From NCBI GenBank assembly GCA_945862985.1, contig CAMAZF010000004.1:1-64000 (forward strand): a DNA stretch of 64,000 bases. Reading direction: 5' to 3'. The position numbers and the translations under genes are program-made. Of the stretch, positions 1-64,000 are shown in pieces. A model generated the notes under the pieces. It saw nothing but the letters and a program-made list of their open reading frames with translations, searched no databases and had not been told where the DNA came from. The first letter of the stretch is position 1. Each line of letters opens with the position of its first letter. This DNA is from Bordetella parapertussis. GTDB taxonomy: Bacteria; Pseudomonadota; Gammaproteobacteria; Burkholderiales; Burkholderiaceae_A.

Positions 1-1415
1 ATGGACTGCCCAGACAGCCTCATGTCCACGCCCAGCAGCTTGCCCTGCGCATCGAGGTGCCCCTTCATCTTGGCCATCATGATGGGGTGATAGTGGCCGT
101 GAAGCATGTCCTCTTCGCGCGTCCAGATGAGCTTGATGGGCGTGCCCGGCATTTGTTTGGCAATGAGCACAGCCTGCGTCACATAGTCTTGAAACGCGCC
201 ACGGCGGCCAAATCCTCCACCCAGAAGCACCTTGTGCACATCACATTTGTTGGCCGGAAGGCCTGAGGCAGCCATCACCGCGGCGAAAGAGGCCTCGCCG
301 TCCTGGGTGGGCACCCATGCCTCACAACGCTCAGGTGTGAAGAGCGCGGTTGCGTTCATCGGCTCCATCGGCGCGTGATTGAGGAAAGGATAGAAATAGG
401 TCGATTCGATGGTCTTTGCCGCACCTTTGGCCGCGTTCGCAATGTCGCCCTGCGTGTTCCCGACGAAGGCCTGCTGAGCGGAGAGCCCCTCTTCGAGAGA
501 CTTGAGGATGTCTGCCTGTTGAATCTTGGCGTTGGGTCCCTTGTTCCACTCGATCTTGACCTTGTCCATGGCGGTCTTGGCCTGCCAGAACGTCTTCGCG
601 ACCACTGCGACAGCGTTGTCTCCGACGGAGACCACACGCACCACACCGGGCATCTTTTTGGCCTGGCTGTCGTCAAACGACTTGAGCTTGCCCCCGAACA
701 CGGGGCACTGGGTGATGGTGGCGGTGAGCATGCCCTTCATCTGAAGATCAATGCCGTAGACCTGAGCGCCGGTGACCTTATCGAGGGTGTCGAGTCGGGG
801 AACCGATTTGCCGATGATGGTCCAGGTCTTAGGGTCCTTGAGCACGATCGACTTTTGATCTGGAACAGGGAGCTTGGCAGCGTCCGCGGCCAGGTCACCG
901 AACCGGAAGCTTCGGCCAGATGGCATGTGAGTGACGAGGCTCTTGCGTGCTACGCACTCTTGAGCCGGCACCTTCCAACGGTTGGCCGCAGCCTGGACCA
1001 GCATGATGCGGGCTGCCGCTCCGCCCTTACGGACGTAGTCGTGAGAGGTCCGAATGCCGCGGCTGCCGCCTGTGGAGAAGGCTCCCCAAACGCGATCGCG
1101 TTTGAGGCTCTCGCCCGGGGTGGGATATTCCACTTGAACGCGTGACCAGTCGCACTCCAGCTCCTCTGCGACCAGCTGGGCCAGACCGGTGATGGTTCCC
1201 TGGCCCATCTCAGAGCGAACCACTCGAATGGAGACGGTGTCATTGGGCTGTACGACCACCCAGGCTCCAATCTCTGGCTTGGAAGCCGTCTGTGTGGAGG
1301 CAGAGGACTTGGCTGCCTGGGCTGAACTGCCGAGGCTCAGGCCAAGGGCCAGCCCCGGTCCCATGCTGGCTGCGCCGATGACGAAATGTCTGCGTGATGC
1401 GTTACGAAGGGTCAT
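1..1415 (-). CDS. Molybdopterin-binding subunit of a xanthine dehydrogenase-family hydroxylase (IorB/CoxL-like), partial
   Basis: The reading frame is open from the ATG at 1415 down to the window edge, giving 471 visible codons of a family usually near 700-750 residues, so the C-terminus is missing. The N-terminus carries a twin-arginine signal (SRRHFVIGAA near residue 8), so the folded molybdoenzyme is probably exported to the periplasm. Family-typical stretches are visible, such as SEMGQGTITGLAQLVAEEL near residue 70 and LLGGGFGRRG in the middle. It lies 10 bases after its 2Fe-2S partner gene, the usual two-subunit IorAB arrangement. This family hydroxylates N-heterocycles or oxidises aldehydes; the substrate here cannot be told. 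A ribosome site AAGGAG lies upstream of the start. Confidence 0.88.
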   Translation of the reverse strand, partial: MTLRNASRRHFVIGAASMGPGLALGLSLGSSAQAAKSSASTQTASKPEIGAWVVVQPNDTVSIRVVRSEMGQGTITGLAQLVAEELECDWSRVQVEYPTPGESLKRDRVWGAFSTGGSRGIRTSHDYVRKGGAAARIMLVQAAANRWKVPAQECVARKSLVTHMPSGRSFRFGDLAADAAKLPVPDQKSIVLKDPKTWTIIGKSVPRLDTLDKVTGAQVYGIDLQMKGMLTATITQCPVFGGKLKSFDDSQAKKMPGVVRVVSVGDNAVAVVAKTFWQAKTAMDKVKIEWNKGPNAKIQQADILKSLEEGLSAQQAFVGNTQGDIANAAKGAAKTIESTYFYPFLNHAPMEPMNATALFTPERCEAWVPTQDGEASFAAVMAASGLPANKCDVHKVLLGGGFGRRGAFQDYVTQAVLIAKQMPGTPIKLIWTREEDMLHGHYHPIMMAKMKGHLDAQGKLLGVDMRLSGQS

Positions 1416-1425
1416 GGTCAGCTCC

Positions 1426-1875
1426 TTAAGCCTTTGCAGCGGTGTGAATGGCTCGGCGAACTTCTTGAAAGGTGCCGCAGCGACAGATGTTGGTCATGGC
1501 GGCGTCAATGTCCGCATCGCTGGGGTCGGGGTTCTTGTTGAGCAGGGCTGTCGCAGCCATGATCATTCCGCTCTGGCAGAAGCCACACTGTGGCACATCG
1601 AGCTCTACCCAGGCCTTCTGTACTTTCGTGAGCTGCCCGCCTTTCGCGAGTCCCTCGATGGTGGTCACTTTCTTGCCGGCCGCCGCCGACAGGGGGAGCG
1701 AGCAGCTGCGAACAGGCTCTCCGTTGATCAGCACGGTGCAAGCTCCGCACTGGGCAATGCCGCAGCCATACTTGGTGCCCGTGAGCGCGAGGTGATCTCT
1801 GAGTGCCCAGAGCAGTGGGGTATTGGGGTCTGCATTGACCTTGCGGGTCTTTCCGTTCACGGTAAGCGTAATCAC
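1426..1875 (-). CDS. 2Fe-2S subunit of molybdenum hydroxylase (IorA/CoxS-like)
   Basis: A protein of 149 residues that carries electrons from the molybdenum subunit encoded just downstream. The N-terminal plant-ferredoxin-like domain has the cysteine set CGIAQCGAC followed by a fourth cysteine in VRSCSLP. The C-terminal helical domain has CGFCQSGM and CRCGTF. These eight cysteines are the full set for the two 2Fe-2S centres of the xanthine dehydrogenase family. Length is normal for a stand-alone small subunit. No FAD subunit is seen in the window, which fits the two-subunit Ior type that passes electrons to cytochromes. The protein has no signal peptide and would travel with the Tat-borne partner. 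It is divergent from malate synthase G. Confidence 0.93.
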
Positions 1876-2011
1876 AGGCGTGACCTCCTAGGAAGAAATG
1901 AGTCCATTGAATCGACAGTTGTCCTGGAGGGGCATTGGGTGTAGTCCCGATATCGAATTCTGAGGTTCGATAAAATCAGAGCATTCCCATCACTTCCTCA
2001 AGAGAGTTTGT

Positions 2012-4228
2012 ATGTCCACCACTCGCGTGCAGTGCCATCGTTTACAAGTTGCTGAAGACCTTCATCGATTCATCGAGGCAGAGGCACTGCCTGGGACGGG
2101 GCTGTCTGCCCCTGAGTTCTGGCAGGGCTTTGACGCCCTCGTTGCAGACCTCGCACCCAAGAACAAGGCGCTGTTGGCCAAGCGTGATGCCCTTCAGTCC
2201 CAACTGGATCAGTGGCACGCAGCCCATCCGGGCCCAGTACAGGACGCCGCTGCATACAAAGCGTTTCTTGAACAGATTGGGTACCTGGTGCCTACACCAG
2301 CCAAGGTCCAAGCCACCACGTCCCATGTAGACGCAGAGCTGGCTCAGCAGGCTGGCCCGCAGCTGGTGGTTCCTATTCTCAATGCTCGTTATGCGCTGAA
2401 TGCCGCGAACGCCCGCTGGGGGAGCTTGTACGACGCCCTCTATGGGACAGATGCCATACCGGAGACTGATGGCTGTGAGCGTGGCTCAAGCTACAACCCG
2501 CAACGTGGCCAGCGAGTCATTGCCTTCGTACGGCAGTTCTTGGACGAATCCGCCCCATTGGCGGACGGCTCGCACGCACATTCGACGGGCTATGCGGTGG
2601 AGGCCGGAGCACTCCAGGTGACGCTATCGAACGGGTCAAGGGTTGGATTGAAGGACCCTGCGCAGTTTGCTGGCTACACCGGAAGCACTGACGCTCCATC
2701 GGGGATTTTGTTTGCCCACCATGGCATTCATTTCGAGCTGGTGATCAATCGCGAGACCCCGATTGGGCGGAGCGATCCCGCTGGCGTGTCTGACCTCATC
2801 ATGGAGTCTGCGCTCTCGACCATTCTCGATCTCGAGGATTCGGTTGCGGTTGTGGATGCGCAGGACAAGGTCCTGGCCTATCGAAACTGGCTGGGCATCC
2901 TAAAAGGCACGCTCACCGAGCAGGTCAACAAAGGAGGGAAGACGTTCACGCGTGGACTGAATCCAGATCGACTCTACATGCGGCCTCAAGGCGGTGAGCT
3001 GCGGATGCACGGGCGCTCCCTGATGTTCGTACGAAATGTGGGACACCTCATGACCAATCCTGCCATCCTCTTGACAGGTTCAGACGGTCAGACGCTCGAA
3101 ATCCCTGAGGGCATCATGGATGCTGTAATCACCACGCTCATCGCCCTTCACGACCTTCAAGGTCATGGGCGACTGCCCACAGGGGAGTCGGTGCGAAACA
3201 GTCGCGCAGGCAGCGTCTACATCGTCAAGCCCAAGATGCACGGGCCTGAGGAAGTGGCGTTTGCAACAGAGCTCTTCGACCGGGTGGAGCAGCTGCTCGG
3301 TCTGCCCAATAGCACGGTCAAGCTTGGCATCATGGACGAGGAGCGGCGCACGAGCGTGAACCTGAAGGCTTGTATTGCGGCGGCAAGTAGCCGAGTGGCG
3401 TTCATCAACACTGGCTTTCTCGACCGAACGGGCGACGAGATGCACACGGCCATGATGGCCGGCCCGATGCTGCGTAAGGGCGATATGAAGTCCAGTGCCT
3501 GGATTCAATCCTACGAGCGAAACAACGTGCTCGTGGGTCTCTCCTGTGGCTTGAGGGGGCGCGCACAGATTGGCAAAGGGATGTGGGCCATGCCGGACTT
3601 AATGGCTGCGATGCTGTCGCAGAAGGCCGCACACCCCAAGGCGGGCGCCAATACGGCTTGGGTACCCAGTCCAACTGCGGCCACCCTGCATGCCTTGCAC
3701 TATCACCAGGTCAATGTCTCTCAGGTTCAGCAGCAGATGGAGTCCATTGATGCGGATGCTGAGCGTGAGAGCTTGCTGGCTGGGCTGCTCACGGTGCCGG
3801 TGGTTGCCAATCCCAACTGGACAGCAGAGGAAAAACGGCAGGAGCTCGAGAACAATGCCCAGGGGATTCTGGGCTACGTGGTGCGTTGGATCGACCAAGG
3901 CGTTGGCTGTTCCAAGGTGCCCGACATCCACAATGTGGGTCTCATGGAAGACCGCGCAACCCTGCGCATTTCCTCCCAGCACATGGCGAACTGGCTGCAC
4001 CACGGGGTGGTCAGCGAGCAAGAGGTGCGTGAGACCTTTGAGCGGATGGCCGCTGTGGTGGATCAGCAGAATGCGGGTGATCCGCTCTATGAAAAAATGT
4101 CAGGCCGTTTTGAACAGAGCATGGCTTACCAGGCAGCAACCGATCTCGTCTTCAAGGGCAAGGAGCAGCCCAGTGGCTACACCGAGCCTTTGCTGCATGC
4201 CTGGCGACTGAAGAAAAAGGCCTCTTGA
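2012..4228 (+). CDS. glcB: Malate synthase G
   Basis: A protein of 738 residues, full length for the G isoform (about 720-740). It condenses glyoxylate with acetyl-CoA to malate in the cytoplasm. Recognisable stretches include the metal/glyoxylate region [19 protein letters not shown] near residue 268, [30 protein letters not shown] near 440 and a C-terminal region with [21 protein letters not shown] containing the family's catalytic aspartate area. Start chosen at ATG 2012 with AAGAGAG upstream. Isocitrate lyase is not in the window. The glyoxylate may come from glycolate, including the glycolate released by CbbZ about 23 kb away, but that link is inference. Confidence 0.96.
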
Positions 4229-4241
4229 GGGAGGTCTGGCT

Positions 4242-4316
4242 TTATCGACGCTTTCGGCCGACCACCCAGCCGGCCAGAAAGCCGAAGGCGAAAATGAGAA
4301 TCCAGCCAATCACCAT
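4242..4316 (-). CDS. Tiny membrane protein ORF, 24 residues, hypothetical
   Basis: An ATG-to-TAA frame two bases after the stop of the maoC-like gene on the same strand. It encodes 24 residues: a hydrophobic run WILIFAFGFLAGWVVG ending in the basic tail RKRR, the layout of a single-span small membrane protein with its positive end in the cytoplasm. Its start lies close enough to the previous stop for translational coupling. The same bases also hold an imperfect inverted repeat (about 4250-4282, arms near GGCCG/CGGCC with GCTTTC/GAAAGC outside), so the region could be an RNA structure instead. No function can be assigned. Confidence 0.45.
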   Translation of the reverse strand: MVIGWILIFAFGFLAGWVVGRKRR

Positions 4317-4318
4317 GG

Positions 4319-4762
4319 TTACGCCTCTTTTCTTTTCATCAGAACGGTGACTTCCGCAGAGAAGACCACCTCAGCGTTCTGGTTCTCAAGCACCCAGAGC
4401 TGTTTGCTGGCCCCGCGATCGGGCTTGGACTTTGAGGGAATTTGGTCCAGTACCTTCACGTAGCCCGTCAGGGTGTCGCCCGGGCGAACGGGTTTGAGCC
4501 ACTTGAGGTCTTGTATGCCGGGGCTTCCCATGCTGGCGGTCTCAAGCATGAATGCGTCGCAGATGAGGCGCATGCAGATGCCGGCGGTCTGCCAGCCGCT
4601 GGCAATGAGCCCTCCGAAGATGCTGTCTTTTGCGGCTTCGGGATCGGTGTGAAAATACTGTGAATCGTAGGCCTGCCCGAACGCGATGATCTCCTCGGCG
4701 TCTATGGAGCGGTGGCCGAGCCGTATGACATCACCGGGCTGAAAGTCGTCGAGCGTTCTCAT
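4319..4762 (-). CDS. MaoC-family hot-dog dehydratase
   Basis: A 147-residue single hot-dog domain protein of the MaoC/R-hydratase type, which hydrates or dehydrates enoyl-CoA thioesters. The expected active-site segment is present at about residues 31-50, with YDSQYFHTDPEAA holding the aspartate/histidine pair, followed by FGGLIASGWQTAG. A later segment PVRPGDTLTGYVKV is typical of the beta-sheet of this fold. Length is normal. The real substrate is unknown; such proteins are often annotated only as MaoC-like. The gene is read toward malate synthase G and ends just before a tiny membrane ORF. No clear ribosome site precedes the ATG at 4762. Confidence 0.88.
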   Translation of the reverse strand: MRTLDDFQPGDVIRLGHRSIDAEEIIAFGQAYDSQYFHTDPEAAKDSIFGGLIASGWQTAGICMRLICDAFMLETASMGSPGIQDLKWLKPVRPGDTLTGYVKVLDQIPSKSKPDRGASKQLWVLENQNAEVVFSAEVTVLMKRKEA

Positions 4763-4774
4763 ATGGAAAGCGTA

Positions 4775-5101
4775 TCACCCGAGAAACTCTGGCGGGCGCT
4801 TGCGCACCCACTGGATGAACTTGTCTATTTCGGGGTGTGCGCGTAAGGCCTCCCAGCTGTTGTAGCTTCGAGCGAGTTCACGGGGCTTGAGGGCCTGATG
4901 AATCTTCTGATGACAGACTTTATGGACCAGGTACTTCTCCTTGCCCCCTTGGGATCTCGGAACGAGATGATGCTCATCGATGGTGGGCCCACGCACCAGT
5001 TCACGTCCGCAGAGCGGGCAGTCTTGGGCCTCCTCGGGTAGGATGTCCTCCCCAGCGGAGGTCTGACCCTCTCTCCATCGCAGTGATCGTTTTGAAACCA
5101 T
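4775..5101 (-). CDS. HNH endonuclease-like protein
   Basis: A 108-residue protein with a zinc-finger HNH nuclease core. CPLCG at about residue 30 gives the first cysteine pair, DEHHLVPRSQGG at about 42-53 the catalytic histidines, and HKVCHQKIH near 60-68 the second metal-binding pair. The C-terminal part (ALRAHPEIDKFIQWVRKRPPEF) resembles small stand-alone HNH proteins seen in many proteobacteria. No toxin, restriction or phage gene lies beside it, so it is probably a chromosomal protein of unknown role rather than part of a mobile element. Its start is only 6 bases from the start of the divergent FrnE-like gene. Confidence 0.82.
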   Translation of the reverse strand: MVSKRSLRWREGQTSAGEDILPEEAQDCPLCGRELVRGPTIDEHHLVPRSQGGKEKYLVHKVCHQKIHQALKPRELARSYNSWEALRAHPEIDKFIQWVRKRPPEFLG

Positions 5102-5107
5102 GGACGC

Positions 5108-5761
5108 ATGATGCAGAACATTTCGATTGAAATCATCTCAGACGTCGTCTGCCCTTGGTGCTATGTGGGATTGGCGAATCTGCGTCAAGCGATTGCCCAT
5201 GCCGAGCAGCGTCAGCCGGGGATGAGCGAGCGAGTTCGCGTGCAGTGGAGTCCCTACATGCTCAACCCCGATCTGCCCTCACAGGGTATTCCTCGCACGG
5301 ACTACCTCATGGGGAAGTTCGGCACCACCAGTCTGGAGCGCTTCGGGAGGGTTCAGGCGGCGGCGCAGAACGCTGGGCTGCCGCTGCGACTTGACCTGAT
5401 TCAGGTCCAGCCCAATTCGCTAGACGCGCATGTGCTGGTGGCTGCAGCAGGCGATCAGGGCCATGCGTTGACGGACCACTTGTTTGAGGCGTTTTTTGTA
5501 GAAGGGCGAGACATCTCCAAGCGAGAGGTCTTGCTTGACGTCTGCGAGACGGCCGGCTTCGATCGGGCTCGTGCAGAGGCGGCCCTTGCGGATGCCTTGT
5601 TGGTCAAGCGGGTGCGCCACATTGCAGATGAATGGCGCGAACATGGAGTCTCGGGCGTTCCCACCTTTGTGATCCAGTGCGAGGACCGCCAGCAGGTCCT
5701 CCATGGCGCCGTCTCTCATGCCGTCATGCTGGATACCTTTTACGCCTTGGGGGCACTCTAG
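5108..5761 (+). CDS. DsbA-family thiol oxidoreductase, FrnE-like
   Basis: A 217-residue thioredoxin-fold protein with the redox motif CPWC at about residues 16-19 (SDVVCPWCYVG) and the cis-proline segment GVSGVPTFVI near residue 180. There is no signal peptide, as expected for the cytoplasmic FrnE/2-hydroxychromene isomerase-like branch rather than periplasmic DsbA. These proteins act as disulfide oxidoreductases or chaperones; the partner here is unknown. Two adjacent ATG codons (5108 and 5111) are both possible. It is the first of three closely packed genes (3-base gap to the PnuC-type transporter, then 4 bases to a kinase), so it is probably co-transcribed with them. Confidence 0.9.
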   Translation: MMQNISIEIISDVVCPWCYVGLANLRQAIAHAEQRQPGMSERVRVQWSPYMLNPDLPSQGIPRTDYLMGKFGTTSLERFGRVQAAAQNAGLPLRLDLIQVQPNSLDAHVLVAAAGDQGHALTDHLFEAFFVEGRDISKREVLLDVCETAGFDRARAEAALADALLVKRVRHIADEWREHGVSGVPTFVIQCEDRQQVLHGAVSHAVMLDTFYALGAL

Positions 5762-5764
5762 ACC

Positions 5765-6325
5765 GTGCTGCTCGTTGGTCTCGAGTGGGCGGCCGCTGGG
5801 CTCGGTCTACTTGGCGTGATTCTGGGCTTTCAACAGCGTCGCTCCACCTGGCTTGCTTGGCTGATCTCGAGCGTGCTCTACCTGGGCCTCACCTGGCATT
5901 GGGCACTCTTTGGTCAGACCCTCGTCATGGCGGCCTTTACGGGCATTTCCATCTGGGGCTATCTGAGATGGGGACAAGACTCCACTCTGAAAACGGTCAT
6001 TCCATCTCGCGGCGCGATCTGGTTCTCCATCTCTACGACCTTGTTGTTGGCCTTTGTTTTTTCGGGCGTGCTGGAGCAGAGCGGCTCTGCCGATCCGACG
6101 CTTGATGCTGGCATTGCAGCGCTGAGCCTCTGGGCCATGGTTTGGACCGCTCGTAAACATGAGGCCTGCTGGCTGCTCTGGCTGGTGGTCAATCTGCTGT
6201 CGATGGGTCTCTACGGCTCGCAGTCGCTCTGGCCCACGGTGGGCTTGTACGCGGTTCAGGCAGTGCTCTCTGGTGTGGGCCTGATGCGCTGGAGGGCGAT
6301 GAGAAGCCCCTCTGTGGCGTTGTGA
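5765..6325 (+). CDS. PnuC-family vitamin transporter, candidate thiamin transporter (PnuT)
   Basis: A 186-residue inner-membrane protein with about seven hydrophobic spans, starting at GTG 5765, three bases after the preceding stop. The pattern WLAWLISSVLYLGLTWHWALFGQ and the later SLWAMVWTARKHEACWLLW with VVNLLSMGLYG are typical of PnuC proteins, which carry nicotinamide riboside, riboflavin or thiamin by facilitated diffusion coupled to intracellular phosphorylation. The next gene is a NadR-like kinase and the gene after that is a TonB receptor behind a TPP riboswitch. This neighbourhood favours thiamin (PnuT) over nicotinamide riboside, but the choice is inference. Confidence 0.88.
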   Translation: MLLVGLEWAAAGLGLLGVILGFQQRRSTWLAWLISSVLYLGLTWHWALFGQTLVMAAFTGISIWGYLRWGQDSTLKTVIPSRGAIWFSISTTLLLAFVFSGVLEQSGSADPTLDAGIAALSLWAMVWTARKHEACWLLWLVVNLLSMGLYGSQSLWPTVGLYAVQAVLSGVGLMRWRAMRSPSVAL

Positions 6326-6329
6326 GTCG

Positions 6330-6881
6330 ATGTTGGTGCGGCCGTGGCTTGTCTCCGTGTTGGGCGGCGAATGTACCGGCAAGACCGAGCTCTGCCATGC
6401 CCTGGCTGAGCGTCATCTTGGGCTGACCTTTGAAGAAACGCTTCGTGCATGGGTAGAGCGGATGGGTCGTGCGCCCCATCAGCACGAGCAAGAGGCACTC
6501 TTTGACACTCAGTGTGAGCAAGAGCGCCGGGCCATTGAGCGTGCCCGCTCAGCAGAGGCCAGGCTGGTGTTGGTGGACTCTGGCCCGCTCATGACGGCGG
6601 TTTATAGCCAGGTTTATTTCTCCGACGACAGTCTGCTTCACCAGGCATTGCAATGGCAGGGTCGGTACGACCTGACGCTGGTCTGTTCCGATGACCTTCC
6701 GTGGATTCCTGATCCGGGCCAGAGGGACGGTGAAGCGTATCGAGCTCGCGCACAAGCTGCACTGCGCGCTGCGCTTGGAGTGGATTTTCCAGGGCTCGTC
6801 GCAGAGGTACATGGCCTTGGGCGGCAGCGGGTCTTGCTTGCTTCTGCGGCCATTGAGCGACTAAACTTCGTACGTCGCTAG
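6330..6881 (+). CDS. NadR-like P-loop kinase, possible vitamin kinase
   Basis: A 183-residue cytoplasmic P-loop ATPase. The Walker A motif GGECTGKTEL sits at about residues 12-21, as in the nicotinamide riboside kinase domain of NadR, and VLVDSGPLMTAVYS near residue 80 and the lid-like DPGQRDGEAYRARAQ near 130 also fit that group. The start ATG is 4 bases after the pnuC-type stop, so the two are translated together. In PnuC systems a partner kinase traps the imported vitamin as its phosphate. Because the next element is a TPP riboswitch, the substrate could be thiamin instead of nicotinamide riboside. The stop codon ends right where the riboswitch begins. Confidence 0.78.
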   Translation: MLVRPWLVSVLGGECTGKTELCHALAERHLGLTFEETLRAWVERMGRAPHQHEQEALFDTQCEQERRAIERARSAEARLVLVDSGPLMTAVYSQVYFSDDSLLHQALQWQGRYDLTLVCSDDLPWIPDPGQRDGEAYRARAQAALRAALGVDFPGLVAEVHGLGRQRVLLASAAIERLNFVRR

Positions 6882-6980
6882 GGGTCCCGAAAAGCCGCAG
6901 TTGCGGTCCTTGTACGAGGCGGGTGAGACATACCCTTTGAACCTGATCGAGTTAAGACTTGCGCAGGGAAGCGGAGACCG
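6882..6980 (+). promoter_or_regulatory. TPP (THI-box) riboswitch
   Basis: The conserved THI-element core is present: GGTGAGACATACCC at about 6921-6934, then GAACCTGATC, and the closing GCGCAGGGAAGC ending near 6972, with outer stem arms GGTC (6883-6886) and GACC (6976-6979). No U-run terminator follows. A pyrimidine run CCTCCCTC at about 7009-7016 can pair with the GGAG ribosome site at 7024-7027 of the TonB receptor gene, which suggests control of translation rather than transcription. It lies directly after the kinase stop codon. Confidence 0.92.
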
Positions 6981-7035
6981 TTCGTTCTGACCCTGTCCCT
7001 CGGCCTCTGCCTCCCTCATTTATTGGAGAGCACAC

Positions 7036-9225
7036 ATGGCCATGGCTTCAGATCTTCCACTCGAAAGGCTGATGAGATTCAGCCTCTGTTGCGCGCTGGC
7101 CGCATGCTCGTCGGCTGTTGGCGCAACGCCTGTTGCAAGAGACGTGCAGGAGGTCGAGATTGTGGGAGACCGGGGCAGGGGGCTCGCACGCGTCTCCGAC
7201 CTGCTCGCTCCCATCACGGGGTCTGACTGGCTCCGTCAGCCCAGCAGCCTCTCGGTGATCAACGTTCGAGAGGGCAAGGCCCTGGGTGCGCAGCGCATGG
7301 TCGATCTGATGCAACGGGACCCGTCGGTCGAGCTGAACTATGCGCCCTTGGGCTACTACGAGAGTCTTCAGGTGCGGGGATTTGCCGTAGATCCCGTGCT
7401 CGGTTATCGGGTGAACGGACTGCCCGTCGTCGGTGAGATGCCGTTCTGGATGCGCACCTACGACACCCTCGAGTTCGTACGAGGACCTGTAGGTGCTTGG
7501 CTGGGTGCCGGCGCCGGGGGAGGGCTCATCAACCTGGTGACCTTGCGACCAGGGGCAGACCGAGTTCTGGAGGTGCAGGCGCAGAACCATGGCGGGTCCT
7601 CTGTAGCCCTGGATGGCAGTTGGCGCTTGTCTGGTGGGGCGTCAGCTCGGCTCGTCCTGGAGAATGCACGACTGCGGCCAGAGGCTCAGGCGGCTCGAGG
7701 CAATGCTCAGGGTGCCTCGCTGAGCGTAGATGGCAGCCTGGGTGCATGGGAGTTTGAGGGCGACCTCCAACATCGCAGGCAGTCCCAGATCACGCAGCCT
7801 GGTTCACAGCTTTTGGGCGGACAATCGCTTGCACCACTGAATCCAGACCTGGTGCTTGGATATTCAGCCTGGTCTGAGCCCACCACCTTCCACTCAGACC
7901 TCGCGCAGATCCGACTCTCTCGACCCCTCCCGGAGCTTGCCGCAGGCTGGCGAACGCAATGGGGACTCTCGCGTCATGAGGTGCGAACAGACGACCGGAG
8001 CAGCTTCCCCTGGGGCTGCTCAAATGGCACCGATCCTTACTATCTCTTCTGTTCGAATGGGGACTTCACCCTCTGGGACTATGCCAGCCTGAATGAGCGT
8101 CGTTCAGTGAATGGCGCACAAGCGATTGCCTATGGCCCTCTGAGGGTCTTGGGGTGGCCAGGACAAGCCAGCACCGGCCTCGCTGCTTTGCGTCGATCTA
8201 CGCACCTGCCGAGCTATCGCTGGCAGCCAACGGACGCGGGGTATGTGGACACCGGAAATGTATTCGCCGAACAATGGTCCGGTTCGCCACTTCCCGCGGC
8301 ATCTGTGGATGCCTTCCGCTCGGTGGTGCAGCAGCGCTCAGCATGGCTCTCCTGGACCGGTCGAGGTCGCGGCGGCCTGCTCCCGCAGCCCAGCCTCACC
8401 CTGAGATCGGTCACGCTCAAGCAGGGCTATGAGAGTGCATTCTGGACACCGAGACCTTGGACATCTGTGTCGGAGTCCCGGCTGCTTGGGGCAATCGGGC
8501 TGAGCGTTTCTCCGAGCGACCATCAGCGCTGGAGCATCAGCTGGCGCGAAGATCTGGAAGCGGGTCAGCGCGTGCCGGTCACGGCCGCGAATGATGGCGA
8601 ATTGCTTGCGCCTCGGGTGTTGCAAGCGCTGGAGCTGGGCTACAAATGGCGTGGCGCTGGCGCAAATCGACTGTCACTCACCGTTTTTCACAGCGAGCGG
8701 CCCTATGACCTTCGACTGGATGAAAGCCCACTTGCGCCCTGGCCAGGGCCCTATCTTCGTCGAGGTCGGGAATCGCGCACAGGCTTCGAATGGGTGACGC
8801 AGACTGAGCTGACATCGGCCTGGATGCTTGAATGGACGGGCAGTTGGATCACCTCTCGCATCACCGAGACGGGTCTGAACTGGCTCGATGGGACCGAGGT
8901 TTCTAATCTGCCTCGTCTTCGCACCCGCCTGCAGATGAGTCGCACCGAGACAGAGGACACTCCTGGCCTACAGCTTGCGTCGACCGTCGTTTCCCCACGA
9001 TGGGCCAACCGTGGAGAGGGCATTCGACTCCCAGGGCATGTGCGGCTGGACGCGGGCATGAGCCTCCCGACAGCCTGGACGGGTCGTCATCTTCGGGTCC
9101 AGATCGCGGTCCAGAATCTGCTGGATCGTCGCTATTGGGCCGATGCCTCTGAGTTCTTGGGTGATGCATATCTGACGCCAGGGCAGGGCCGAATCGTCTC
9201 TCTCAATCTCTCTGTTCCCCTGTAA
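7036..9225 (+). CDS. TonB-dependent outer-membrane receptor, probably for thiamin
   Basis: A 729-residue outer-membrane receptor. The N-terminus has a signal-like hydrophobic stretch ending near residue 30 (SSAVGATPVA). The plug domain follows with SVINVREGKALGAQRMVDLMQRDPSVEL and LEFVRGPVGAWLGAGAGGGLINLVT, matching the plug's final strand. The rest is a beta-barrel of alternating polar and hydrophobic strands ending with GQGRIVSLNLSVPL, close to the usual aromatic C-terminal strand but with leucine as the last residue. Start ATG at 7036 is set by GGAGAG at 7024. A TPP riboswitch lies in its leader, so thiamin or a derivative is the probable cargo. No TonB-ExbBD genes are in the window. Confidence 0.93.
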   Translation: MAMASDLPLERLMRFSLCCALAACSSAVGATPVARDVQEVEIVGDRGRGLARVSDLLAPITGSDWLRQPSSLSVINVREGKALGAQRMVDLMQRDPSVELNYAPLGYYESLQVRGFAVDPVLGYRVNGLPVVGEMPFWMRTYDTLEFVRGPVGAWLGAGAGGGLINLVTLRPGADRVLEVQAQNHGGSSVALDGSWRLSGGASARLVLENARLRPEAQAARGNAQGASLSVDGSLGAWEFEGDLQHRRQSQITQPGSQLLGGQSLAPLNPDLVLGYSAWSEPTTFHSDLAQIRLSRPLPELAAGWRTQWGLSRHEVRTDDRSSFPWGCSNGTDPYYLFCSNGDFTLWDYASLNERRSVNGAQAIAYGPLRVLGWPGQASTGLAALRRSTHLPSYRWQPTDAGYVDTGNVFAEQWSGSPLPAASVDAFRSVVQQRSAWLSWTGRGRGGLLPQPSLTLRSVTLKQGYESAFWTPRPWTSVSESRLLGAIGLSVSPSDHQRWSISWREDLEAGQRVPVTAANDGELLAPRVLQALELGYKWRGAGANRLSLTVFHSERPYDLRLDESPLAPWPGPYLRRGRESRTGFEWVTQTELTSAWMLEWTGSWITSRITETGLNWLDGTEVSNLPRLRTRLQMSRTETEDTPGLQLASTVVSPRWANRGEGIRLPGHVRLDAGMSLPTAWTGRHLRVQIAVQNLLDRRYWADASEFLGDAYLTPGQGRIVSLNLSVPL

Positions 9226-9265
9226 AAGTGCTAGCCTTTCGCTTTCTTGCCTAGGGAGTGGAAAG

Positions 9266-9742
9266 GTGCCAACGCAGGTTTCTGAGAACGCGGTTCGGGT
9301 GCTCAAGCAGTTCCGTGTGATCTTTCGTTCGGTGAAAGAACACTACCGCCGGGTGGAGCGTGTGACAGGTTTGTCAGGGTCTCAAGTGTGGGCGCTGGCG
9401 CTGATACAGGAGTTCAAGGGCATTCGCCCAGGAGAGCTCACGGAACGCCTTGCCATGCACCAGTCTACGGCGAGCAACATTGTTCGACACCTGGTGGCCC
9501 AAGGCTACGTGGTGCGAGAGCGAAATCTGGACGACGCGCGCGCCTTTGAACTGACCTGCACAGACAGAGGCCGAGAGCTGCTCGCGCGGGTGCCAGAGCC
9601 CAAAGCCGGGGTGCTGGTGAATGCGCTGACTGAAATGCCTCAGGCCTCCATTTTGCAGCTTGAGGGGCATCTAGACCATGTCATCGCCCGCATGGGAGGC
9701 TCCGCCTCAGAGGGCGATGGCCTCAAGCCTGTGGGTCTTTAG
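9266..9742 (+). CDS. MarR-family transcriptional regulator
   Basis: A 158-residue protein with a winged helix-turn-helix of the MarR type. The recognition helix region reads RPGELTERLAMHQSTASNIVRHLVAQGYVVRERN at about residues 52-85, followed by the wing DDARAFELTCTDRGRELL. Start chosen at GTG 9266 with GGAG upstream. It follows the TonB receptor by 40 bases and could be co-transcribed with it, but MarR proteins are often local regulators of neighbouring genes, so its target is unknown. Its last 20 bases overlap the 3' end of a converging membrane-protein gene. No cysteine pair or metal site is evident. Confidence 0.9.
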   Translation: MPTQVSENAVRVLKQFRVIFRSVKEHYRRVERVTGLSGSQVWALALIQEFKGIRPGELTERLAMHQSTASNIVRHLVAQGYVVRERNLDDARAFELTCTDRGRELLARVPEPKAGVLVNALTEMPQASILQLEGHLDHVIARMGGSASEGDGLKPVGL

Positions 9743-10100
9743 TCTCGCTGCCTTTGCGCGGCTTCACTTTGAAGTGAGCATGTCGACGAAGTAAGAAGTC
9801 CAGGATCATCTTCATCCAGATCGTTGAGCCCGCAACCGCCGTCCAGCTGTCAAAGGGCATCCCCGCAAAGATGATCCCGAAGATGACCCATCCAAGAATG
9901 CCTGCGCCCACCAGGTTCACCACAGCCGAGAACGGCGCAAACTTCGCCTGATTCTCCGGCGGCTCTCCATTTTTGAGCGCCACATCCGAGACATCACGCT
10001 TGATCAGAATTTTGTAAGCGGCCCTGGACCAGAAATAGGTGATGGGGAAAAGGGCAATGAACAGAATCCAGTTCAGAGCCACGCTCATGTCGAACATCAT
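9723..10100 (-). CDS. Small inner-membrane protein, hypothetical
   Basis: A 125-residue protein with about three membrane spans: VALNWILFIALFPITYFW near the N-terminus, FSAVVNLVGAGILGWVIFGIIFAG in the middle and a third weaker segment near TAVAGSTIWMKMILDFLL. The tail is basic (RRHAHFKVKPRKGSETKD). I chose the ATG at 10100, which has GGGAGAAG nine bases ahead, over an in-frame ATG at 10130 that sits inside the terminator hairpin of the upstream symporter gene. It lies directly behind the ActP-like symporter on the same strand, but the terminator separates them. I do not recognise the family. Confidence 0.72.
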   Translation of the reverse strand: MMFDMSVALNWILFIALFPITYFWSRAAYKILIKRDVSDVALKNGEPPENQAKFAPFSAVVNLVGAGILGWVIFGIIFAGMPFDSWTAVAGSTIWMKMILDFLLRRHAHFKVKPRKGSETKDPQA

Positions 10101-10116
10101 CAGACGCTTCTCCCAA

Positions 10117-10150
10117 TAAAAAAGCCCCACCAGTGTAACCGGTGGGGCTT
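10117..10150 (-). terminator. Rho-independent terminator after the symporter gene
   Basis: Ten-base perfect arms AAGCCCCACC (10122-10131) and GGTGGGGCTT (10141-10150) enclose a nine-base loop. On the minus strand the stem is followed by a run of T (GCTTTTTTATT), so it ends transcription of the DUF4212-symporter operon. Confidence 0.9.
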
Positions 10151-10176
10151 GAGTTCAGACTGAACCGCTGTTGAGC

Positions 10177-11982
10177 TTAGTGCGCTCCGTCAACGGCTTT
10201 GGAGCCGCGAGGAATCCGCACATTTTCGACCATGTGCTGAATGTGCTCGGGGGGCTCCGGGGTGACCTTATCTACTGCGAAGGCCACGATGAAGTTGGCC
10301 AATGCGCCGATTGCACCGAAGGCCTCAGGCGTGATTCCGAAGAAGCTGTTGGCGCCACCGATGACGTCGAGGTACTCCGTGCCCTTGATGAAGAAGACGC
10401 CCTTGTGTGCAAACACGTAGAAGAGCGTGACCAAGAGGCCCACGATCATGCCGGCCATGGCGCCCTCTTTGTTCATCTTCTTCGAGAAGATGCCCATCAT
10501 GATGGCAGGGAAGAGCGTGGAGGCTGCAATACCAAAGGCCAGGGCCACGGTTCCTGCTGCAAAGCCTGGGGGGTTCAGACCCAGATAGCCCGCAATCACA
10601 ATGGCAACCGCCATCGAGATCTTACCGGCCATCACTTCACCCTTCTCACTGATATTGGGGGCGAAGATGCCTTTGACCAGGTCATGAGAGATGGCTGAGG
10701 AGATCGCCATCAACAGACCCGCAGCCGTGGAGAGTGCAGCAGCCAGACCACCAGCCGCGACCAGCGCAATCACCCAGTTGGGCAGCAGCGCAATCTCGGG
10801 GTTGGCCAGCACGATGATGTCGTTGTTCACGGTGAGCTCGTTGCCCTTCCAGCCAGCCGCCTCGGCTTTGGCCAGGAACTCGGTGTTCTTCGACTTGTCG
10901 TTGTAGTACTGGATGCGGCCATCACCGTTCTTGTCGGTGAACTTCAGCAGACCAGTGGCTTCCCAGCGCTTCATCCAGTCAGGACGCTCTTCTGCCTTGA
11001 TGGAGGACTCTGCTGCAAACACGTCACCGCCAGTTTTCACCACGGGGGTGATGGTGGCATGCAGGTTCATACGGGCCATGGCGGCCACTGCAGGGGCTGT
11101 GGTGTACAGAATGGCGATGAAGACCAGCGCCCAGCCTGCTGATGAACGCGCAGCAGCGACGTTCGGCACGGTAAAGAAGCGCATGATCACGTGGGGCAGG
11201 CCTGCCGTACCGATCATGAGCGACACGGTGTAGACGAACATGTTGAGCGTGCTGCCAGGAACGGATGTGGTGTAAGCGCCAAATCCGAGGTCGTTCACGA
11301 TCTGGTTGAGCGTGAGCAGCAGGGATTTGTCGGTACCCGTCATGTCGGAGCCCAAGCCCAGCTGAGGGATGGGGTTGCCGGTCAGAGTGATCGAGATGAA
11401 GATCGCAGGGATCACGTAAGCGAAGATCAGCACGATGTACTGGGCCACCTGCGTGTAGGTAATGCCTTTCATGCCGCCGAACACTGCATAGGCGAACACA
11501 ATGCCCATACCGACATAAATTCCGGTCTCGCTAGAAACACCCAGGAAGCGCGAGAACGCTACACCCACGCCGGTCATCTGGCCAATGATGTAGGTGATGG
11601 AGGCCACCAGCAAGCAGATCACTGCAACAGTTGAAGCGCCTTGGGAGTAAAAGCGATCTCCGATGAACTGGGGCACCGTGAACTTGCCGAACTTGCGAAG
11701 GTAGGGAGCCAGTAAGCAGGCCAGCAGCACATAGCCGCCCGTCCAGCCCATCAGGAACAGGCCGCCGCCGTATCCCATGTAGGCGATGAGGCCGGCCATG
11801 GAGATGAAGGAGGCTGCAGACATCCAGTCTGCTGCGGTGGCCATCCCGTTCAGCACGGGGTTGACCTGGCCGCCTGCTGCGTAGAACTCGCTCGCCGAAT
11901 CAGCACGTGCCCAGATGGCGATGCCGATGTAGAGCGAGAAGGTCAGCCCTACGACCAGGTAAATGGTGGTTTGAAGATCCAT
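10177..11982 (-). CDS. Sodium:solute symporter, ActP-like (acetate/short-chain acid)
   Basis: A 601-residue SSSF-family carrier with about 13 spans. Typical segments include EFYAAGGQVNPVLNGMATAADWMSAASF near residue 32 and FGGMKGITYTQVAQYIVL near 170, which is the family's sodium-site region. It belongs to the subfamily paired with a small DUF4212 protein, encoded 11 bases upstream, commonly assigned to acetate or related monocarboxylates. Between spans lies a soluble loop with DKNGDGRIQYYND at about residues 350-362, which resembles a calcium-binding EF-hand loop although position 12 is Asn rather than Glu. The operon ends at a strong terminator. The true substrate is not proven by sequence. 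Confidence 0.93.
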   Translation of the reverse strand: MDLQTTIYLVVGLTFSLYIGIAIWARADSASEFYAAGGQVNPVLNGMATAADWMSAASFISMAGLIAYMGYGGGLFLMGWTGGYVLLACLLAPYLRKFGKFTVPQFIGDRFYSQGASTVAVICLLVASITYIIGQMTGVGVAFSRFLGVSSETGIYVGMGIVFAYAVFGGMKGITYTQVAQYIVLIFAYVIPAIFISITLTGNPIPQLGLGSDMTGTDKSLLLTLNQIVNDLGFGAYTTSVPGSTLNMFVYTVSLMIGTAGLPHVIMRFFTVPNVAAARSSAGWALVFIAILYTTAPAVAAMARMNLHATITPVVKTGGDVFAAESSIKAEERPDWMKRWEATGLLKFTDKNGDGRIQYYNDKSKNTEFLAKAEAAGWKGNELTVNNDIIVLANPEIALLPNWVIALVAAGGLAAALSTAAGLLMAISSAISHDLVKGIFAPNISEKGEVMAGKISMAVAIVIAGYLGLNPPGFAAGTVALAFGIAASTLFPAIMMGIFSKKMNKEGAMAGMIVGLLVTLFYVFAHKGVFFIKGTEYLDVIGGANSFFGITPEAFGAIGALANFIVAFAVDKVTPEPPEHIQHMVENVRIPRGSKAVDGAH

Positions 11983-11993
11983 GAATGGGCTCC

Positions 11994-12251
11994 TTATTCT
12001 TCGTGAACGTCAAATTCGCGGTCGATCCGGTTCATCTCTTTGGCGTACCAAAAGATGAGGGCCACGAAGATATAAATGGAACCCTGGTGGGCGAACCAAA
12101 AGCCCAAGGGATATCCGCCTAACTGCACACCGTTGAGTGCTTGGGCAAAGATAATGCCGGCACCAAAGGAGCACAGAAACCAGATCACAAGCACTTTCGT
12201 GATCAGGTTCAGGGTTGCCTTCCAATAACCCTGTGCACTGGTCTGATCCAT
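11994..12251 (-). CDS. DUF4212 small membrane subunit of the symporter
   Basis: An 85-residue protein with two spans (LITKVLVIWFLCSFGAGIIFAQAL and LGFWFAHQGSIYIFVALIFWYA) followed by an acidic tail NRIDREFDVHEE. This matches the DUF4212 family, which is encoded next to ActP-like symporters in many proteobacteria. It precedes the symporter by 11 bases, so they form one operon. A strong ribosome site GGAGAGGAG precedes the ATG at 12251. It is thought to be an accessory subunit; direct biochemical evidence is not known to me. The divergent gene encodes the CBS/DUF294 protein usual in this cluster. Confidence 0.9.
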   Translation of the reverse strand: MDQTSAQGYWKATLNLITKVLVIWFLCSFGAGIIFAQALNGVQLGGYPLGFWFAHQGSIYIFVALIFWYAKEMNRIDREFDVHEE

Positions 12252-12343
12252 GAGATCTCCTCTCCTCGTTATTTAATGAATATGTACTGCAGGCGCATTG
12301 ATAACATGGGAAATATGAGTTGTCATCGGGGGAGAACTAGAGG

Positions 12344-13810
12344 ATGTCTTTTGCGCTGCAGCACGATTTGAGTGAATTGGACCTCAATCTTCCGGTCGGA
12401 AGCTTGATTCGACGCGGCATTGTGACAACTTCTCCTGACGCTGCGCTGAGTCAAGTGTTTGTGCAAATGCACAAGTCCGGTGTTGGTTCTATCGTGGTGA
12501 CGGAGGGGGGGAAACCCTTAGGCATTCTCACACGATACGATTTGATTAGCCGCGTTTTGGTCCCTCAGCTCGATTTGTGCACGCCCATCTCGGCCATCAT
12601 GAGTCGCGGTGTGCATTGCGTGGACGCGCAGGCCTTGGTGATCGACGCCATGCTCATGATGGCCAAGCTGGGGGTTCGACATCTTCCCGTGCAGGAGTCA
12701 GGCGTCTTGGTGGGCATGGTGTCTGAGCGTGATCTGGTTGCCTTTCACCGCACCAGTCTGCCCAGTCTTTCTGCATCGATTGAACGGGCCCAGAGCCTAG
12801 AAGATCTCAGAGGCGTCTCAGACCGAGTCCGCTGCTTAGCTGGCCGCCTTTTGGGGCAGGGGCTGTCGGCGACTTCGCTCGCCCGATTGGTGAGCCACCT
12901 GAACGATGCAATGACGCGTCGTGTCATCGATCTGGAGCTCGCCAAAGGAATGGCAAATGCGGAGCCCCTTCCTCCCTGGGCATGGCTTGCTCTGGGTTCG
13001 GAGGGCCGCGAGGAACAGACCATTGCAACGGATCAAGACAACGCCATCGTCTTCGTTGGAGAGGGTGAGGTCTACCGTGACCGATTCATGCAGCTTGCGG
13101 GTCGGATCAATGATGCGCTGGGGTTTATTGGCTTTCCGCTCTGTAAAGGCGGAGTCATGGCCCGAAACGCGAAGTGGTGCCGAAGTCTCGAGGAATGGAA
13201 GGCCGCGATCGAGGGCTGGATGAGGCGACCTGAGCCAGAGGCAGTCCTAGACTCACACACCTTCTTGGACTTTCGTGCGCTCTATGGCGATGTAGGGCTG
13301 TCAGATCAACTTCGGCAGTGGTTTCTCTCGGAGGTCTCAAGTCAGGGCCGCTTCCTGCGGGTTCTGGCAGAAGACTCGCTTCGCTCCAGTGTGAGCCCCT
13401 TGCCCTCTTTGCTGCTGCTTACCGGATTGGCACGCTGGCTGAGACGGCGCGGCCTCAAAGTGGAGTGGATGTCACCGCGGATGGTGGATATCAAGCGAAT
13501 TGGCACTGCGCCTGTCGTGGCCTGGTCTCGGGCATTGGCTTTTCTCGCTGGCGTGCAAGATGTGTCCACTGATGGCCGTCTGGCGGGCCTGCACATGAGT
13601 GGACGGATGCAGCTGAGTGAGGTGCAGGTGGTTCGAGAGGCCTTTGATCGCGTTCAGCGCTTCCGGCTGAGGGCGCAGCTGGACCCGGTGGGTGCAGACA
13701 ACGTCATTGACCTTGATGCCTTGAGCTTTCACGAGGTGACGCAGCTGACAGAGGCTCTCGCCCATCTGTCAAACCTGCGTCACTCTGTGCAACTGGCGTT
13801 TCGGATCTAG
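12344..13810 (+). CDS. CBS-domain/DUF294 nucleotidyltransferase-like signalling protein
   Basis: A 488-residue cytoplasmic protein. Two CBS domains occupy about residues 20-140 (TTSPDAALSQVFVQMHKSGVGSIVV, then MMAKLGVRHLPVQESGVLVGMVSERD). A DUF294 putative nucleotidyltransferase follows with ALGSEGREEQTIATDQDNAIVF at about 212-234, holding the glycine-serine and Asp pair of the nucleotidyltransferase fold. The C-terminal third (from about 340) is the substrate-binding-like DUF294_C helical domain. CBS domains usually sense adenine nucleotides. Genes of this type regularly sit beside DUF4212/ActP-like symporters, as here in divergent orientation, and probably control them; that role is inference. 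Confidence 0.9.
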   Translation: MSFALQHDLSELDLNLPVGSLIRRGIVTTSPDAALSQVFVQMHKSGVGSIVVTEGGKPLGILTRYDLISRVLVPQLDLCTPISAIMSRGVHCVDAQALVIDAMLMMAKLGVRHLPVQESGVLVGMVSERDLVAFHRTSLPSLSASIERAQSLEDLRGVSDRVRCLAGRLLGQGLSATSLARLVSHLNDAMTRRVIDLELAKGMANAEPLPPWAWLALGSEGREEQTIATDQDNAIVFVGEGEVYRDRFMQLAGRINDALGFIGFPLCKGGVMARNAKWCRSLEEWKAAIEGWMRRPEPEAVLDSHTFLDFRALYGDVGLSDQLRQWFLSEVSSQGRFLRVLAEDSLRSSVSPLPSLLLLTGLARWLRRRGLKVEWMSPRMVDIKRIGTAPVVAWSRALAFLAGVQDVSTDGRLAGLHMSGRMQLSEVQVVREAFDRVQRFRLRAQLDPVGADNVIDLDALSFHEVTQLTEALAHLSNLRHSVQLAFRI

Positions 13811-13814
13811 TGGG

Positions 13815-15122
13815 TTATAGGTCGCCCAGCAGCTGGAACGCAAGGATCGTCACGATGGTGGGGCCCAGTGCGGCCAGGAATAAAGCCCCTGGACTGATGG
13901 TCTCTCCGTCGAAGTAGCGCTTCAGAACGGACGCTCCGGCCGGGTTCGGCGCATTCGCAATGAGCGTTAAGCCTCCACCCGTGACCGCACCTGCAACCAC
14001 TGCATACTTGAACTCCGGCGAGAGTCCATCCACCAGCGAGGCCAGATAGGTGAGTGCCGCGTTGTCAGTGATCGCAGTGAGCGCCGTGGCACCGTAGTAG
14101 ACCGTGGTGGGGCTCATTTGCGTGAGCAGAGGCTGCAGCCACCAGGCCTGCAGGCCACCCAGGAACACCAGGCCAGCCAGGAAGAAGGCCACCAAGAGAC
14201 CCTCCCGAAGGATGAGACGGTCTTGGTGCTCGTTATAGGCGGTTGCAATGCCCATGAAGACGAGGAAGATCCCCAGGAACACGGGGGGGTGGTGTGCAAA
14301 CACCACGACCCCAGCGATCAGCGCGAGGTGAATGAGGGTGAGACCAAAGGGCACTTTCGGGGTCGAGTCCACCGACATGGCACCCGAGCGGATCGCTTCT
14401 CCCACGCCTTTGAGGTAGCCTCGGAAAAGATAGGTGACGATGGCGGCGTTGATGAGCACTGCAATCAAAGCCTTCCAGCCAAAATGCGTGAACATAAATG
14501 GCGTGTCCCAGCCCCATTTCGCAGCCACCATGAGCACGGGTGGCGCTGCAAAGTGGGTGAAGGTTCCACCAATGGAGATGTTGACGAACAACACACCGAT
14601 GGTGCCGTACTTGAACGCATTCGGCGCTTCGGACCTGAAGTATTTCTGCGCGAGCAAGAGCGCCGCCAAGGTCATGGCGGCTGGCTCGGTGATGAAGGAT
14701 CCTAGGACGGGCACCAGCGTGAGCAGGAGGAAATAGTTCACCAAGGCGTAGTTGCCAGGAATGGCCTTGGTGAGGGTCTCCGTGATCTGCTGCGCGAACA
14801 CCATGACTGGGCGGCTCGCCGCAATCACCATGATGGCGAAGACAAACAGGGGTTCGGTGTAGTTACGAGAATCTGCATAGCCCGTGGCCTGGCCGAATCC
14901 TTCCGAGAACATGATCCAGCTAAACAGGACGATGGACCAGAATCCGAAAACGGCCTCGACCTCTGCGAGTAAGTGAAAGAGCCCATGATGGCTGGGGAAC
15001 TTATGGCTGAGCTTCTCGAAGTACTTGGTCGAAAAAGTGTGCAATACCGCGATTGCAAATAGGACTGCCGCTACCACCTCGGTGGTGTGGCTGAGTGCTA
15101 CTGAGGTTGTTGCACCGGCCAT
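13815..15122 (-). CDS. Putative Na+/H+ antiporter (Na_H_antiport_2 family)
   Basis: A 435-residue inner-membrane protein with about 11 spans. It matches the family of putative Na+/H+ antiporters by segments such as ALVNYFLLLTLVPVLGSFITEPAAMTLAALLLAQKYF (about 125-160), FVNISIGGTFTHFAAPPVLMVAAKWGWDTPFM and the C-terminal ATALTAITDNAALTYLASLVDG near residue 345, where the repeated Thr-Glu-Pro and Asp-Asn-Ala pairs resemble ion-translocating hairpins. The start ATG at 15122 has a weak ribosome site. Stop codons of this gene and the converging DUF294 gene are only four bases apart. Ion specificity is assumed from family. Confidence 0.85.
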   Translation of the reverse strand: MAGATTSVALSHTTEVVAAVLFAIAVLHTFSTKYFEKLSHKFPSHHGLFHLLAEVEAVFGFWSIVLFSWIMFSEGFGQATGYADSRNYTEPLFVFAIMVIAASRPVMVFAQQITETLTKAIPGNYALVNYFLLLTLVPVLGSFITEPAAMTLAALLLAQKYFRSEAPNAFKYGTIGVLFVNISIGGTFTHFAAPPVLMVAAKWGWDTPFMFTHFGWKALIAVLINAAIVTYLFRGYLKGVGEAIRSGAMSVDSTPKVPFGLTLIHLALIAGVVVFAHHPPVFLGIFLVFMGIATAYNEHQDRLILREGLLVAFFLAGLVFLGGLQAWWLQPLLTQMSPTTVYYGATALTAITDNAALTYLASLVDGLSPEFKYAVVAGAVTGGGLTLIANAPNPAGASVLKRYFDGETISPGALFLAALGPTIVTILAFQLLGDL

Positions 15123-15172
15123 AGTGATCTGTGCTCCTTTGGGAAGTGTGGTCTGGATTGTAAACTCGAACC

Positions 15173-15982
15173 ATGCGAATTCATGTGGCGTCTGACCTGC
15201 ACCTCGAGTTTCTACACCGGCAGTTCCCGAGTTACCTTCGGATTGATCGCCTGCATGCGCCGTGGGCTGATGTGCTTGTGCTGGCGGGAGACATTCATAA
15301 CGGAACAGAGACCATCACGCTGTTTAAAGACTGGCCCTTGCCTGTTTTCTATGTGCTGGGTAACCATGAGTTCTTTGACCAGGCCATTGAACCTGCGATT
15401 GATGCGTTGAGATCCTGTGCGGAGGGGACATCGGTTCGGGTCCTTTCAAGAGACGCCGTGACTTACGAGGGGGTTCGGTTTCTCGGGTGTACCTTATGGA
15501 CCGATTACGAGCTCATGGGTTCCCGTGGCGGCAAAACACGCGCCATGATGGCCTGTGAGGCTGGGCTTGCGGATCACCGGAAGATCAAGGGCGTACACAA
15601 AGTCGGCGAGCGGTTTTCCGCCGAGCGCGCGCTTGCCTTGCATGAACGTGACCGACGGTGGCTTGCTGAGCAGTTGGCCTTGCCCTTTGCGGGGTCAACC
15701 GTGGTCATCACCCATCACGGGCCACACCCCGGCAGTATTCATGAGCGATTCGAGGGGAATCCGTGTAATCCTGGCTTTATCTCGGATCTCACCCCTCTGG
15801 TCGAGCAGGCCGATGCCTGGATACACGGACACGTTCACGACAGTTTCGATTATCGTGTCGGCAAGTGCAGGGTGGTTGCGAACCCTGGGAGCTATGCAGG
15901 GGGTCTAAAGCGTGCAAAAACGCCAGCGGACTTGGTCTGGGAGAATGCTCACTTTGACCCTCAGAAGCTCATTGAGATCTAA
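15173..15982 (+). CDS. Calcineurin-like metallophosphoesterase
   Basis: A 269-residue protein with every metal-binding motif of the calcineurin-like fold in order: SDLHLEF at residue 7, LVLAGDIHNGTET near 36, YVLGNHEFFD near 62, VVITHHGPHPGSI near 174 and WIHGHVHDS near 221. It has no signal peptide and acts in the cytoplasm. The specific substrate cannot be told from these motifs, which are shared by phosphodiesterases and phosphatases. The gene starts with ATG at 15173 and is divergent from the antiporter gene by 50 bases. A tRNA-Leu gene begins only 10 bases after its stop, so the tRNA may be read through from here. Confidence 0.92.
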   Translation: MRIHVASDLHLEFLHRQFPSYLRIDRLHAPWADVLVLAGDIHNGTETITLFKDWPLPVFYVLGNHEFFDQAIEPAIDALRSCAEGTSVRVLSRDAVTYEGVRFLGCTLWTDYELMGSRGGKTRAMMACEAGLADHRKIKGVHKVGERFSAERALALHERDRRWLAEQLALPFAGSTVVITHHGPHPGSIHERFEGNPCNPGFISDLTPLVEQADAWIHGHVHDSFDYRVGKCRVVANPGSYAGGLKRAKTPADLVWENAHFDPQKLIEI

Positions 15983-15992
15983 TGCTCATCCC

Positions 15993-16077
15993 GCCCGGAT
16001 GACGAAATAGGTAGACGTACGGGACTTAAAATCCCGAGCCGCAAGGCGTGCGGGTTCGATTCCCGCTCCGGGCACCA
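15993..16077 (+). tRNA. tRNA-Leu (anticodon UAA)
   Basis: An 85-base class II tRNA with encoded CCA. Acceptor arms GCCCGGA/TCCGGGC, T-arm GCGGG/CCCGC around TTCGATT, anticodon stem CGGGA/TCCCG with loop CTTAAAA giving anticodon TAA, and a long variable arm (AGCCGCAAGGCGT) as expected for leucine. Confidence 0.97.
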
Positions 16078-16093
16078 TCCCTCCACCGGCTAC

Positions 16094-17800
16094 TCAAACC
16101 AGCGAAGCGTCTTGAAAAGCCTCTTGGTTTGAGAGGTAGATCGTCCACCCCTGGAGGGCCTGTGCCTTTCGGAGCTTGTCTTGCACAGGACCTTTGAGCT
16201 CCGCCAATGCGAGTTCCACCGCTTGGCTCTGGAGCCGCATTTTCAGTTTGATGAGCCCATCCAAGGCCGTGGCATCGATGTCGCTCACGCTCGCCATGCT
16301 GAGCACCAGCACGCGAGGGGCATGGACTTGTTCGCCGAGATGCCTGATCAGTTCGTCATGGATGCGATCCCAGTTGCCAAAAAAGAGGTTTGCATCAATA
16401 CGGACCATCAATAGCCCCGGCCGTGTCTCAACTTGGTGACGGCTGAGATTCCGAAAATGCTCGGTACCTGGGATGCGTCCGATGACTGCGATGTGCGGCC
16501 GGCTCTGGCGCCACAGCAGCCCCAGGATGGAGACTGCAATCCCTGCGATGATCCCTGTCTCCACGCCCAAAATGAGCACACCGACGAAGGTCAGAATCCA
16601 GCTGAGGGCGTCTACCCTGTCATATTGCAGAAGCCTCGGAAGCGATTTTGCGTCAATGAGGGTCGCCACAGCCACCATCACAAGCGCCGACAACGCGGTG
16701 AGTGGAAGGCTGTCTAAAATTTGGCCGAGCCCAACGAGAACCAAGAGCATGAGGCCGGCCGAGTAGACCCCTGCCATGGGGGTCTGGGCGCCACCTTCGA
16801 GGTTGACCACCGAACGCGAGAGACCTCCCGTGACTGGGAAGGCGCCGCTCAAGCCGGAGGCGAGGTTTGCTGCGCCCAACCCGAGCAGCTCAGCATTGGG
16901 GTCTACCTGGGTGGGGCGTCGCTCAGCAATGGCTCGGGCCATCGAGACACTCTCGATGAATCCGACGAGGGCAATCAGCAGTGCAGAGGAGAACAAGGCC
17001 AAGGCATGATCAGGCCAGGTGAGGACCTGTTGCATGGTGACCCCGAGTTGCGAGAGCCCCGTTGGAATGGTGCCCACCACCTGAATGGTTCCTGCGGGGT
17101 CGATCCAGGGGGCTGCGATGGCAGCAAAGAGAAGGACGAATAGGGGAGCAGCCTTTGTGAGGAGGTCTCGCCAGAGTCCCTGCATGCCAAGCCCCCTCAC
17201 GATGCTGCCCGCATAGCGTCGACTCAAGAGCAGCAGGATGAGGCAGATGAAACCCAAAAGGAGGGTAGGGGGATTGATGGATGGGAGGTTCTGCGCCAGT
17301 GCGCCGATGAGTGCTAACGCATGGTCTCCTGTTACTCGTACACCACTGAGGCTGCCCATCTGACCGAGCATGATGAGAATGGCCGCGCCGGATATAAACC
17401 CGCTCATGACGGGATGGCTCAAGAGGCTCGCAATGAAGCCAAGGCGAAAAAGGCCCATGACGAAAAGCATCACCCCAGAGAGCACTGCCAGTAGGGCGGC
17501 CAGCGCAATCCACTCGGGGCTTCCTGGACTCGCCACCGGGCTCAGAGCACTCATGGTCATGGCCGATGCAATGGCGACTGGTCCGACTGCCAGTGCCGGG
17601 CTGCGTCCGAAGGCTGCATAGGCGAGCAGCGGAAAGATGCTCGCGGCCAGTCCGATGTGGGCAGGCACCCCCGCGAGCAGAGCATAGGCCAGGCTCTGCG
17701 GAATGAGCATCAGCGTGACCAGCAGGGCGGCGGGAAGATCCCCCGCGAGGGCCGTCCGCCAGGACTGCTCCTGTCGCCAAGGGGCGAACCAGGCGGCCAC
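16094..17800 (-). CDS. SulP-family anion transporter with STAS domain
   Basis: A 568-residue inner-membrane protein. The N-terminal transporter domain shows the SulP signature LPAALLVTLMLIPQSLAYALLAGVPAHIGL at about 22-51, with about 12-14 spans to residue 420. The C-terminal STAS domain ends with VLSMASVSDIDATALDGLIKLK near 510. SulP proteins carry sulfate, bicarbonate or other anions. Here it follows the DUF442 protein and the BigR-type repressor on the same strand, 18 bases behind the former, so it is probably part of a sulfide/persulfide operon and may export sulfite or sulfate. Bicarbonate uptake for the nearby RuBisCO is an alternative. The start is GTG with no strong ribosome site. Confidence 0.9.
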   Translation of the reverse strand: MAAWFAPWRQEQSWRTALAGDLPAALLVTLMLIPQSLAYALLAGVPAHIGLAASIFPLLAYAAFGRSPALAVGPVAIASAMTMSALSPVASPGSPEWIALAALLAVLSGVMLFVMGLFRLGFIASLLSHPVMSGFISGAAILIMLGQMGSLSGVRVTGDHALALIGALAQNLPSINPPTLLLGFICLILLLLSRRYAGSIVRGLGMQGLWRDLLTKAAPLFVLLFAAIAAPWIDPAGTIQVVGTIPTGLSQLGVTMQQVLTWPDHALALFSSALLIALVGFIESVSMARAIAERRPTQVDPNAELLGLGAANLASGLSGAFPVTGGLSRSVVNLEGGAQTPMAGVYSAGLMLLVLVGLGQILDSLPLTALSALVMVAVATLIDAKSLPRLLQYDRVDALSWILTFVGVLILGVETGIIAGIAVSILGLLWRQSRPHIAVIGRIPGTEHFRNLSRHQVETRPGLLMVRIDANLFFGNWDRIHDELIRHLGEQVHAPRVLVLSMASVSDIDATALDGLIKLKMRLQSQAVELALAELKGPVQDKLRKAQALQGWTIYLSNQEAFQDASLV

Positions 17801-17818
17801 GGACGGTTGAGTCCTTGT

Positions 17819-18184
17819 CTACTCGGGGACGTCTTGGCCGAGAGATTTGGCCAAGGAGATCAGACCAATACACCGATTGCCGGAGCGACAGTAGGCCAGC
17901 ATGGGTGTGGGAAGCTCCTTCATGAGGCGTCCCATCTCAATGGCTTGGTCGTCCGTATGTCCACCGGACGAGACTGGATGGTAGGCGAACCGGATGCCCT
18001 GTGCCATGAGCGCGGCTGCAATATCGGACTGGGTGGGCTGTCCGCTGCCAGGGCCGTCCTCATGATCTGGGCGGTTACAGATCACGGACTGGAACCCCGC
18101 AGCTTTGATGGCGGCGATGTCGTCTGGTGTGACCTGTGGCGCAACAGCGAGTTTGGGAGTAAGCCAGCGGTGTGCAAAAGTCAT
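17819..18184 (-). CDS. DUF442 sulfur-transferase-like protein (TIGR01244 type)
   Basis: A 121-residue protein with the PTP/rhodanese-like loop AYCRSGNRC near residue 97, in which the first cysteine would carry phosphate or sulfane sulfur. The N-terminal LTPKLAVAPQVTPDDIAAIKAAGFQSVICNRPDHE and the PTQSDIAAALMAQGIRFAYHPV segment match DUF442 proteins. In Xylella-type Blh proteins this domain is fused to a metallo-beta-lactamase dioxygenase; here the dioxygenase is a separate divergent gene. The start ATG overlaps the stop of the BigR-type regulator gene by four bases (ATGA), showing translational coupling. Likely role: passing sulfane sulfur in persulfide oxidation. Confidence 0.85.
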   Translation of the reverse strand: MTFAHRWLTPKLAVAPQVTPDDIAAIKAAGFQSVICNRPDHEDGPGSGQPTQSDIAAALMAQGIRFAYHPVSSGGHTDDQAIEMGRLMKELPTPMLAYCRSGNRCIGLISLAKSLGQDVPE

Positions 18185-18522
18185 GCGATTTCCTCAGCGT
18201 GGGGTGGGTGGCAGGCCTGACCACAGTAGAGACCGTAGAGCGTTTCAAGAACGGTGGCGGCGGCCAAGTGGTGCAATGAATAATAAATCTGTTTTCCGTC
18301 GCGCCGAGTGCTCACCACGCCCTCTCTGCGGAGCACCCCAAGTTGTTGGGAGAGGGTTGGCTGACGGATGCCTGTAAGCGATTCCAGGTGGCCGACGTTC
18401 GCCTCTCCCTGCGAGAGCTGGCAGAGCAACATGAGGCGGTCCTCATTGGCGAGGAGCCGAAGAAGAGAGCAGGCCTGTCCGGCGGATTCGCGGAGTTGAC
18501 TGAAGTCAAGATCTTGGTCCAT
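18181..18522 (-). CDS. BigR/SqrR-type ArsR-family persulfide-sensing repressor
   Basis: A 113-residue winged helix-turn-helix protein of the ArsR superfamily. The DNA-binding part reads HLESLTGIRQPTLSQQLGVLRREGVVSTRR and the wing DGKQIYYSL, almost the BigR consensus. Cys34 (LMLLCQL) and Cys100 (LYCG) are 66 residues apart, the same separation as the BigR Cys42/Cys108 pair that forms a tetrasulfide or disulfide upon persulfide exposure. Two further cysteines (18 and 104) are present. It is divergent from the persulfide dioxygenase gene and leads an operon with the DUF442 and sulP genes. An AT-rich dyad lies in the 56-base intergenic gap. Confidence 0.92.
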   Translation of the reverse strand: MDQDLDFSQLRESAGQACSLLRLLANEDRLMLLCQLSQGEANVGHLESLTGIRQPTLSQQLGVLRREGVVSTRRDGKQIYYSLHHLAAATVLETLYGLYCGQACHPPHAEEIA

Positions 18523-18526
18523 GGTT

Positions 18527-18567
18527 CGGTTATTCTATTTTCAAATAATCTATAAGTAAATAAACCG
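18527..18567. promoter_or_regulatory. Candidate BigR operator, AT-rich dyad
   Basis: Arms CGGTTATT (18527-18534) and AATAAACCG (18559-18567) face each other across an A/T-rich centre of TATTT and AAATAA runs in the gap between the divergent bigR-type and dioxygenase genes. BigR-type repressors are known to bind AT-rich palindromes overlapping such promoters. Assignment is by position and composition only. Confidence 0.5.
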
Positions 18568-18578
18568 ACAGGCAGGCC

Positions 18579-19454
18579 ATGACCAATCCAATCCAGACAC
18601 TGGTTCAGAGCTTCTTTGATCCACAGACCAGCACGTTTAGCTACGTGCTGGCTGATCTCCCCTCCAGGCGCGCAGCCGTCTTGGATGCGGTGCTTGATTT
18701 CGATCCTCGATCCGGCCGCACCAGCCGTCACAGTGTCGATAAGGTGGTTCGTTTCCTTCAGCAGCAGGGCCTCACCCTGGACTGGATTCTTGAGACTCAC
18801 GCGCATGCGGATCATCTGTCTGCGGCCGCATTGCTTCGGGAAGAACTGGGCGGGAAGGTCGCGATCAGCGCGGCCATTTGTGAGGTCCAAGAGGCCTTTA
18901 AGCGCATCTATAACTTCGACTCCAGCTTCTCCACCGACGGGTCAGATTTTGATCGGCTTCTCCAAGATGGCGATGTTCTAGAGCTTGGCGCACACCCGCT
19001 GACTTTCTGGCATATCCCAGGTCATACACCAGCCGACGGGGCGTATCTCTTCGATGGGAACCTGTTCGTCGGCGACAGCCTTTTCATGCCCGATGTGGGA
19101 ACTGCACGATGTGATTTCCCGGGTGGCAGCGCGCAGCAGCTTTGGCGCTCCATCCAGCGCATCCTGCAATTGCCTCGCGAAACTCGCCTTTACTTCTGCC
19201 ACGACTACCCACCGGGGGATGATCGACCGATCAGTGACAGCTGTACCGTTGGAGATCAGCTGAGCTCCAACATTCATGTACGGGAAGGAACGACCGAATC
19301 GGCCTTCGTGGAGATGCGAACCACACGGGATCAAACGCTCTCCATGCCGACGCTCATCCTTCCAGCCATCCAAGTGAATCTGCGCGCAGGCAAGCTGCCG
19401 CCAGCGGAGTCGAATGGCCAACGCTATCTCAAAATTCCCCTCAATCAGCTCTAG
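18579..19454 (+). CDS. Persulfide dioxygenase-like metallo-beta-lactamase (ETHE1/Blh type)
   Basis: A 291-residue protein of the glyoxalase II/ETHE1 branch. The metal motif THAHADHLSAA is at about residues 74-84 and the third histidine lies in HIPGHTPADGAYLF near 150. GDSLFMPDVGTARCDFPGG near 170 is characteristic of persulfide dioxygenases and holds the bridging aspartate, and FCHDYPP near 205 holds the last histidine. These enzymes oxidise glutathione persulfide to sulfite. Its divergence from a BigR-type repressor supports the sulfide-detoxification role. A DUF2892 gene follows after 12 bases. Length is longer than mitochondrial ETHE1 but normal for Blh-like bacterial enzymes. Confidence 0.93.
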   Translation: MTNPIQTLVQSFFDPQTSTFSYVLADLPSRRAAVLDAVLDFDPRSGRTSRHSVDKVVRFLQQQGLTLDWILETHAHADHLSAAALLREELGGKVAISAAICEVQEAFKRIYNFDSSFSTDGSDFDRLLQDGDVLELGAHPLTFWHIPGHTPADGAYLFDGNLFVGDSLFMPDVGTARCDFPGGSAQQLWRSIQRILQLPRETRLYFCHDYPPGDDRPISDSCTVGDQLSSNIHVREGTTESAFVEMRTTRDQTLSMPTLILPAIQVNLRAGKLPPAESNGQRYLKIPLNQL

Positions 19455-19466
19455 AAAGGAGCCGGT

Positions 19467-19676
19467 ATGTTTCAGAAAAATATGGGTAGTCTTGATCGGA
19501 TCATTCGCATCGTCGCGGGGCTTGCCCTGGTCGCCGCTGCAGCCTCCGAGTCACTGGGTGCGTGGGCATACATCGGTATCGTTCCTATTGTGACCGCTGC
19601 TTTGGGGAGTTGCCCTGCGTACTCCTTGTTGGGCTTTCGGACGTGCCGGGCCCCCAATCAGGGGCCTTCTGCCTGA
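19467..19676 (+). CDS. DUF2892 family membrane protein
   Basis: A 69-residue protein with two spans (IIRIVAGLALVAAAA and WAYIGIVPIVTAALGSCPAYSLLGF), starting with NMGSLDRIIRIV, the standard DUF2892 opening. This domain is the membrane part of YgaP-like rhodaneses and often accompanies sulfide-oxidation genes. AAGGAG precedes the ATG at 19467. It is 12 bases behind the dioxygenase gene, so it shares its BigR-controlled transcript. Two cysteines (CPAYSLLGFRTC) flank the second span, as is usual in the family. Its last 92 bases overlap the 3' end of cbbR on the other strand. Confidence 0.88.
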   Translation: MFQKNMGSLDRIIRIVAGLALVAAAASESLGAWAYIGIVPIVTAALGSCPAYSLLGFRTCRAPNQGPSA

Positions 19677-20592
19677 GCTGCGGAAACATGGAGTCCAACA
19701 GAGACTTTCCCTGCTCCAGCACGAAGTAGCGGAAAGCCTCTGCAGCGAGAGACATGGTCTTTCCACTTCGGTTGACGACATGCCAGATTCGCACCACTGG
19801 CGTGTCGGCCACCCGGAGCACCGCCAGCTCACCATGCGTCGTCTCCAGGCCCACTGTGTGAAGTGAGACGAAAGAGATTCCCAGTCCGGCCATGACGGCC
19901 TGCTTGATCGTTTCGTTCGAGGACATTTCGATGGTGGATAGGGGGCGAAACCGATGGGCCTCAAAGAAGGCCTCCATCACCGCGCGTGTTCCAGATCCAG
20001 GCTCGCGCACCATGATTTCCTCCTGGTCCAGCATGTGAATGGGCGTTGGACCCTGACCCACCAGGCGGTGGTTCGGGGCTGCAATGAATCCGTGAGGATG
20101 GTCTGCAAAGGGTTCAGCCCGAACGTCCAAGTCTCTGGGGGGCTTGCCCATGATCGCAACATCGATGTCCCCTGCCCGAAGGAGTTTGATCAGCTCCTCT
20201 CGGTTGCGAACCTGAATGACCACCTGAATGCCAGGATGCTCCTCACGAAAGGCGGCGAGCAGGCGGGGCAGGATGTATTTTGCAGTACTGACCAGGCCAA
20301 TGACGAGATTTCCTGTCTGCACGCCTTGGAGCTTACTCATCATGTCCTCGGCTTCCTTGAGGGCCCCTAAGACCCTTCTCGCGTACACCAAGAAGTATTC
20401 GCCCGCACTGGTCAGGGCCACGCCCCGCCCCTGTTTCATGAAGAGGGGAATGCCCAGGTCTTCCTCGAGATCCCGCATCTGCATGGAGACCGCGGGAGCG
20501 GTCAGGTGCATTTCATCCGCCGCACGGGCGAAGCTGCTGTGACGGGCGGCGGACACAAAGATCCGCAGTTGTCGCAAGGACAAATTCTTCAT
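19585..20592 (-). CDS. cbbR: LysR-type regulator of Calvin cycle genes
   Basis: A 335-residue LysR-family activator. The helix-turn-helix is at about residues 1-60 (LSLRQLRIFVSAARHSSFARAADEMHLTAPAVSMQMRDLEEDLG) and the effector domain begins near 88 (GNLVIGLVSTAKYILPRLLAAF), where CbbR proteins bind metabolites. Start chosen at ATG 20592 because AGGAGGAG lies just ahead; an in-frame ATG-like extension to 20616 would run through that site and into the operator. It is divergent from cbbL. The C-terminus has an extra polar tail of about 20 residues (from GPGTSES) that overlaps the DUF2892 gene, which makes it longer than the usual 300-320 residues. Confidence 0.95.
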   Translation of the reverse strand: MKNLSLRQLRIFVSAARHSSFARAADEMHLTAPAVSMQMRDLEEDLGIPLFMKQGRGVALTSAGEYFLVYARRVLGALKEAEDMMSKLQGVQTGNLVIGLVSTAKYILPRLLAAFREEHPGIQVVIQVRNREELIKLLRAGDIDVAIMGKPPRDLDVRAEPFADHPHGFIAAPNHRLVGQGPTPIHMLDQEEIMVREPGSGTRAVMEAFFEAHRFRPLSTIEMSSNETIKQAVMAGLGISFVSLHTVGLETTHGELAVLRVADTPVVRIWHVVNRSGKTMSLAAEAFRYFVLEQGKSLLDSMFPQLRQKAPDWGPGTSESPTRSTQGNSPKQRSQ

Positions 20593-20613
20593 GAGGTCTC
20601 CTCCTGCCTGCTG

Positions 20614-22193
<1,580 letters not shown>

Positions 22194-22217
22194 GCTCAAC
22201 GAATCAGGAGAATCAAC

Positions 22218-22634
22218 ATGAGAATTACACAAGGTCAGTTTTCCTTCCTGCCCGACCTCACAGACGAGGAAATTCGTCTTCAAGTGGAATACGCCATCAG
22301 CAAGGGCTGGGCGCTCTCGGTGGAGTGGACCGATGATCCCCATCCTCGCAATACGTACTGGCACATGTGGGGTATCCCCATGTTTGAGATCAAAGATGGC
22401 GCGGCTGTGCTGTTTGAGGTCAATGCTTGTCGTAAGGCGCATGGAGCCAATTACATTCGCGTGAACGCCTTTGACAACACCCGCGGTGTCGAGTCGATTG
22501 TGATGTCTTACCTGGTCAATCGTCCTGCGGAAGAGCCCGGCTTCGGTCTGGTGCGTCAAGAGGCTGCGGGTCGCATGATTCGTTACACCACCCACTCTTA
22601 CGCGACTGACAAGCCTGTCGGACAGCGTTACTAA
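22218..22634 (+). CDS. cbbS: RuBisCO small subunit, red-type
   Basis: A 138-residue small subunit, 24 bases after cbbL. It opens with [45 protein letters not shown], typical of the red-type group, and carries the C-terminal extension (about residues 110-138, [27 protein letters not shown]) that forms the beta-hairpin lining the central channel in form IC enzymes. Green-type small subunits lack this extension. GAGAATC with AGGAG precedes the ATG. It caps the L8S8 complex and is needed for full activity. Confidence 0.97.
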
Positions 22635-22646
22635 GGAGACGCCGTC

Positions 22647-23561
22647 ATGAGCGAGCAGCCCGATCAGGTGGACCTCCAGGCCATCCTGGAGGAGGCGCAA
22701 GTCATGACGGTTCTCGACGAGCTCGATCGAGAGCTCGTCGGGTTAAAGCCTGTCAAGCAGAGGATTCGCGAGACTGCCGCCTTTCTGGTGGTGACACGAG
22801 CACGCGAAAAGCTTGGGCTCGAGGCCGCAACCCCATCACTGCATATGTGCTTTACCGGCAACCCGGGCACTGGCAAGACCACGGTAGCCATGAAGATGGC
22901 CACCATCCTGCATCGCCTGGGTTATGTCCGCAAAGGTCACGTGGTGAGCGTGACGCGAGACGATCTCGTCGGTCAATACATTGGGCACACGGCCCCCAAG
23001 ACCAAGGACATGCTCAAGAAGGCCATGGGCGGGGTGCTGTTCATCGATGAGGCGTATTACCTCTACCGCCCAGAGAACGAGCGCGACTACGGTCAAGAGG
23101 CGATCGAGATTCTTCTGCAGGTCATGGAAAACAATCGAGAAGACCTGGTTGTCATCCTGGCGGGCTACAAAGATCGGATGGACACCTTTTTCAAGTCGAA
23201 TCCAGGCATGAGCTCGCGTATTGCCCATCACATCGACTTTCCAGACTACCAAGACGGTGAGTTGCTGCAGATTGCAGAAACCATGGTGGGGCAGATGCAC
23301 TACTCCCTCGACGAGGGTGCCAAGCAGGCCATGTCCGAGTACATCGCGCTTCGTAAGTCTCAGCCGCATTTTGCCAATGCCCGCTCGGTCCGCAATGCCC
23401 TCGACAGAGCTCGCCTACGTCAGGCAAATCGGGTCTTCCAGTTGGCGGCCAGCGGTCAGGCGAAGGCAGATGCGACTCTGCTGAGCACCATCACGGAGGC
23501 AGATATCAGAGCCTCTCGCGTTTTCATGGGCGGGCTCGATAGCCAACCGCATACTGCGTAA
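22647..23561 (+). CDS. cbbX: Red-type RuBisCO activase
   Basis: A 304-residue AAA+ protein. Walker [16 protein letters not shown] is at about residue 70-84, Walker [14 protein letters not shown] near 131-143, pore-loop region [13 protein letters not shown] near 110, and the arginine-finger region [14 protein letters not shown] near 190. CbbX remodels inhibited red-type RuBisCO by pulling the large-subunit C-terminus and is activated by ribulose-1,5-bisphosphate. Its location right behind a form IC cbbLS pair is the standard arrangement. AAGGAGAC precedes the ATG at 22647. The family name is well established, and length is normal. Confidence 0.97.
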
Positions 23562-23591
23562 TTTCAATTCATAACAAAGGGAGAAGAGGCC

Positions 23592-24659
23592 ATGCACCTC
23601 GGACGGACAACACTTTCGAAGTTTCTGATTCAGCAGACCAAAGACAAATCGCATCACCCAGACCTCTCTGCGCTGTTGGTCGATATTGCTGCAGCGGTGA
23701 AGGCGATCTCCTCCATGACCGCGAAGGGAGCCTTGGGCGGAGTATTAGGAAGTCTTGAGACCCAGAACGTGCAGGGTGAAACTCAGAAGAAGCTCGACGT
23801 GCTCAGTGACCAAGCCTTCATCAACACCTTCTCTCTGGGTGGGCTGGTGGCTGGGCTGGCCTCCGAAGAGAACGATGACCCCATCCTCTTTCCCGATCGT
23901 GCTGGTGAGGCCGAGTATCTTGCGGTTTTCGATCCCCTCGATGGCTCGAGCAATATTGATGTCAATGTCTCTGTTGGCTCGATCTTCTCCATCCTGCGTG
24001 CGCCGAAGGGCACGGCGCTTGACGCCTCAAGCTTCTTAAGGCCTGGTGTGGAGCAGGTGGCGGCTGGCTACGCCATTTACGGTCCATCCACCATGCTGGT
24101 GCTCACAGTAGGCAAGGGTACGCATGGCTTCACGCTCGACCGTGAGGTGGGCAACTTTGTCCTGACTCACCCCAATATTCAAATCCCTGAGGACACCAGC
24201 GAGTTCGCCATCAACGCGAGCAATGAGCGATTCTGGGAGCCCCCGGTGGCGCGTTACGTTGAGGAGTGTAAGCAGGGCAAGTCAGGCGAGCGTGGACGAG
24301 ATTTCAACATGCGCTGGATTGCCAGCATGGTGGCGGATGTTCATCGAATCCTCATGCGGGGTGGCGTGTTTATGTATCCCAAAGACACCAAAGATCCAAG
24401 TAAACCTGGGCGCCTGCGTCTGATGTACGAGGCCAATCCCATGGGCTTCGTGATTGAGCAGGCTGGCGGGGCCGCATCGACAGGCCGTGGCCGCATTCTT
24501 GAGGTGCAGCCAGAGCATGTCCATCAGCGCGTCCCCGTGATCGTTGGCTCTCGCAACGAGGTGGAGCGGGTGCAGCGCTACCACGCGGAGCATGACCGCG
24601 GAGAGGACCAAAAGTACAGCTCTCCGCTCTTCAAAGAGCGCTCGCTCTACAACGCATAA
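23592..24659 (+). CDS. cbbF: Fructose-1,6-bisphosphatase class I
   Basis: A 355-residue class I enzyme that dephosphorylates fructose-1,6-bisphosphate and may also act on sedoheptulose-1,7-bisphosphate in autotrophs. The metal-binding segment [22 protein letters not shown] at about 115-136 is complete, preceded by [14 protein letters not shown]. The sugar-binding part includes [40 protein letters not shown] near 258-297. The gene is 30 bases after cbbX with GGGAGAAGAGG as ribosome site, and is followed by cbbP, so it serves the Calvin cycle. A housekeeping copy may exist elsewhere. Confidence 0.97.
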
Positions 24660-24688
24660 ATCAATCATAAAAAAGGGAGACCTCAGCC

Positions 24689-25561
24689 ATGTCTATCAAG
24701 CATCCCATTGTTGCGATCACAGGTTCATCCGGTGCTGGCACCACGACTGTCATGAGCAGCTTTAAACACATCTTTCGCCGAGAGGGCATCAGTGCTCAGA
24801 TTGTCGAGGGCGACTCCATGCATCGCTTCAATCGTCTCGAGATGCGCGCCAAGATGAAGGAAATGGAAGCCGCAGGCAACCGACATTTCAGCCACTTCGG
24901 CCCTGAGGCCAATCTCTTGAATGAACTTGAGACCATGTTCAAGCAGTATGGTGAGACTGGGACAGGACAGGTTCGTCGGTATCTTCATGATGCGGAGGAG
25001 GCTGCGCCCTATCAACAAGACCCTGGCACCTTCACCCCATGGAAGGACATTGAGCAGGGAACAGACCTGATGTTCTACGAGGGTCTGCATGGCGGCTGGG
25101 CATCGGGTGAGGTCGATGTCTCAAAGCATGTGGATCTGCTCGTTGGAGTGGTCCCGATTGTGAACCTGGAGTGGATTCAGAAGCTCCAGCGAGACCAGAA
25201 GCTCCGTGGATACTCGCAGGAGGCCGTGGTGGACACCATTCTTCGCCGCATGCCGGACTACATCAATCACATCATGCCGCAGTTCTCTCGCACCCATGTG
25301 AACTTCCAACGCGTTCCAACGGTGGATACCTCCAACCCCTTTATTGCCAAAGACATCCCCTCTCCCGATGAAAGCATGGTGGTGATCCGCTTCGCCAATC
25401 CCAAGGGGATCGACTTTCCCTATCTACTCTCCATGCTGCACGACTCTTGGATGACGCGTCCCAACACGCTGGTCATTCCTGGTGGAAAGATGGGGCTTGC
25501 CATGCAACTGATTTTCACGCCCATGATTCTTCGACTCATGGACCTAAAGCGACGCGCCTAA
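24689..25561 (+). CDS. cbbP: Phosphoribulokinase
   Basis: A 290-residue kinase that makes ribulose-1,5-bisphosphate from ribulose 5-phosphate and ATP. The P-loop GSSGAGTTTVMSSF lies at about residues 12-25, EGDSMHRFNR near 43 contains the catalytic aspartate region, and FYEGLHGGW near 129 and the tail KMGLAMQLIFTPMILRLMDLKRRA fit bacterial octameric phosphoribulokinases. No regulatory cysteine pair of the plant type is seen. The sequence is related to uridine kinase, but operon position and the full-length match settle the assignment. GGGAGACC lies ahead of the ATG. Confidence 0.97.
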   Translation: MSIKHPIVAITGSSGAGTTTVMSSFKHIFRREGISAQIVEGDSMHRFNRLEMRAKMKEMEAAGNRHFSHFGPEANLLNELETMFKQYGETGTGQVRRYLHDAEEAAPYQQDPGTFTPWKDIEQGTDLMFYEGLHGGWASGEVDVSKHVDLLVGVVPIVNLEWIQKLQRDQKLRGYSQEAVVDTILRRMPDYINHIMPQFSRTHVNFQRVPTVDTSNPFIAKDIPSPDESMVVIRFANPKGIDFPYLLSMLHDSWMTRPNTLVIPGGKMGLAMQLIFTPMILRLMDLKRRA

Positions 25562-25578
25562 GCGGCGAAGGAGAGGCC

Positions 25579-26244
25579 ATGAGCCTGGTCATTTTTGATC
25601 TTGACGGTACCCTCATTGAGACTGCGGGGGAGATTGGTCTTGCCGTGAACCGAACCCTTGCAGAGTTCGACGCAGGCACGGTTCCAGATGCAGATATTCG
25701 GCGCTGGATTGGCCACGGGACGGGCTGGCTCATGAAGCAAGCCTGGTCTGACAAGGTCGGAGACCCCGACCAGACGAACTGGGATCAGGTGATGGCGAGG
25801 TTTATTCATCATTACTTTGAGACCGCAGGCACTCAGAGTCATCCTTATCCCTTCGTCATGGAAACCCTTCAGAAGCTCAAGGCCCTGGGTGTTCAGTGCG
25901 CGATCCTGACCAACAAAGAGGGGCGTTTCACAGAGCGCGTGATCAGCGCGCACGGTCTCGATCAGGGACAGTTTGTGAGCATCATCTCTGGAGACTCCCT
26001 CCCCACCAAAAAGCCTCACCCGGGCGGTATCCATCACCTCATGGCAACCCTGGGCGAGAGTGAGGGAACCACCCTTTTCGTAGGGGACTCAGAGATTGAC
26101 GTCGCAACTGCGAAGGCTGCTGGGGTGATGTGCTGGGCTGTGCCTTATGGATACAACCATGGTCGGCCTATCTCCCAAGCGGATCCCGACCGAATTGTGG
26201 ACGACATTCGACCTGTCGCCAGTTACTTCACCGCGCTTCAATAA
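25579..26244 (+). CDS. cbbZ: Phosphoglycolate phosphatase
   Basis: A 221-residue HAD hydrolase that removes the phosphate of 2-phosphoglycolate, the product of RuBisCO oxygenation. HAD motif I is VIFDLDGTLIETAGEIGLAVNRTL at residue 4, motif II CAILTNKEGRF near 112, and motif IV FVGDSEIDVATAKAAGV near 172. Start set at ATG 25579 with GGAGAGG upstream; a longer frame back to 25447 overlaps cbbP and lacks a HAD-like N-terminus. It sits 17 bases behind cbbP in the same operon. Glycolate made here would need further oxidation outside this cluster. Confidence 0.92.
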   Translation: MSLVIFDLDGTLIETAGEIGLAVNRTLAEFDAGTVPDADIRRWIGHGTGWLMKQAWSDKVGDPDQTNWDQVMARFIHHYFETAGTQSHPYPFVMETLQKLKALGVQCAILTNKEGRFTERVISAHGLDQGQFVSIISGDSLPTKKPHPGGIHHLMATLGESEGTTLFVGDSEIDVATAKAAGVMCWAVPYGYNHGRPISQADPDRIVDDIRPVASYFTALQ

Positions 26245-26283
26245 CTTTCTAAAACAACGACAACCCTCAGGAGGAGACCCACC

Positions 26284-27351
26284 ATGGCACTGATTTCTCT
26301 ACGCCAATTGCTCGATCACGCCGCGGAGCACGCCTATGGCCTGCCCGCATTCAACGTCAACAACATGGAGCAGATCCACGCGATCATGCAGGCCGCCCAT
26401 GAGGTCGATAGCCCCGTCATTCTTCAGGCATCCGCAGGTGCCCGTAAGTACGCGGGTGAGCCCTTCTTACGCAAGCTTGTTGAGGCTGCCATTGAGCAGT
26501 ACCCGCACATTCCCGTCTGTATGCACCAAGACCACGGAAGCTCCCCGGCAGTCTGCCAGGCCTCGATTCGCAGCGGCTTTTCCAGCGTCATGATGGATGG
26601 ATCGCTCAAGGAAGATATGAAGACGCCGTCCGACTATGCCTACAACGTGGAAGTCACACGCAGAGTGGTGGATATGGCGCACGCTGTGGGCGTCTCGGTT
26701 GAGGGTGAGTTGGGCTGCCTCGGTTCGCTCGAAACGGGCACCGCTGGGGAGGAGGATGGTGTCGGCGCGGAGGGTGTACTGGATCACTCCCAGCTGCTCA
26801 CAGATCCGGATGAGGCTGCCGACTTTGTGGCTCAGACGCAGGTTGACGCACTGGCCATCGCCATCGGCACCAGCCACGGTGCTTACAAGTTTAGTCGCCC
26901 CCCCACGGGCGATACCTTGGCCATTGCCCGTATCAAGGAGATTCACGCACGCATTCCCAATACACACTTGGTCATGCATGGATCGTCCAGTGTTCCTCAG
27001 GAGTGGCTGGAGGTCATTCGTAAGTACGGCGGCGACATCAAGGAGACCTACGGTGTGCCGGTCGAGGAGATTGTTGAAGGTATCAAGCACGGAGTCCGCA
27101 AGGTCAACATCGATACGGACATTCGTTTGGCCATGACCGGCGCGATGCGCCAGCTGATGGCTCAAAAGCCTGAGGAGTTTGATCCCCGTGCGTTCTTTAA
27201 GGTGGCAACCGCTGCGGCCAAGGGCATCTGTAAGGCTCGATTTGAGGCCTTCGGCTGTGCGGGCCGTGCTTCGCACATTCGGGTGACCCCCATGGATACG
27301 ATGGCGGCAAAGTACGCCAAGGGCGAGCTCAAGGCAGTGGTTCAGTCGTGA
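26284..27351 (+). CDS. cbbA: Fructose-bisphosphate aldolase class II
   Basis: A 355-residue zinc-dependent aldolase that condenses glyceraldehyde 3-phosphate and dihydroxyacetone phosphate, and probably also makes sedoheptulose-1,7-bisphosphate in the cycle. Zinc-binding [27 protein letters not shown] is at about 81-107, EGELGCLGS near 141 and [11 protein letters not shown] near 236 with [13 protein letters not shown] near 280. This is the CbbA-type Calvin subtype. CAGGAGGAG lies ahead of the ATG. Its stop TGA overlaps the possible GTG start of cbbY. It probably serves glycolysis or gluconeogenesis as well. Confidence 0.97.
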
Positions 27352-28049
27352 TGCAGGCAGGTCAGTCCCTCTTTCCAATCGGTGTGAAGGCGGTCCTGTT
27401 CGATGTGGACGGGACCCTCGCTGAGACCGAACAGGAGGGGCACCTGCCCGCCTTTAATGAGGCCTTTGAGTCGCTCCAGATTCCTTGGGTCTGGTCGGAC
27501 TCGGACTATGCCTGGCTTCTCAAGACAACCGGAGGCTTAGAGCGAATGCGGGTCTACGCAGCGCACGTCGGCCAAGGTCAATGGCTAGAGGAACCCGGCG
27601 CGGAGCGGCTCCGCGCTGCGCATCAGCTCAAGAATCGGCTCTATGCCCAGCGCGTATCCAATGGACTGGTCGCCCCTCGCCCCGGTGTTGTGGACTGTAT
27701 CCAAGACCTTGCGGATCAGGGGATTCCGTGGGGCGTGGTAACCACAACCAGCCGGTCGAATTTCGATGCCCTGTTCGATCATGCGCTCTCACCGAGAGGG
27801 GTTCCTCATCCAAGCGTCATCGTGTGTGGAGAGGATGTCACCGACAAGAAGCCTCACCCAGAGGCCTATGTCCAAGCGCTGGCCCGTCTCGGGCTCGGTG
27901 CGTATGACTGCGTGGCTGTCGAGGATGCTCCAAACGGGCTTGCAGCAGCTCGAGGCGCGGGGCTTCGCTGCCTCGTGGTTCGTTCGGTCTACTTTCGAGA
28001 CGCCGATTTCACGGGCGCTTGGGCTGAGCGGGAGTCGTTTCTCCCGTAA
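27348..28049 (+). CDS. cbbY: CbbY-type HAD phosphatase
   Basis: A 233-residue HAD hydrolase with motif [27 protein letters not shown] near residue 14, motif [16 protein letters not shown] near 126 and motif [21 protein letters not shown] near 186. The [10 protein letters not shown] cap segment is the mark of CbbY, whose red-type members degrade xylulose-1,5-bisphosphate, a RuBisCO inhibitor. It ends the cbb operon and overlaps cbbA (GTG at 27348 or ATG at 27351). Its last 41 bases overlap the converging DUF3422 gene. No transketolase, phosphoglycerate kinase or glyceraldehyde-3-phosphate dehydrogenase gene follows, so those are elsewhere. Confidence 0.92.
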
Positions 28050-29394
28050 GTTTTTTGCGCGCTCGACGGATGCCGAGGGCCAGCGAACCGGCAATCACTG
28101 GAATAGAGACAGCAGAGACGATCTCTGGTGACATGGGCACGCCCATGTCCTTCAGGCCCTTGGCCAGCGCACTCACCAATCCGACCCCGTAGTAGGTCAA
28201 CACGACCAGTGACAGCCCTTCCACCGTCTGCTGAAGACGAAGCTGGAGCTTGGCTCGTCGATCCATGCTGGCCAAGAGCGACTGCGTTTGGCGTTCATTG
28301 ATGAACTCGATGCGGGTGCGAAGAATCTGGGTGGTTCGTGAGATTCGATCGGAAAGCTCGCTGAGTCTGCGGCGCGTCCATTGGCAGGTTCGCATCGCAG
28401 GTTCAAACCGGCGATCCATGAACTCGGTCAGGGTTTGAACGCCGGGAATGGTTTGCTCTCGGAGTTCTTGGATGGCGCGTCGGGAAAGTTCGCTGTAGGC
28501 CTCGCTCGCCGTGAATCGGAGTCCGAGTCCGCTCACCCACTGTTCGACCCGGGCCGCCAGACTGGAGACCCCCTTGAGCAGACGTTCATCGGTGGAGATG
28601 TCGGCCTGTCCGGCTCGCTCTGCCTGAAGGGTGTCGGCCATATCGGATGAAATCTGCGCAAGCTCGCGTTCTGCATGTCGCAAGGATTCCCCGAGGGACT
28701 TCGCCTTGGGGAAGGCGAGCATAGCCATCATGCGGTAGGTATCCATGTCGATCACGCGCTGAGCGACGCGGCCTGCCTGCCGAGAACCCATCCCCTGATG
28801 CGTCACCAGAAAGCGGATAAACCCCTCATCGTCGGTTTGAAAGTCTGTCCAGATCTGTGCCCGTTGGGAGGAGAGAATAGATGACCCGATGAGTGTGTTC
28901 CCATTGAATCGGCTGGCGATTCTGCCGGCGTCGTCCGTGGGGGGGGCAGATTGAATGACCAGATCAATGGCGCTCATGCGTTGACCAGCCTGGGGACTCC
29001 AAGGCCGAACCCCAATCTCGTGAAGGCGATCCGTGAAGCGCATCCAGCATTGCGCTCGTGAGTCTGAGAAGGTCTCGTGAATGGCCCAGACTTGCTGAAA
29101 GTAGAGCGTAATGGCGCAGAACTCTCCGTGGAGCTCCCATTTGAGGAGAATCCTCGCTGGGGCGGGGGCCAGTTCGACCACCCGAACCGACTGCCCATGC
29201 TGGGGATGCGGAATGATGCGGAGCGCCCGACAAATGGCATCGATCCACTCGCGCTGGCTCTCCCGCTCTCCGGGACGAGAGAGCAGCAGGGATTGACTGA
29301 TCACACGCTCGTCAGGCCACAAGGCGATGGGGGGCCTGGCATGAACCTCCTGATGCAGCAGGTCGCGGTCTGGGTGGTCAGGGTTAAAGCTCAT
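28009..29394 (-). CDS. DUF3422 family membrane-anchored protein
   Basis: A 461-residue protein that starts with the family hallmark HPDRDLLHQEVHARPP at about residue 6. The middle is a long helical region (residues about 200-380) rich in Arg/Glu that may be coiled coil, and the C-terminus has two hydrophobic spans (SLVVLTYYGVGLVSALAKGL and EIVSAVSIPVIAGSLALGI) followed by RRARKKL, so the bulk is cytoplasmic. Known only as a conserved protein of unknown function in proteobacteria. Its start overlaps the end of the thioredoxin-like gene by four bases, so both are co-transcribed. No link to sulfur or carbon metabolism can be shown. Confidence 0.85.
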   Translation of the reverse strand: MSFNPDHPDRDLLHQEVHARPPIALWPDERVISQSLLLSRPGERESQREWIDAICRALRIIPHPQHGQSVRVVELAPAPARILLKWELHGEFCAITLYFQQVWAIHETFSDSRAQCWMRFTDRLHEIGVRPWSPQAGQRMSAIDLVIQSAPPTDDAGRIASRFNGNTLIGSSILSSQRAQIWTDFQTDDEGFIRFLVTHQGMGSRQAGRVAQRVIDMDTYRMMAMLAFPKAKSLGESLRHAERELAQISSDMADTLQAERAGQADISTDERLLKGVSSLAARVEQWVSGLGLRFTASEAYSELSRRAIQELREQTIPGVQTLTEFMDRRFEPAMRTCQWTRRRLSELSDRISRTTQILRTRIEFINERQTQSLLASMDRRAKLQLRLQQTVEGLSLVVLTYYGVGLVSALAKGLKDMGVPMSPEIVSAVSIPVIAGSLALGIRRARKKLTGETTPAQPKRP

Positions 29395-29816
29395 GGATTC
29401 TGGCGCCAGGCTGCCTGCGCAGCCACGATGAGGTCCTCAAGATAAGCACTATAAAAGTCTCGCGAACTATAGCCCAGAAGCGGCTCGCCCAAGGGCTTGA
29501 GCTCAGGGGTGACGGCAACGACAGTGGGCGCCAGGCGATACCGATACTCCCGGCCCCATTGCCGGGGAGAAATCTTGGCGAAGGCACCTCGGGGCTCGAT
29601 CGCTGTGCTGTCGCCAAGGTCGAATTCCAAGACGCGCACCTCGGGCCGACCCTCTCGGATACGGGGCACGAGCTGCTCGCGAATGAGCAGCTTGCAGTAG
29701 GGGCAGTGCTCGAGCGTCACCAGCACCAATGGAATGAGTGCCCCCTTGGCTGAGAGGGCGTGCCCTCGCAGCCTCGGCCAGTCTGACGGGGGGGAGAGTA
29801 GGGGGTGAGTGGGCAT
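29391..29816 (-). CDS. Thioredoxin-fold protein with CPYC motif
   Basis: A 141-residue protein with VLVTLEHCPYCKLLIREQLVPRI at about residues 31-53, so a CxxC redox site at 38-41, and a cis-proline candidate LAPTVVAVTPEL near residue 95. No clear signal peptide is seen: the N-terminus is polar (PTHPLLSPPSDWPRLRG), so the location is probably cytoplasmic. It lies between the cbb and sox operons, divergent from the SoxR-type gene, which raises a link to sulfur metabolism, as SoxW/SoxS thioredoxins accompany many sox clusters. Those are periplasmic, so the link is weak. It overlaps the DUF3422 gene start (ATGA). Confidence 0.75.
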   Translation of the reverse strand: MPTHPLLSPPSDWPRLRGHALSAKGALIPLVLVTLEHCPYCKLLIREQLVPRIREGRPEVRVLEFDLGDSTAIEPRGAFAKISPRQWGREYRYRLAPTVVAVTPELKPLGEPLLGYSSRDFYSAYLEDLIVAAQAAWRQNP

Positions 29817-29857
29817 GAGTAGAGGAATCGGCTTGTGCGTCGCGTCACATCTCGTTC

Positions 29858-29886
29858 TTGACTATATGCCTCTATAGGAATATTTT
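29858..29886 (+). promoter_or_regulatory. Predicted promoter with dyad for the SoxR-type regulator
   Basis: TTGACT (29858-29863) and TATTTT (29881-29886) are 17 bases apart. The spacer holds an inverted repeat ATGCCT-CTAT-AGGAAT (29866-29881), well placed for repression by the ArsR-type protein encoded just downstream, which suggests self-control. Confidence 0.6.
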
Positions 29887-29894
29887 CACGCCCT

Positions 29895-30278
29895 ATGTCC
29901 AAAATATCTGCAATCAGCCAGTCAGACGAAACGCATTTTCAGGCCGTCGCGCCCGGAATTGTCGATCTCGAGGCGCACGACCGCGACGAACTCGCGTTCA
30001 TTTTTGACCGTGCGGCTCAGTACTTTGCACTGCTGTCTGAGCCAGCTCGCCTTCGCATCATTCAGGCGGTCTGCAACGAAGAGCGCAGCGTGCAGGATGT
30101 GGTTGCACTCACCGAGTTGCCTCAGCCCAATGTGTCTCGCCATTTAAGTCTGCTGTACCGGGCGGGTGTGTTGTCGCGTCGCCGTGAGGGGACATTCGTG
30201 TTTTATCGAATTTCAGATCCGTTGCTGACGGATCTGTGCCGCTCGGTTTGTGTGCGGCTTGCAGGAGAGCGTTCCTAA
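29895..30278 (+). CDS. ArsR-family regulator, SoxR-type (sox operon)
   Basis: A 127-residue winged helix-turn-helix protein. The domain begins near residue 35 (FDRAAQYFALLSEPARLRIIQAVCNEERSVQDV) with recognition helix TELPQPNVSRHLSLLYRAGVLSRRREGTFVFYRI. Three cysteines, at AVCNEE and in LCRSVCVRL near the C-terminus, could form a thiol switch like that of the sulfur-responsive SoxR/SqrR repressors. It is placed ahead of soxC on the same strand with a 74-base gap. I infer that it senses sulfane sulfur and represses sox genes; it is not the redox-sensing MerR-family SoxR of enteric bacteria. Confidence 0.85.
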   Translation: MSKISAISQSDETHFQAVAPGIVDLEAHDRDELAFIFDRAAQYFALLSEPARLRIIQAVCNEERSVQDVVALTELPQPNVSRHLSLLYRAGVLSRRREGTFVFYRISDPLLTDLCRSVCVRLAGERS

Positions 30279-30352
30279 ACTGCCCTTAGAGGCGGTGTGG
30301 TTCGAATGTGGTTTTTGGGTTTCCAAGTGTGGTCCGATTGGGGAGAAATAGA

Positions 30353-31696
30353 GTGACACGTTTGCAAAAGACCCTCGGGCGTCTGGTGAAGGCGCCTGAG
30401 AACTTCCTCTCGAAGGAAGATGCCAAGACGCCGGCTCAGATGCGTCGTAAGTTCCTGGCAGCCTCAGCTGCTACGGCTGGAGCAGCGATCGCCACGGCGG
30501 CATCTGCAGCGTCCAACCCAGTGACCGGTCAGGGGGATCCCAATATCCTCACGCTGCCCGATCACACCAAGGGTCTTGGGATGCCTGTTGCTGCGAATGG
30601 CTACGGAGTGCCCTCGCAGTTTGAAAAGGGTCTTCAGCGTCGCGAGAGCCCTGGCCTCACCCGCGTTTCTGCGGCTTCAGTCGCGTTTACGCCGCTGCAA
30701 GGCACATTCGGCATGATCACGCCGAGCGGCCTGCACTTTGAACGTCATCACCAAGGCTGGTGGGACATCGATCCCTCCAAGCATCGCCTGATGATCAATG
30801 GCCTGGTGAAGAACCCCAAGGTTTACACCATGGACGATCTCATGCGCCTGCCCAGCGTGTCTCGCATCCACTTCATTGAGTGCGGTGCGAACACGGCCAT
30901 GGAGTGGGGCAATGTGGCCGTTCCAACCGTGCAGTACACCCATGGAATGGTGTCGTGCTCCGAGTTCACGGGTGTGCCTTTGTCGGTGCTGCTCGAGGAC
31001 TGCGGCTACGACAAGAAAAACGGTAAGTTCGTCTTGGGCGAGGGCGCAGATGGATCGTCCATGACCCGCACCATTGCCATGGACCGTGCGCTGGACGACG
31101 TGATTGTGGCGTATGGGATGAACGGTGAAATGCTTCGTCCCGAAAACGGTTATCCCTTGCGCTTGGTGGTGCCTGGTATCCAGGGTGTCTCCTGGGTGAA
31201 GTGGCTGCGCCGCATCGAGGTGGGTGATCAGAAATGGGCGACGAAAGACGAGGCGGTTCACTACATTGACTTGATGCCTGATGGTTCGCATCGTCAGTAC
31301 AGCGGCATGCAAGAGGCCAAATCGGTCATTACCAGCCCTTCCGGCGGGCAGCTTCTGCTCGATAAAGGGTTCTATAACGTGACAGGTCTTGCTTGGTCTG
31401 GCCGAGGACGCATCAAGCGCGTGGATGTCTCGGCTGATGGCGGCAAGAACTGGCGCACTGCGCGCCTTGAGGGCCCTGTTTTGCCGAAGGCCTTTACGCG
31501 CTTTAACATCGATTGGGTCTGGGATGGCGCCCCTGCCATTCTTCAGTCGCGTTGTATTGACGAGACTGGTTACGTTCAGCCCACGGTGCAACAGCTTCGC
31601 GCTGTGCGTGGCACCCGTTCCATCTATCACAACAACATGATCCAGTCCTGGAAAGTGGCTGAGTCCGGAGAGGTGAGCAATGTCCAAGTTAGCTAA
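30353..31696 (+). CDS. soxC: SoxC, molybdenum subunit of sulfane dehydrogenase
   Basis: A 447-residue periplasmic protein of the sulfite oxidase family. A twin-arginine signal lies at about residues 30-55 (MRRKFLAASAATAGAAIATA). The molybdenum cofactor ligand cysteine is in HFIECGANTAMEWGN near 185, and the dimerisation domain follows from about 300 (KSVITSPSGGQLL). With SoxD it oxidises the sulfane sulfur bound to SoxY. Start chosen at GTG 30353 because GGGAGA is 7 bases ahead; a frame back to 30308 adds a non-signal stretch. Its last 17 bases overlap soxD. First gene of soxCDYZ. Confidence 0.95.
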   Translation: MTRLQKTLGRLVKAPENFLSKEDAKTPAQMRRKFLAASAATAGAAIATAASAASNPVTGQGDPNILTLPDHTKGLGMPVAANGYGVPSQFEKGLQRRESPGLTRVSAASVAFTPLQGTFGMITPSGLHFERHHQGWWDIDPSKHRLMINGLVKNPKVYTMDDLMRLPSVSRIHFIECGANTAMEWGNVAVPTVQYTHGMVSCSEFTGVPLSVLLEDCGYDKKNGKFVLGEGADGSSMTRTIAMDRALDDVIVAYGMNGEMLRPENGYPLRLVVPGIQGVSWVKWLRRIEVGDQKWATKDEAVHYIDLMPDGSHRQYSGMQEAKSVITSPSGGQLLLDKGFYNVTGLAWSGRGRIKRVDVSADGGKNWRTARLEGPVLPKAFTRFNIDWVWDGAPAILQSRCIDETGYVQPTVQQLRAVRGTRSIYHNNMIQSWKVAESGEVSNVQVS

Positions 31697-32435
31697 ATCG
31701 TTTGTTGTTCTGGCCAGCGTGTTGGCCATGGGCATGGTGCAGGCGGCTCCTGCCTCAAAGTTCTCGGGCATTGGCCGCACGGCCACTCCAGCAGAGGTCA
31801 AGGCATGGGACATTGATGTTCGTCCAGACTTCAAGGGACTGCCTGCAGGCTCTGGTTCAGTTGCCAAAGGGCAGGATGTCTGGGAAACCCAGTGCGCTTC
31901 CTGCCACGGCATTTTTGGTGAGAGTGGAGAGGTCTTCACGCCCATCGTGGGTGGAACGTCGTTAGAGGACATCAAGACGGGCAAGGTCGCGAACCTCAAG
32001 CGCCTTGACTATCCTCAGCGCACCACCCTGATGAAAGTGGCCACTGTTTCGACGCTCTGGGATTACATCAACCGGGCCATGCCCTGGACCAGTCCCAAAT
32101 CGCTGAGCACGGAGGACGTGTATTCCGTGGTTGCATACATCCTTCACATGGGCGATATTCTTCCAGCAGACTTTGTTTTGTCGGACAAGAATATTGCCGA
32201 GGTGCAGGCCAAAATGCCCAACCGCAATGGCATGAACACCAACCACGGTCTGTGGGAGTTGAAGGGCAAGCCAGACGTTAAGAATGTCGCTTGCATGAAG
32301 AACTGCAAGAAAGAAGTGACCATCACCTCTTTCTTGCCCGGCTCGGCCGTAGATAGCCATGGCAATCTCATCGAGCAAAACCGCCCGATCGGGCCAACCC
32401 GGGGTTTGGACACCAGCAAGCCCAAGAGCAATTAA
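31680..32435 (+). CDS. soxD: SoxD, cytochrome c subunit of sulfane dehydrogenase, short monoheme form
   Basis: A 251-residue periplasmic cytochrome with an N-terminal signal peptide (about 1-23, FVVLASVLAMGMVQAAPA). One haem site CASCH is at residues 72-76; the region near 200 (VACMKNCKKEV) has a cysteine pair but no CxxCH. The SoxD of Paracoccus-type Sox systems is longer (about 380 residues) and has two haems, so this form lacks the second cytochrome domain. The stop is clean and the gene overlaps soxC by 17 bases, so the short form seems natural. Electrons must leave through this single haem. Confidence 0.92.
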   Translation: MSKLAKSFVVLASVLAMGMVQAAPASKFSGIGRTATPAEVKAWDIDVRPDFKGLPAGSGSVAKGQDVWETQCASCHGIFGESGEVFTPIVGGTSLEDIKTGKVANLKRLDYPQRTTLMKVATVSTLWDYINRAMPWTSPKSLSTEDVYSVVAYILHMGDILPADFVLSDKNIAEVQAKMPNRNGMNTNHGLWELKGKPDVKNVACMKNCKKEVTITSFLPGSAVDSHGNLIEQNRPIGPTRGLDTSKPKSN

Positions 32436-32470
32436 CCTTGCATTCAACCAGTAAAGAAGAGGAGCACAAG

Positions 32471-32941
32471 ATGAGCATCAATCGTCGTGACGTACTGAAG
32501 GCAGGTGGTGGCGCAGCGGTCTATTCCGCGCTGGCCTCCATGGGCTTCTTCGCAGCCAACCCCGCTTTGGCCAACGCCTACAAAAAAGAGTGGTTCGAGA
32601 CTCGCTCTATTGCTGACACCCTGAAGGCCATGGGCGTTGCCAATGCTGCGAACTCCGCAGACGTGTCCATCACGTCGCCCGACATCGCTGAGAACGGTGC
32701 TGTGGTTCCTGTGGGCGTGACCTCTAAAATCGCCAAGACCGAGATGATTGCGGTCATGGTTGAAAAGAACCCCGCCATGATGGCCGGCTTCTATGAGTTC
32801 TCTGCCAACGCTGACGCCGATATCTCTATGCGCGTCAAGATGGGCCAGAGCTCTGATGTCTACGCGCTGGTCAAGGCCGACGGCAAGTTCTTCATGGCCA
32901 AGAAAGAAGTCAAGGTCACCCTCGGCGGCTGCGGCGGCTAA
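32471..32941 (+). CDS. soxY: SoxY, sulfur-carrier subunit
   Basis: A 156-residue protein that carries the sulfur intermediate of thiosulfate oxidation on a C-terminal cysteine. The swinging-arm motif KVTLGGCGG is the last part of the protein and is intact. The N-terminus has a twin-arginine signal INRRDVLKAGGGAAVYSALASMG, as expected for export of the folded SoxYZ pair. Start set at ATG 32471 by AAGAGGAG; an upstream in-frame start at 32438 would put acidic residues before the signal. soxZ follows after 46 bases. No second cysteine is present, which is normal. Confidence 0.97.
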   Translation: MSINRRDVLKAGGGAAVYSALASMGFFAANPALANAYKKEWFETRSIADTLKAMGVANAANSADVSITSPDIAENGAVVPVGVTSKIAKTEMIAVMVEKNPAMMAGFYEFSANADADISMRVKMGQSSDVYALVKADGKFFMAKKEVKVTLGGCGG

Positions 32942-32987
32942 TCGACGCCTTCCGACGAACACATTCAACGAATTAAGGAGTTAAAAA

Positions 32988-33299
32988 ATGGCAAGTCCAA
33001 TGCGTATTCGTGCGAAAGCACAGGGTGATGTGGCTGACGTTCGCGTCCTGATGGCTCACGAGATGGAGAGCGGTCAGCGTAAAGGTTCAGATGGCAAGCT
33101 TGTTCCTGCTTGGTTCATCCAGACCGTTGAAGCGCAGCACAATGGCAAAACCGTCATGACCGCCCAGTGGGGTCCCGCTGTGTCCAAGAATCCTTACCTC
33201 CAGTTCAAGGTCAAGGGTGCCAAGGCCGGCGACAAAGTGACCATCACCTGGAAAGACAATAAGGGTGAGAGCCGTACCGACGAGGCCGCCATCGCCTAA
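32988..33299 (+). CDS. soxZ: SoxZ, partner of the sulfur carrier
   Basis: A 103-residue protein of the SoxZ fold with no cysteine and no signal peptide. It begins SPMRIRAKAQGDVADVRVLMAHEMESGQRK and ends KAGDKVTITWKDNKGESRTDEAA, the usual beta-sandwich pattern. It is exported by riding with Tat-exported SoxY and keeps SoxY soluble and competent for SoxA, SoxB and SoxCD. AAGGAG lies ahead of the ATG. Fifteen bases behind its stop an intrinsic terminator begins, which separates it from soxA. Confidence 0.97.
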   Translation: MASPMRIRAKAQGDVADVRVLMAHEMESGQRKGSDGKLVPAWFIQTVEAQHNGKTVMTAQWGPAVSKNPYLQFKVKGAKAGDKVTITWKDNKGESRTDEAAIA

Positions 33300-33313
33300 A
33301 GATGGGTGAAAAC

Positions 33314-33344
33314 ACGGAGCCCCAGCGGCTCCGTCGTTTTTTAT
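33314..33344 (+). terminator. Intrinsic terminator between soxZ and soxA
   Basis: Perfect eight-base arms ACGGAGCC (33314-33321) and GGCTCCGT (33327-33334) enclose CCAGC and are followed by CGTTTTTTAT. It would end or attenuate transcription inside the sox cluster. A TATACT sequence (33342-33347) and two ACATGT sites (33351-33356, 33365-33370) follow and may belong to a soxA promoter. Confidence 0.85.
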
Positions 33345-33398
33345 ACTCGGACATGTAGGGAACCACATGTTCGCAGAACGTCAGCCAAGGAGAGAGAC

Positions 33399-34205
33399 AT
33401 GACGACAACATCGATATGGGGCAAGGCTTTTTTTTCAGTGCTTGCTTCCATGGCCCTTGCCGGAGCCGCATTTGCAAAATCCGAATCTGAGCAGGCGATT
33501 GACAAATACCGCGAGCTGATTGCGGACGGTAACCCTGCCGAGCTGTGGGAGATGGAAGGTGAGGAGCTCTGGAAGAAGAAGGCCGGTCCGAAGAACGCCT
33601 CCCTAGAGCAGTGTGACCTTGGCCTGGGTGCCGGCGTATTAAAAGGGGCCTATGCGCAACTCCCGCGTTATTTTGCTGACGCTGGAGCGGTCCAGGACCT
33701 GGAGATGCGCATCGCACATTGCATGAAGACGATTCAGGGCATTGATGTGAAGGTGATGGACTACAACAAGGCTGACCACAAGAAAGTCATTGCCCTGTCA
33801 ACGTACATCGTGACCCAGTCGAAGGGCACTCCGCTGATGGTTCCCCAGGGGCATCCAGAAGAGAAACGGATGTATGAGATTGGGAAGCGCGCCTTTTATT
33901 TCCGTGCCGGTCCTATGGACTACTCTTGCGCGACCTGCCATAACGCTGATGGGCAACGCATTCGCTTGCAGGGCCTTCCCAACCTGACGAAGAATGAGCC
34001 TGCTGGAAAGGCTGCGACCTCTTGGCCTGCCTACCGTGTCAGCAACTCTCAGCTCTGGCCCATGCAGAAGCGCATCAATGACTGCTATCGCCTCCAGCGT
34101 TTCCCTCATCCCAAGTTTGGTTCTGAAGTGACCGTCGCCTTGTCGGTCTACATGGGTGTGAACGGCAAGGGTGTTCCTTCTCAAGCCCCCACCATCAAGC
34201 GTTAA
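33399..34205 (+). CDS. soxA: SoxA, monoheme cytochrome subunit of SoxXA
   Basis: A 268-residue periplasmic protein with a signal peptide cleaved after about residue 26 (SMALAGAAFA). The haem site CATCH is at 177-181 and the active-site cysteine ligand lies at Cys229 in DCYRLQR. Instead of a first haem, Cys72 and Cys108 occur alone and probably form a disulfide, as in single-haem SoxA forms. With SoxX it links thiosulfate to the SoxY cysteine. Start set at ATG 33399 by AAGGAGAGA. It follows the intergenic terminator by 55 bases and probably has its own promoter. Confidence 0.95.
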   Translation: MTTTSIWGKAFFSVLASMALAGAAFAKSESEQAIDKYRELIADGNPAELWEMEGEELWKKKAGPKNASLEQCDLGLGAGVLKGAYAQLPRYFADAGAVQDLEMRIAHCMKTIQGIDVKVMDYNKADHKKVIALSTYIVTQSKGTPLMVPQGHPEEKRMYEIGKRAFYFRAGPMDYSCATCHNADGQRIRLQGLPNLTKNEPAGKAATSWPAYRVSNSQLWPMQKRINDCYRLQRFPHPKFGSEVTVALSVYMGVNGKGVPSQAPTIKR

Positions 34206-34221
34206 TGTCAAGGAGACTATG

Positions 34222-34842
34222 ATGAAAAAACTGATTTCCCTGGCGTTTGTATCGATGATTGCCGGCGGGTGCGCGATCGGTCAACCCGACTACAACAAGA
34301 TGACATTAGACGTCCTGAAGGCGTCGTTTGAGGACAAGCATATCGCCACTGTTGATCGTCTCAATCAGGACGCACTTCAGGCCGCTTGCTCTGAGGCAGA
34401 AATGAGCGGCAAAGATCTTGACGCCGCTCTTCGTAAGAAGCTCGAGGCTGCAGAGATGGCCACCATCAAGTTTCCTGCTGACGGGAAATTCTTTGGAGAC
34501 TGGACCAAGGCTGAGAAGATTGCTCAGAGCGGCGATGGCCACACTTGGAAAAAGCTGAAGGCGGGTACGCCTAACGGTGGAAACTGTTACAACTGCCATC
34601 AGATCACCAAGAAAGAGCTTTCGTACGGGAACATTGGGCCGAGCCTCTATCAATACGGCAAGCTTCGCGGTTCCTCAGATGACATTGTGAAGTACACCTG
34701 GGGCAAGCTTTACAACGCAAAGGCTTATAACGCATGTTCCAACATGCCCCGGATGGGCCATAAGAACCTGCTCACAGAGCAGCAGCTGAAGGACCTGATG
34801 GCCTACCTGTTCGACCCCAATTCGCCAGTCAACAAGGATTAA
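34222..34842 (+). CDS. soxX: SoxX, cytochrome c subunit of SoxXA (long form)
   Basis: A 206-residue cytochrome. The N-terminus KKLISLAFVSMIAGGCAIGQ is a signal peptide that may be of the lipoprotein type with Cys at residue 16, although the bases before Cys (AGG) are a weak lipobox. One haem site CYNCH lies near residue 116. Length is well above the Paracoccus-type SoxX of about 150 residues because of an N-terminal region of 80 residues that precedes the haem domain. Two ATG codons occur (34219 and 34222); I chose 34222 because GGAG is then six bases ahead. A terminator hairpin follows, before soxB. Confidence 0.93.
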   Translation: MKKLISLAFVSMIAGGCAIGQPDYNKMTLDVLKASFEDKHIATVDRLNQDALQAACSEAEMSGKDLDAALRKKLEAAEMATIKFPADGKFFGDWTKAEKIAQSGDGHTWKKLKAGTPNGGNCYNCHQITKKELSYGNIGPSLYQYGKLRGSSDDIVKYTWGKLYNAKAYNACSNMPRMGHKNLLTEQQLKDLMAYLFDPNSPVNKD

Positions 34843-34870
34843 TCTGCGTTGATCATCGAATGATGTCCCC

Positions 34871-34902
34871 AAAAAGCCTCTTTCCAAGGAAGAGGCTTTT
34901 TT
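34871..34902 (+). terminator. Intrinsic terminator between soxX and soxB
   Basis: Arms AAAAAGCCTCTT (34871-34882) and AAGAGGCTTTTTT (34890-34902) with loop TCCAAGG, ending in a T run. The near-symmetric A/T ends could work on either strand. soxB starts 35 bases later, so transcription of soxB needs read-through or its own promoter. Confidence 0.85.
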
Positions 34903-34936
34903 GGTTTTCACCATATTCATCAATAGGTATAAACAA

Positions 34937-36655
34937 ATGGAACTGAATCGTCGCGAGTTTATGGGCGTGATGGCTGCGGGCGCAGCTGCTGGGTTGTTCG
35001 GCAGCTGGGGAGACGCTGCAATGGCCGCCGCCAAAGGATCCAAGCTTTATGAAGTCCCGAAGTTTGGAAATGTGAGCTTCCTGCATTTCACAGACTGCCA
35101 TGCGCAGTTGATGCCCGTGTACTTCCGCGAGCCCAATGTGAATTTAGGTATTGGCAGCATGCAGGGGCAAGTCCCTCACATCGTGGGCGAGCAGTTGCTC
35201 AAGATGTATGGCATTCCCAAGAATTCCCCGCTGGCCCACGCCTACACGTACCTCAATTTTGAGAAAGCCGCTCAGACCTACGGCAAGGTCGGTGGATTCG
35301 CCCACATGGCCACGCTGGTCAAAATGATGCGAGCTGCACGCCCGCATGCATTCCTGGTAGACGGCGGCGACACCTGGCAGGGTTCTGCCACTGCGCTCTG
35401 GACCAAGGGGCAAGACATGGTGGATGCAACCAAGCTATTGGGCGTAGACATGATGTGCCCACACTGGGAGTTCACGTACGGTGCCGATCGAGTCATGGAG
35501 ATCGTGCAAAAGGAGCTCGCTGGAAAAATCGAGTTTCTGGCGCAGAACGTGAAGACCACCGACTTCGGTGACCCAGTCTTCAAGCCTTATGTGATTCGCC
35601 AGCAAAATGGCATTCCCGTCGCGGTGATTGGGCAGGCCTTTCCTTACACCCCCATCGCAAACCCCCGCTACTTTGTGCCCGACTGGAGCTTCGGCATCCA
35701 GGACGACAACATGCAGAAGATGGTCGACGAATGCCGCGCCAAAGGGGCCCAGGTCGTGGTGGTGATCTCTCACAATGGCATGGACGTTGATCTTAAGATG
35801 GCCTCACGTGTGCGCGGCATCGATGCGATTCTGGGTGGGCACACCCACGACGGCGTCATCCAGCCCATCAAGGTCAAGAATGCGGGTGGCATCACGCTCG
35901 TCACGAACGCAGGATCAAACACCAAGTTCCTGGGCGTGCTTGACTTCGACGTGAAGAACGGGAAGGTTGCGGATTATCGCTACAAGCTTCTCCCCGTATT
36001 TGCCAACATGCTCCCCGCAGATGCCGAGATGCAGGCCTTTATCGATAAGGTGCGCGCGCCATACAAGGACAAGCTTGAAGAGAAGCTGGCCATCACCGAC
36101 GGCATGCTCTATCGCCGTGGAAACTTCAACGGCACTTTCGACCAGCTGATCGTCGATGCTCTGATGGACGTGAAAGGCGCAGATCTGGCCTTCTCACCCG
36201 GATTCCGCTGGGGGACCTCCCTGTTGCCTGGTCAGGCCATCACGCGTGAGCATGTGATGGACCAGACGGCGACCACCTACTCATACAGCACGCTCACCGA
36301 AATGACGGGAGAGATGATCAAGACGGTGCTAGAGGATGTCTGCGACAACCTCTTCAATCCCGACCCCTACTACCAGCAGGGCGGAGATATGGTTCGCGTG
36401 GGCGGTCTGGAGTATGCCTGCGCACCCGGCGAGAAGATGGGAAGCCGCATTCAGGACATGCGCCTGAAGGGCAAGCCCATTGAGGCTGGCAAGAAGTACA
36501 AGGTTGCCGGCTGGGCTCCCGTGGCGGAAGGCGCGACTGGGGAGCCAGTGTGGGATGTCGTGGAGACCTGGCTCAAGGACAAAAAGCGTGTCACCCCCCG
36601 TAAGCTCAACACGCCACGCCTGATTGGTGTGAAGGGAAATGTTGGGATCGCTTAA
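34937..36655 (+). CDS. soxB: SoxB, sulfate thiol hydrolase
   Basis: A 572-residue dimanganese enzyme of the 5'-nucleotidase family that removes sulfate from SoxY. It has a twin-arginine signal (NRREFMGVMAAGAAAGLFG). Metal-binding stretches are FTDCHAQLMPVYFREP near 45, VDGGDTWQGS near 144, PHWEFTYGADR near 175 (the SoxB variant of the usual GNHEF), VVISHNGMDVDLK near 276 and LGGHTHDGVI near 302. Start set at ATG 34937; the ribosome site is weak (TAGGTA). A terminator lies ahead of it and another follows, so soxB may be a separate transcription unit. Confidence 0.96.
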   Translation: MELNRREFMGVMAAGAAAGLFGSWGDAAMAAAKGSKLYEVPKFGNVSFLHFTDCHAQLMPVYFREPNVNLGIGSMQGQVPHIVGEQLLKMYGIPKNSPLAHAYTYLNFEKAAQTYGKVGGFAHMATLVKMMRAARPHAFLVDGGDTWQGSATALWTKGQDMVDATKLLGVDMMCPHWEFTYGADRVMEIVQKELAGKIEFLAQNVKTTDFGDPVFKPYVIRQQNGIPVAVIGQAFPYTPIANPRYFVPDWSFGIQDDNMQKMVDECRAKGAQVVVVISHNGMDVDLKMASRVRGIDAILGGHTHDGVIQPIKVKNAGGITLVTNAGSNTKFLGVLDFDVKNGKVADYRYKLLPVFANMLPADAEMQAFIDKVRAPYKDKLEEKLAITDGMLYRRGNFNGTFDQLIVDALMDVKGADLAFSPGFRWGTSLLPGQAITREHVMDQTATTYSYSTLTEMTGEMIKTVLEDVCDNLFNPDPYYQQGGDMVRVGGLEYACAPGEKMGSRIQDMRLKGKPIEAGKKYKVAGWAPVAEGATGEPVWDVVETWLKDKKRVTPRKLNTPRLIGVKGNVGIA

Positions 36656-36683
36656 ATCCGTTGTAGGTTTGGGTTAGCATCAG

Positions 36684-36717
36684 GGCGCTGGGGCAGAAAA
36701 GTCTCAGCGCCTTTTTT
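36684..36717 (+). terminator. Intrinsic terminator after soxB
   Basis: Arms GGCGCTG (36684-36690) and CAGCGCC (36705-36711) are followed by six T. It lies 28 bases past the soxB stop and just before the small cytochrome gene. Confidence 0.8.
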
Positions 36718-36730
36718 CATGGAGACCCGC

Positions 36731-37060
36731 ATGAAGCCCAGCTCACTGAACGTCCTCGCCCTCACATTCGCCCTGTCTCTTGCCCCGCTCTCGGGAGCCG
36801 CCGCCAATCCATTCGCCAAAGGTAATCTTCAACAGGGTCAGTCCTTGCACCAGGCGAAATGCGTGTCCTGTCATAACTCCATGATGCCCGGCAACAAGGG
36901 CGATGAGCTCTATGACGAGTTCAATCGAAAGATGAAGACCGCAGTCCAGCTTCGCGGGATGGTCGACTTCTGCGCCAACCGCACGAACAGTGGCTGGCTT
37001 GAGGAAGAGATTGTGAGCGTCTCTCGCTACCTCAACGACACCTTCTACAAATTTAAATAG
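36731..37060 (+). CDS. Small monoheme cytochrome c, sox-associated
   Basis: A 109-residue periplasmic cytochrome with a signal peptide (LALTFALSLAPLSGAAA) and a single haem site CVSCH near residue 41. Two internal positions, MMPGNKG near 48 and a cysteine in FCANRTN, could matter for the second haem ligand, but this cannot be decided here. It sits behind soxB and ahead of an unrelated converging gene, so it probably accepts electrons from SoxXA or SoxCD. Start chosen at ATG 36731 with GGAGA six bases ahead; the earlier in-frame ATG at 36719 lies at the end of a terminator. Confidence 0.85.
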   Translation: MKPSSLNVLALTFALSLAPLSGAAANPFAKGNLQQGQSLHQAKCVSCHNSMMPGNKGDELYDEFNRKMKTAVQLRGMVDFCANRTNSGWLEEEIVSVSRYLNDTFYKFK

Positions 37061-37073
37061 TGGTGCGTCGGGG

Positions 37074-37739
37074 TTATGGGGTTTTCGCCCGGTTGAGGAT
37101 GAAGTGCCCGGCAAATCGTCCCGCGAAGATCAGACGCATCAGCGCTCCGTCGGGGTGTGATTCCACGATCACCCCAGATTGAGTCTTAGGGCTGGAGTCT
37201 TTCAGTTTGAGCAACCCCGACGGCCAGAAGACCCGCAGGTCGGCCTGCATCGGCAGATAACCGTCGAGGTACCGGCGCATCAAGGGTCCTGCATACAGCT
37301 TCCATTCCTCGTCATTGGACGTGTCTAGCGCCTTTGATTCCAGGTTGATACAGATTTCAGCCCCGCGCTCAACGCCCTCCATGGTGATGTGCTGCCCGTC
37401 GTTCTGCACGGACGCCATGCCTTTGTGAGAGACCACCGAGAGGGAGATCAGCCGGTTCCGATTGAAGGCGATCACTACTTTTCGGATCGGGTCGAGCTGA
37501 AAGTGACAGGTCGATAAGCTCACAATGCCTGTGCGAAGGCTGTTTTCGTCAATGAAGACGTTCGATTCATATCGATAGCCATTCGGGTCAGGCCGCTCCG
37601 CAAAGAACTTCATCTCGCCCTCACGGGCAATGTGCTCAAAGTCGAGTCCGCTCTGCGTCTGAGCTTGAGCGACCGTGGCGAGGCAGAGCGCTAGCGCGAG
37701 GCTTGAGAGGATCTGAGCAAGGGGCGTAGCGTGGGCCAT
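37074..37739 (-). CDS. Secreted hypothetical protein
   Basis: A 221-residue protein with a clear signal peptide (LAQILSSLALALCLATVAQAQ, cleaved near residue 27). The mature part is mainly beta-strand and polar, with stretches such as RYESNVFIDENSLRTGIVSLSTCHFQLDPIRKVVIAFN and a cysteine pair (TCHFQL, EICINL) that may form a disulfide. I do not recognise the family. Its start overlaps the 3' end of the GDSL esterase gene by 49 bases on the same strand, so both are probably translated from one message. It converges on the sox-associated cytochrome gene with a 13-base gap. Confidence 0.75.
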   Translation of the reverse strand: MAHATPLAQILSSLALALCLATVAQAQTQSGLDFEHIAREGEMKFFAERPDPNGYRYESNVFIDENSLRTGIVSLSTCHFQLDPIRKVVIAFNRNRLISLSVVSHKGMASVQNDGQHITMEGVERGAEICINLESKALDTSNDEEWKLYAGPLMRRYLDGYLPMQADLRVFWPSGLLKLKDSSPKTQSGVIVESHPDGALMRLIFAGRFAGHFILNRAKTP

Positions 37740-38347
37740 AGGTTCTCCAGTATTCGGGGCTGGGCGTTCGCGTTGGGGTGAATGCGGTCGGCTTGAAAGA
37801 GTGTCTCGTCTGTCTCAAAGCCCGCCAAGAGCAGCGGCACCAGCGCCGTGTTGTGTTTACGTGCGAGTGAGCGGTATAGGCGCTCGAAGTCCTTGGCGCT
37901 CTCGGGGCCATAGTTGGGTGGAAGCCGAATGCCCATGAGCACGACCTTCGACCCCGCGTTTTGGAGGGCTTGAATCATCTGGTCCAGATTCCTCTGGGTT
38001 TCAACCATGGAGAGTCCACGCAGCCCGTCATTTGCCCCAAGCGCGAGCAGGGTGACCGCAGGGCGTTGGCGCTTGAGCGCTGCTGGCAGTCGTTGGAGGC
38101 CTCCAAAGCTGGTCTCACCAGACAGGCTTCGGTTGATCACCTGATGTGGGAACTTCTCCTCCTCCAGTCGCTTCTGAAGAAGGGCGGCCCAGCCTTGAGA
38201 GGTGGGCAGGCCATAGGCAGCCGATAGACTGTCTCCGTAAACCATCACAATAGGGCGCTGCGCCTGTGCTGATGCACCCGAGTTCGCCAAGGCGGTTGGG
38301 CTGAAGACCAGTCCCAACACGCTGAGTAGGACCTGTCGTCTGACCAT
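37691..38347 (-). CDS. GDSL-type esterase (TesA/arylesterase family)
   Basis: A 218-residue secreted SGNH hydrolase. Block I is MVYGDSLSAAYGLP near residue 35, block II glycine in GETSFGGL near 80, block III GANDGLRG near 100 and block V DRIHPNAN near 185, holding the Ser, Gly, Asn and Asp-His residues. A signal peptide (RRQVLLSVLGLVFSPTALA) precedes it. It hydrolyses esters or acyl thioesters in the periplasm. I chose ATG 38347; a TTG at 38374 would overlap the divergent ABC gene. Pairing with a YbbA-type ATPase gene in divergent orientation is the classical tesA-ybbA arrangement. Confidence 0.9.
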   Translation of the reverse strand: MVRRQVLLSVLGLVFSPTALANSGASAQAQRPIVMVYGDSLSAAYGLPTSQGWAALLQKRLEEEKFPHQVINRSLSGETSFGGLQRLPAALKRQRPAVTLLALGANDGLRGLSMVETQRNLDQMIQALQNAGSKVVLMGIRLPPNYGPESAKDFERLYRSLARKHNTALVPLLLAGFETDETLFQADRIHPNANAQPRILENLWPTLRPLLRSSQASR

Positions 38348-38361
38348 CAAGGAGTGAGAAT

Positions 38362-39027
38362 GTGAGCTGTGCAATTGAGGCCGTAAATTTGGTTAAGCAG
38401 GTTTCGGATGGCGATGAGGCCCTGACCATTCTGGACCACGTGAGCCTCTGCCTTCCAGAGGGCGAGTCGATGGCCATTTGGGGGCCGTCGGGGTGTGGAA
38501 AGTCTACCCTGCTTGGCCTTCTGGCTGGCCTGGATGTCCCCACCTCGGGTGCGGTTCGATGGTCGGGCGAGGAGATTTCTGCACTGTCGGAGGAGGCGCG
38601 TGCGCAGAGGAGAAACGGAACGCTTGGATTCGTGTTTCAGTCCTTTCAGCTCATGCCGCAGCTCAATGCTTTAGAGAATGTCATGCTCCCGCTTGAGTTG
38701 GCAGGTCACGTGGAGCCCGAGCCAGTCGCCAAGGCCATGCTTGAGGCCGTTGGGCTGGGTGGTCGGCTTGGGCATTTTCCCGCCACCCTGTCTGGTGGGG
38801 AGCAGCAGCGGGTGGCTGTGGCACGGGCCTTTGCCCTCTCGCCCAAGATTCTGTTTGCAGACGAGCCCACGGGTAGCCTTGACTCAGCGAGCGGCGCAAG
38901 GGTGATGGAACTCATCTTTGAACTCCAGGCTAGCCTTGGGACCACGGTCATGATCGTGACGCATGACCCAGACCTGGCCAGTCGTTGCCATCACCGAATC
39001 GAACTGAGAGCAGGGCGCCTCGTATAA
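38362..39027 (+). CDS. ABC transporter ATPase, YbbA-type
   Basis: A 221-residue ABC ATPase with Walker [17 protein letters not shown] near residue 41, Q-loop [11 protein letters not shown] near 90, signature [17 protein letters not shown] near 141 and Walker [13 protein letters not shown] near 163. It belongs to the LolD/YbbA/MacB group. It starts at GTG 38362 with AAGGAG upstream, divergent from the GDSL esterase as in tesA-ybbA of other proteobacteria. The YbbP-type permease gene that often follows is missing: the next gene is purL, so the permease must be elsewhere or lost. Confidence 0.9.
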
Positions 39028-39034
39028 TAGAGAG

Positions 39035-42000
39035 ATGCGCCAACTTCGTTGCCTGCCGGGCCTGCAGGCGCTCTCCGATTTTCGCAAGGCTCGCCTCCTC
39101 TCTCAATTCCACGCTCGGGTCCCGAGCCTTCGGCTTGATGCCCAGTCACTTGGTGTGCGTTGGGCTTATCTGCTCTCGGGCTCTGCTGACTGGATGTCCA
39201 AGGGTGAGCTTCCTCGCGAGCTCAAAGAGCTGCTCGATCTTTCAGGAACGGAGTGGCCCGAGAGTCGTCGAGGCAGCACCCGCATCTGGGTCTTTCCGAG
39301 GCAGGGCACTCGAAGTCCATGGTCTTCCAAGGCTTCCGATATTCTGCTGTCCTGCGGGGTGACCGGGCTCGATCGCATTGAGCGCGGACAATGTTTCGAC
39401 ATTCCGCTCTCGGAAGATCGTGTTGGGCCTCTGCTTGGCCTATTGTTTGATCGAATGGTCGAGCAGGTCTTTGTCGGGGAGCCTCCGCTGGGGCTCTTCG
39501 AATCGCGCGACGTTCAGCCTTTGACACAGGTTGACCGAAGTCAGTTGGCGTTGGCCAATCGCAGTCTCGGCCTTGCGCTCTCGACCGAGGAGCTCGACTA
39601 CCTTCGCGAGGCATATGACCGTCTGGGTCGTGACCCGACCGATGTCGAGCTGCTCATGTTCGCGCAGGCCAATTCTGAGCATTGCCGGCACAAGATTTTT
39701 AATGCCAGTTTCACAATCAATGGCGAGGCACAGCCTCAGTCGCTGTTCGGCATGATTCGGCATACCCATGGCGTCACGCCGCAGTTCACCCTCTCGGCGT
39801 ACTCCGACAACGCGGCAGTCTTGCAAGGGGCTACTGCCGCGCGCCTGGTTCCCGCTCCCGGCGAGCCGGGGCCATACGCAGTGCGCCACACCGATCTACA
39901 CACCGTGCTCAAAGCTGAGACGCACAACCACCCCACGGCGATCTCGCCCTTCCCAGGTGCTGCAACGGGGGCTGGCGGTGAGATTCGTGACGAGGGCGCA
40001 ACGGGCCGAGGTGCAGAACCTCGTGCAGGCTTGACGGGCTTCACAGTCTCCCATCTGGACTTTTCGGGGCGTCCGCAGGCGCCCAGTCGCATTGCCTCGG
40101 CGCTGTCCATCATGACGGAAGGGCCGCTGGGTGCTGCGGCGTTCAACAACGAATTCGGCCGTCCAGGCCTGCTGGGATACTTTCGTGCGTTTGAGCTGAC
40201 CCACAACGGCCAGCGCTGGGGCTATCACAAGCCCATCATGCTGGCAGGTGGTGTGGGAGCCATCGAAGGCGCCATGGTCCAGAAGGACCTCATCCCAGAG
40301 GAGGCCTTGCTCATTCAGTTGGGTGGCCCAGGGATGAGGATTGGCATGGGCGGTGGGGCAGCATCCTCGCTTCAGACGGGGCATAACGACGAAGCGCTCG
40401 ACTTTGACTCTGTCCAGCGGGGAAATCCAGAAATGCAGCGACGGGCTCAGGAGGTCATCGATGCCTGTGTGGCCCTTGGACCTGAGAATCCCATCATCTC
40501 CATCCATGACGTCGGTGCGGGTGGGCTCTCCAATGCCTTCCCCGAGCTGGTCCACGGAGCGGACCTTGGAGGGCGTTTTAGTCTGAGAGACATTCTGCTC
40601 GACGAAGAGGGACTCTCGCCGGCAGAGATCTGGTGTAACGAGTCGCAGGAGCGCTACGTGCTCGCGATTCGCCCGGTCGATCTCTCCCGTTTTGAAGCCC
40701 TCTGCCGACGGGAGCGGTGCCCATTCGCGGTGGTCGGGCGCGCAGTCGCTGAGGACCGTTTGGTGGTGGCCGATCCCCAAACCGACCTTAATACCCAGCA
40801 GCCGGTCGACATGCCCATCAGTGTTTTACTTGGCAAGCCACCTAAGATGCACCGCGATGTGGTCCGCCAACCCGTGGATGCCGGTCAGATCGATCTCACC
40901 ACCATAGAACTGGAGTCTGCTGTGTTGGAGGTGCTCAAGCACCCCACCGTGGGCAGCAAAGAATTCCTCATCACCATCGGCGACCGAACGGTTGGGGGCC
41001 TCTCAGCTCGCGATCAGATGGTTGGGCCCTGGCAAACGCCCGTCTCTGACGTGGCGCTTACGCTCTGGGATTATCAAGGCTTTGGCGGCCAGGCGATGGC
41101 CCTTGGCGAGCGCCCGCCCGTGGCCATCGTGAGTCCAGCTGCCTCAGTGCGCCTCGCTTTGGGGGAGGCCCTCACCAATCTGTTTGCCGTTCAACTGCCG
41201 GCCCTTGACCAGATCAAGCTCTGCGCGAACTGGATGGCGGCCTGTGGTGAGCCAGGCCAAGATGCGGCCCTGTACGAGGCTGTTCATGCCTTGGCCATGG
41301 AGGCCTGCCCTTCCTTGGGGCTATCCATCCCTGTGGGCAAAGACTCCCTGAGCATGCGCACCCGTTGGGAGGACGCCACCGGGGAGCAGTCCGTGATCTC
41401 CCCCGTGAGCCTCAACCTCACCGCTGTAGCGCCGGTCGCAGACGTTCGCCGATGCTGGACGCCACAGATCAACCGGGACCAGGCCGATGGCATTTTGGTG
41501 TTGATCGATCTCGGTGGGGGCAAAAACCGACTGGGCGGGTCGATCCTTGCCCAGACCCAAGGCGTGTTCGGCGGAGCCCCTCCAGATCTGGACGATCCAT
41601 CGATGTTGCGTCAGCTGCATGCGGCACTCCATGAACTGCATGAGTTAGGAAATCTGGTTCAGGCCTATCACGACCGCTCCGATGGCGGGCTGTGGGCTTG
41701 CCTAGCCGAGATGGCCTTTGCTGGGCGCTGTGGTCTCACCATCAATCTCGATCTGCTCACCATTGATCCGGTCGCAGCCGATTGGGGAGACTTCAAGATT
41801 CGTCCTGAGCAGGTCTCGGTTCAACGCCATGAGCTCACGCTCAAGGCCCTCTTTGCAGAGGAGCTCGGTGTGGTCCTGCAGGTCTCGAAGGCCCGAAGGA
41901 CGGAACTGATGGATGTGCTTCGTCGTCATGGGCTCTCCGCTCGGGCCCATGAAATCGCCTCGCTCAATCCGCGTGACGTGATTGAACTCTATCGCGATGC

Positions 42001-42985
42001 CAAATGCATCCTCAGTCTCGCTCGAGCGGATCTCCAGCAGGCTTGGTCTGACGCCTCCATGCAGGTGGCCCTGGGTCGAGATCATCCCGAGTGTGTCGAG
42101 CAGGCCTTCAGTGATCTGCGCCTCGCATCAGACCCAATGCCCACCGTGGTTCCTCCGGCTTTGTCAGCGGCCCTCAGCGCGCCTCAGGTTCTCAAGTCCA
42201 TCAGACCTCGAGTGGCCATTCTGAGAGAGCAAGGGGTCAATGGTCAGGTCGAGATGGCTGCAGCGTTTCACGCGGCCGGCTTTGAGCCCTGGGATGTCCA
42301 CATGTCCGACCTCGCGGAAGGCCGGGTCAGTCTCGATTCGTTTGTTGGCCTTGCAGCCTGTGGCGGCTTCTCCTATGGCGATGTCTTAGGCGCGGGTCGA
42401 GGATGGGCTCGGTCCATCCTTTATCAGCCTCGGCTCCGAGACGCCTTTTCCGCCTTTTTTGCTGACACCTCTCGGTTTGCGCTGGGGGTGTGTAATGGCT
42501 GCCAGATGATGAGCACCCTCGCGCCCATCATTCCGGGCGCTCAGGATTGGCCGGTGTTCGAGCGCAATCGCTCCGAGCAGTTTGAAGCGCGCTTGAGCCT
42601 GGTCGAGATACAGCCCTCGGCATCGATTTTCTTTCAGGGCATGCAGGGGGCCCGCCTGCCGGTGGTGGTCTCCCACGGAGAAGGACGGGCAGACTTTGGC
42701 GCGGGGCCACTCGGGCAGCAGCGGCTCGCACAGGCGCATGTTGCCCTTCGATTCATCCAACCCGATGGGCAGCCCGCAGGTCGGTATCCACAGAACCCAA
42801 ACGGCTCGCCCGATGGCGTCACCGGCCTGACCAACCAAGACGGTCGGGTCACCATACTCATGCCACATCCAGAGCGTACCTTCCGAAGGGTACAGCTCTC
42901 TTGGGCTCCCAAGGACTGGTCTGAACATGGCGATGGGTCGCCCTGGCTTCAGATGTTCCGCAACGCTTACGACTGGGTTCAATAA
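39035..42985 (+). CDS. purL: Phosphoribosylformylglycinamidine synthase
   Basis: A 1316-residue single-chain FGAM synthase, full length for the proteobacterial large form. It uses ATP and glutamine for the fourth step of purine synthesis. Visible parts are the linker with [22 protein letters not shown] near 207, [36 protein letters not shown] near 290, the second half of the synthetase ([10 protein letters not shown] near 765), and the glutaminase domain with catalytic cysteine in [13 protein letters not shown] near 1151 and the His-Glu end [13 protein letters not shown] near 1280. It starts 8 bases after the ABC gene. Purine-level control is not visible. Confidence 0.97.
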
Positions 42986-42987
42986 CT

Positions 42988-44604
42988 ATGTTGTCGACTG
43001 CAAATATCACCATGCAATTTGGGGCAAAGCCCCTGTTTGAAAACGTATCGGTGAAGTTCACGGACGGAAATCGGTACGGCCTCATTGGTGCCAATGGCTG
43101 TGGTAAGTCCACCTTTATGAAGATCCTCGGGGGGGACCTAGAGCAAACCAACGGCGTGGTGATGACAGAGCCAGGCGTTCGCCTCGGAAAGCTTCGTCAG
43201 GATCAATTCGCCTATGAGGATGTTCGGGTGCTGGATGTGGTCATGATGGGGCACGAGGAGATGTGGGCCGCCATGACGGAGCGTGACGCGATTTACGCCA
43301 ATCCAGATGCGACCGAAGAGGACTACATGAAGGCGGCAGACCTGGAGGCCAGGTTTGCTGAATTCGATGGCTATACCGCAGAGGCGCGCGCGGGCGAGCT
43401 CTTGCTCGGGGCAGGGATTCCCTTGGAGCAGCACAATGGTCCGATGAGCGAGATTGCCCCGGGCTGGAAGCTACGGGTCTTGCTGGCGCAGGCCATGTTC
43501 TCTAATCCGGACGTGCTCTTACTTGATGAGCCCACCAACAACCTTGACATCGACACCATTCGCTGGCTCGAAGATCTGCTCAACGAGCGTGACAGCACCA
43601 TGATCATCATCTCCCACGACCGTCATTTCCTCAATTCCGTCTGTACCCATATGGCCGACGTGGACTACGGAGAAATTCGCATCTACCCGGGAAATTACGA
43701 CGACTACATGCTGGCCGCCACAGAATCCCGGGCGCGCCTGATGGCAGCGAACGCCAAGGGAAAAGAGCGGGTGGCCGAACTGCAAGACTTTGTTCGCCGA
43801 TTCTCAGCAAACAAATCCAAAGCAAAGCAGGCGACCTCTCGACGCAAGCTCATTGAGAAGATTCAAGCGGATGCCGTAGAGGTTCGACCATCCTCCAGAC
43901 AGAACCCCTACATCCGGTTTGAGCAGACCAAGCAGCTCTACCGTCAGGCCGTTCACCTTCAGAGTGTTGAGAAAGGGTTTGAGGGCCAAAAGGTGCTCGA
44001 CAAGGTCTCCCTCATGATTGAGGCCGGAGAGAAGATTGCCATTGTGGGAGCGAACGGAGCGGGTAAGTCCACGCTGGTGAAGACCATGGTGGGTGAGGCC
44101 CTCAGTGGCTATGGTGTAGACGGGGGGCTGGTGAAGTGGGCTGAGAATGCGCAGATTGGCTACATGGCTCAGGACGTCTATCCAGACTTCGAGCAAGACA
44201 GTAGCCTCACCACCTGGCTTCAGCGATTTTCCCAAGAGGGAGATGACGATCAGGCACTGCGCTCGATTCTGGGCCGATTGTTGTTCTCAGGGGATGAGGT
44301 GCATAAGCCCGTCCGTGTCTTGTCCGGAGGGGAGAAGCACCGGATGACCTTCGGGCGTCTCATGCTGGAGCGCCCCAATGTGCTCATCATGGACGAGCCT
44401 ACCAATCACCTCGACATGGAATCCATTGAGTCCCTTCAAATGGCCCTGGAGAAGTACGAGGGGACTTTGCTCGTCGTCTCCCATGACCGGGAGTTCGTCA
44501 ACGCGGTCGCCAATCGAATTTTTTACATGAAGGGTGATGGAAAAGTAATTGATTTTAAAGGAACTTATGATGAGTTTCTGACCAGCCAAGGGCTGGAGGT
44601 CTAG
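42988..44604 (+). CDS. ABC-F ATPase, YbiT-type
   Basis: A 538-residue ABC-F protein with two ATPase domains and no membrane spans. The first has Walker [15 protein letters not shown] near residue 34 and the signature variant [19 protein letters not shown] near 152, the wording typical of YbiT. The linker (about 240-310) is charged and helical. The second has [14 protein letters not shown] near 351 and [16 protein letters not shown] near 445. ABC-F proteins bind the ribosomal E-site and affect translation. It lies two bases after the purL stop, though the functions are unrelated. Confidence 0.92.
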
Positions 44605-44606
44605 GC

Positions 44607-45434
44607 ATGGCCGCTGCTCAAGAGCCCGTATCGGGTGTGAAGGCCGTGGTGGCTGTGGCCTCCGGTAAGGGCGGCGTAGGCAAGTCGACCACCACCATCA
44701 ACCTGGCGCTTGCACTCTCTCAGATGGGCTTGCGCGTCGGCGTGGCCGATGCGGACATCTACGGTCCTAGCCTTCCCACCTTGCTCGATCTCCATGACAA
44801 GCCTGAGATCACCGAGGACAAGCGGATGCTGCCGCTGCGAAAGCTCGGCCTTCAGGTCAACTCCATCGGCTTTTTGGTCCCACCAGATCAGGCAGTGGCC
44901 TGGAGAGGGCCCATGGCTTCGGGGGCGCTTCAGCAGATCGTGAAACAGACGGCCTGGGACCACCTCGACGTCCTTCTCATTGATATGCCTCCCGGTACCG
45001 GCGATGTCCACCTCACCTTGGCCCAACAGATTCCATTGCAAGGCGCTGTGATTGTGACCACCCCGCAGCGGATGGCATTGGCTGATGCCCTGAAGGGCCT
45101 GCGCATGTTTGAGAGGGTCTCCGTGCCCGTGCTGGGCATCGTTGAGAATATGGCGGTCTTTGCCTGTCCTTGCTGCAAAGGGGTGTCGCACCTCTTTGGA
45201 CAGGGCGGGGGCCAGCAGCTTGCAGACCAGACGGGAGTTCCCCTCTTGGGCAGCCTTCCGTTGGTGGCCAGCATCATGGAGCAGTCCGACAAGGGCGTCC
45301 CCACGGTGGCGGCTTTCCCGGAGGGCCCTGAGGCCAAGCTCTATGCTGAGATCGCCCAGCGGCTCTGGTCTGACCTCTCCGAGAGATTGGTCAAGGCCGC
45401 CAAGCGGCCCACCATCAAGATCGTTTCAGCTTAG
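44607..45434 (+). CDS. Mrp/ApbC-type Fe-S cluster carrier ATPase
   Basis: A 275-residue P-loop protein of the Mrp/NBP35 family. The deviant Walker A VASGKGGVGKSTTTINLALAL is near residue 16, the Walker A' region LIDMPPGTGDVHLTLAQ near 126, and the two-cysteine site VFACPCCKGVSHLFGQGGG near 185 holds the bridging cluster ligands (CxxC). It delivers 4Fe-4S clusters to target proteins. Length (275) shows that it lacks the N-terminal DUF59 domain of longer Mrp forms. It starts 2 bases behind the ABC-F stop and ends overlapping serB by nine bases. Confidence 0.93.
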   Translation: MAAAQEPVSGVKAVVAVASGKGGVGKSTTTINLALALSQMGLRVGVADADIYGPSLPTLLDLHDKPEITEDKRMLPLRKLGLQVNSIGFLVPPDQAVAWRGPMASGALQQIVKQTAWDHLDVLLIDMPPGTGDVHLTLAQQIPLQGAVIVTTPQRMALADALKGLRMFERVSVPVLGIVENMAVFACPCCKGVSHLFGQGGGQQLADQTGVPLLGSLPLVASIMEQSDKGVPTVAAFPEGPEAKLYAEIAQRLWSDLSERLVKAAKRPTIKIVSA

Positions 45435-46397
45435 AGACTTCCAGCCCAACAAGAGGCTGTCGAGACGGCTGTGCTGAATCGCCCGCATGGCCTTGCTGCG
45501 CACGGCTGGTTTGGCGCGATGGGCCACGCTCAGGCCCGCGAGGGCCATCATGGGAAGATCGTTTGCCCCGTCTCCAATCGCAATGGCCTTGTTGGTCGCC
45601 ACGCCGCGCTCGCTGCAGACTCGCGTGAGTGTGGCTGCCTTCACCGCACCGTCCACGATTTCACCGACGAGGTGGCCCGTGAGAAGGCCATCCTCGACCT
45701 CGAGCACATTGGAGCGAACTTCTTGAAAACCGAGGAGTGCACTGACCGGGGAGGTGAATAAGGTGAATCCACCAGACACCAGAAGGGTAGTGAGGCCTGC
45801 GGAATTGGCGGCCTCCACCAGCTGACGCGCGCCAGGCGTCAGGCGAAGCGCCTGATCAATCACTTCCTGAGCGGCCTCCACCGGGACTCCTTTGAGCAGC
45901 GCCACGCGCTGCCGAAGGCTCTCGGCATAGTCCGCAATCTCTCCACGCATGGCAGCCTCGGTGATGGCCGCGACCTCGGCCTTCTTCCCCGCGAAGGCTG
46001 CGAGCTCATCAATGCACTCAATGGTGATGACGGTGGAGTCCATGTCCATGGCGAGCACCGCGAAGTCGCCCAGCTCCTCTCCCTCCGGAATGAGGGCCAA
46101 GTCATATCGTTGTTGGTCACAGGTCTCACGAAGGGCCTTGAACGCCCGCGCGGCCAGATCTCCGGGAACCGGTCCCCAGATCAAGGTTCCTGCATGGCCG
46201 AGCGCCTCAGCGGGGGTGAGGGGAATCGCCCGCAGGGGCGCGCGCGCTGGAGCGGGCAAGACCGGTCCGGCAGGGATGAGGGCGCGAGCGATCAGGGCGT
46301 CTAGTTCCGCCTGAAAGGCGTCGGGACGACTGACCACCATGCCACGTTCGTTCACGCCGGGGCTGATCACGAGTCGGTGGGGCAGTTTCAGGTTCAT
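45426..46397 (-). CDS. serB: Phosphoserine phosphatase
   Basis: A 323-residue HAD hydrolase that makes serine from phosphoserine. Motif I VLAMDMDSTVITIECIDELAAFAGKKAEVA is at about 112, motif II LLVSGGFTLFTSPV near 206, and motif IV IAIGDGANDLPMMALAGLSVAHRAKPAV near 271. The N-terminal 100 residues are the ACT-like regulatory part of the longer SerB form. The start ATG at 46397 is 3 bases from the stop of mfd, on the same strand, so it is probably co-transcribed with mfd. It converges on the mrp gene. Confidence 0.95.
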   Translation of the reverse strand: MNLKLPHRLVISPGVNERGMVVSRPDAFQAELDALIARALIPAGPVLPAPARAPLRAIPLTPAEALGHAGTLIWGPVPGDLAARAFKALRETCDQQRYDLALIPEGEELGDFAVLAMDMDSTVITIECIDELAAFAGKKAEVAAITEAAMRGEIADYAESLRQRVALLKGVPVEAAQEVIDQALRLTPGARQLVEAANSAGLTTLLVSGGFTLFTSPVSALLGFQEVRSNVLEVEDGLLTGHLVGEIVDGAVKAATLTRVCSERGVATNKAIAIGDGANDLPMMALAGLSVAHRAKPAVRSKAMRAIQHSRLDSLLLGWKSLS

Positions 46398-46400
46398 GCG

Positions 46401-49400
46401 TTAACCCTTGTTGGGAAACAGGTGGGAGAGTGCTTCTCGGATCTGCATCAGGCGTTGAGCGAGATCCTTGGACTCACTCATAAAGCGAATGCGGTCTTGG
46501 CCAGCGAGTTTAAATCGCTTGTCTTTCTGAATGAGGACAATCACCCGGCTCGGATCGATGGGGGCATCGGATCTCAACTGAAGGCTGACGCCGTCTTGCG
46601 TTGCATCGAGCTTCTGAACGCCCAGTGGCTTGGCCTTGAGCCTCAGCTTGTGAGTCTCGATGAGCGCACGGGCTGGGTCTGGCAATTGACCGAAACGGTC
46701 GATGAGCTCCTCTTGCAGGCTCTGGAGGGTCTCGAAGTCCTCCGCACTGGCCAAGCGCTTGTAGAGCATGAGCCGCTCGTGAATGTCGCCACAGAAATCG
46801 GCCGGAAGCAGGGCGGGCAGGTGAAGATTGATTTCCACAGTGGCGCGCAGCGGGGCGTCCATGTCGGGCTCCCGGCCAGCTTTCAGCGCAGATACGGCCT
46901 CAGTGAGCATGTCGTTGTAGAGTTGAAAGCCCACTTCGGTCATGTTTCCGGACTGGTTGTCTCCAAGCACCTCTCCAGCGCCCCGAATCTCGAGGTCGTG
47001 CATGGCGAGAAAGAAACCGCTTCCCAACTCCTCCATGGCTTGAATGGCCTCGAGGCGCTTGGCGGCGTCCTTTGAGAGCGCCTGCTCGTCGGGAACCAGA
47101 AGGTAAGCATAGGCTTGGTGGTGGGAGCGACCCACACGACCCCGAAGCTGGTGAAGCTGGGCCAAGCCAAATTTGTCGGCCCGATAAATCACAATCGTGT
47201 TCGCGGTCGGTACATTGATGCCCGTCTCAATGATGGTGCTGCAGAGCAAGACATTGATGCGCTGTTGGTTGAAGTCGCGCATCACCCGTTCAAGATCTCG
47301 CTCGCCCAGCTGTCCATGGGCGACTCCGATTCGTGCCTCCGGCACCAGTTCCACCAGATGCTCCAGTCGATTCTGGATGGTCTCGACCTCGTTGTGCAGC
47401 ACATAGGCCTGACCGCCTCGCTTCAGCTCCCGCAGCAGCGCCTCTCGCACCGCGTCGTTGGTTTCACGGCGCACAAAGGTCTTGATCGCCAGTCGTTTCT
47501 GAGGGGCAGTCGCGATGACTGAGAAGTCTCGAATCCCCTCCATGCTCATGGCAAGGGTGCGAGGAATGGGCGTGGCCGTGAGGGTGAGAACGTCGACTTC
47601 GGCACGCAGGGCCTTCAGCGCCTCCTTCTGGCGGACTCCAAACCGATGTTCTTCGTCAATGATCACCAGCCCGAGCCTGGAGAATTGGGTGTCGCGAGAG
47701 AGCAGCTTGTGGGTACCAATGACGATATCGATCTCGCCCGCTGCAATGCCCTTCAAGGCCGCTGCGCTCTCTTTAGCGGTGCGAAAGCGAGACAGCTCTG
47801 CGAGTTTGACCGGCCAGTTTGAAAAACGGTCCTGGAACGTCTGGAAGTGCTGCTCAGCCAAAAGTGTGGTGGGGCAGAGCACCGCGACCTGTCGGCCATC
47901 CATGACGGCAATGAAGGCTGCACGCAGCGCGACCTCCGTCTTTCCAAAGCCAACGTCGCCGCACACGAGACGATCCATGGGCTTATCGCGAATCATGTCT
48001 TGGACCACGGCATGGATGGCGGCCAGCTGGTCTGGGGTCTCTTCAAAGCCAAAGCCTTCGGAGAATCGCTCGTAGTCGCCCGCCTGAAACTGGAAGCCAT
48101 GCCCGGTTCGGCTGGCTCGCCGGGCATACAGGTTGAGCAGCTCTGCAGCGGTGTCCCGCGCCATCTTGGCGGCCTTGGCCTTGGACTTCTCCCACTGCCC
48201 GCTGCCGAGGCTGTGGAGCGGTGCCTGATCGGGGTTGGCTCCCGTGTAACGGCTGATTAAGTGGAGCTGCGAGACCGGAACATAGAGCGTGCTGCCGCCA
48301 GAGTAGGTGAGGTGAAGAAACTCACTCAGGCCCTCTCCAAGGTCCATGTGGGTGAGCCCCTCGTAGCGACCAATGCCGTGCTGAAGATGGACGACTGGAT
48401 CGCCGGGCTTGAGCTCAGAGAGGTCACGAATGAGCGTATCGACATTGGTGGCCTGCTGGCGTGCAGCGGATGGGCTTCGGCGTCCGGTATCGGCGAAGAG
48501 CTCAGATTCTGTGAGTAGGGTGAGGCGCCACCACGGCGCTGCAAAGCCCCGCTGGACGGGGAGAGTGGCCAAGAGCACGGTGGGCGCAGCAGGCTGCTGG
48601 CCTTGAAGCCTTGCCTGCAAAGAGGCCCAGTCGTCGAGTGGCTCCACGCCAAGCGCCTGATCTTGCAGGAGCTGAAGCAGTGTTTCACGACGGCCATGAG
48701 ATTCGACTGCCAGCACCACCCAGGCGTCGTTCGCATGGATGGTGTTTACCGTCTCGACCAACCTGCCAAAGGGGTGGGCCGCGCGACGGTCTGCCCGCAC
48801 GTCGGGCAGGCCAGCAGTGGGACTGACGTCGGTGCGCGAGAGGCTGGTTCTGGCAAAGGGTCGCAGGGCATCGTGAACGGCCTCGGGCGAAAGCCAGAGC
48901 GATTCGGGTGGAAGCACCGGTCGCTCGAGATCATGCTTGAGGAACTGGTAGCGAGCCCTGATGGCGCCCAGGGTCTCCTGCAGGGGCTCATCGAGAAGAC
49001 CCAGGATGAGCACCTGCCCCTGGGGGTGGATGTAATCGGTCAGATTCGCCAGCGGGGTGTCAAAGAGCAGGGGAAGGTAGTACTCGATGCCTGCGCCGAA
49101 CACTCCGTTTGCAGCGTCCTTGTAGAGACTGCAGCGAGAGGGGTCGCCCTCGAACTGTTCACGCCAGCGACTGCGAAATCTGGATGCAGCCTCCTCGCCC
49201 CTTGGATACTCCCGACCCGGAAGGAGACGAATCTCTTTGACTGGATGAATGCTGCGCTGGGTGTCGGGGTCAAAGACTCGAATGGCCTCGACATCCTCAT
49301 CGAAGAGCTCGACCCGGACCGGCAGATCGGATCCCATGGGAAAGAGGTCAAGGATTCCCCCGCGAACAGCATACTCACCAGGGCTCACCACCTGGCTCAC

Positions 49401-49919
49401 CGCGTTATAGCCTGCTCGACGGAGCTGCTCACGCAGTCTGTCCATTGACAAGGCCTGGCCAGCGCGAAAGAAGAAGGTGTTGGCGGCGAGAAACTCTGGC
49501 GGTGGGAGCCTTTGTAGGAGGGTGGGGGCCGCCACAATCACCGCGTCGAGCTGCCCGGTCAACGCCTCATATAGGGTGAGGAGTCGATCGGAGATCAGGT
49601 CTTGATGGGGGGAAAAGGCCTCATAGGCGAGGGTCTCCCAGTCGGGCAGGTACCGAACCCGCAGGTCAGGCTCAAAAACCCGGATCTCCTGCTCTAGCCG
49701 CTGTCCTTGGGCCGCATCATGGGCGATGATGAGGCCAGCGGCCCCGGATTCACTCGCAGGCTTGGAGGGCAGCGCACGCACCCATTGGGCCGAGAGCAGC
49801 GCGTCTGCAGAGCCCGTGGGACTGGCCAATGCAATGGACTGGCCGGCTTGTGGCGCACGCGCCTGGTGAAGATGGTAGAGGTCGATTGGGGCGAGGTGCG
49901 GGCGTTTCGGGTCATTCAT
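46401..49919 (-). CDS. mfd: Transcription-repair coupling factor
   Basis: An 1172-residue protein, normal for Mfd, that removes stalled RNA polymerase and recruits UvrA. The N-terminal UvrB-like module has PDWETLAYEAFSPHQDLISDRLLTLY near residue 91, the RNA-polymerase-interacting domain GDPVVHLQHGIGRYEGL near 505, and the RecG-like motor has Walker A CGDVGFGKTEVALRAAF near 653, Walker B IIDEEHRFG near 754, TATPIPRTLAMSM near 787, and the C-terminal RID region. The start ATG is 16 bases from the start of the divergent ispDF gene, so both share a very short promoter region. Confidence 0.97.
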   Translation of the reverse strand: MNDPKRPHLAPIDLYHLHQARAPQAGQSIALASPTGSADALLSAQWVRALPSKPASESGAAGLIIAHDAAQGQRLEQEIRVFEPDLRVRYLPDWETLAYEAFSPHQDLISDRLLTLYEALTGQLDAVIVAAPTLLQRLPPPEFLAANTFFFRAGQALSMDRLREQLRRAGYNAVSQVVSPGEYAVRGGILDLFPMGSDLPVRVELFDEDVEAIRVFDPDTQRSIHPVKEIRLLPGREYPRGEEAASRFRSRWREQFEGDPSRCSLYKDAANGVFGAGIEYYLPLLFDTPLANLTDYIHPQGQVLILGLLDEPLQETLGAIRARYQFLKHDLERPVLPPESLWLSPEAVHDALRPFARTSLSRTDVSPTAGLPDVRADRRAAHPFGRLVETVNTIHANDAWVVLAVESHGRRETLLQLLQDQALGVEPLDDWASLQARLQGQQPAAPTVLLATLPVQRGFAAPWWRLTLLTESELFADTGRRSPSAARQQATNVDTLIRDLSELKPGDPVVHLQHGIGRYEGLTHMDLGEGLSEFLHLTYSGGSTLYVPVSQLHLISRYTGANPDQAPLHSLGSGQWEKSKAKAAKMARDTAAELLNLYARRASRTGHGFQFQAGDYERFSEGFGFEETPDQLAAIHAVVQDMIRDKPMDRLVCGDVGFGKTEVALRAAFIAVMDGRQVAVLCPTTLLAEQHFQTFQDRFSNWPVKLAELSRFRTAKESAAALKGIAAGEIDIVIGTHKLLSRDTQFSRLGLVIIDEEHRFGVRQKEALKALRAEVDVLTLTATPIPRTLAMSMEGIRDFSVIATAPQKRLAIKTFVRRETNDAVREALLRELKRGGQAYVLHNEVETIQNRLEHLVELVPEARIGVAHGQLGERDLERVMRDFNQQRINVLLCSTIIETGINVPTANTIVIYRADKFGLAQLHQLRGRVGRSHHQAYAYLLVPDEQALSKDAAKRLEAIQAMEELGSGFFLAMHDLEIRGAGEVLGDNQSGNMTEVGFQLYNDMLTEAVSALKAGREPDMDAPLRATVEINLHLPALLPADFCGDIHERLMLYKRLASAEDFETLQSLQEELIDRFGQLPDPARALIETHKLRLKAKPLGVQKLDATQDGVSLQLRSDAPIDPSRVIVLIQKDKRFKLAGQDRIRFMSESKDLAQRLMQIREALSHLFPNKG

Positions 49920-49935
49920 CTGGTAATTTTAGAGG

Positions 49936-51213
49936 GTGAATGACTCCTCCCTCTTTCTGCGTGACGCTCGCGAGCAGCGCGCTCGGCTGCAGGCCCTTCG
50001 GGGTGCCGCCCCTGAGCGTCGTCTTTGGGCTGTGGTGCCAGCTGCTGGAGAGGGCCGCAGGGCAGGTCCAGGAGGTCCTAAGCAGTATCGATGGCTCGAT
50101 GGCGAGGTCATGCTCGTTCGGACGCTTGTCAGTTTGCGGCCCCTTTTGGAGGCGCCTCAGGCGGCGGGCATCCTGATCGTGGTCTCTCCCGACGATACGG
50201 GCTGGATGGAGCATCGAATGGATGCCCGACTCCGAGAGCACTGGGGCGATGTCGTGCCGATCGTGGTGGCTCCCATCGGGGGTGAGACTCGCGCAGAGTC
50301 GGTTCTCGCGGGTCTCTTGCTGCTTTCTAGCCTAGAGCCCAGTGAGCAGGACTGGGTTGCGGTGCACGATGCGGCCCGACCCGGGCTGCGACCGGCCGCC
50401 CTCAGTCGTCTGCTGGCCGAGGGACTGTCCTGCCCAGATGGTGCTCTGTTGGCGCTGCCTGTTCCAGACACGCTCAAGCGGAGCGATGCGTCCGCTGAAG
50501 CCGTCAGAAGTGTTCAGACGGTGGATCGAGCAGGATTATGGGCGGCGCAGACGCCACAACTGTTCCCCCTTCACCGCCTCGCCCACGCGCTCAAACAGGC
50601 GACAGACGTGACCGATGAGGCAAGCGCCATGGAGCAACTCGGTGCCAAGCCGCGCCTGGTCATGGGGGATTGGGCCAATCGCAAATACACTTACCCTGAG
50701 GATTTTCAGGAGAGAGAAGCCTTGACTTGTCAAAACCCCTGGCCGCGGGTGGGGACCGGATTCGATGTGCATGCGCTGGTGGAGGGCCGTCCGCTCATCA
50801 TTGGGGGGGTTCGGATTGACCATCCAAGAGGCCTGCTGGGCCACTCTGATGCCGACGTTTTGTTACACGCGATCAGCGACGCCATTCTTGGGGCCGCCGG
50901 GCTCGGAGATATTGGGCGACACTTCCCTGACACGGAGAGCCAATACAAGGGCGCAGACAGCCGGGTCCTGCTCCGAACGGTGGTGGAGCGGGTCCACGCA
51001 GAGGGATTCGATGTCTATCAATTGGACGCCACGATCATCGCCCAAGCGCCAAAGATGTCGCCACACATTGCCCAAATGGTGATGAACATTCAAGCCGATA
51101 CGCAGACCGAGGCGGTCAATATCAAAGCCACCACCACCGAGCACCTCGGCTTTACAGGTCGTCAAGAGGGCATCGCTGCTCAGGCCAGTGCGGTGCTCGT
51201 CCCCCGAGCATGA
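49936..51213 (+). CDS. ispDF: Bifunctional IspD-IspF isoprenoid enzyme
   Basis: A 425-residue fusion of two methylerythritol-phosphate pathway enzymes. The IspD half (residues about 30-260) has [21 protein letters not shown] at 31, [16 protein letters not shown] near 152 and [17 protein letters not shown] near 197. The IspF half starts near 270 with GTGFDVHAL, whose DxH binds zinc, and ends with [27 protein letters not shown] short linker ([14 protein letters not shown]) separates them with no stop or frame change. IspD and IspF are separate genes in most bacteria, while alpha- and epsilonproteobacteria often fuse them, so this fusion is unusual for a betaproteobacterium-like context. Start is GTG. 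Confidence 0.94.
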
Positions 51214-52301
51214 GGGGGGGTTACCCGCTGTTGTCATTTGACTGCTCTGGCACGCAGGCGAGTGTCGCGCTCACGCTCGACGGGGTCTCTATACAGGGCG
51301 CGCAAGGCGCCTCCGGGCGGTCCCAAGCCTCGGACCTACTCCCCTTGGCTCAAGGGCTCCTCGATGCCCAATCCCTGCAATGGTCGGAACTCGGGGGCCT
51401 TGTCCTGGTGCATGGTCCCGGCTCATTCACTGGATTGCGCGTGGCGGCTGGCCTGGTTCAGGGGATCGCTCGATCACGCGAGCTGCCCGTGGCTCTGGTC
51501 TCGGGTTTTGAGGCCTTGGCCCTCTCTGGCACCAGCGCTCCCAGTCCGAGGCCGTCTGCGATCTGCCTCGATGCTCGATTGGGTGAATGGTTCGAGGGCC
51601 GCATGGAGTGGACTGAGTCTGGGCTGCCCCGCCTCTCACAAACCCCAAGGGTGGTCTCTCAACCCAGCCCTGGTGCCTGGCTTGACCCTCTGTTGCCGGA
51701 GCAGATCACTCTGGCCTGGAGTGCATTGGAATGTGTCTGTCGTCGTTTAAGCGAGGGAGTGGCGCAGGAATGGGTTCCTGCTGCGCTGGCGCAGCCTCTC
51801 TATGTTCGTGAACGTGTGGCACAGACCATCGAGGAGCGCCGCCTTCAGGCTGCGCTTCGTCTTGTGCCGATGCGCCGTGAGGACTTGGCCAGTGTGATGG
51901 TGATTGAAAACCAGGCCTATCCCTTTCCGTGGACGTCCGGCAATTTTCTGGATTCTCTGGAAGCGGGCTACGAGATGCGTCGGCTGATTGACCAAGACGC
52001 ATTGGTCGGGCACTGCGTCTGGATGGTGGTCGCTGATGAGGCACATCTCTTGAACTTCACCATCTCTCCAGCTCGTCAGCGCCGCGGACTTGGCCAATGG
52101 ATGCTTCGGGCCCTTTTGTCTGAGTGGGCTCGGCAGGGGCTGGTTCGATGTTTGTTGGAGGTCCGTCCGACCAACCGGCCTGCGCTTGGTCTCTATCAAA
52201 GAAACGGATTCACCCAGATCGGTGTTCGCAAGGGCTATTACCCCAATGGGCCCGATGGTCGTGAGGATGCACTGGTGCTTGGAGCCTCAATCCATGCGTA
52301 G
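51210..52301 (+). CDS. TsaB-RimI fusion protein
   Basis: A 363-residue protein with two domains normally encoded by separate genes. The TsaB part (1-205, tRNA t6A synthesis partner of TsaD) has [13 protein letters not shown] at residue 9 and [21 protein letters not shown] at about 69. The RimI part (about 215-363, N-acetyltransferase of ribosomal protein S18) has [10 protein letters not shown] near 231 and the acetyl-CoA loop [17 protein letters not shown] near 289, ending with [20 protein letters not shown] near 328. The start overlaps the ispDF stop by four bases. No internal start with a strong ribosome site is obvious. Confidence 0.93.
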
Positions 52302-52656
52302 AGAGGCTCTGTCTGTCTTTGGGATTGAGACGCGATGGCGAAAGAGAGCTGCACCGCCCAAGCCCTTCATTGTGGAGGGCCCTTGGTCATCAGAGGCCGA
52401 AGTGTCAGCGTTGGTTCGCTCCGTGGTCGATGCCCTCGGCCTCTCGCCTGAGGTGTCTATCCAATGGCGCAGCGCCCAGCCCGAGCCGCGTGGCCCTGCG
52501 GCCGATCTGGTCTTTGGGCGCCCGGCACACCCATCCTCTGTCGTGCTTCCCTCACCCGAGCAGCTGCGGGGGGCGGATGCGCGACGGGCCGCGTGGAACG
52601 AACTGGCTAAACTCAGGCGCACCCTGCGCCAGCAAGGGCAGCTGAAACTCGGTTAG
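52294..52656 (+). CDS. HolD-like protein, candidate DNA polymerase III psi subunit
   Basis: A 120-residue protein translationally coupled to tsaB-rimI (overlap of 8 bases). I recognise no strong family, but the layout recalls the psi subunit of E. coli polymerase III: an N-terminal [16 protein letters not shown] resembles psi's short opening helix with a Leu-Gly-Ile and a Trp-Arg pair; ALGLSPE resembles the middle LTVSPD; and LPSPEQLRGADARRAAWNEL resembles psi's SP...LR...R.ALW near the C-terminus. holD lies next to rimI in E. coli too. This is by-eye similarity, not a search. The true start could differ; a longer frame reaches 52090 but overlaps tsaB-rimI. Confidence 0.6.
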   Translation: MRREALSVFGIETRWRKRAAPPKPFIVEGPWSSEAEVSALVRSVVDALGLSPEVSIQWRSAQPEPRGPAADLVFGRPAHPSSVVLPSPEQLRGADARRAAWNELAKLRRTLRQQGQLKLG

Positions 52657-53927
52657 TGGTGGCCACCGGCCTTCTCTTCGCCGATCAATTGATCGATAGG
52701 GAAATGGGTCTTGTTGTAGCGGTAGCGAACCATCACCAAAGCCATGGTGATCGCCACGAACCCGCCAAACAGAATGATCACAGAGTTGACGTGCACATCG
52801 AGATGGATGAGCAGGGCATAGAGGCCCAGCATGATCAGCACATTCAGGTTTTCATTAAAGTTCTGGACTGCAATCGAGTGGCCAGCGGAGAGCAGGACGT
52901 GGCCCCGATGTTGGAGCAGCGCGTTCATGGGAACCACAAAGAATCCAGCGAGCCCCCCGATGAGCACCAGCAAGGGCAGCGCGGCATCGAGTGCATGAAC
53001 CAGGGTCATCAAAGGAACGAAGAGTCCCATCAGGACGCCTAGGATCAGGACTCGGCACGATCCTTTCAGGCTCACAAAGCGCGCCGCAGCCACGGCACCC
53101 ACCGCGATGCCAACCGCAACGACGCCTTGAAGAATCGCGGCCTTATCGAGGGACATGCCAAGCTGAACCTCTGCCCACTTCAAAACAATGAACTGCAGTG
53201 TGGCGCCCGCACCCCAGAACAGGGTGGTGACCGCGAGTGAAATCTGGCCGAGCTTGTCCTTCCAAAGGGCGACGTTGCAGCGCCAGAAGCCCTGGATGAG
53301 CTTGATGGGGTGGATGTGCTGGCGGCCATAGCGGGCCCCCGTATCCGGAATGAAGACATTAAAGAGTGCGGCCAAGCCATACAGAAAAGCGACCACCAGG
53401 ATGGCGGCCTCTGCTGCTGTGTCGATGCCGGTCTCGTAGCCTGGAAAATCCAGGGCCAACAAGAAGGACGAGACAGAGGGAGAGATGAGGGCGCCGCCCA
53501 ACATGGTCCCAAGAATGATGGAACCGACGGTCGTGCCCTCGATCCAGCCGTTGGCCGCAACCAGCTTCTCGGGGGGGAGAAGCTCCGTGAGGATTCCGTA
53601 CTTTGCTGGAGAGTAGGCAGCAGCCCCGAGTCCCACGATGGCGTATGCAGCCAAGGGATGCACGTGCCAGAACATTAGTGCGCAACCGATCACCTTGATG
53701 CCGTTGGTCACCAGCATGACTCGACCCTTGCGCATGGAGTCGGCGAAGGCCCCAACAAAAGGAGCCAGCAGGACATACGAAATGGTGAAGAAGAGCTTGA
53801 GCATAGGCCGCATCCACTCCGGAGCAGCCATCTCGATGAGCAACGCAATGGCGGCGATGAGCAACGCGTTGTCGGCGAGCGAGGAGAAAAACTGCGCCGC
53901 CATGATGGTGTAGAAGCCGCGTTTCAT
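52653..53927 (-). CDS. lplT: Lysophospholipid transporter
   Basis: A 424-residue MFS protein with 11-12 spans. It opens with RGFYTIMAAQFFSSLADNALLIAAIALL, the LplT hallmark, followed by LAPFVGAFADSMRKGRVMLVTNGIKVIG near 57, an MFS motif A, and AAYSPAKYGILTELLPPEKLVAANGWIEG near 100. LplT flips lysophosphatidylethanolamine inwards for reacylation. It converges on the HolD-like gene with a 4-base overlap and diverges from alr by 55 bases. The linked Aas acyltransferase gene is not in the window. Function assigned by clear family pattern. Confidence 0.93.
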   Translation of the reverse strand: MKRGFYTIMAAQFFSSLADNALLIAAIALLIEMAAPEWMRPMLKLFFTISYVLLAPFVGAFADSMRKGRVMLVTNGIKVIGCALMFWHVHPLAAYAIVGLGAAAYSPAKYGILTELLPPEKLVAANGWIEGTTVGSIILGTMLGGALISPSVSSFLLALDFPGYETGIDTAAEAAILVVAFLYGLAALFNVFIPDTGARYGRQHIHPIKLIQGFWRCNVALWKDKLGQISLAVTTLFWGAGATLQFIVLKWAEVQLGMSLDKAAILQGVVAVGIAVGAVAAARFVSLKGSCRVLILGVLMGLFVPLMTLVHALDAALPLLVLIGGLAGFFVVPMNALLQHRGHVLLSAGHSIAVQNFNENLNVLIMLGLYALLIHLDVHVNSVIILFGGFVAITMALVMVRYRYNKTHFPIDQLIGEEKAGGHH

Positions 53928-53982
53928 CGATCTCTTTTCTGAGTGCCTGCGGGATTAGAACACGAAGCCCTACAATTCCAGA

Positions 53983-55149
53983 ATGATCCCTCCTCGCGCG
54001 CGCCCCGTTCTATTGACCACCCACGAGGACGCTCTGGCCCATAACCTTCAGGCGGTTCGCGACCGCACACCCAGCGCTCAGATCTGGGCAGTGGCGAAGG
54101 CGCGGGCCTATGGGCATGGACTGGGTGCTGCAGTGCGAGGTTTTTCCCGGTCTGACGGCCTCGCCGTTTTGGAGTTGCAGGAGGCGGCCGTTTGCCGTGA
54201 CCTGGGTTGGACGGGTCCAATCCTCTTGCTTGAGGGCTGCTTTCACCCGTCCGACGTGCAAGTGGCTGCAGACCTCGACCTCGACCTGGTGATCCACCAT
54301 TCGGATCAGATAGATTGGCTGCAGACCCGCCTCTCTCGTCTGGAACGCGCAAGACTGAGACTCTGGTTCAAGATCAACACGGGCATGAACCGACTTGGGT
54401 TTGCTCCCTCCACATGGGCAGGCCTTGCGCCTCGGGTGAATGATCTGCGTCATCGACTGGGTTCGGATCGTCTGGGCTGGATGACCCATCTCGCCAAGGC
54501 CGAGGAGCCGGATTCAACCCAGCGCCCCCTCCGTCGACTCGGGGAAGCGCTCTCCATGCTTGCAGTTCCGAATCAAGAACCCGTCAGCATTTGTAATTCA
54601 GCAGCGATTTTTACGGTTCCCTCGGCGCATCAAGACTGGGTTCGGCCCGGCTTGGCGTTGTATGGTGCCAGCCCGCTTGTGGATCCGGTCGCGGCGGCAC
54701 AAACCGCCCAGGCGCTAGGTCTTCGCGCAGGCGCGAGCCTCACGAGTCGTGTGATTGCGATTCAAGAATTGGGGGTGGGTGAGACCGTGGGGTACGGCGA
54801 GCGATACCGTGCTGAGCGGCCCATGCGCATTGGGGTGATTGCCGGAGGCTATGCCGACGGAATCATTCGAGGGGCACCGGACGGCATGCCGATCTGGGTC
54901 GCGGGAGCGATCTGCCCCATGGTGGGACGGGTCTCGATGGATATGGTGACGGTTGACCTGACGGATCACGCTTCTGCAAGGGTGGGCAGTGAGGTGGAGT
55001 TCTGGGGCCAAGCGCTGCCGATTGATGTGGTTGCGAAGGCCTGCGGGACGGTGGCCTATGAGCTGATGACCGGCGTCACCGAGCGTGTGCAGAAGCGTTC
55101 CATTCCTGTCCTGCCCTCAGAGGAGGAGGGCGGCGATGGCGAAGGATAA
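53983..55149 (+). CDS. alr: Alanine racemase
   Basis: A 388-residue PLP enzyme that makes D-alanine for the cell wall. The PLP lysine is in IWAVAKARAYGHGLG near residue 35, slightly different from the usual VVKANAYGHG. The opposite catalytic tyrosine is in VGYGERYRAERPMRIGVIAGGYADG near 266, and GRVSMDMVTVDLTD near 310 belongs to the C-terminal beta domain. Asn and Ile pattern SICNSAAIF near 204 fits. It is followed by radA, which overlaps its last 14 bases. Arg at the position after Lys-Ala (KAR for KAN) is a small variation that should not remove activity. Confidence 0.95.
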   Translation: MIPPRARPVLLTTHEDALAHNLQAVRDRTPSAQIWAVAKARAYGHGLGAAVRGFSRSDGLAVLELQEAAVCRDLGWTGPILLLEGCFHPSDVQVAADLDLDLVIHHSDQIDWLQTRLSRLERARLRLWFKINTGMNRLGFAPSTWAGLAPRVNDLRHRLGSDRLGWMTHLAKAEEPDSTQRPLRRLGEALSMLAVPNQEPVSICNSAAIFTVPSAHQDWVRPGLALYGASPLVDPVAAAQTAQALGLRAGASLTSRVIAIQELGVGETVGYGERYRAERPMRIGVIAGGYADGIIRGAPDGMPIWVAGAICPMVGRVSMDMVTVDLTDHASARVGSEVEFWGQALPIDVVAKACGTVAYELMTGVTERVQKRSIPVLPSEEEGGDGEG

Positions 55150-56551
55150 ACAGGTCTACCTCTGCTCAGCCTGCGCCACCAGTCACGCCAAGTGGCAAGG
55201 CCAGTGCGATGGGTGCGGTGCCTGGAACACCCTCGATGGACCCGTCCAGCAGCGCCAGAGTAGCGCCGTAGCTGGCCGTGTGCGCTCCGGTGGCTTTTCG
55301 ACCACCAGTGGCGTGCAGGCGCTCTCGGAGGTGGCTGCTCAGGACTTACCCCGGTGGAGCATGGGCCTCGATGAATTCGACCGGGTGCTCGGCGGTGGCA
55401 TGGTCCCTGGCGGCGTGGTGCTGCTTGGAGGAGACCCAGGCATTGGAAAGTCAACGCTTCTGCTACAGGCGCTGGCGAGCCTGGCTCAGCAGCGCGAGGG
55501 CGACACCTTGCTCTACATTTCGGGTGAGGAGTCAGCCGATCAGATCGCACTTCGCGCGCGACGTCTCGGACTTTCAGAGCAGAGCCTCTCGCGCATTCAG
55601 GTTCTGGCTGAAACCCAGCTCGAGCCCATGCTGGATCTGCTTGAATCTCGAAGCCCACGCTTGGTGGTCATCGATTCCATTCAGACGCTTTTTAGCGAGG
55701 CGCTGGGCTCCGCACCCGGCTCTGTTCCGCAGGTGCGTGAGTGCGCTGCGCAGCTCACGCGTTGGGCGAAGACCACTGGAAACGCGCTCTTCATCATCGG
55801 CCATGTCACGAAGGAGGGGGCACTGGCTGGGCCGCGAGTTCTGGAACACATGGTTGATGCAGTCCTTTATTTCGAGGGTGATGCACAGGCCAGTTTTCGC
55901 GTCGTGCGCGCGGTGAAGAACCGATTCGGTACGGTCAATGAGCTCGGTGTGTTTGCCATGACTGACCGAGGCCTCAAGGCGGTGAGCAATCCGTCGGCCT
56001 TGTTTCTGTCAGAGGCGAGCCTTTCCGGTCATGGCAGCGGTGGCGCTCGAGTCTCGGGTGCCTGTGTCTTGGTGACTCAAGAGGGAAGCCGGCCCCTGTT
56101 GGTTGAGGTTCAGGCCTTGGTCGATCAGGCCAGCAGCGGACAACCGCGTCGTCTGAGTGTTGGCCTCGATCCCCAACGACTTGCCATGCTCCTGGCGGTG
56201 CTCAACCGTCATGCGGGCATCTCGTGCGCAGATCAAGACGTGTTTCTCAACGTGGTGGGTGGGGTTCGGGTTCAGGAGACTGCGGCCGACCTTGCACTCC
56301 TGGCTGCCGTGGTGTCGTCTTTGCGCAATCGCCCGCTTCCAGAGGGCATGGTGGTCTTCGGTGAACTGGGCCTGGCGGGCGAGGTGCGCCCCTCTCCGCG
56401 GGGCCAGGAGCGGCTGAAAGAGGCCGCTCGTCTGGGGTTCTCCCTTGCCCTGGTTCCTGAGGCCAATGCACCCAAGCGCCCCATTGAGGGACTGGAGGTC
56501 TGGCCCGTGCGCAGGCTCAGTGAGGCACTCGATCGTTTGTTTGCCCGATAG
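55136..56551 (+). CDS. radA: DNA repair protein RadA
   Basis: A 471-residue RecA-like helicase. A four-cysteine zinc finger is at residues 9-29 (CSACATSHAKWQGQCDGCG), Walker A GGDPGIGKSTLLLQAL near 100, the RadA motif VKNRFGTVNELGVF near 260, and a C-terminal Lon-like peptidase fold (GGVRVQETAADLALLAAVVSS near 376) without an active site. It helps branch migration in recombination. Start set at ATG 55136 by GAGGAGG; this overlaps alr by 14 bases. The last 35 bases overlap the converging squalene gene hpnE. Confidence 0.96.
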   Translation: MAKDKQVYLCSACATSHAKWQGQCDGCGAWNTLDGPVQQRQSSAVAGRVRSGGFSTTSGVQALSEVAAQDLPRWSMGLDEFDRVLGGGMVPGGVVLLGGDPGIGKSTLLLQALASLAQQREGDTLLYISGEESADQIALRARRLGLSEQSLSRIQVLAETQLEPMLDLLESRSPRLVVIDSIQTLFSEALGSAPGSVPQVRECAAQLTRWAKTTGNALFIIGHVTKEGALAGPRVLEHMVDAVLYFEGDAQASFRVVRAVKNRFGTVNELGVFAMTDRGLKAVSNPSALFLSEASLSGHGSGGARVSGACVLVTQEGSRPLLVEVQALVDQASSGQPRRLSVGLDPQRLAMLLAVLNRHAGISCADQDVFLNVVGGVRVQETAADLALLAAVVSSLRNRPLPEGMVVFGELGLAGEVRPSPRGQERLKEAARLGFSLALVPEANAPKRPIEGLEVWPVRRLSEALDRLFAR

Positions 56552-57836
56552 ACCGAAGAAGGGCCTGCGCGGCAGCGCGGCCCGATCGAACTGCTGACTC
56601 AATCGTGGCCGGATAGCCCGAGACGAGATGATCCCCGCACTGCCAGCGTCCGTCACCGAACTGACGATAAGGCTCCTGTGTGGCTTGAGCCTGAATCGCC
56701 TGAGGCGTCGCGGCCCAGGTGGCTTGCCGATCCACAATCCATTTGCTGCGCAGGGGCTTTTCTCCGTGCAGCCAGGCCCGTGCGGCCGCCCAGGCCCCCT
56801 CGAGCGCCAAGTCATGACGATCTCGGTCTTGCGAGAGTGCAGACACGACCAGCGAGACCACCTGGCCCCACGGCCCAGGTGGACGGGCCAGGCCAATCAC
56901 CGGAAGGGCTGGCCTGCTTCCGACCTGCAGGCACTGGATTTGGGTGACCGAGCGCACAGGCCGCCCCAAGGGAAGATGCAGAAAAAGGGTTCCAAGGGCG
57001 CGACTCTGCAGAGCCTGCTCCTGCCCATGGTGGCCCTCCTGTCCAAGCAGTTGTCTGGCCTCCTGAGCAGGGAGCGCAAGCACCACGTCTTGGTAGTGAC
57101 TTCCAAGCGCGCCAGAGGTGCCCTCGAGTCGCCAAGCGCCATGGGAAGCGGGCTCAAGGTGACAGACCCTGCTGCGCGGAAGTAAAGAGACCCCCGCCGC
57201 TTGGAGCCACTGTGTCAGTGGGTCGATCGCGTCAAGGCTGAGGTTACGACGCGGGTGCAGGGCACGAAGGCTGAGGGGGCCGCGCTGACTGGCATCGATG
57301 AACACCCGATGCAGGCAGCACGCGCTCGCCTCAGACCAGTCGGTGTTCAAGGCTGACTCTGCGAGCGGGCGAAGCAGGCTCTGGCAGAGCTGAGGGCTCA
57401 GCGCGCCGCGCTCAAACCAGCCCTGGACGGTCTCATGCCCCGATGGGACTCGGCGAAGATGGGGCAGGGCAAGCAAGAGTGCGGGCAGAAGATGCATCAA
57501 AGAGATTGAGTGCCTGACTCGCTCACCTTCGACTTCGTGGCTTCTCCATCCAAGCCATCCTGATGTCCAGCGCGTGTGATGCTGTGGATCAACCCGTCGC
57601 AGCAGGTTGAGGGTCTCGATGTAGGCCTCGATCAGCAGGTGCTGCCCCGCATCGATGGGAGCCTCGAGCCTTGTCCCTTGGTCACCCTCAGAGGACCACA
57701 GAAGCCCGCGTGCTCGGCCGCCGAACTGGGGGGCCGATTCAAACAGGTCGATCCGGTTGCCCAGACCAGCTTGCGCAAGATGCTCGGCACAGGCCAGTCC
57801 CGACCATCCACCCCCAACAATCGCGATCCGATTCAC
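56517..57836 (-). CDS. hpnE: Hydroxysqualene dehydroxylase
   Basis: A 439-residue FAD protein that reduces hydroxysqualene to squalene, the last of the three-step HpnCDE route. The dinucleotide-binding motif IAIVGGGWSGLACAEHLAQAG is at residues 4-24, followed by FESAPQFGGRARG typical of amine-oxidase/desaturase-like FAD enzymes. The C-terminal part has CGDHLVSGYPATIESAVRSGRAAAQALL near 405, the second FAD contact. It follows hpnD with a 4-base overlap. Its 3' end overlaps radA on the other strand by 35 bases. Confidence 0.92.
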   Translation of the reverse strand: MNRIAIVGGGWSGLACAEHLAQAGLGNRIDLFESAPQFGGRARGLLWSSEGDQGTRLEAPIDAGQHLLIEAYIETLNLLRRVDPQHHTRWTSGWLGWRSHEVEGERVRHSISLMHLLPALLLALPHLRRVPSGHETVQGWFERGALSPQLCQSLLRPLAESALNTDWSEASACCLHRVFIDASQRGPLSLRALHPRRNLSLDAIDPLTQWLQAAGVSLLPRSRVCHLEPASHGAWRLEGTSGALGSHYQDVVLALPAQEARQLLGQEGHHGQEQALQSRALGTLFLHLPLGRPVRSVTQIQCLQVGSRPALPVIGLARPPGPWGQVVSLVVSALSQDRDRHDLALEGAWAAARAWLHGEKPLRSKWIVDRQATWAATPQAIQAQATQEPYRQFGDGRWQCGDHLVSGYPATIESAVRSGRAAAQALLRSIGQTNDRVPH

Positions 57837-58714
57837 CGGGGCAGACGACCGAGTGCGCCTTGGACCCCCATCAGAAGCTTACGAATGGGCCCCAGGGAGA
57901 CGCGGTGCGTGAACACCGCGGCAGGGTCTTCTTCGATCGCCCTGAGAAGGTCTCGATAGACCGCAGCCATCGCGAGCCCTGGACGCTGGGCCCACCGAGC
58001 CTCGGCGGGCAGTTGGTCGAGTGCTTGGTCGTACTTGGCGTGTGCCCTTTCTCCGAGTTCCCGAAGCACGGCCAGAAGCGCTGGACTGGGGCGAAGGGAG
58101 AGGACGTCAGCGCGAGTCACCCCATGACGACGCAGCAGGCAGTCGGGCAAGTAAACCCGGCCTTTACGGGCATCGTCACCGATGTCTCGGAAGATGTTGG
58201 TGTACTGCAGGGCCAGTCCGAGATCGCTGGCGTAGGCCTGAACCGCCGGCTCTGCGCCCCGACCAAAGATGCGCGCAGAAAGGCGACCCACTGCCCCGGC
58301 CACTCGATCACAGTACTGATCCAGTGCGTTCCAGTCCGGCAAGGGGAGCGGATGGAGGTCGGATCCGACGCCATCAAGGATGGCCTGGAAGTCGGCCTCG
58401 GGAAGGTCGTACGACACGATGGCGTTTGCCAGGGCTCGGCTGATGGGGTGCTGCGCTTGGGGTGAGCTCTCAGCCAGCCAGCGAATCTCTTGCCTCCACC
58501 AGGCCAGGGTGATGCCCGCAACCGTTGGGTCGGAGCAGTCATCGACCACATCGTCGACCTCTCTGCAGAAGGCATAGAGGGCCTCCATGGCCTCCCTGCG
58601 CTCACGGGGAAGCAGGCGAAAGGCAGCGGTAAAGCTGGAGCCCGCATGGGCGACTCGCTGCGCGCAATACGCCTGTGGGCTCAAGATTCCGACCCTTTTG
58701 AAAAGCCCATCCAA
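57833..58714 (-). CDS. hpnD: Presqualene diphosphate synthase
   Basis: A 293-residue isoprenoid synthase that joins two farnesyl diphosphates to presqualene diphosphate. The two aspartate-rich motifs are complete: FCREVDDVVDDCSD near residue 50 and YTNIFRDIGDDARKGRVYLP near 170. Between them PFPRRR-type positions are not needed. The domain is all-helical and typical of HpnD. It overlaps hpnC by 34 bases and hpnE by 4, so the three genes are one operon. In HpnCDE systems HpnC then converts the product to hydroxysqualene. Confidence 0.93.
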   Translation of the reverse strand: MDGLFKRVGILSPQAYCAQRVAHAGSSFTAAFRLLPRERREAMEALYAFCREVDDVVDDCSDPTVAGITLAWWRQEIRWLAESSPQAQHPISRALANAIVSYDLPEADFQAILDGVGSDLHPLPLPDWNALDQYCDRVAGAVGRLSARIFGRGAEPAVQAYASDLGLALQYTNIFRDIGDDARKGRVYLPDCLLRRHGVTRADVLSLRPSPALLAVLRELGERAHAKYDQALDQLPAEARWAQRPGLAMAAVYRDLLRAIEEDPAAVFTHRVSLGPIRKLLMGVQGALGRLPR

Positions 58715-59607
58715 AGACCGAAAGATCGCGGGATGAGTCGAAACATATCGGCCCGGGAAAGGCGAGGTGAGGCGGTCCAGGGGACCAGAGGAGAGGCCAT
58801 CACCCGCTGTGCGATGGCACGCCCGCCCTCGATTGTCAGTGAAATTTCAAGGGAGAGCCGGTTGCGGCCGGCCAGCCGTGACCGGCGGATGAGGGCTGGC
58901 AGATGTTGCGCGGAGTCGAGCAGCTCCAGCCCCCGGCGCGCCAGCACGCGAGTCATTCCAGCCTGCTGCTCAGGGCTGAGCAACTCGGTGCTTTCGAGGC
59001 TTCTCAGATCCGTGTTCCAAGACCAGGATTCTGGCCAAAGCACCCGAGGCAGCGTGGGTCGATGTCGGCCCAGATCCTGACCAAAATCCTGCGCAAAATT
59101 CACCAGCTGAAGGCCAGAGCACACGGCATCACTGGCTGTCTCCATGGCAGAGATGGACGAGGGACTCTCATGGGGCAAGCCCGCAAAACCAAGGACCAGC
59201 CGGCCAACTGGGTTGGCCGATTGTGCGCAGTACCGAGACAATGCGGGCCAATCATCGAAGGGTTCAAAGCGCGCGTCATAGCAGAAGGCATTCAACAGGT
59301 CTTGGGCCGGCTGCGATGGCAGTCCAGCAGATCGGCAGGCCGCCGCCAATGCGGCGCCAATCTGACTGAGGGGGGTAAGCGCCTCCGAGGGCTGGAGAGA
59401 GAGCCCTGAGCGAAGGTCTGCGAGTGCTTCAAGGCGGCTGGCGGCTGGCGCGTGTCCCTCGTCAGCCAGGTCGTCTCCCGTTCTGGCAAATGTGTAGAGC
59501 GCCAGCACGGGGCGTCTCATGCGCTTGGGCAGTAGCCAAGACGCGACCGGAAAATTCTCGTAGTGATGGCCGCCGTGAAGGGCCTGGCCAAGCCCAGGGT
59601 CGTTCAT
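58681..59607 (-). CDS. hpnC: Hydroxysqualene synthase
   Basis: A 308-residue homologue of squalene synthases that converts presqualene diphosphate to hydroxysqualene. It opens HHYENFPVASWLLPKRMRRPVLALYTFARTGDDLADEG, holding the first aspartate-rich motif (DDLAD), and has NFAQDFGQDLGRHRPTLP near 180 as the second. Start chosen at ATG 59607; ATG 59616 is also possible. Further upstream frame would run into the tRNA-Leu promoter and gene. First gene of hpnCDE. Squalene-hopene cyclase is not in the window, so hopanoid output is not proven. Confidence 0.92.
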   Translation of the reverse strand: MNDPGLGQALHGGHHYENFPVASWLLPKRMRRPVLALYTFARTGDDLADEGHAPAASRLEALADLRSGLSLQPSEALTPLSQIGAALAAACRSAGLPSQPAQDLLNAFCYDARFEPFDDWPALSRYCAQSANPVGRLVLGFAGLPHESPSSISAMETASDAVCSGLQLVNFAQDFGQDLGRHRPTLPRVLWPESWSWNTDLRSLESTELLSPEQQAGMTRVLARRGLELLDSAQHLPALIRRSRLAGRNRLSLEISLTIEGGRAIAQRVMASPLVPWTASPRLSRADMFRLIPRSFGLWMGFSKGSES

Positions 59608-59696
59608 GGAGTGCATTGTAGGGCCCGCGGGGGAGGGGGACGCCATTCGATACAATGGGAACCTGAGTCCCGGACGTCCGGTTTTATTGAACACAC

Positions 59697-59781
59697 GCGA
59701 AGGTGGCGAAATTGGTAGACGCACCAGGTTTAGGTCCTGACGCCGCAAGGTGTGCGGGTTCGAGTCCCGCCCTTCGCACCA
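59697..59781 (+). tRNA. tRNA-Leu (anticodon UAG)
   Basis: An 85-base class II tRNA with encoded CCA. Acceptor arms GCGAAGG/CCTTCGC, T-arm GCGGG/CCCGC, loop TTTAGGT giving anticodon TAG. The anticodon stem CCAGG/CCTGA shows a C-A mismatch at its first pair. A TACAAT sequence at 59651-59656 may be its -10 element. Confidence 0.96.
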
Positions 59782-59805
59782 CCGAAAGAAAATGTCGTCA
59801 CTCCT

Positions 59806-61137
59806 ATGACAGCAGAATCTAATTCCAATCTCACGGTTGCAGCTTCCAGCCTGCAGCGAATCATTCCTCTGACGGTTCAACTTGACGCCGTGGAGGTCAT
59901 TGCGCAGCGCAAGCTCCAGAAAATGGGTAAGACCATGAAGATGCCGGGCTTTCGGCCTGGAAAGGTTCCGCTCAAGGTGGTCCAGCAGACTTACGGCGCG
60001 CAGGCCCAGTCTGAGGCCATCGGTGACGCGGTCAGCGATGCCTACGCAGAGGCCATCATGGCCCAGAACCTCCGCCCGGCCGGCCCCCCGGAGGTCCGTC
60101 CCGTTGAAGGTGCAAACACAGATCCCGCGGCCACCAGCCTGCAGTTCGAGGCGGTGATCGAGCTCTATCCTGAAGTGCCCGTCCCCGATCGCGCATCTCT
60201 CTCCATTCGTAAGTGGGTGTGCGCCGTGCAGGCGTCTGATGTGGACCAGACGCTCGATACGCTGCGCAAGCAGCGCGTGACCTATGAGACCGTCTCGCGG
60301 GCGGCCCAGGCCGATGACCAGTTGCGCGTGGACTTCGCTGGCACCCTCGATGGGGTGGCTTTTGAGGGAGGCACCGCAAAGGATTTTCGTTTCATTGTTC
60401 AGGCCGGACAGATGCTGCCGGAGTTTGATTCAGCAGTCGTTGGCATGCAGGCTGGCGAATCTAAAACCTTTCCCTTGGATTTCCCTGCAGACTACAGGGC
60501 CAAGGAGCTCGCCGGTAAGACTGGTGAGTTCACAGTCACCGTGCACGAAGTGATGGAGCCGAAGCTGCCGGAGCTCGACGATGCACTGGCCCAGGCTTTT
60601 GGTATCCAGGAAGGCGGGTTGGAGAAGCTTCGCGCCGATGTCCAGAAAAATCTGGAGCGCGAAGTCTCAGGTCGCTGCAAGTCCAAGACCAAGCAGGCTG
60701 TGATGGATGCGTTGCTTGCCACCGCATCCTTCGATGTGCCCAAGGCGCTGGTTCAGAGTGAGGCTCAGCGGCTGGCAGATCAGATGCGCCAGGACATGGC
60801 CTCCCGAGGCATGAACGTGAAGGATGCGCCCATTCCCATCGAGCTTTTCACAGAACAGGCCACCAAGCGGGTGCGTCTGGGCTTGCTCGTCGGAGAAGTC
60901 GTTCGCAGTCAGTCCCTCCATGCTTCCGAAGATCAGGTCCATGCGCTTCTGGCCGAAATGGCCGAGTCTTATGAGAAGCCCGAGGAGTTTGTGCGTTGGA
61001 CGATGTCCAATCCGGAGCGTCGTGCCGAGGCTGAGGCCGTGGTCATCGAAGACAACGTGGTGAGCTGGGCGCTTGAACTTGCTCAGGTGGAAGCGGTCTC
61101 CATTTCTGTGGAAGACCTCATGAAAGAGGCTGCGTAG
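59806..61137 (+). CDS. tig: Trigger factor
   Basis: A 443-residue ribosome-bound chaperone with prolyl isomerase activity. The ribosome-binding loop is GFRPGKVPLKVV near residue 48, the FKBP domain runs from about 160 to 240 (DDQLRVDFAGTLDGVAFEGGTAKDFRF, then MLPEFDSAVVGMQAGE), and the helical C-domain follows. Start chosen at ATG 59806, whose sequence MTAESNSN leads into the usual N-domain; the earlier in-frame GTG/ATG candidates lie in the tRNA. No clear ribosome site precedes this ATG, and the tRNA CCA end is only 24 bases upstream, so tig is probably processed from a tRNA-containing transcript. Confidence 0.95.
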   Translation: MTAESNSNLTVAASSLQRIIPLTVQLDAVEVIAQRKLQKMGKTMKMPGFRPGKVPLKVVQQTYGAQAQSEAIGDAVSDAYAEAIMAQNLRPAGPPEVRPVEGANTDPAATSLQFEAVIELYPEVPVPDRASLSIRKWVCAVQASDVDQTLDTLRKQRVTYETVSRAAQADDQLRVDFAGTLDGVAFEGGTAKDFRFIVQAGQMLPEFDSAVVGMQAGESKTFPLDFPADYRAKELAGKTGEFTVTVHEVMEPKLPELDDALAQAFGIQEGGLEKLRADVQKNLEREVSGRCKSKTKQAVMDALLATASFDVPKALVQSEAQRLADQMRQDMASRGMNVKDAPIPIELFTEQATKRVRLGLLVGEVVRSQSLHASEDQVHALLAEMAESYEKPEEFVRWTMSNPERRAEAEAVVIEDNVVSWALELAQVEAVSISVEDLMKEAA

Positions 61138-61140
61138 TCG

Positions 61141-61794
61141 ATGATCATTGAAAACACCATGCGCGTGCCGCATCAAGGAGATCGTTCAGTGGAAGAGATT
61201 CGAGGTCTGGGCCTGGTTCCCATGGTCATTGAGCAGTCCGGTCGCGGGGAGCGTGCCTACGACATCTACTCCCGTCTCCTCAAAGAGCGTGTGGTGTTTC
61301 TGGTGGGACCGGTGAATGACCAGTCGGCCAATTTGGTCATTGCTCAGCTGCTCTTTCTCGAGTCGGAGAACCCAGACAAGGACGTGTCGCTCTACATCAA
61401 CTCTCCCGGAGGGTCTGTGTCTGCTGGTCTCGCCATCTACGACACCATGCAGTTCATCAAGCCCGCGGTGAGTACGCTCTGCATGGGCATTGCGGCCAGC
61501 ATGGGTGCTTTCTTGTTGGCGGCGGGTGAGAAAGGCAAGCGCTTTGCGCTGCCGAACTCTCGCGTCATGATCCATCAGCCCCTTGGCGGCGTGCAAGGCC
61601 AGGCGAGCGACATTGAAATTCACGCGCGCGAAATCCTCTCGCTTCGGGATCGCCTCAATACCATTCTCGCGGAACGGACAGGCCAGAGCCTGGAGACCAT
61701 TGCGAGAGACACCGACCGGGACAACTTCATGAGCGCAGACGATGCGCTACAGTACGGACTTGTGGACCGTGTCATGAGTTCACGCGAGGCCTGA
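61141..61794 (+). CDS. clpP: ATP-dependent Clp protease proteolytic subunit
   Basis: A 217-residue serine peptidase that forms the ClpP barrel. The catalytic serine is in [19 protein letters not shown] near residue 120 and the histidine in [21 protein letters not shown] near 142; the aspartate lies in the last third ([16 protein letters not shown]). The N-terminal extension (about 1-20) is a propeptide. The gene starts 3 bases after tig and is followed by clpX after 10 bases, the classical tig-clpP-clpX-lon order. It acts with ClpX or ClpA to degrade tagged proteins. Confidence 0.97.
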
Positions 61795-61804
61795 AGGGGG
61801 CTTT

Positions 61805-63076
61805 ATGGCAGATAAAAAAGGCTCGAGCGAAAAGCTGCTCTATTGCTCTTTCTGTGGCAAGAGTCAGCATGAGGTCAAAAAGCTTATCGCTGGACCGTCG
61901 GTGTTTATCTGCGACGAGTGCATCGACCTCTGCAACGACATCATTCGCGATGAACAGGCTGCTGCACCTGACGCTGAATCCGCCAAGGGCGGGCTTCCCA
62001 CCCCGGCTGAGATTGCCTCCATTTTGGACCAGTACGTGGTGGGTCAGATGCGTGCCAAGAAGACTTTGGCCGTGGCCGTCTACAACCACTACAAACGCCT
62101 TCGCAGTAGCTCGAAGCCCCAAGAGGTTGAGCTCGCCAAGAGCAATATTCTGCTGATTGGACCCACGGGTTCTGGCAAGACCCTCCTGGCCCAGACCCTC
62201 GCTCGCCTCTTGAACGTGCCTTTTGTGATTGCCGATGCCACCACCCTGACAGAGGCCGGCTACGTGGGTGAGGATGTTGAGAACATCATTCAAAAGCTTC
62301 TTCAGAACTGCAATTACGAGGTTGAGCGAGCCCAGCACGGGATTGTCTACATCGACGAAATCGACAAGATTTCTCGTAAGTCCGATAACCCGTCGATCAC
62401 CCGAGACGTCTCAGGTGAGGGGGTTCAGCAGGCGTTGCTCAAGCTGATCGAGGGCACCGTGGCCTCGGTTCCTCCGCAGGGCGGGCGAAAGCACCCCAAC
62501 CAGGATTTCGTTCAAATCGACACCACGAATATTCTCTTCATCTGTGGTGGTGCCTTTGATGGTCTTGAAAAGGTCATTCGCGACCGAACAGAGCGCACAT
62601 CCATCGGCTTTGGTGCCGAGGTCCGTTCGGCCCGGGAGCGCAAGCTGAGCCAGGTGTTCCAGGAGGCAGAGCCCGAAGACTTGATTAAATTTGGCCTGAT
62701 TCCTGAGCTCGTGGGACGCCTGCCCGTGGTGGCCACCCTGGATGAGCTGGATGAGGTTGCACTCATCGAGATTCTCACGGGTCCGAAGAATGCGCTCGTC
62801 AAGCAGTATCAGGCGTTGCTGGATATGGAAGGCGTTGAGCTCGAGATTCGTCCCGCTGCGCTCAAAGCCATTGCCGAGAAGGCCATCAAGCGCCGAACTG
62901 GCGCTCGCGGTCTGCGCTCTATTCTCGAGCAGGTGCTGCTCGACACCATGTATGACCTACCCAGTCAGAAGGATGTGTCCAAGGTGGTGGTGGATGAGCC
63001 CACTGTCACTGGCGAGGGAAAGCCCTTGTTGGTGTACCAAGATAACCCCAAGGTTGCAGGCAGTAAGCACGCCTAA
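61805..63076 (+). CDS. clpX: ATP-dependent Clp protease ATP-binding subunit ClpX
   Basis: A 423-residue AAA+ unfoldase. The N-terminal zinc finger has [30 protein letters not shown] at about 15-44, with four cysteines. Walker [16 protein letters not shown] is near 118, pore loop [10 protein letters not shown] near 152, Walker [11 protein letters not shown] near 180, and the sensor 2 arginine in [13 protein letters not shown] near 364. It delivers substrates to ClpP. The next gene lon has a heat-shock-type promoter in the intergenic gap. Length matches other betaproteobacterial ClpX proteins. Confidence 0.97.
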
Positions 63077-63078
63077 GG

Positions 63079-63105
63079 CTTGAAGTTCCGCGGATCGCCC
63101 CCACT
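63079..63105 (+). promoter_or_regulatory. Sigma-32-like heat-shock promoter of lon
   Basis: CTTGAA (63079-63084), 13-base spacer, then CCCCCACT (63098-63105), close to the sigma-32 pattern CTTGAA-N13/14-CCCCATNT. It lies in the 63-base gap between clpX and lon, just where other proteobacteria have the lon heat-shock promoter. Confidence 0.7.
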
Positions 63106-63139
63106 GTAGAGGGCATCTGAAAGAAAGAGAGACTGGTGA

Positions 63140-64000
63140 TGTCAAAGACTGAACTTCTGCCCTCCGAGCCCACCGTTCTGCCCATGCTTCCCCTGCGGGA
63201 TGTGGTTGTGTTCCCGCACATGGTCATTCCCCTGTTTGTCGGACGTCCCAAATCCATTAAGGCCATGGAACGTGCCATGGAGTCGGGTAGTCATGTCCTC
63301 TTAGCCGCCCAGAAAAGTCCCACACAGGACGATCCGTCTGCCAAAGACATTTATGAAATCGGCTGTCTGGCGAGCATTCTTCAAATGCTCAAGCTTCCTG
63401 ATGGCACCGTGAAGGTGTTGGTGGAAGGGACGCAGCGGGCGCGATTGGCCGATCTACAAGACAACGGTCAGCACCTCGTTTGCGAGTGCACCCCGTTGCA
63501 ACTCGAAGAGCGTGATGGGCCTGAGAGCGAGGCGATGCGCCGTACGCTGCTCACGCAGTTTGACCAGTTCGTCAAGCTCAACAAAAAGATTCCAGCTGAG
63601 ATCCTGAACTCTCTGATGAGTATCGAGGAGCCGGGGCGCCTGGCAGATACGATCGCCGCGCATCTGCCCATGAAGCTCGAAGAGAAACAGGCGGTTCTGG
63701 AGACGCTCTCCGTGCTTGAGCGCCTCGAGAAGCTTCTCACGCAGATCGAAACGGAGCTCGACATTCTCCAGGTAGAGAAGCGCATTCGCGGCCGTGTGAA
63801 GCGTCAGATGGAGAAGAGCCAGCGCGAGTACTACCTCAACGAGCAGGTGAAGGCCATTCAGAAAGAGCTCGGTGAGGGTGAGGACAGCGAGCTGGATGAG
63901 CTTGACAAAAAGATCAAGGCTGCCCGAATGCCCAAGGAGGCACGGGACAAGGCGCAGGCCGAACTCAAGAAGCTCAAGATGATGTCACCCATGTCGGCAG
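63140..64000 (+). CDS. lon: Lon protease, partial
   Basis: The first 287 codons of the ATP-dependent protease, cut by the window end. The visible part is the N-terminal substrate-binding domain (PSEPTVLPMLPLRDVVVFPHMVIPLFVGR) and the helical linker (KRQMEKSQREYYLNEQVKAIQKELGEG near 225) that precedes the AAA+ domain. The start ATG 63140 follows AGAGAGA; an in-frame GTG at 63137 is adjacent. A sigma-32-like promoter upstream predicts heat induction. No truncation is visible within the window. Confidence 0.96.

What the first reader, a model, noticed from the sequence alone, without database searches (positions are those of the whole stretch)
5765..9225. TPP-riboswitch locus pairing a TonB receptor with a PnuC-type transporter and a NadR-like kinase
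PnuC plus NadR-like kinase is normally read as nicotinamide riboside salvage. Here the same strand continues into a clear THI-box riboswitch and a TonB receptor within 160 bases of the kinase stop. This suggests a complete thiamin route: outer-membrane receptor, PnuC-type inner transporter and a trapping kinase that phosphorylates thiamin. A NadR-like thiamin kinase would be an unusual use of that fold. The riboswitch lies between kinase and receptor, so only the receptor may be under direct control.
Basis: partly seen in the sequence, partly recalled or inferred. Interest (0 to 1): 0.62.

Follow-up and report, generated by a model that had tools for sequence, protein, structure and literature searches.

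The report
Thiamin uptake cassette with NadR-like kinase
In a group of betaproteobacteria that appear to have lost vitamin B1 synthesis, a B1-sensing RNA, an outer-membrane receptor, an inner-membrane channel and a small kinase stay together as a B1 uptake kit, and the kinase is probably an unrecognised thiamin kinase built on a fold known from vitamin B3 salvage.

Summary
In detail: PnuC-type transporter (5765-6325), NadR-like kinase (6330-6881), TPP riboswitch (6870-6986, 62.8 bits) and TonB receptor (7036-9225) lie in order on the + strand. Comparative genomics supports the thiamin reading. Of 26 genomes of the family, the same 8 carry transporter and kinase; all 8 lack ThiC and keep ThiL and NadA, and 7 of 8 lack ThiE. 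None of the 26 has TPK, and none reaches the ThiK cut-off. The kinase fits the missing thiamin-to-ThMP step. In sister genome G002 the slot between glcB/maoC and marR/actP holds the thiamin biosynthesis operon instead. In the order, the 11 of 11 highest-scoring kinases outside the genus sit near a TPP riboswitch and a TonB receptor, in genomes without ThiC. Three gene arrangements occur; in 9 loci the riboswitch precedes TonB, PnuC and kinase on one strand. More distant relatives often lack the riboswitch, so the family may have several substrates. Substrates were not tested biochemically, and pocket residues did not discriminate. TPP-controlled PnuT systems are known from Bacteroidetes, with Tnr3 as enzyme; the NadR-fold kinase in that place is the new variant.

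The parts
5765..6325 (+). PnuC/PnuT-type inner-membrane transporter, GTG start, 186 aa, 7 helices in the model; proposed thiamin facilitator
   Evidence: Pfam PF04973 108.1 bits; AlphaFold2 pLDDT 93.4; Foldseek best hit PnuC 4qtn, E 9.8e-07, TM 0.77
6330..6881 (+). NadR-like P-loop kinase (RNK domain alone, 183 aa); proposed thiamin kinase (thiamin to ThMP)
   Evidence: Pfam AAA_28 85.9 bits; AlphaFold2 pLDDT 94.8; Foldseek best hit NadR 8x7f, E 1.5e-07, TM 0.78; context
6870..6986 (+). TPP riboswitch (THI element) overlapping the 3' end of the kinase ORF
   Evidence: Rfam RF00059 62.8 bits, gathering 54.3; only TPP riboswitch found in the assembly
7008..7032 (+). Possible Shine-Dalgarno (GGAG 7025-7028) inside a hairpin with CUCC 7011-7014; candidate translational switch for the receptor
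   Evidence: Read from the sequence and the minimum-energy fold; the fold of 6870-7060 as a whole is not better than shuffles (z 0.56), so this is inference
7036..9225 (+). TonB-dependent outer-membrane receptor, 729 aa; proposed thiamin receptor
   Evidence: Plug PF07715 32.3 bits; TIGR01783 148.2 bits, below its cut-off 223.5; homologues next to TPP riboswitches in relatives

Best explanation
The locus is a thiamin (vitamin B1) scavenging cassette that has taken the place of thiamin biosynthesis. When TPP is low the riboswitch leaves the receptor mRNA active. The TonB receptor brings thiamin across the outer membrane, the PnuC-type protein (functionally a PnuT) lets it equilibrate across the inner membrane, and the NadR-like kinase phosphorylates it to thiamin monophosphate, which is trapped and passed to ThiL to make TPP. 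TPP then binds the riboswitch and turns receptor synthesis down. Shown by sequence: the genes, the riboswitch, the folds (predicted), conserved linkage in three arrangements, and which pathway genes were and were not found. Inferred: the substrate of the transporter, the substrate and product of the kinase, the OFF direction and the level of the switch.
For: (1) The same 8 of 26 family genomes carry kinase and transporter. (2) All 8 lack ThiC, while 16 of the other 18 have it (Fisher p 2.9e-05; the genomes are related, so p is only a guide). (3) ThiE has no match in 7 of the 8 and a match in 17 of the other 18 (those 17 score 115.9-144.7 bits, below the curated cut-off 145.1). (4) ThiL is over its cut-off in all 8, TPK in 0 of 26, ThiK over its cut-off in 0 of 26: a thiamin-to-ThMP step is needed and none of the sought enzymes supplies it. 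(5) NadA is found in all 8, so NR salvage does not look required for NAD. (6) In sister genome G002 the slot between glcB/maoC and marR/actP holds the thi operon with its TPP riboswitch. (7) Outside the genus, the 11 of 11 kinases scoring at least 160 bits lie in genomes without a ThiC match and near a TPP riboswitch and a TonB receptor. (8) TPP > TonB > PnuC > kinase on one strand in 9 loci.
Against: No biochemistry. The transporter passes NCBI's model for nicotinamide riboside PnuC (58.3 bits, cut-off 42.45), though all 43 PnuC proteins of A5, riboswitch-linked or not, match that model. Pocket tryptophans W136/W139 and N143 are shared with E. coli PnuC, so the pocket does not speak for thiamin. 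Among 15 order kinases at 120-155 bits, 9 have no TPP riboswitch in the stretch searched and 11 lie in ThiC-bearing genomes; 5 of the 6 riboswitch-linked ones also have ThiC. Only 12 of 80 named loci had a riboswitch by model R1. In this genome the riboswitch lies after, not before, transporter and kinase. G005 keeps ThiM and ThiE. Weak ThiK-model matches (18.7-34.4 bits, cut-off 299.45) occur in 8 of 26 genomes, 3 of them pair-bearing; another kinase of that fold could do the job. The assembly is 91.5% complete, so an absent gene could be unassembled.
Confidence: 0.82

Rival explanations
1. Ordinary nicotinamide riboside salvage: PnuC imports NR and the NadR-like kinase makes NMN; the TPP-controlled TonB receptor is merely a neighbour.
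For: Family names and fold: TIGR01528 over its cut-off, NadR RNK fold, shared pocket residues.
Against: Presence of the pair tracks absence of ThiC, not loss of NAD synthesis (NadA in all 8). The genes stay linked in three arrangements, with pair and receptor behind one TPP riboswitch in 9 loci. The kinase lacks an NMNAT domain (183 aa; TIGR01526 49.4 bits against 341.15).
Confidence: 0.07
2. Thiamin uptake through TonB and PnuT is real, but the kinase acts on something else or is a general salvage kinase, and ThMP arises from an unrecognised enzyme or from imported ThMP.
For: Homologues of the kinase occur in loci where no PnuC match was seen and without a riboswitch, and in ThiC-bearing genomes, so the family need not be thiamin-specific. 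Weak ThiK-like matches exist in some genomes.
Against: In 19 of the 20 riboswitch loci laid out the kinase lies next to a PnuC match (L178 had none; L075 and L077, not in that list, have the riboswitch one gene away and no PnuC match). No TPK and no ThiK over its cut-off while ThiL is kept.
Confidence: 0.09
3. The system takes up a thiamin precursor (HMP or thiazole) rather than thiamin.
For: G005 keeps ThiM and ThiE behind a second TPP riboswitch.
Against: 7 of 8 pair-bearing genomes have no ThiE match and so no evident way to join precursors.
Confidence: 0.02

Closest known systems
OMthi - pnuT - tnr3 of gut Bacteroidetes (PMC5613172, passages read)
   Same: TPP-riboswitch-linked outer-membrane receptor, PnuT inner-membrane transporter and a phosphorylating enzyme; a single operon in most of the genomes studied there
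   Different: There the enzyme is Tnr3, called thiamine pyrophosphorylase in that paper; here it is a NadR-fold kinase that would make ThMP for ThiL, and in this genome the riboswitch lies between kinase and receptor
THI-element-linked PnuC of acI Actinobacteria (PMC5301498, passages read)
   Same: PnuC-annotated gene with a TPP riboswitch in a thiamin auxotroph, reread as PnuT
   Different: The passages read name no TonB receptor and no kinase partner
PnuC - NadR nicotinamide riboside salvage (NadR paper PMC7221760, passages read; structures 4qtn, 8x7f, 6gyf, 1lw7)
   Same: Fold of the transporter and of the kinase domain
   Different: Here no NMNAT domain, a TPP riboswitch next door, and NadA retained
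ThiK (YcfN) thiamin kinase of E. coli, NCBIfam TIGR02721
   Same: Proposed reaction: thiamin to ThMP, followed by ThiL (recalled)
   Different: A different family; the window kinase does not match its model and none of the 26 genomes has a match over its cut-off

Membership tests
TPP riboswitch (RF00059) | Covariance-model score above the curated gathering score, full length | tested here: met
   62.8 bits against 54.3, positions 1-105
Pnu transporter family (PF04973) | Profile match and PnuC fold | tested here: met
   108.1 bits; 4qtn best structural hit, TM 0.77
PnuT (thiamin Pnu) | TPP-riboswitch linkage of the transporter gene | tested here: met
   Linked here, though upstream of the riboswitch; downstream of it on the same strand in 9 related loci
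PnuT (thiamin Pnu) | Thiamin-specific pocket residues | tested here: inconclusive
   W136, W139 and N143 shared with E. coli PnuC; no characterised PnuT sequence was at hand
PnuT (thiamin Pnu) | Thiamin transport | not testable with these tools
   Needs an uptake assay
PnuC (nicotinamide riboside transporter, TIGR01528) | Equivalog score over cut-off | tested here: met
   58.3 against 42.45; all 43 members of A5 match the model at E 0.001 or better, so it does not separate substrates
PnuC (nicotinamide riboside transporter, TIGR01528) | Nicotinamide riboside transport | not testable with these tools
   Needs an uptake assay
NadR | RNK-type P-loop kinase domain | tested here: met
   Foldseek 8x7f E 1.5e-07, TM 0.78
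NadR | NMN adenylyltransferase domain and full-length equivalog score | tested here: not met
   183 aa, only positions 164-299 of 325 matched, 49.4 bits against 341.15
ThiK / TPK (known thiamin kinases) | Match to TIGR02721 or PF04263 | tested here: not met
   The window kinase has no such match at E 0.1; genomes
OMthi / omr1 thiamin receptor | TonB-dependent receptor behind a TPP riboswitch | tested here: met
   49 bases between the riboswitch match and the receptor ATG
OMthi / omr1 thiamin receptor | Thiamin binding | not testable with these tools
   Needs a binding or uptake assay

The most novel reading that the evidence does not exclude
The kinase founds an unrecognised class of thiamin kinase on the NadR ribosylnicotinamide-kinase fold. 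It is the missing thiamin-to-ThMP step of many ThiC-less Burkholderiales, travels with a PnuT and a TonB receptor as an uptake cassette that is rearranged but kept together, and can stand at the chromosomal slot where a sister genome has the biosynthetic operon. Genes now named nicotinamide riboside transporter and NadR-like ATPase in these lineages would be misnamed.
Probability: 0.72. Interest if true: 0.7.

Novelty: new variant of a known kind. Interest (0 to 1): 0.62.

Why it matters
It proposes a gene for a reaction for which I found no known enzyme in these bacteria, gives a complete receptor-to-cofactor route, and predicts that names such as nicotinamide riboside transporter and NadR-like mislead for a set of Burkholderiales. 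Most aquatic bacterioplankton are reported to be unable to make vitamin B1 (PMC10881298, abstract start and passages), and the gene list of that survey, which has omr1 but neither a Pnu transporter nor a kinase of this kind, would miss two of the three parts. One purified enzyme decides it.

Tried and rejected
Pocket residues: in the alignment with E. coli PnuC the two tryptophans are in all 10 rows and the asparagine in 9 of 10, so they separate nothing; the 4qtn match shows the same. NCBIfam naming: TIGR01528 matches all 43 PnuC proteins of A5. Promoter and terminator scan of 4900-7200 found none (0.3 and 2.0 expected in shuffles). Fold of 6870-7060: not better than shuffles (z 0.56); the Shine-Dalgarno hairpin is only a suggestion. 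In that tree L060 and L015 count as without riboswitch, although L060's contig begins inside TonB and L015's contig ends at the kinase. L016 (partial kinase) and 8 duplicate loci were dropped before the tree: 105 of 114 rows used. Rfam on 12 loci without an R1 hit found no TPP element. Control on R1: in the 24 loci given to both, it recovered all 15 Rfam hits. Literature: one search used the spelling thiamin kinase and so missed thiamine kinase; repeated with more terms. The searches, seen as listings (several longer than what was listed; one search listed 25 of 50) plus passages of seven papers (searches cover six of them in full use; PMC12442306 gave one passage), showed no paper proposing a NadR-like thiamin kinase. 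The library is open-licence only; the PnuT paper of Jaehme and colleagues was not held and the Pnu reviews were not sought by id, so prior notice there is possible.
Full report
What is there. The + strand carries a PnuC-type transporter (5765-6325), a NadR-like kinase (6330-6881), a TPP riboswitch (6870-6986) and a TonB receptor (7036-9225). Three bases separate the transporter from the stop of a DsbA-family gene (5108-5761), and four separate the kinase from the transporter, so the pair probably shares an upstream transcript (inference). The riboswitch overlaps the last 12 bases of the kinase ORF, and 49 bases lie between it and the receptor ATG. The assembly (2.17 Mb, 60 contigs, 91.5% complete) shows one TPP riboswitch and one PF04973 transporter.

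Folds. AlphaFold2 with 56 sequences gives the kinase at pLDDT 94.8; its best PDB matches are NadR proteins (8x7f E 1.5e-07, TM 0.78). The transporter model (pLDDT 93.4, 7 helices) matches PnuC 4qtn (TM 0.77). The kinase is the RNK part alone: TIGR01526 matches over positions 164-299 of 325 at 49.4 bits, cut-off 341.15.

Conserved linkage in the genus. Of 26 genomes in the family, 8 (all of the window's genus, which has 11 here) have a kinase match and the same 8 have PF04973. In G006 the kinase is a contig-end fragment and the transporter lies on another contig, so their adjacency is not seen there. Of the seven relatives with a kinase match, six show a TPP riboswitch just downstream; the seventh, G008, has only 43 bases of contig there, but a riboswitch (39 bits) followed by a receptor-like frame starts another of its contigs. 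In L010, L011, L013 and L014 the order PnuC - kinase - riboswitch - TonB - MarR is complete; L012 and L016 are cut by contig ends. Kinases are 36-43% and transporters 34-40% identical to the window's, so the order is kept across much divergence. Three of the six riboswitches (L013, L014, L016) score 48.5, 48.7 and 40.8 bits, below the gathering score 54.3.

Pathway logic. All 8 pair-bearing genomes lack a ThiC match; the 3 others of the genus have one, as do 13 of 15 in the two other genera. ThiE has no match in 7 of the 8; G005 alone has one, next to a ThiM-type kinase behind a second TPP riboswitch. Of the other 18 genomes 17 have a ThiE match, all below the curated cut-off. ThiL passes its cut-off in all 8 and in 24 of 26 overall. 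TPK (PF04263) is found in 0 of 26. ThiK (TIGR02721) reaches its cut-off in 0 of 26; weak matches of 18.7-34.4 bits (cut-off 299.45) occur in 8 genomes, among them the pair-bearing G001, G003 and G010. NadA is found in all 8; other NAD genes were not sought. So these cells seem unable to make thiamin, keep the enzyme that needs ThMP, show no known thiamin kinase, and do not look dependent on NR for NAD. Incomplete assemblies can hide genes, but G001 (99% complete), G003 (97%), G010 (93%) and G006 (92%) show the same pattern.

Same slot, other solution. In the window the cassette lies between glcB - maoC - HNH - dsbA-like on one side and marR - actP on the other (gene names for these flanks partly by my reading; MarR and DsbA by Pfam). 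In G002, of the same genus and without the pair, the stretch between glcB/maoC and marR/actP holds thiE-like, thiC and thiD genes headed by the TPP riboswitch; in G004 glcB and HNH stand on one side and an actP relative on the other, with no MarR match; in G007 only maoC and HNH match, on one side. In G013 and G017 of the neighbouring genus, actP and CBS-domain relatives also border the riboswitch end of the thi operon; in G020 actP lies further off. The uptake cassette thus stands where at least one sister genome has the biosynthetic operon.

Beyond the genus. A profile of the seven kinases found a match at E 1e-10 in 61 of 399 genomes of the order. I asked for ThiC in the 57 that lie outside the genus: 17 of 57 lack it. 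Grouped by kinase score: 11 of 11 at 160 bits or more (families f10, f19, f22, f38); 4 of 15 at 120-155 bits; 2 of 31 below 110 bits. ThiC was not measured in kinase-free genomes of those families. Around the 26 kinases of at least 120 bits I fetched 5 to 11 kb. TPP riboswitches: 11 of 11 in the top group (10 over gathering; L173 cut by the contig end), 6 of 15 in the next (5 over gathering; L192 by model R1; L183 and L192 were not given to Rfam). TonB matches lie at all 11 top loci.

Arrangements (20 loci with a riboswitch). TPP > TonB > PnuC > kinase on one strand: L170, L173-L177, L179, L180 and L061 (9 loci). PnuC > kinase > TPP > TonB as in the window: L171, L172, L062, L126, and L178 where the PnuC query found no match. 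PnuC > kinase facing TPP > TonB tail to tail: L184, L185, L186, L188, L191, L192. The genes and the riboswitch therefore stay together through rearrangement. In L061 the three frames overlap.

Results that cut the other way. Among 80 named loci (the best 80 of 198) only 12 carry a riboswitch found by R1, 5 of them in the window's genus; two more of the 12 are the same contigs as order loci L171 and L175. Variovorax, Comamonas-type and actinobacterial homologues showed none, apart from the two Rhodoferax loci L075 and L077; 12 of the loci without a hit, checked with Rfam, gave no TPP element. Some of the 80 are cut by contig ends, and flanks were 6 kb. Five of the six tail-to-tail loci are in ThiC-bearing genomes. 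So the thiamin reading is strong for the window's genus and the top-scoring group, and open for the wider family.

How it most likely works. Low TPP leaves the riboswitch unbound and the receptor is made; thiamin crosses the outer membrane with TonB energy, equilibrates through the PnuC-type protein, is trapped as ThMP by the kinase, and ThiL makes TPP. The passive, trapping-dependent mode is recalled for PnuT (the title of Jaehme 2018 was seen in reference lists; the paper itself was not held). A CUCC at 7011-7014 pairs in the minimum-energy fold with the GGAG at 7025-7028, which would allow translational control, but the fold has no statistical support.

What is known. Bacteroidetes have OMthi, pnuT and tnr3 with TPP riboswitches, with genetic evidence for transport (PMC5613172, passages). 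acI Actinobacteria have a PnuC gene behind a THI element, reread as PnuT (PMC5301498, passages). The authors of PMC7749635 state that the riboswitch class predicts the Pnu substrate (passages). None of these passages names a NadR-like kinase as thiamin kinase, and my searches showed none (listings). The receptor-transporter idea is thus known; the kinase is the new part.

Verdict. A new variant of a known kind. Confidence is high that this is a thiamin uptake locus and good that the kinase makes ThMP; only an assay can settle the latter.

Noticed in passing
L018 (G005:C3:500459-503549): A second TPP riboswitch in G005 precedes a hydroxyethylthiazole kinase (PF02110) and a thiamin-phosphate synthase (PF02581): precursor salvage beside the uptake cassette.
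   Followed up: partly
L075:5968-10374 and L077:4682-10989 (Rhodoferax): A relative of the kinase with no PnuC match lies one gene upstream of a TPP riboswitch that in L075 precedes a periplasmic binding protein (PF13343); by my reading a thiBPQ-like ABC transporter follows. A second link of this kinase family to thiamin.
   Followed up: partly
L197 (G002:C3:19000-36000): The thiamin biosynthesis operon with its TPP riboswitch sits between relatives of the genes that flank the uptake cassette in the window.
   Followed up: yes
L013:4517-4610, L014:4899-4992, L016:4244-4338: TPP riboswitches of these three loci score below the Rfam gathering score (48.5, 48.7, 40.8 bits) and have a shortened 5' half in alignment A3; they may be diverging.
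   Followed up: no
L067, L073, L078, L080, L082, L087, L088: Metagenome-assembled records titled Bifidobacterium breve group in the kinase tree with other actinobacterial environmental records; the species label looks doubtful.
   Followed up: no
L100, L103, L104, L107, L119, L134, L137 and similar Comamonas- and Variovorax-type loci: PnuC-kinase pairs or kinases without a PnuC match, and with no TPP riboswitch found; neighbours look like enolase, ftsB or hslO genes by my reading of the frames. Substrate unknown and worth a separate look.
   Followed up: partly
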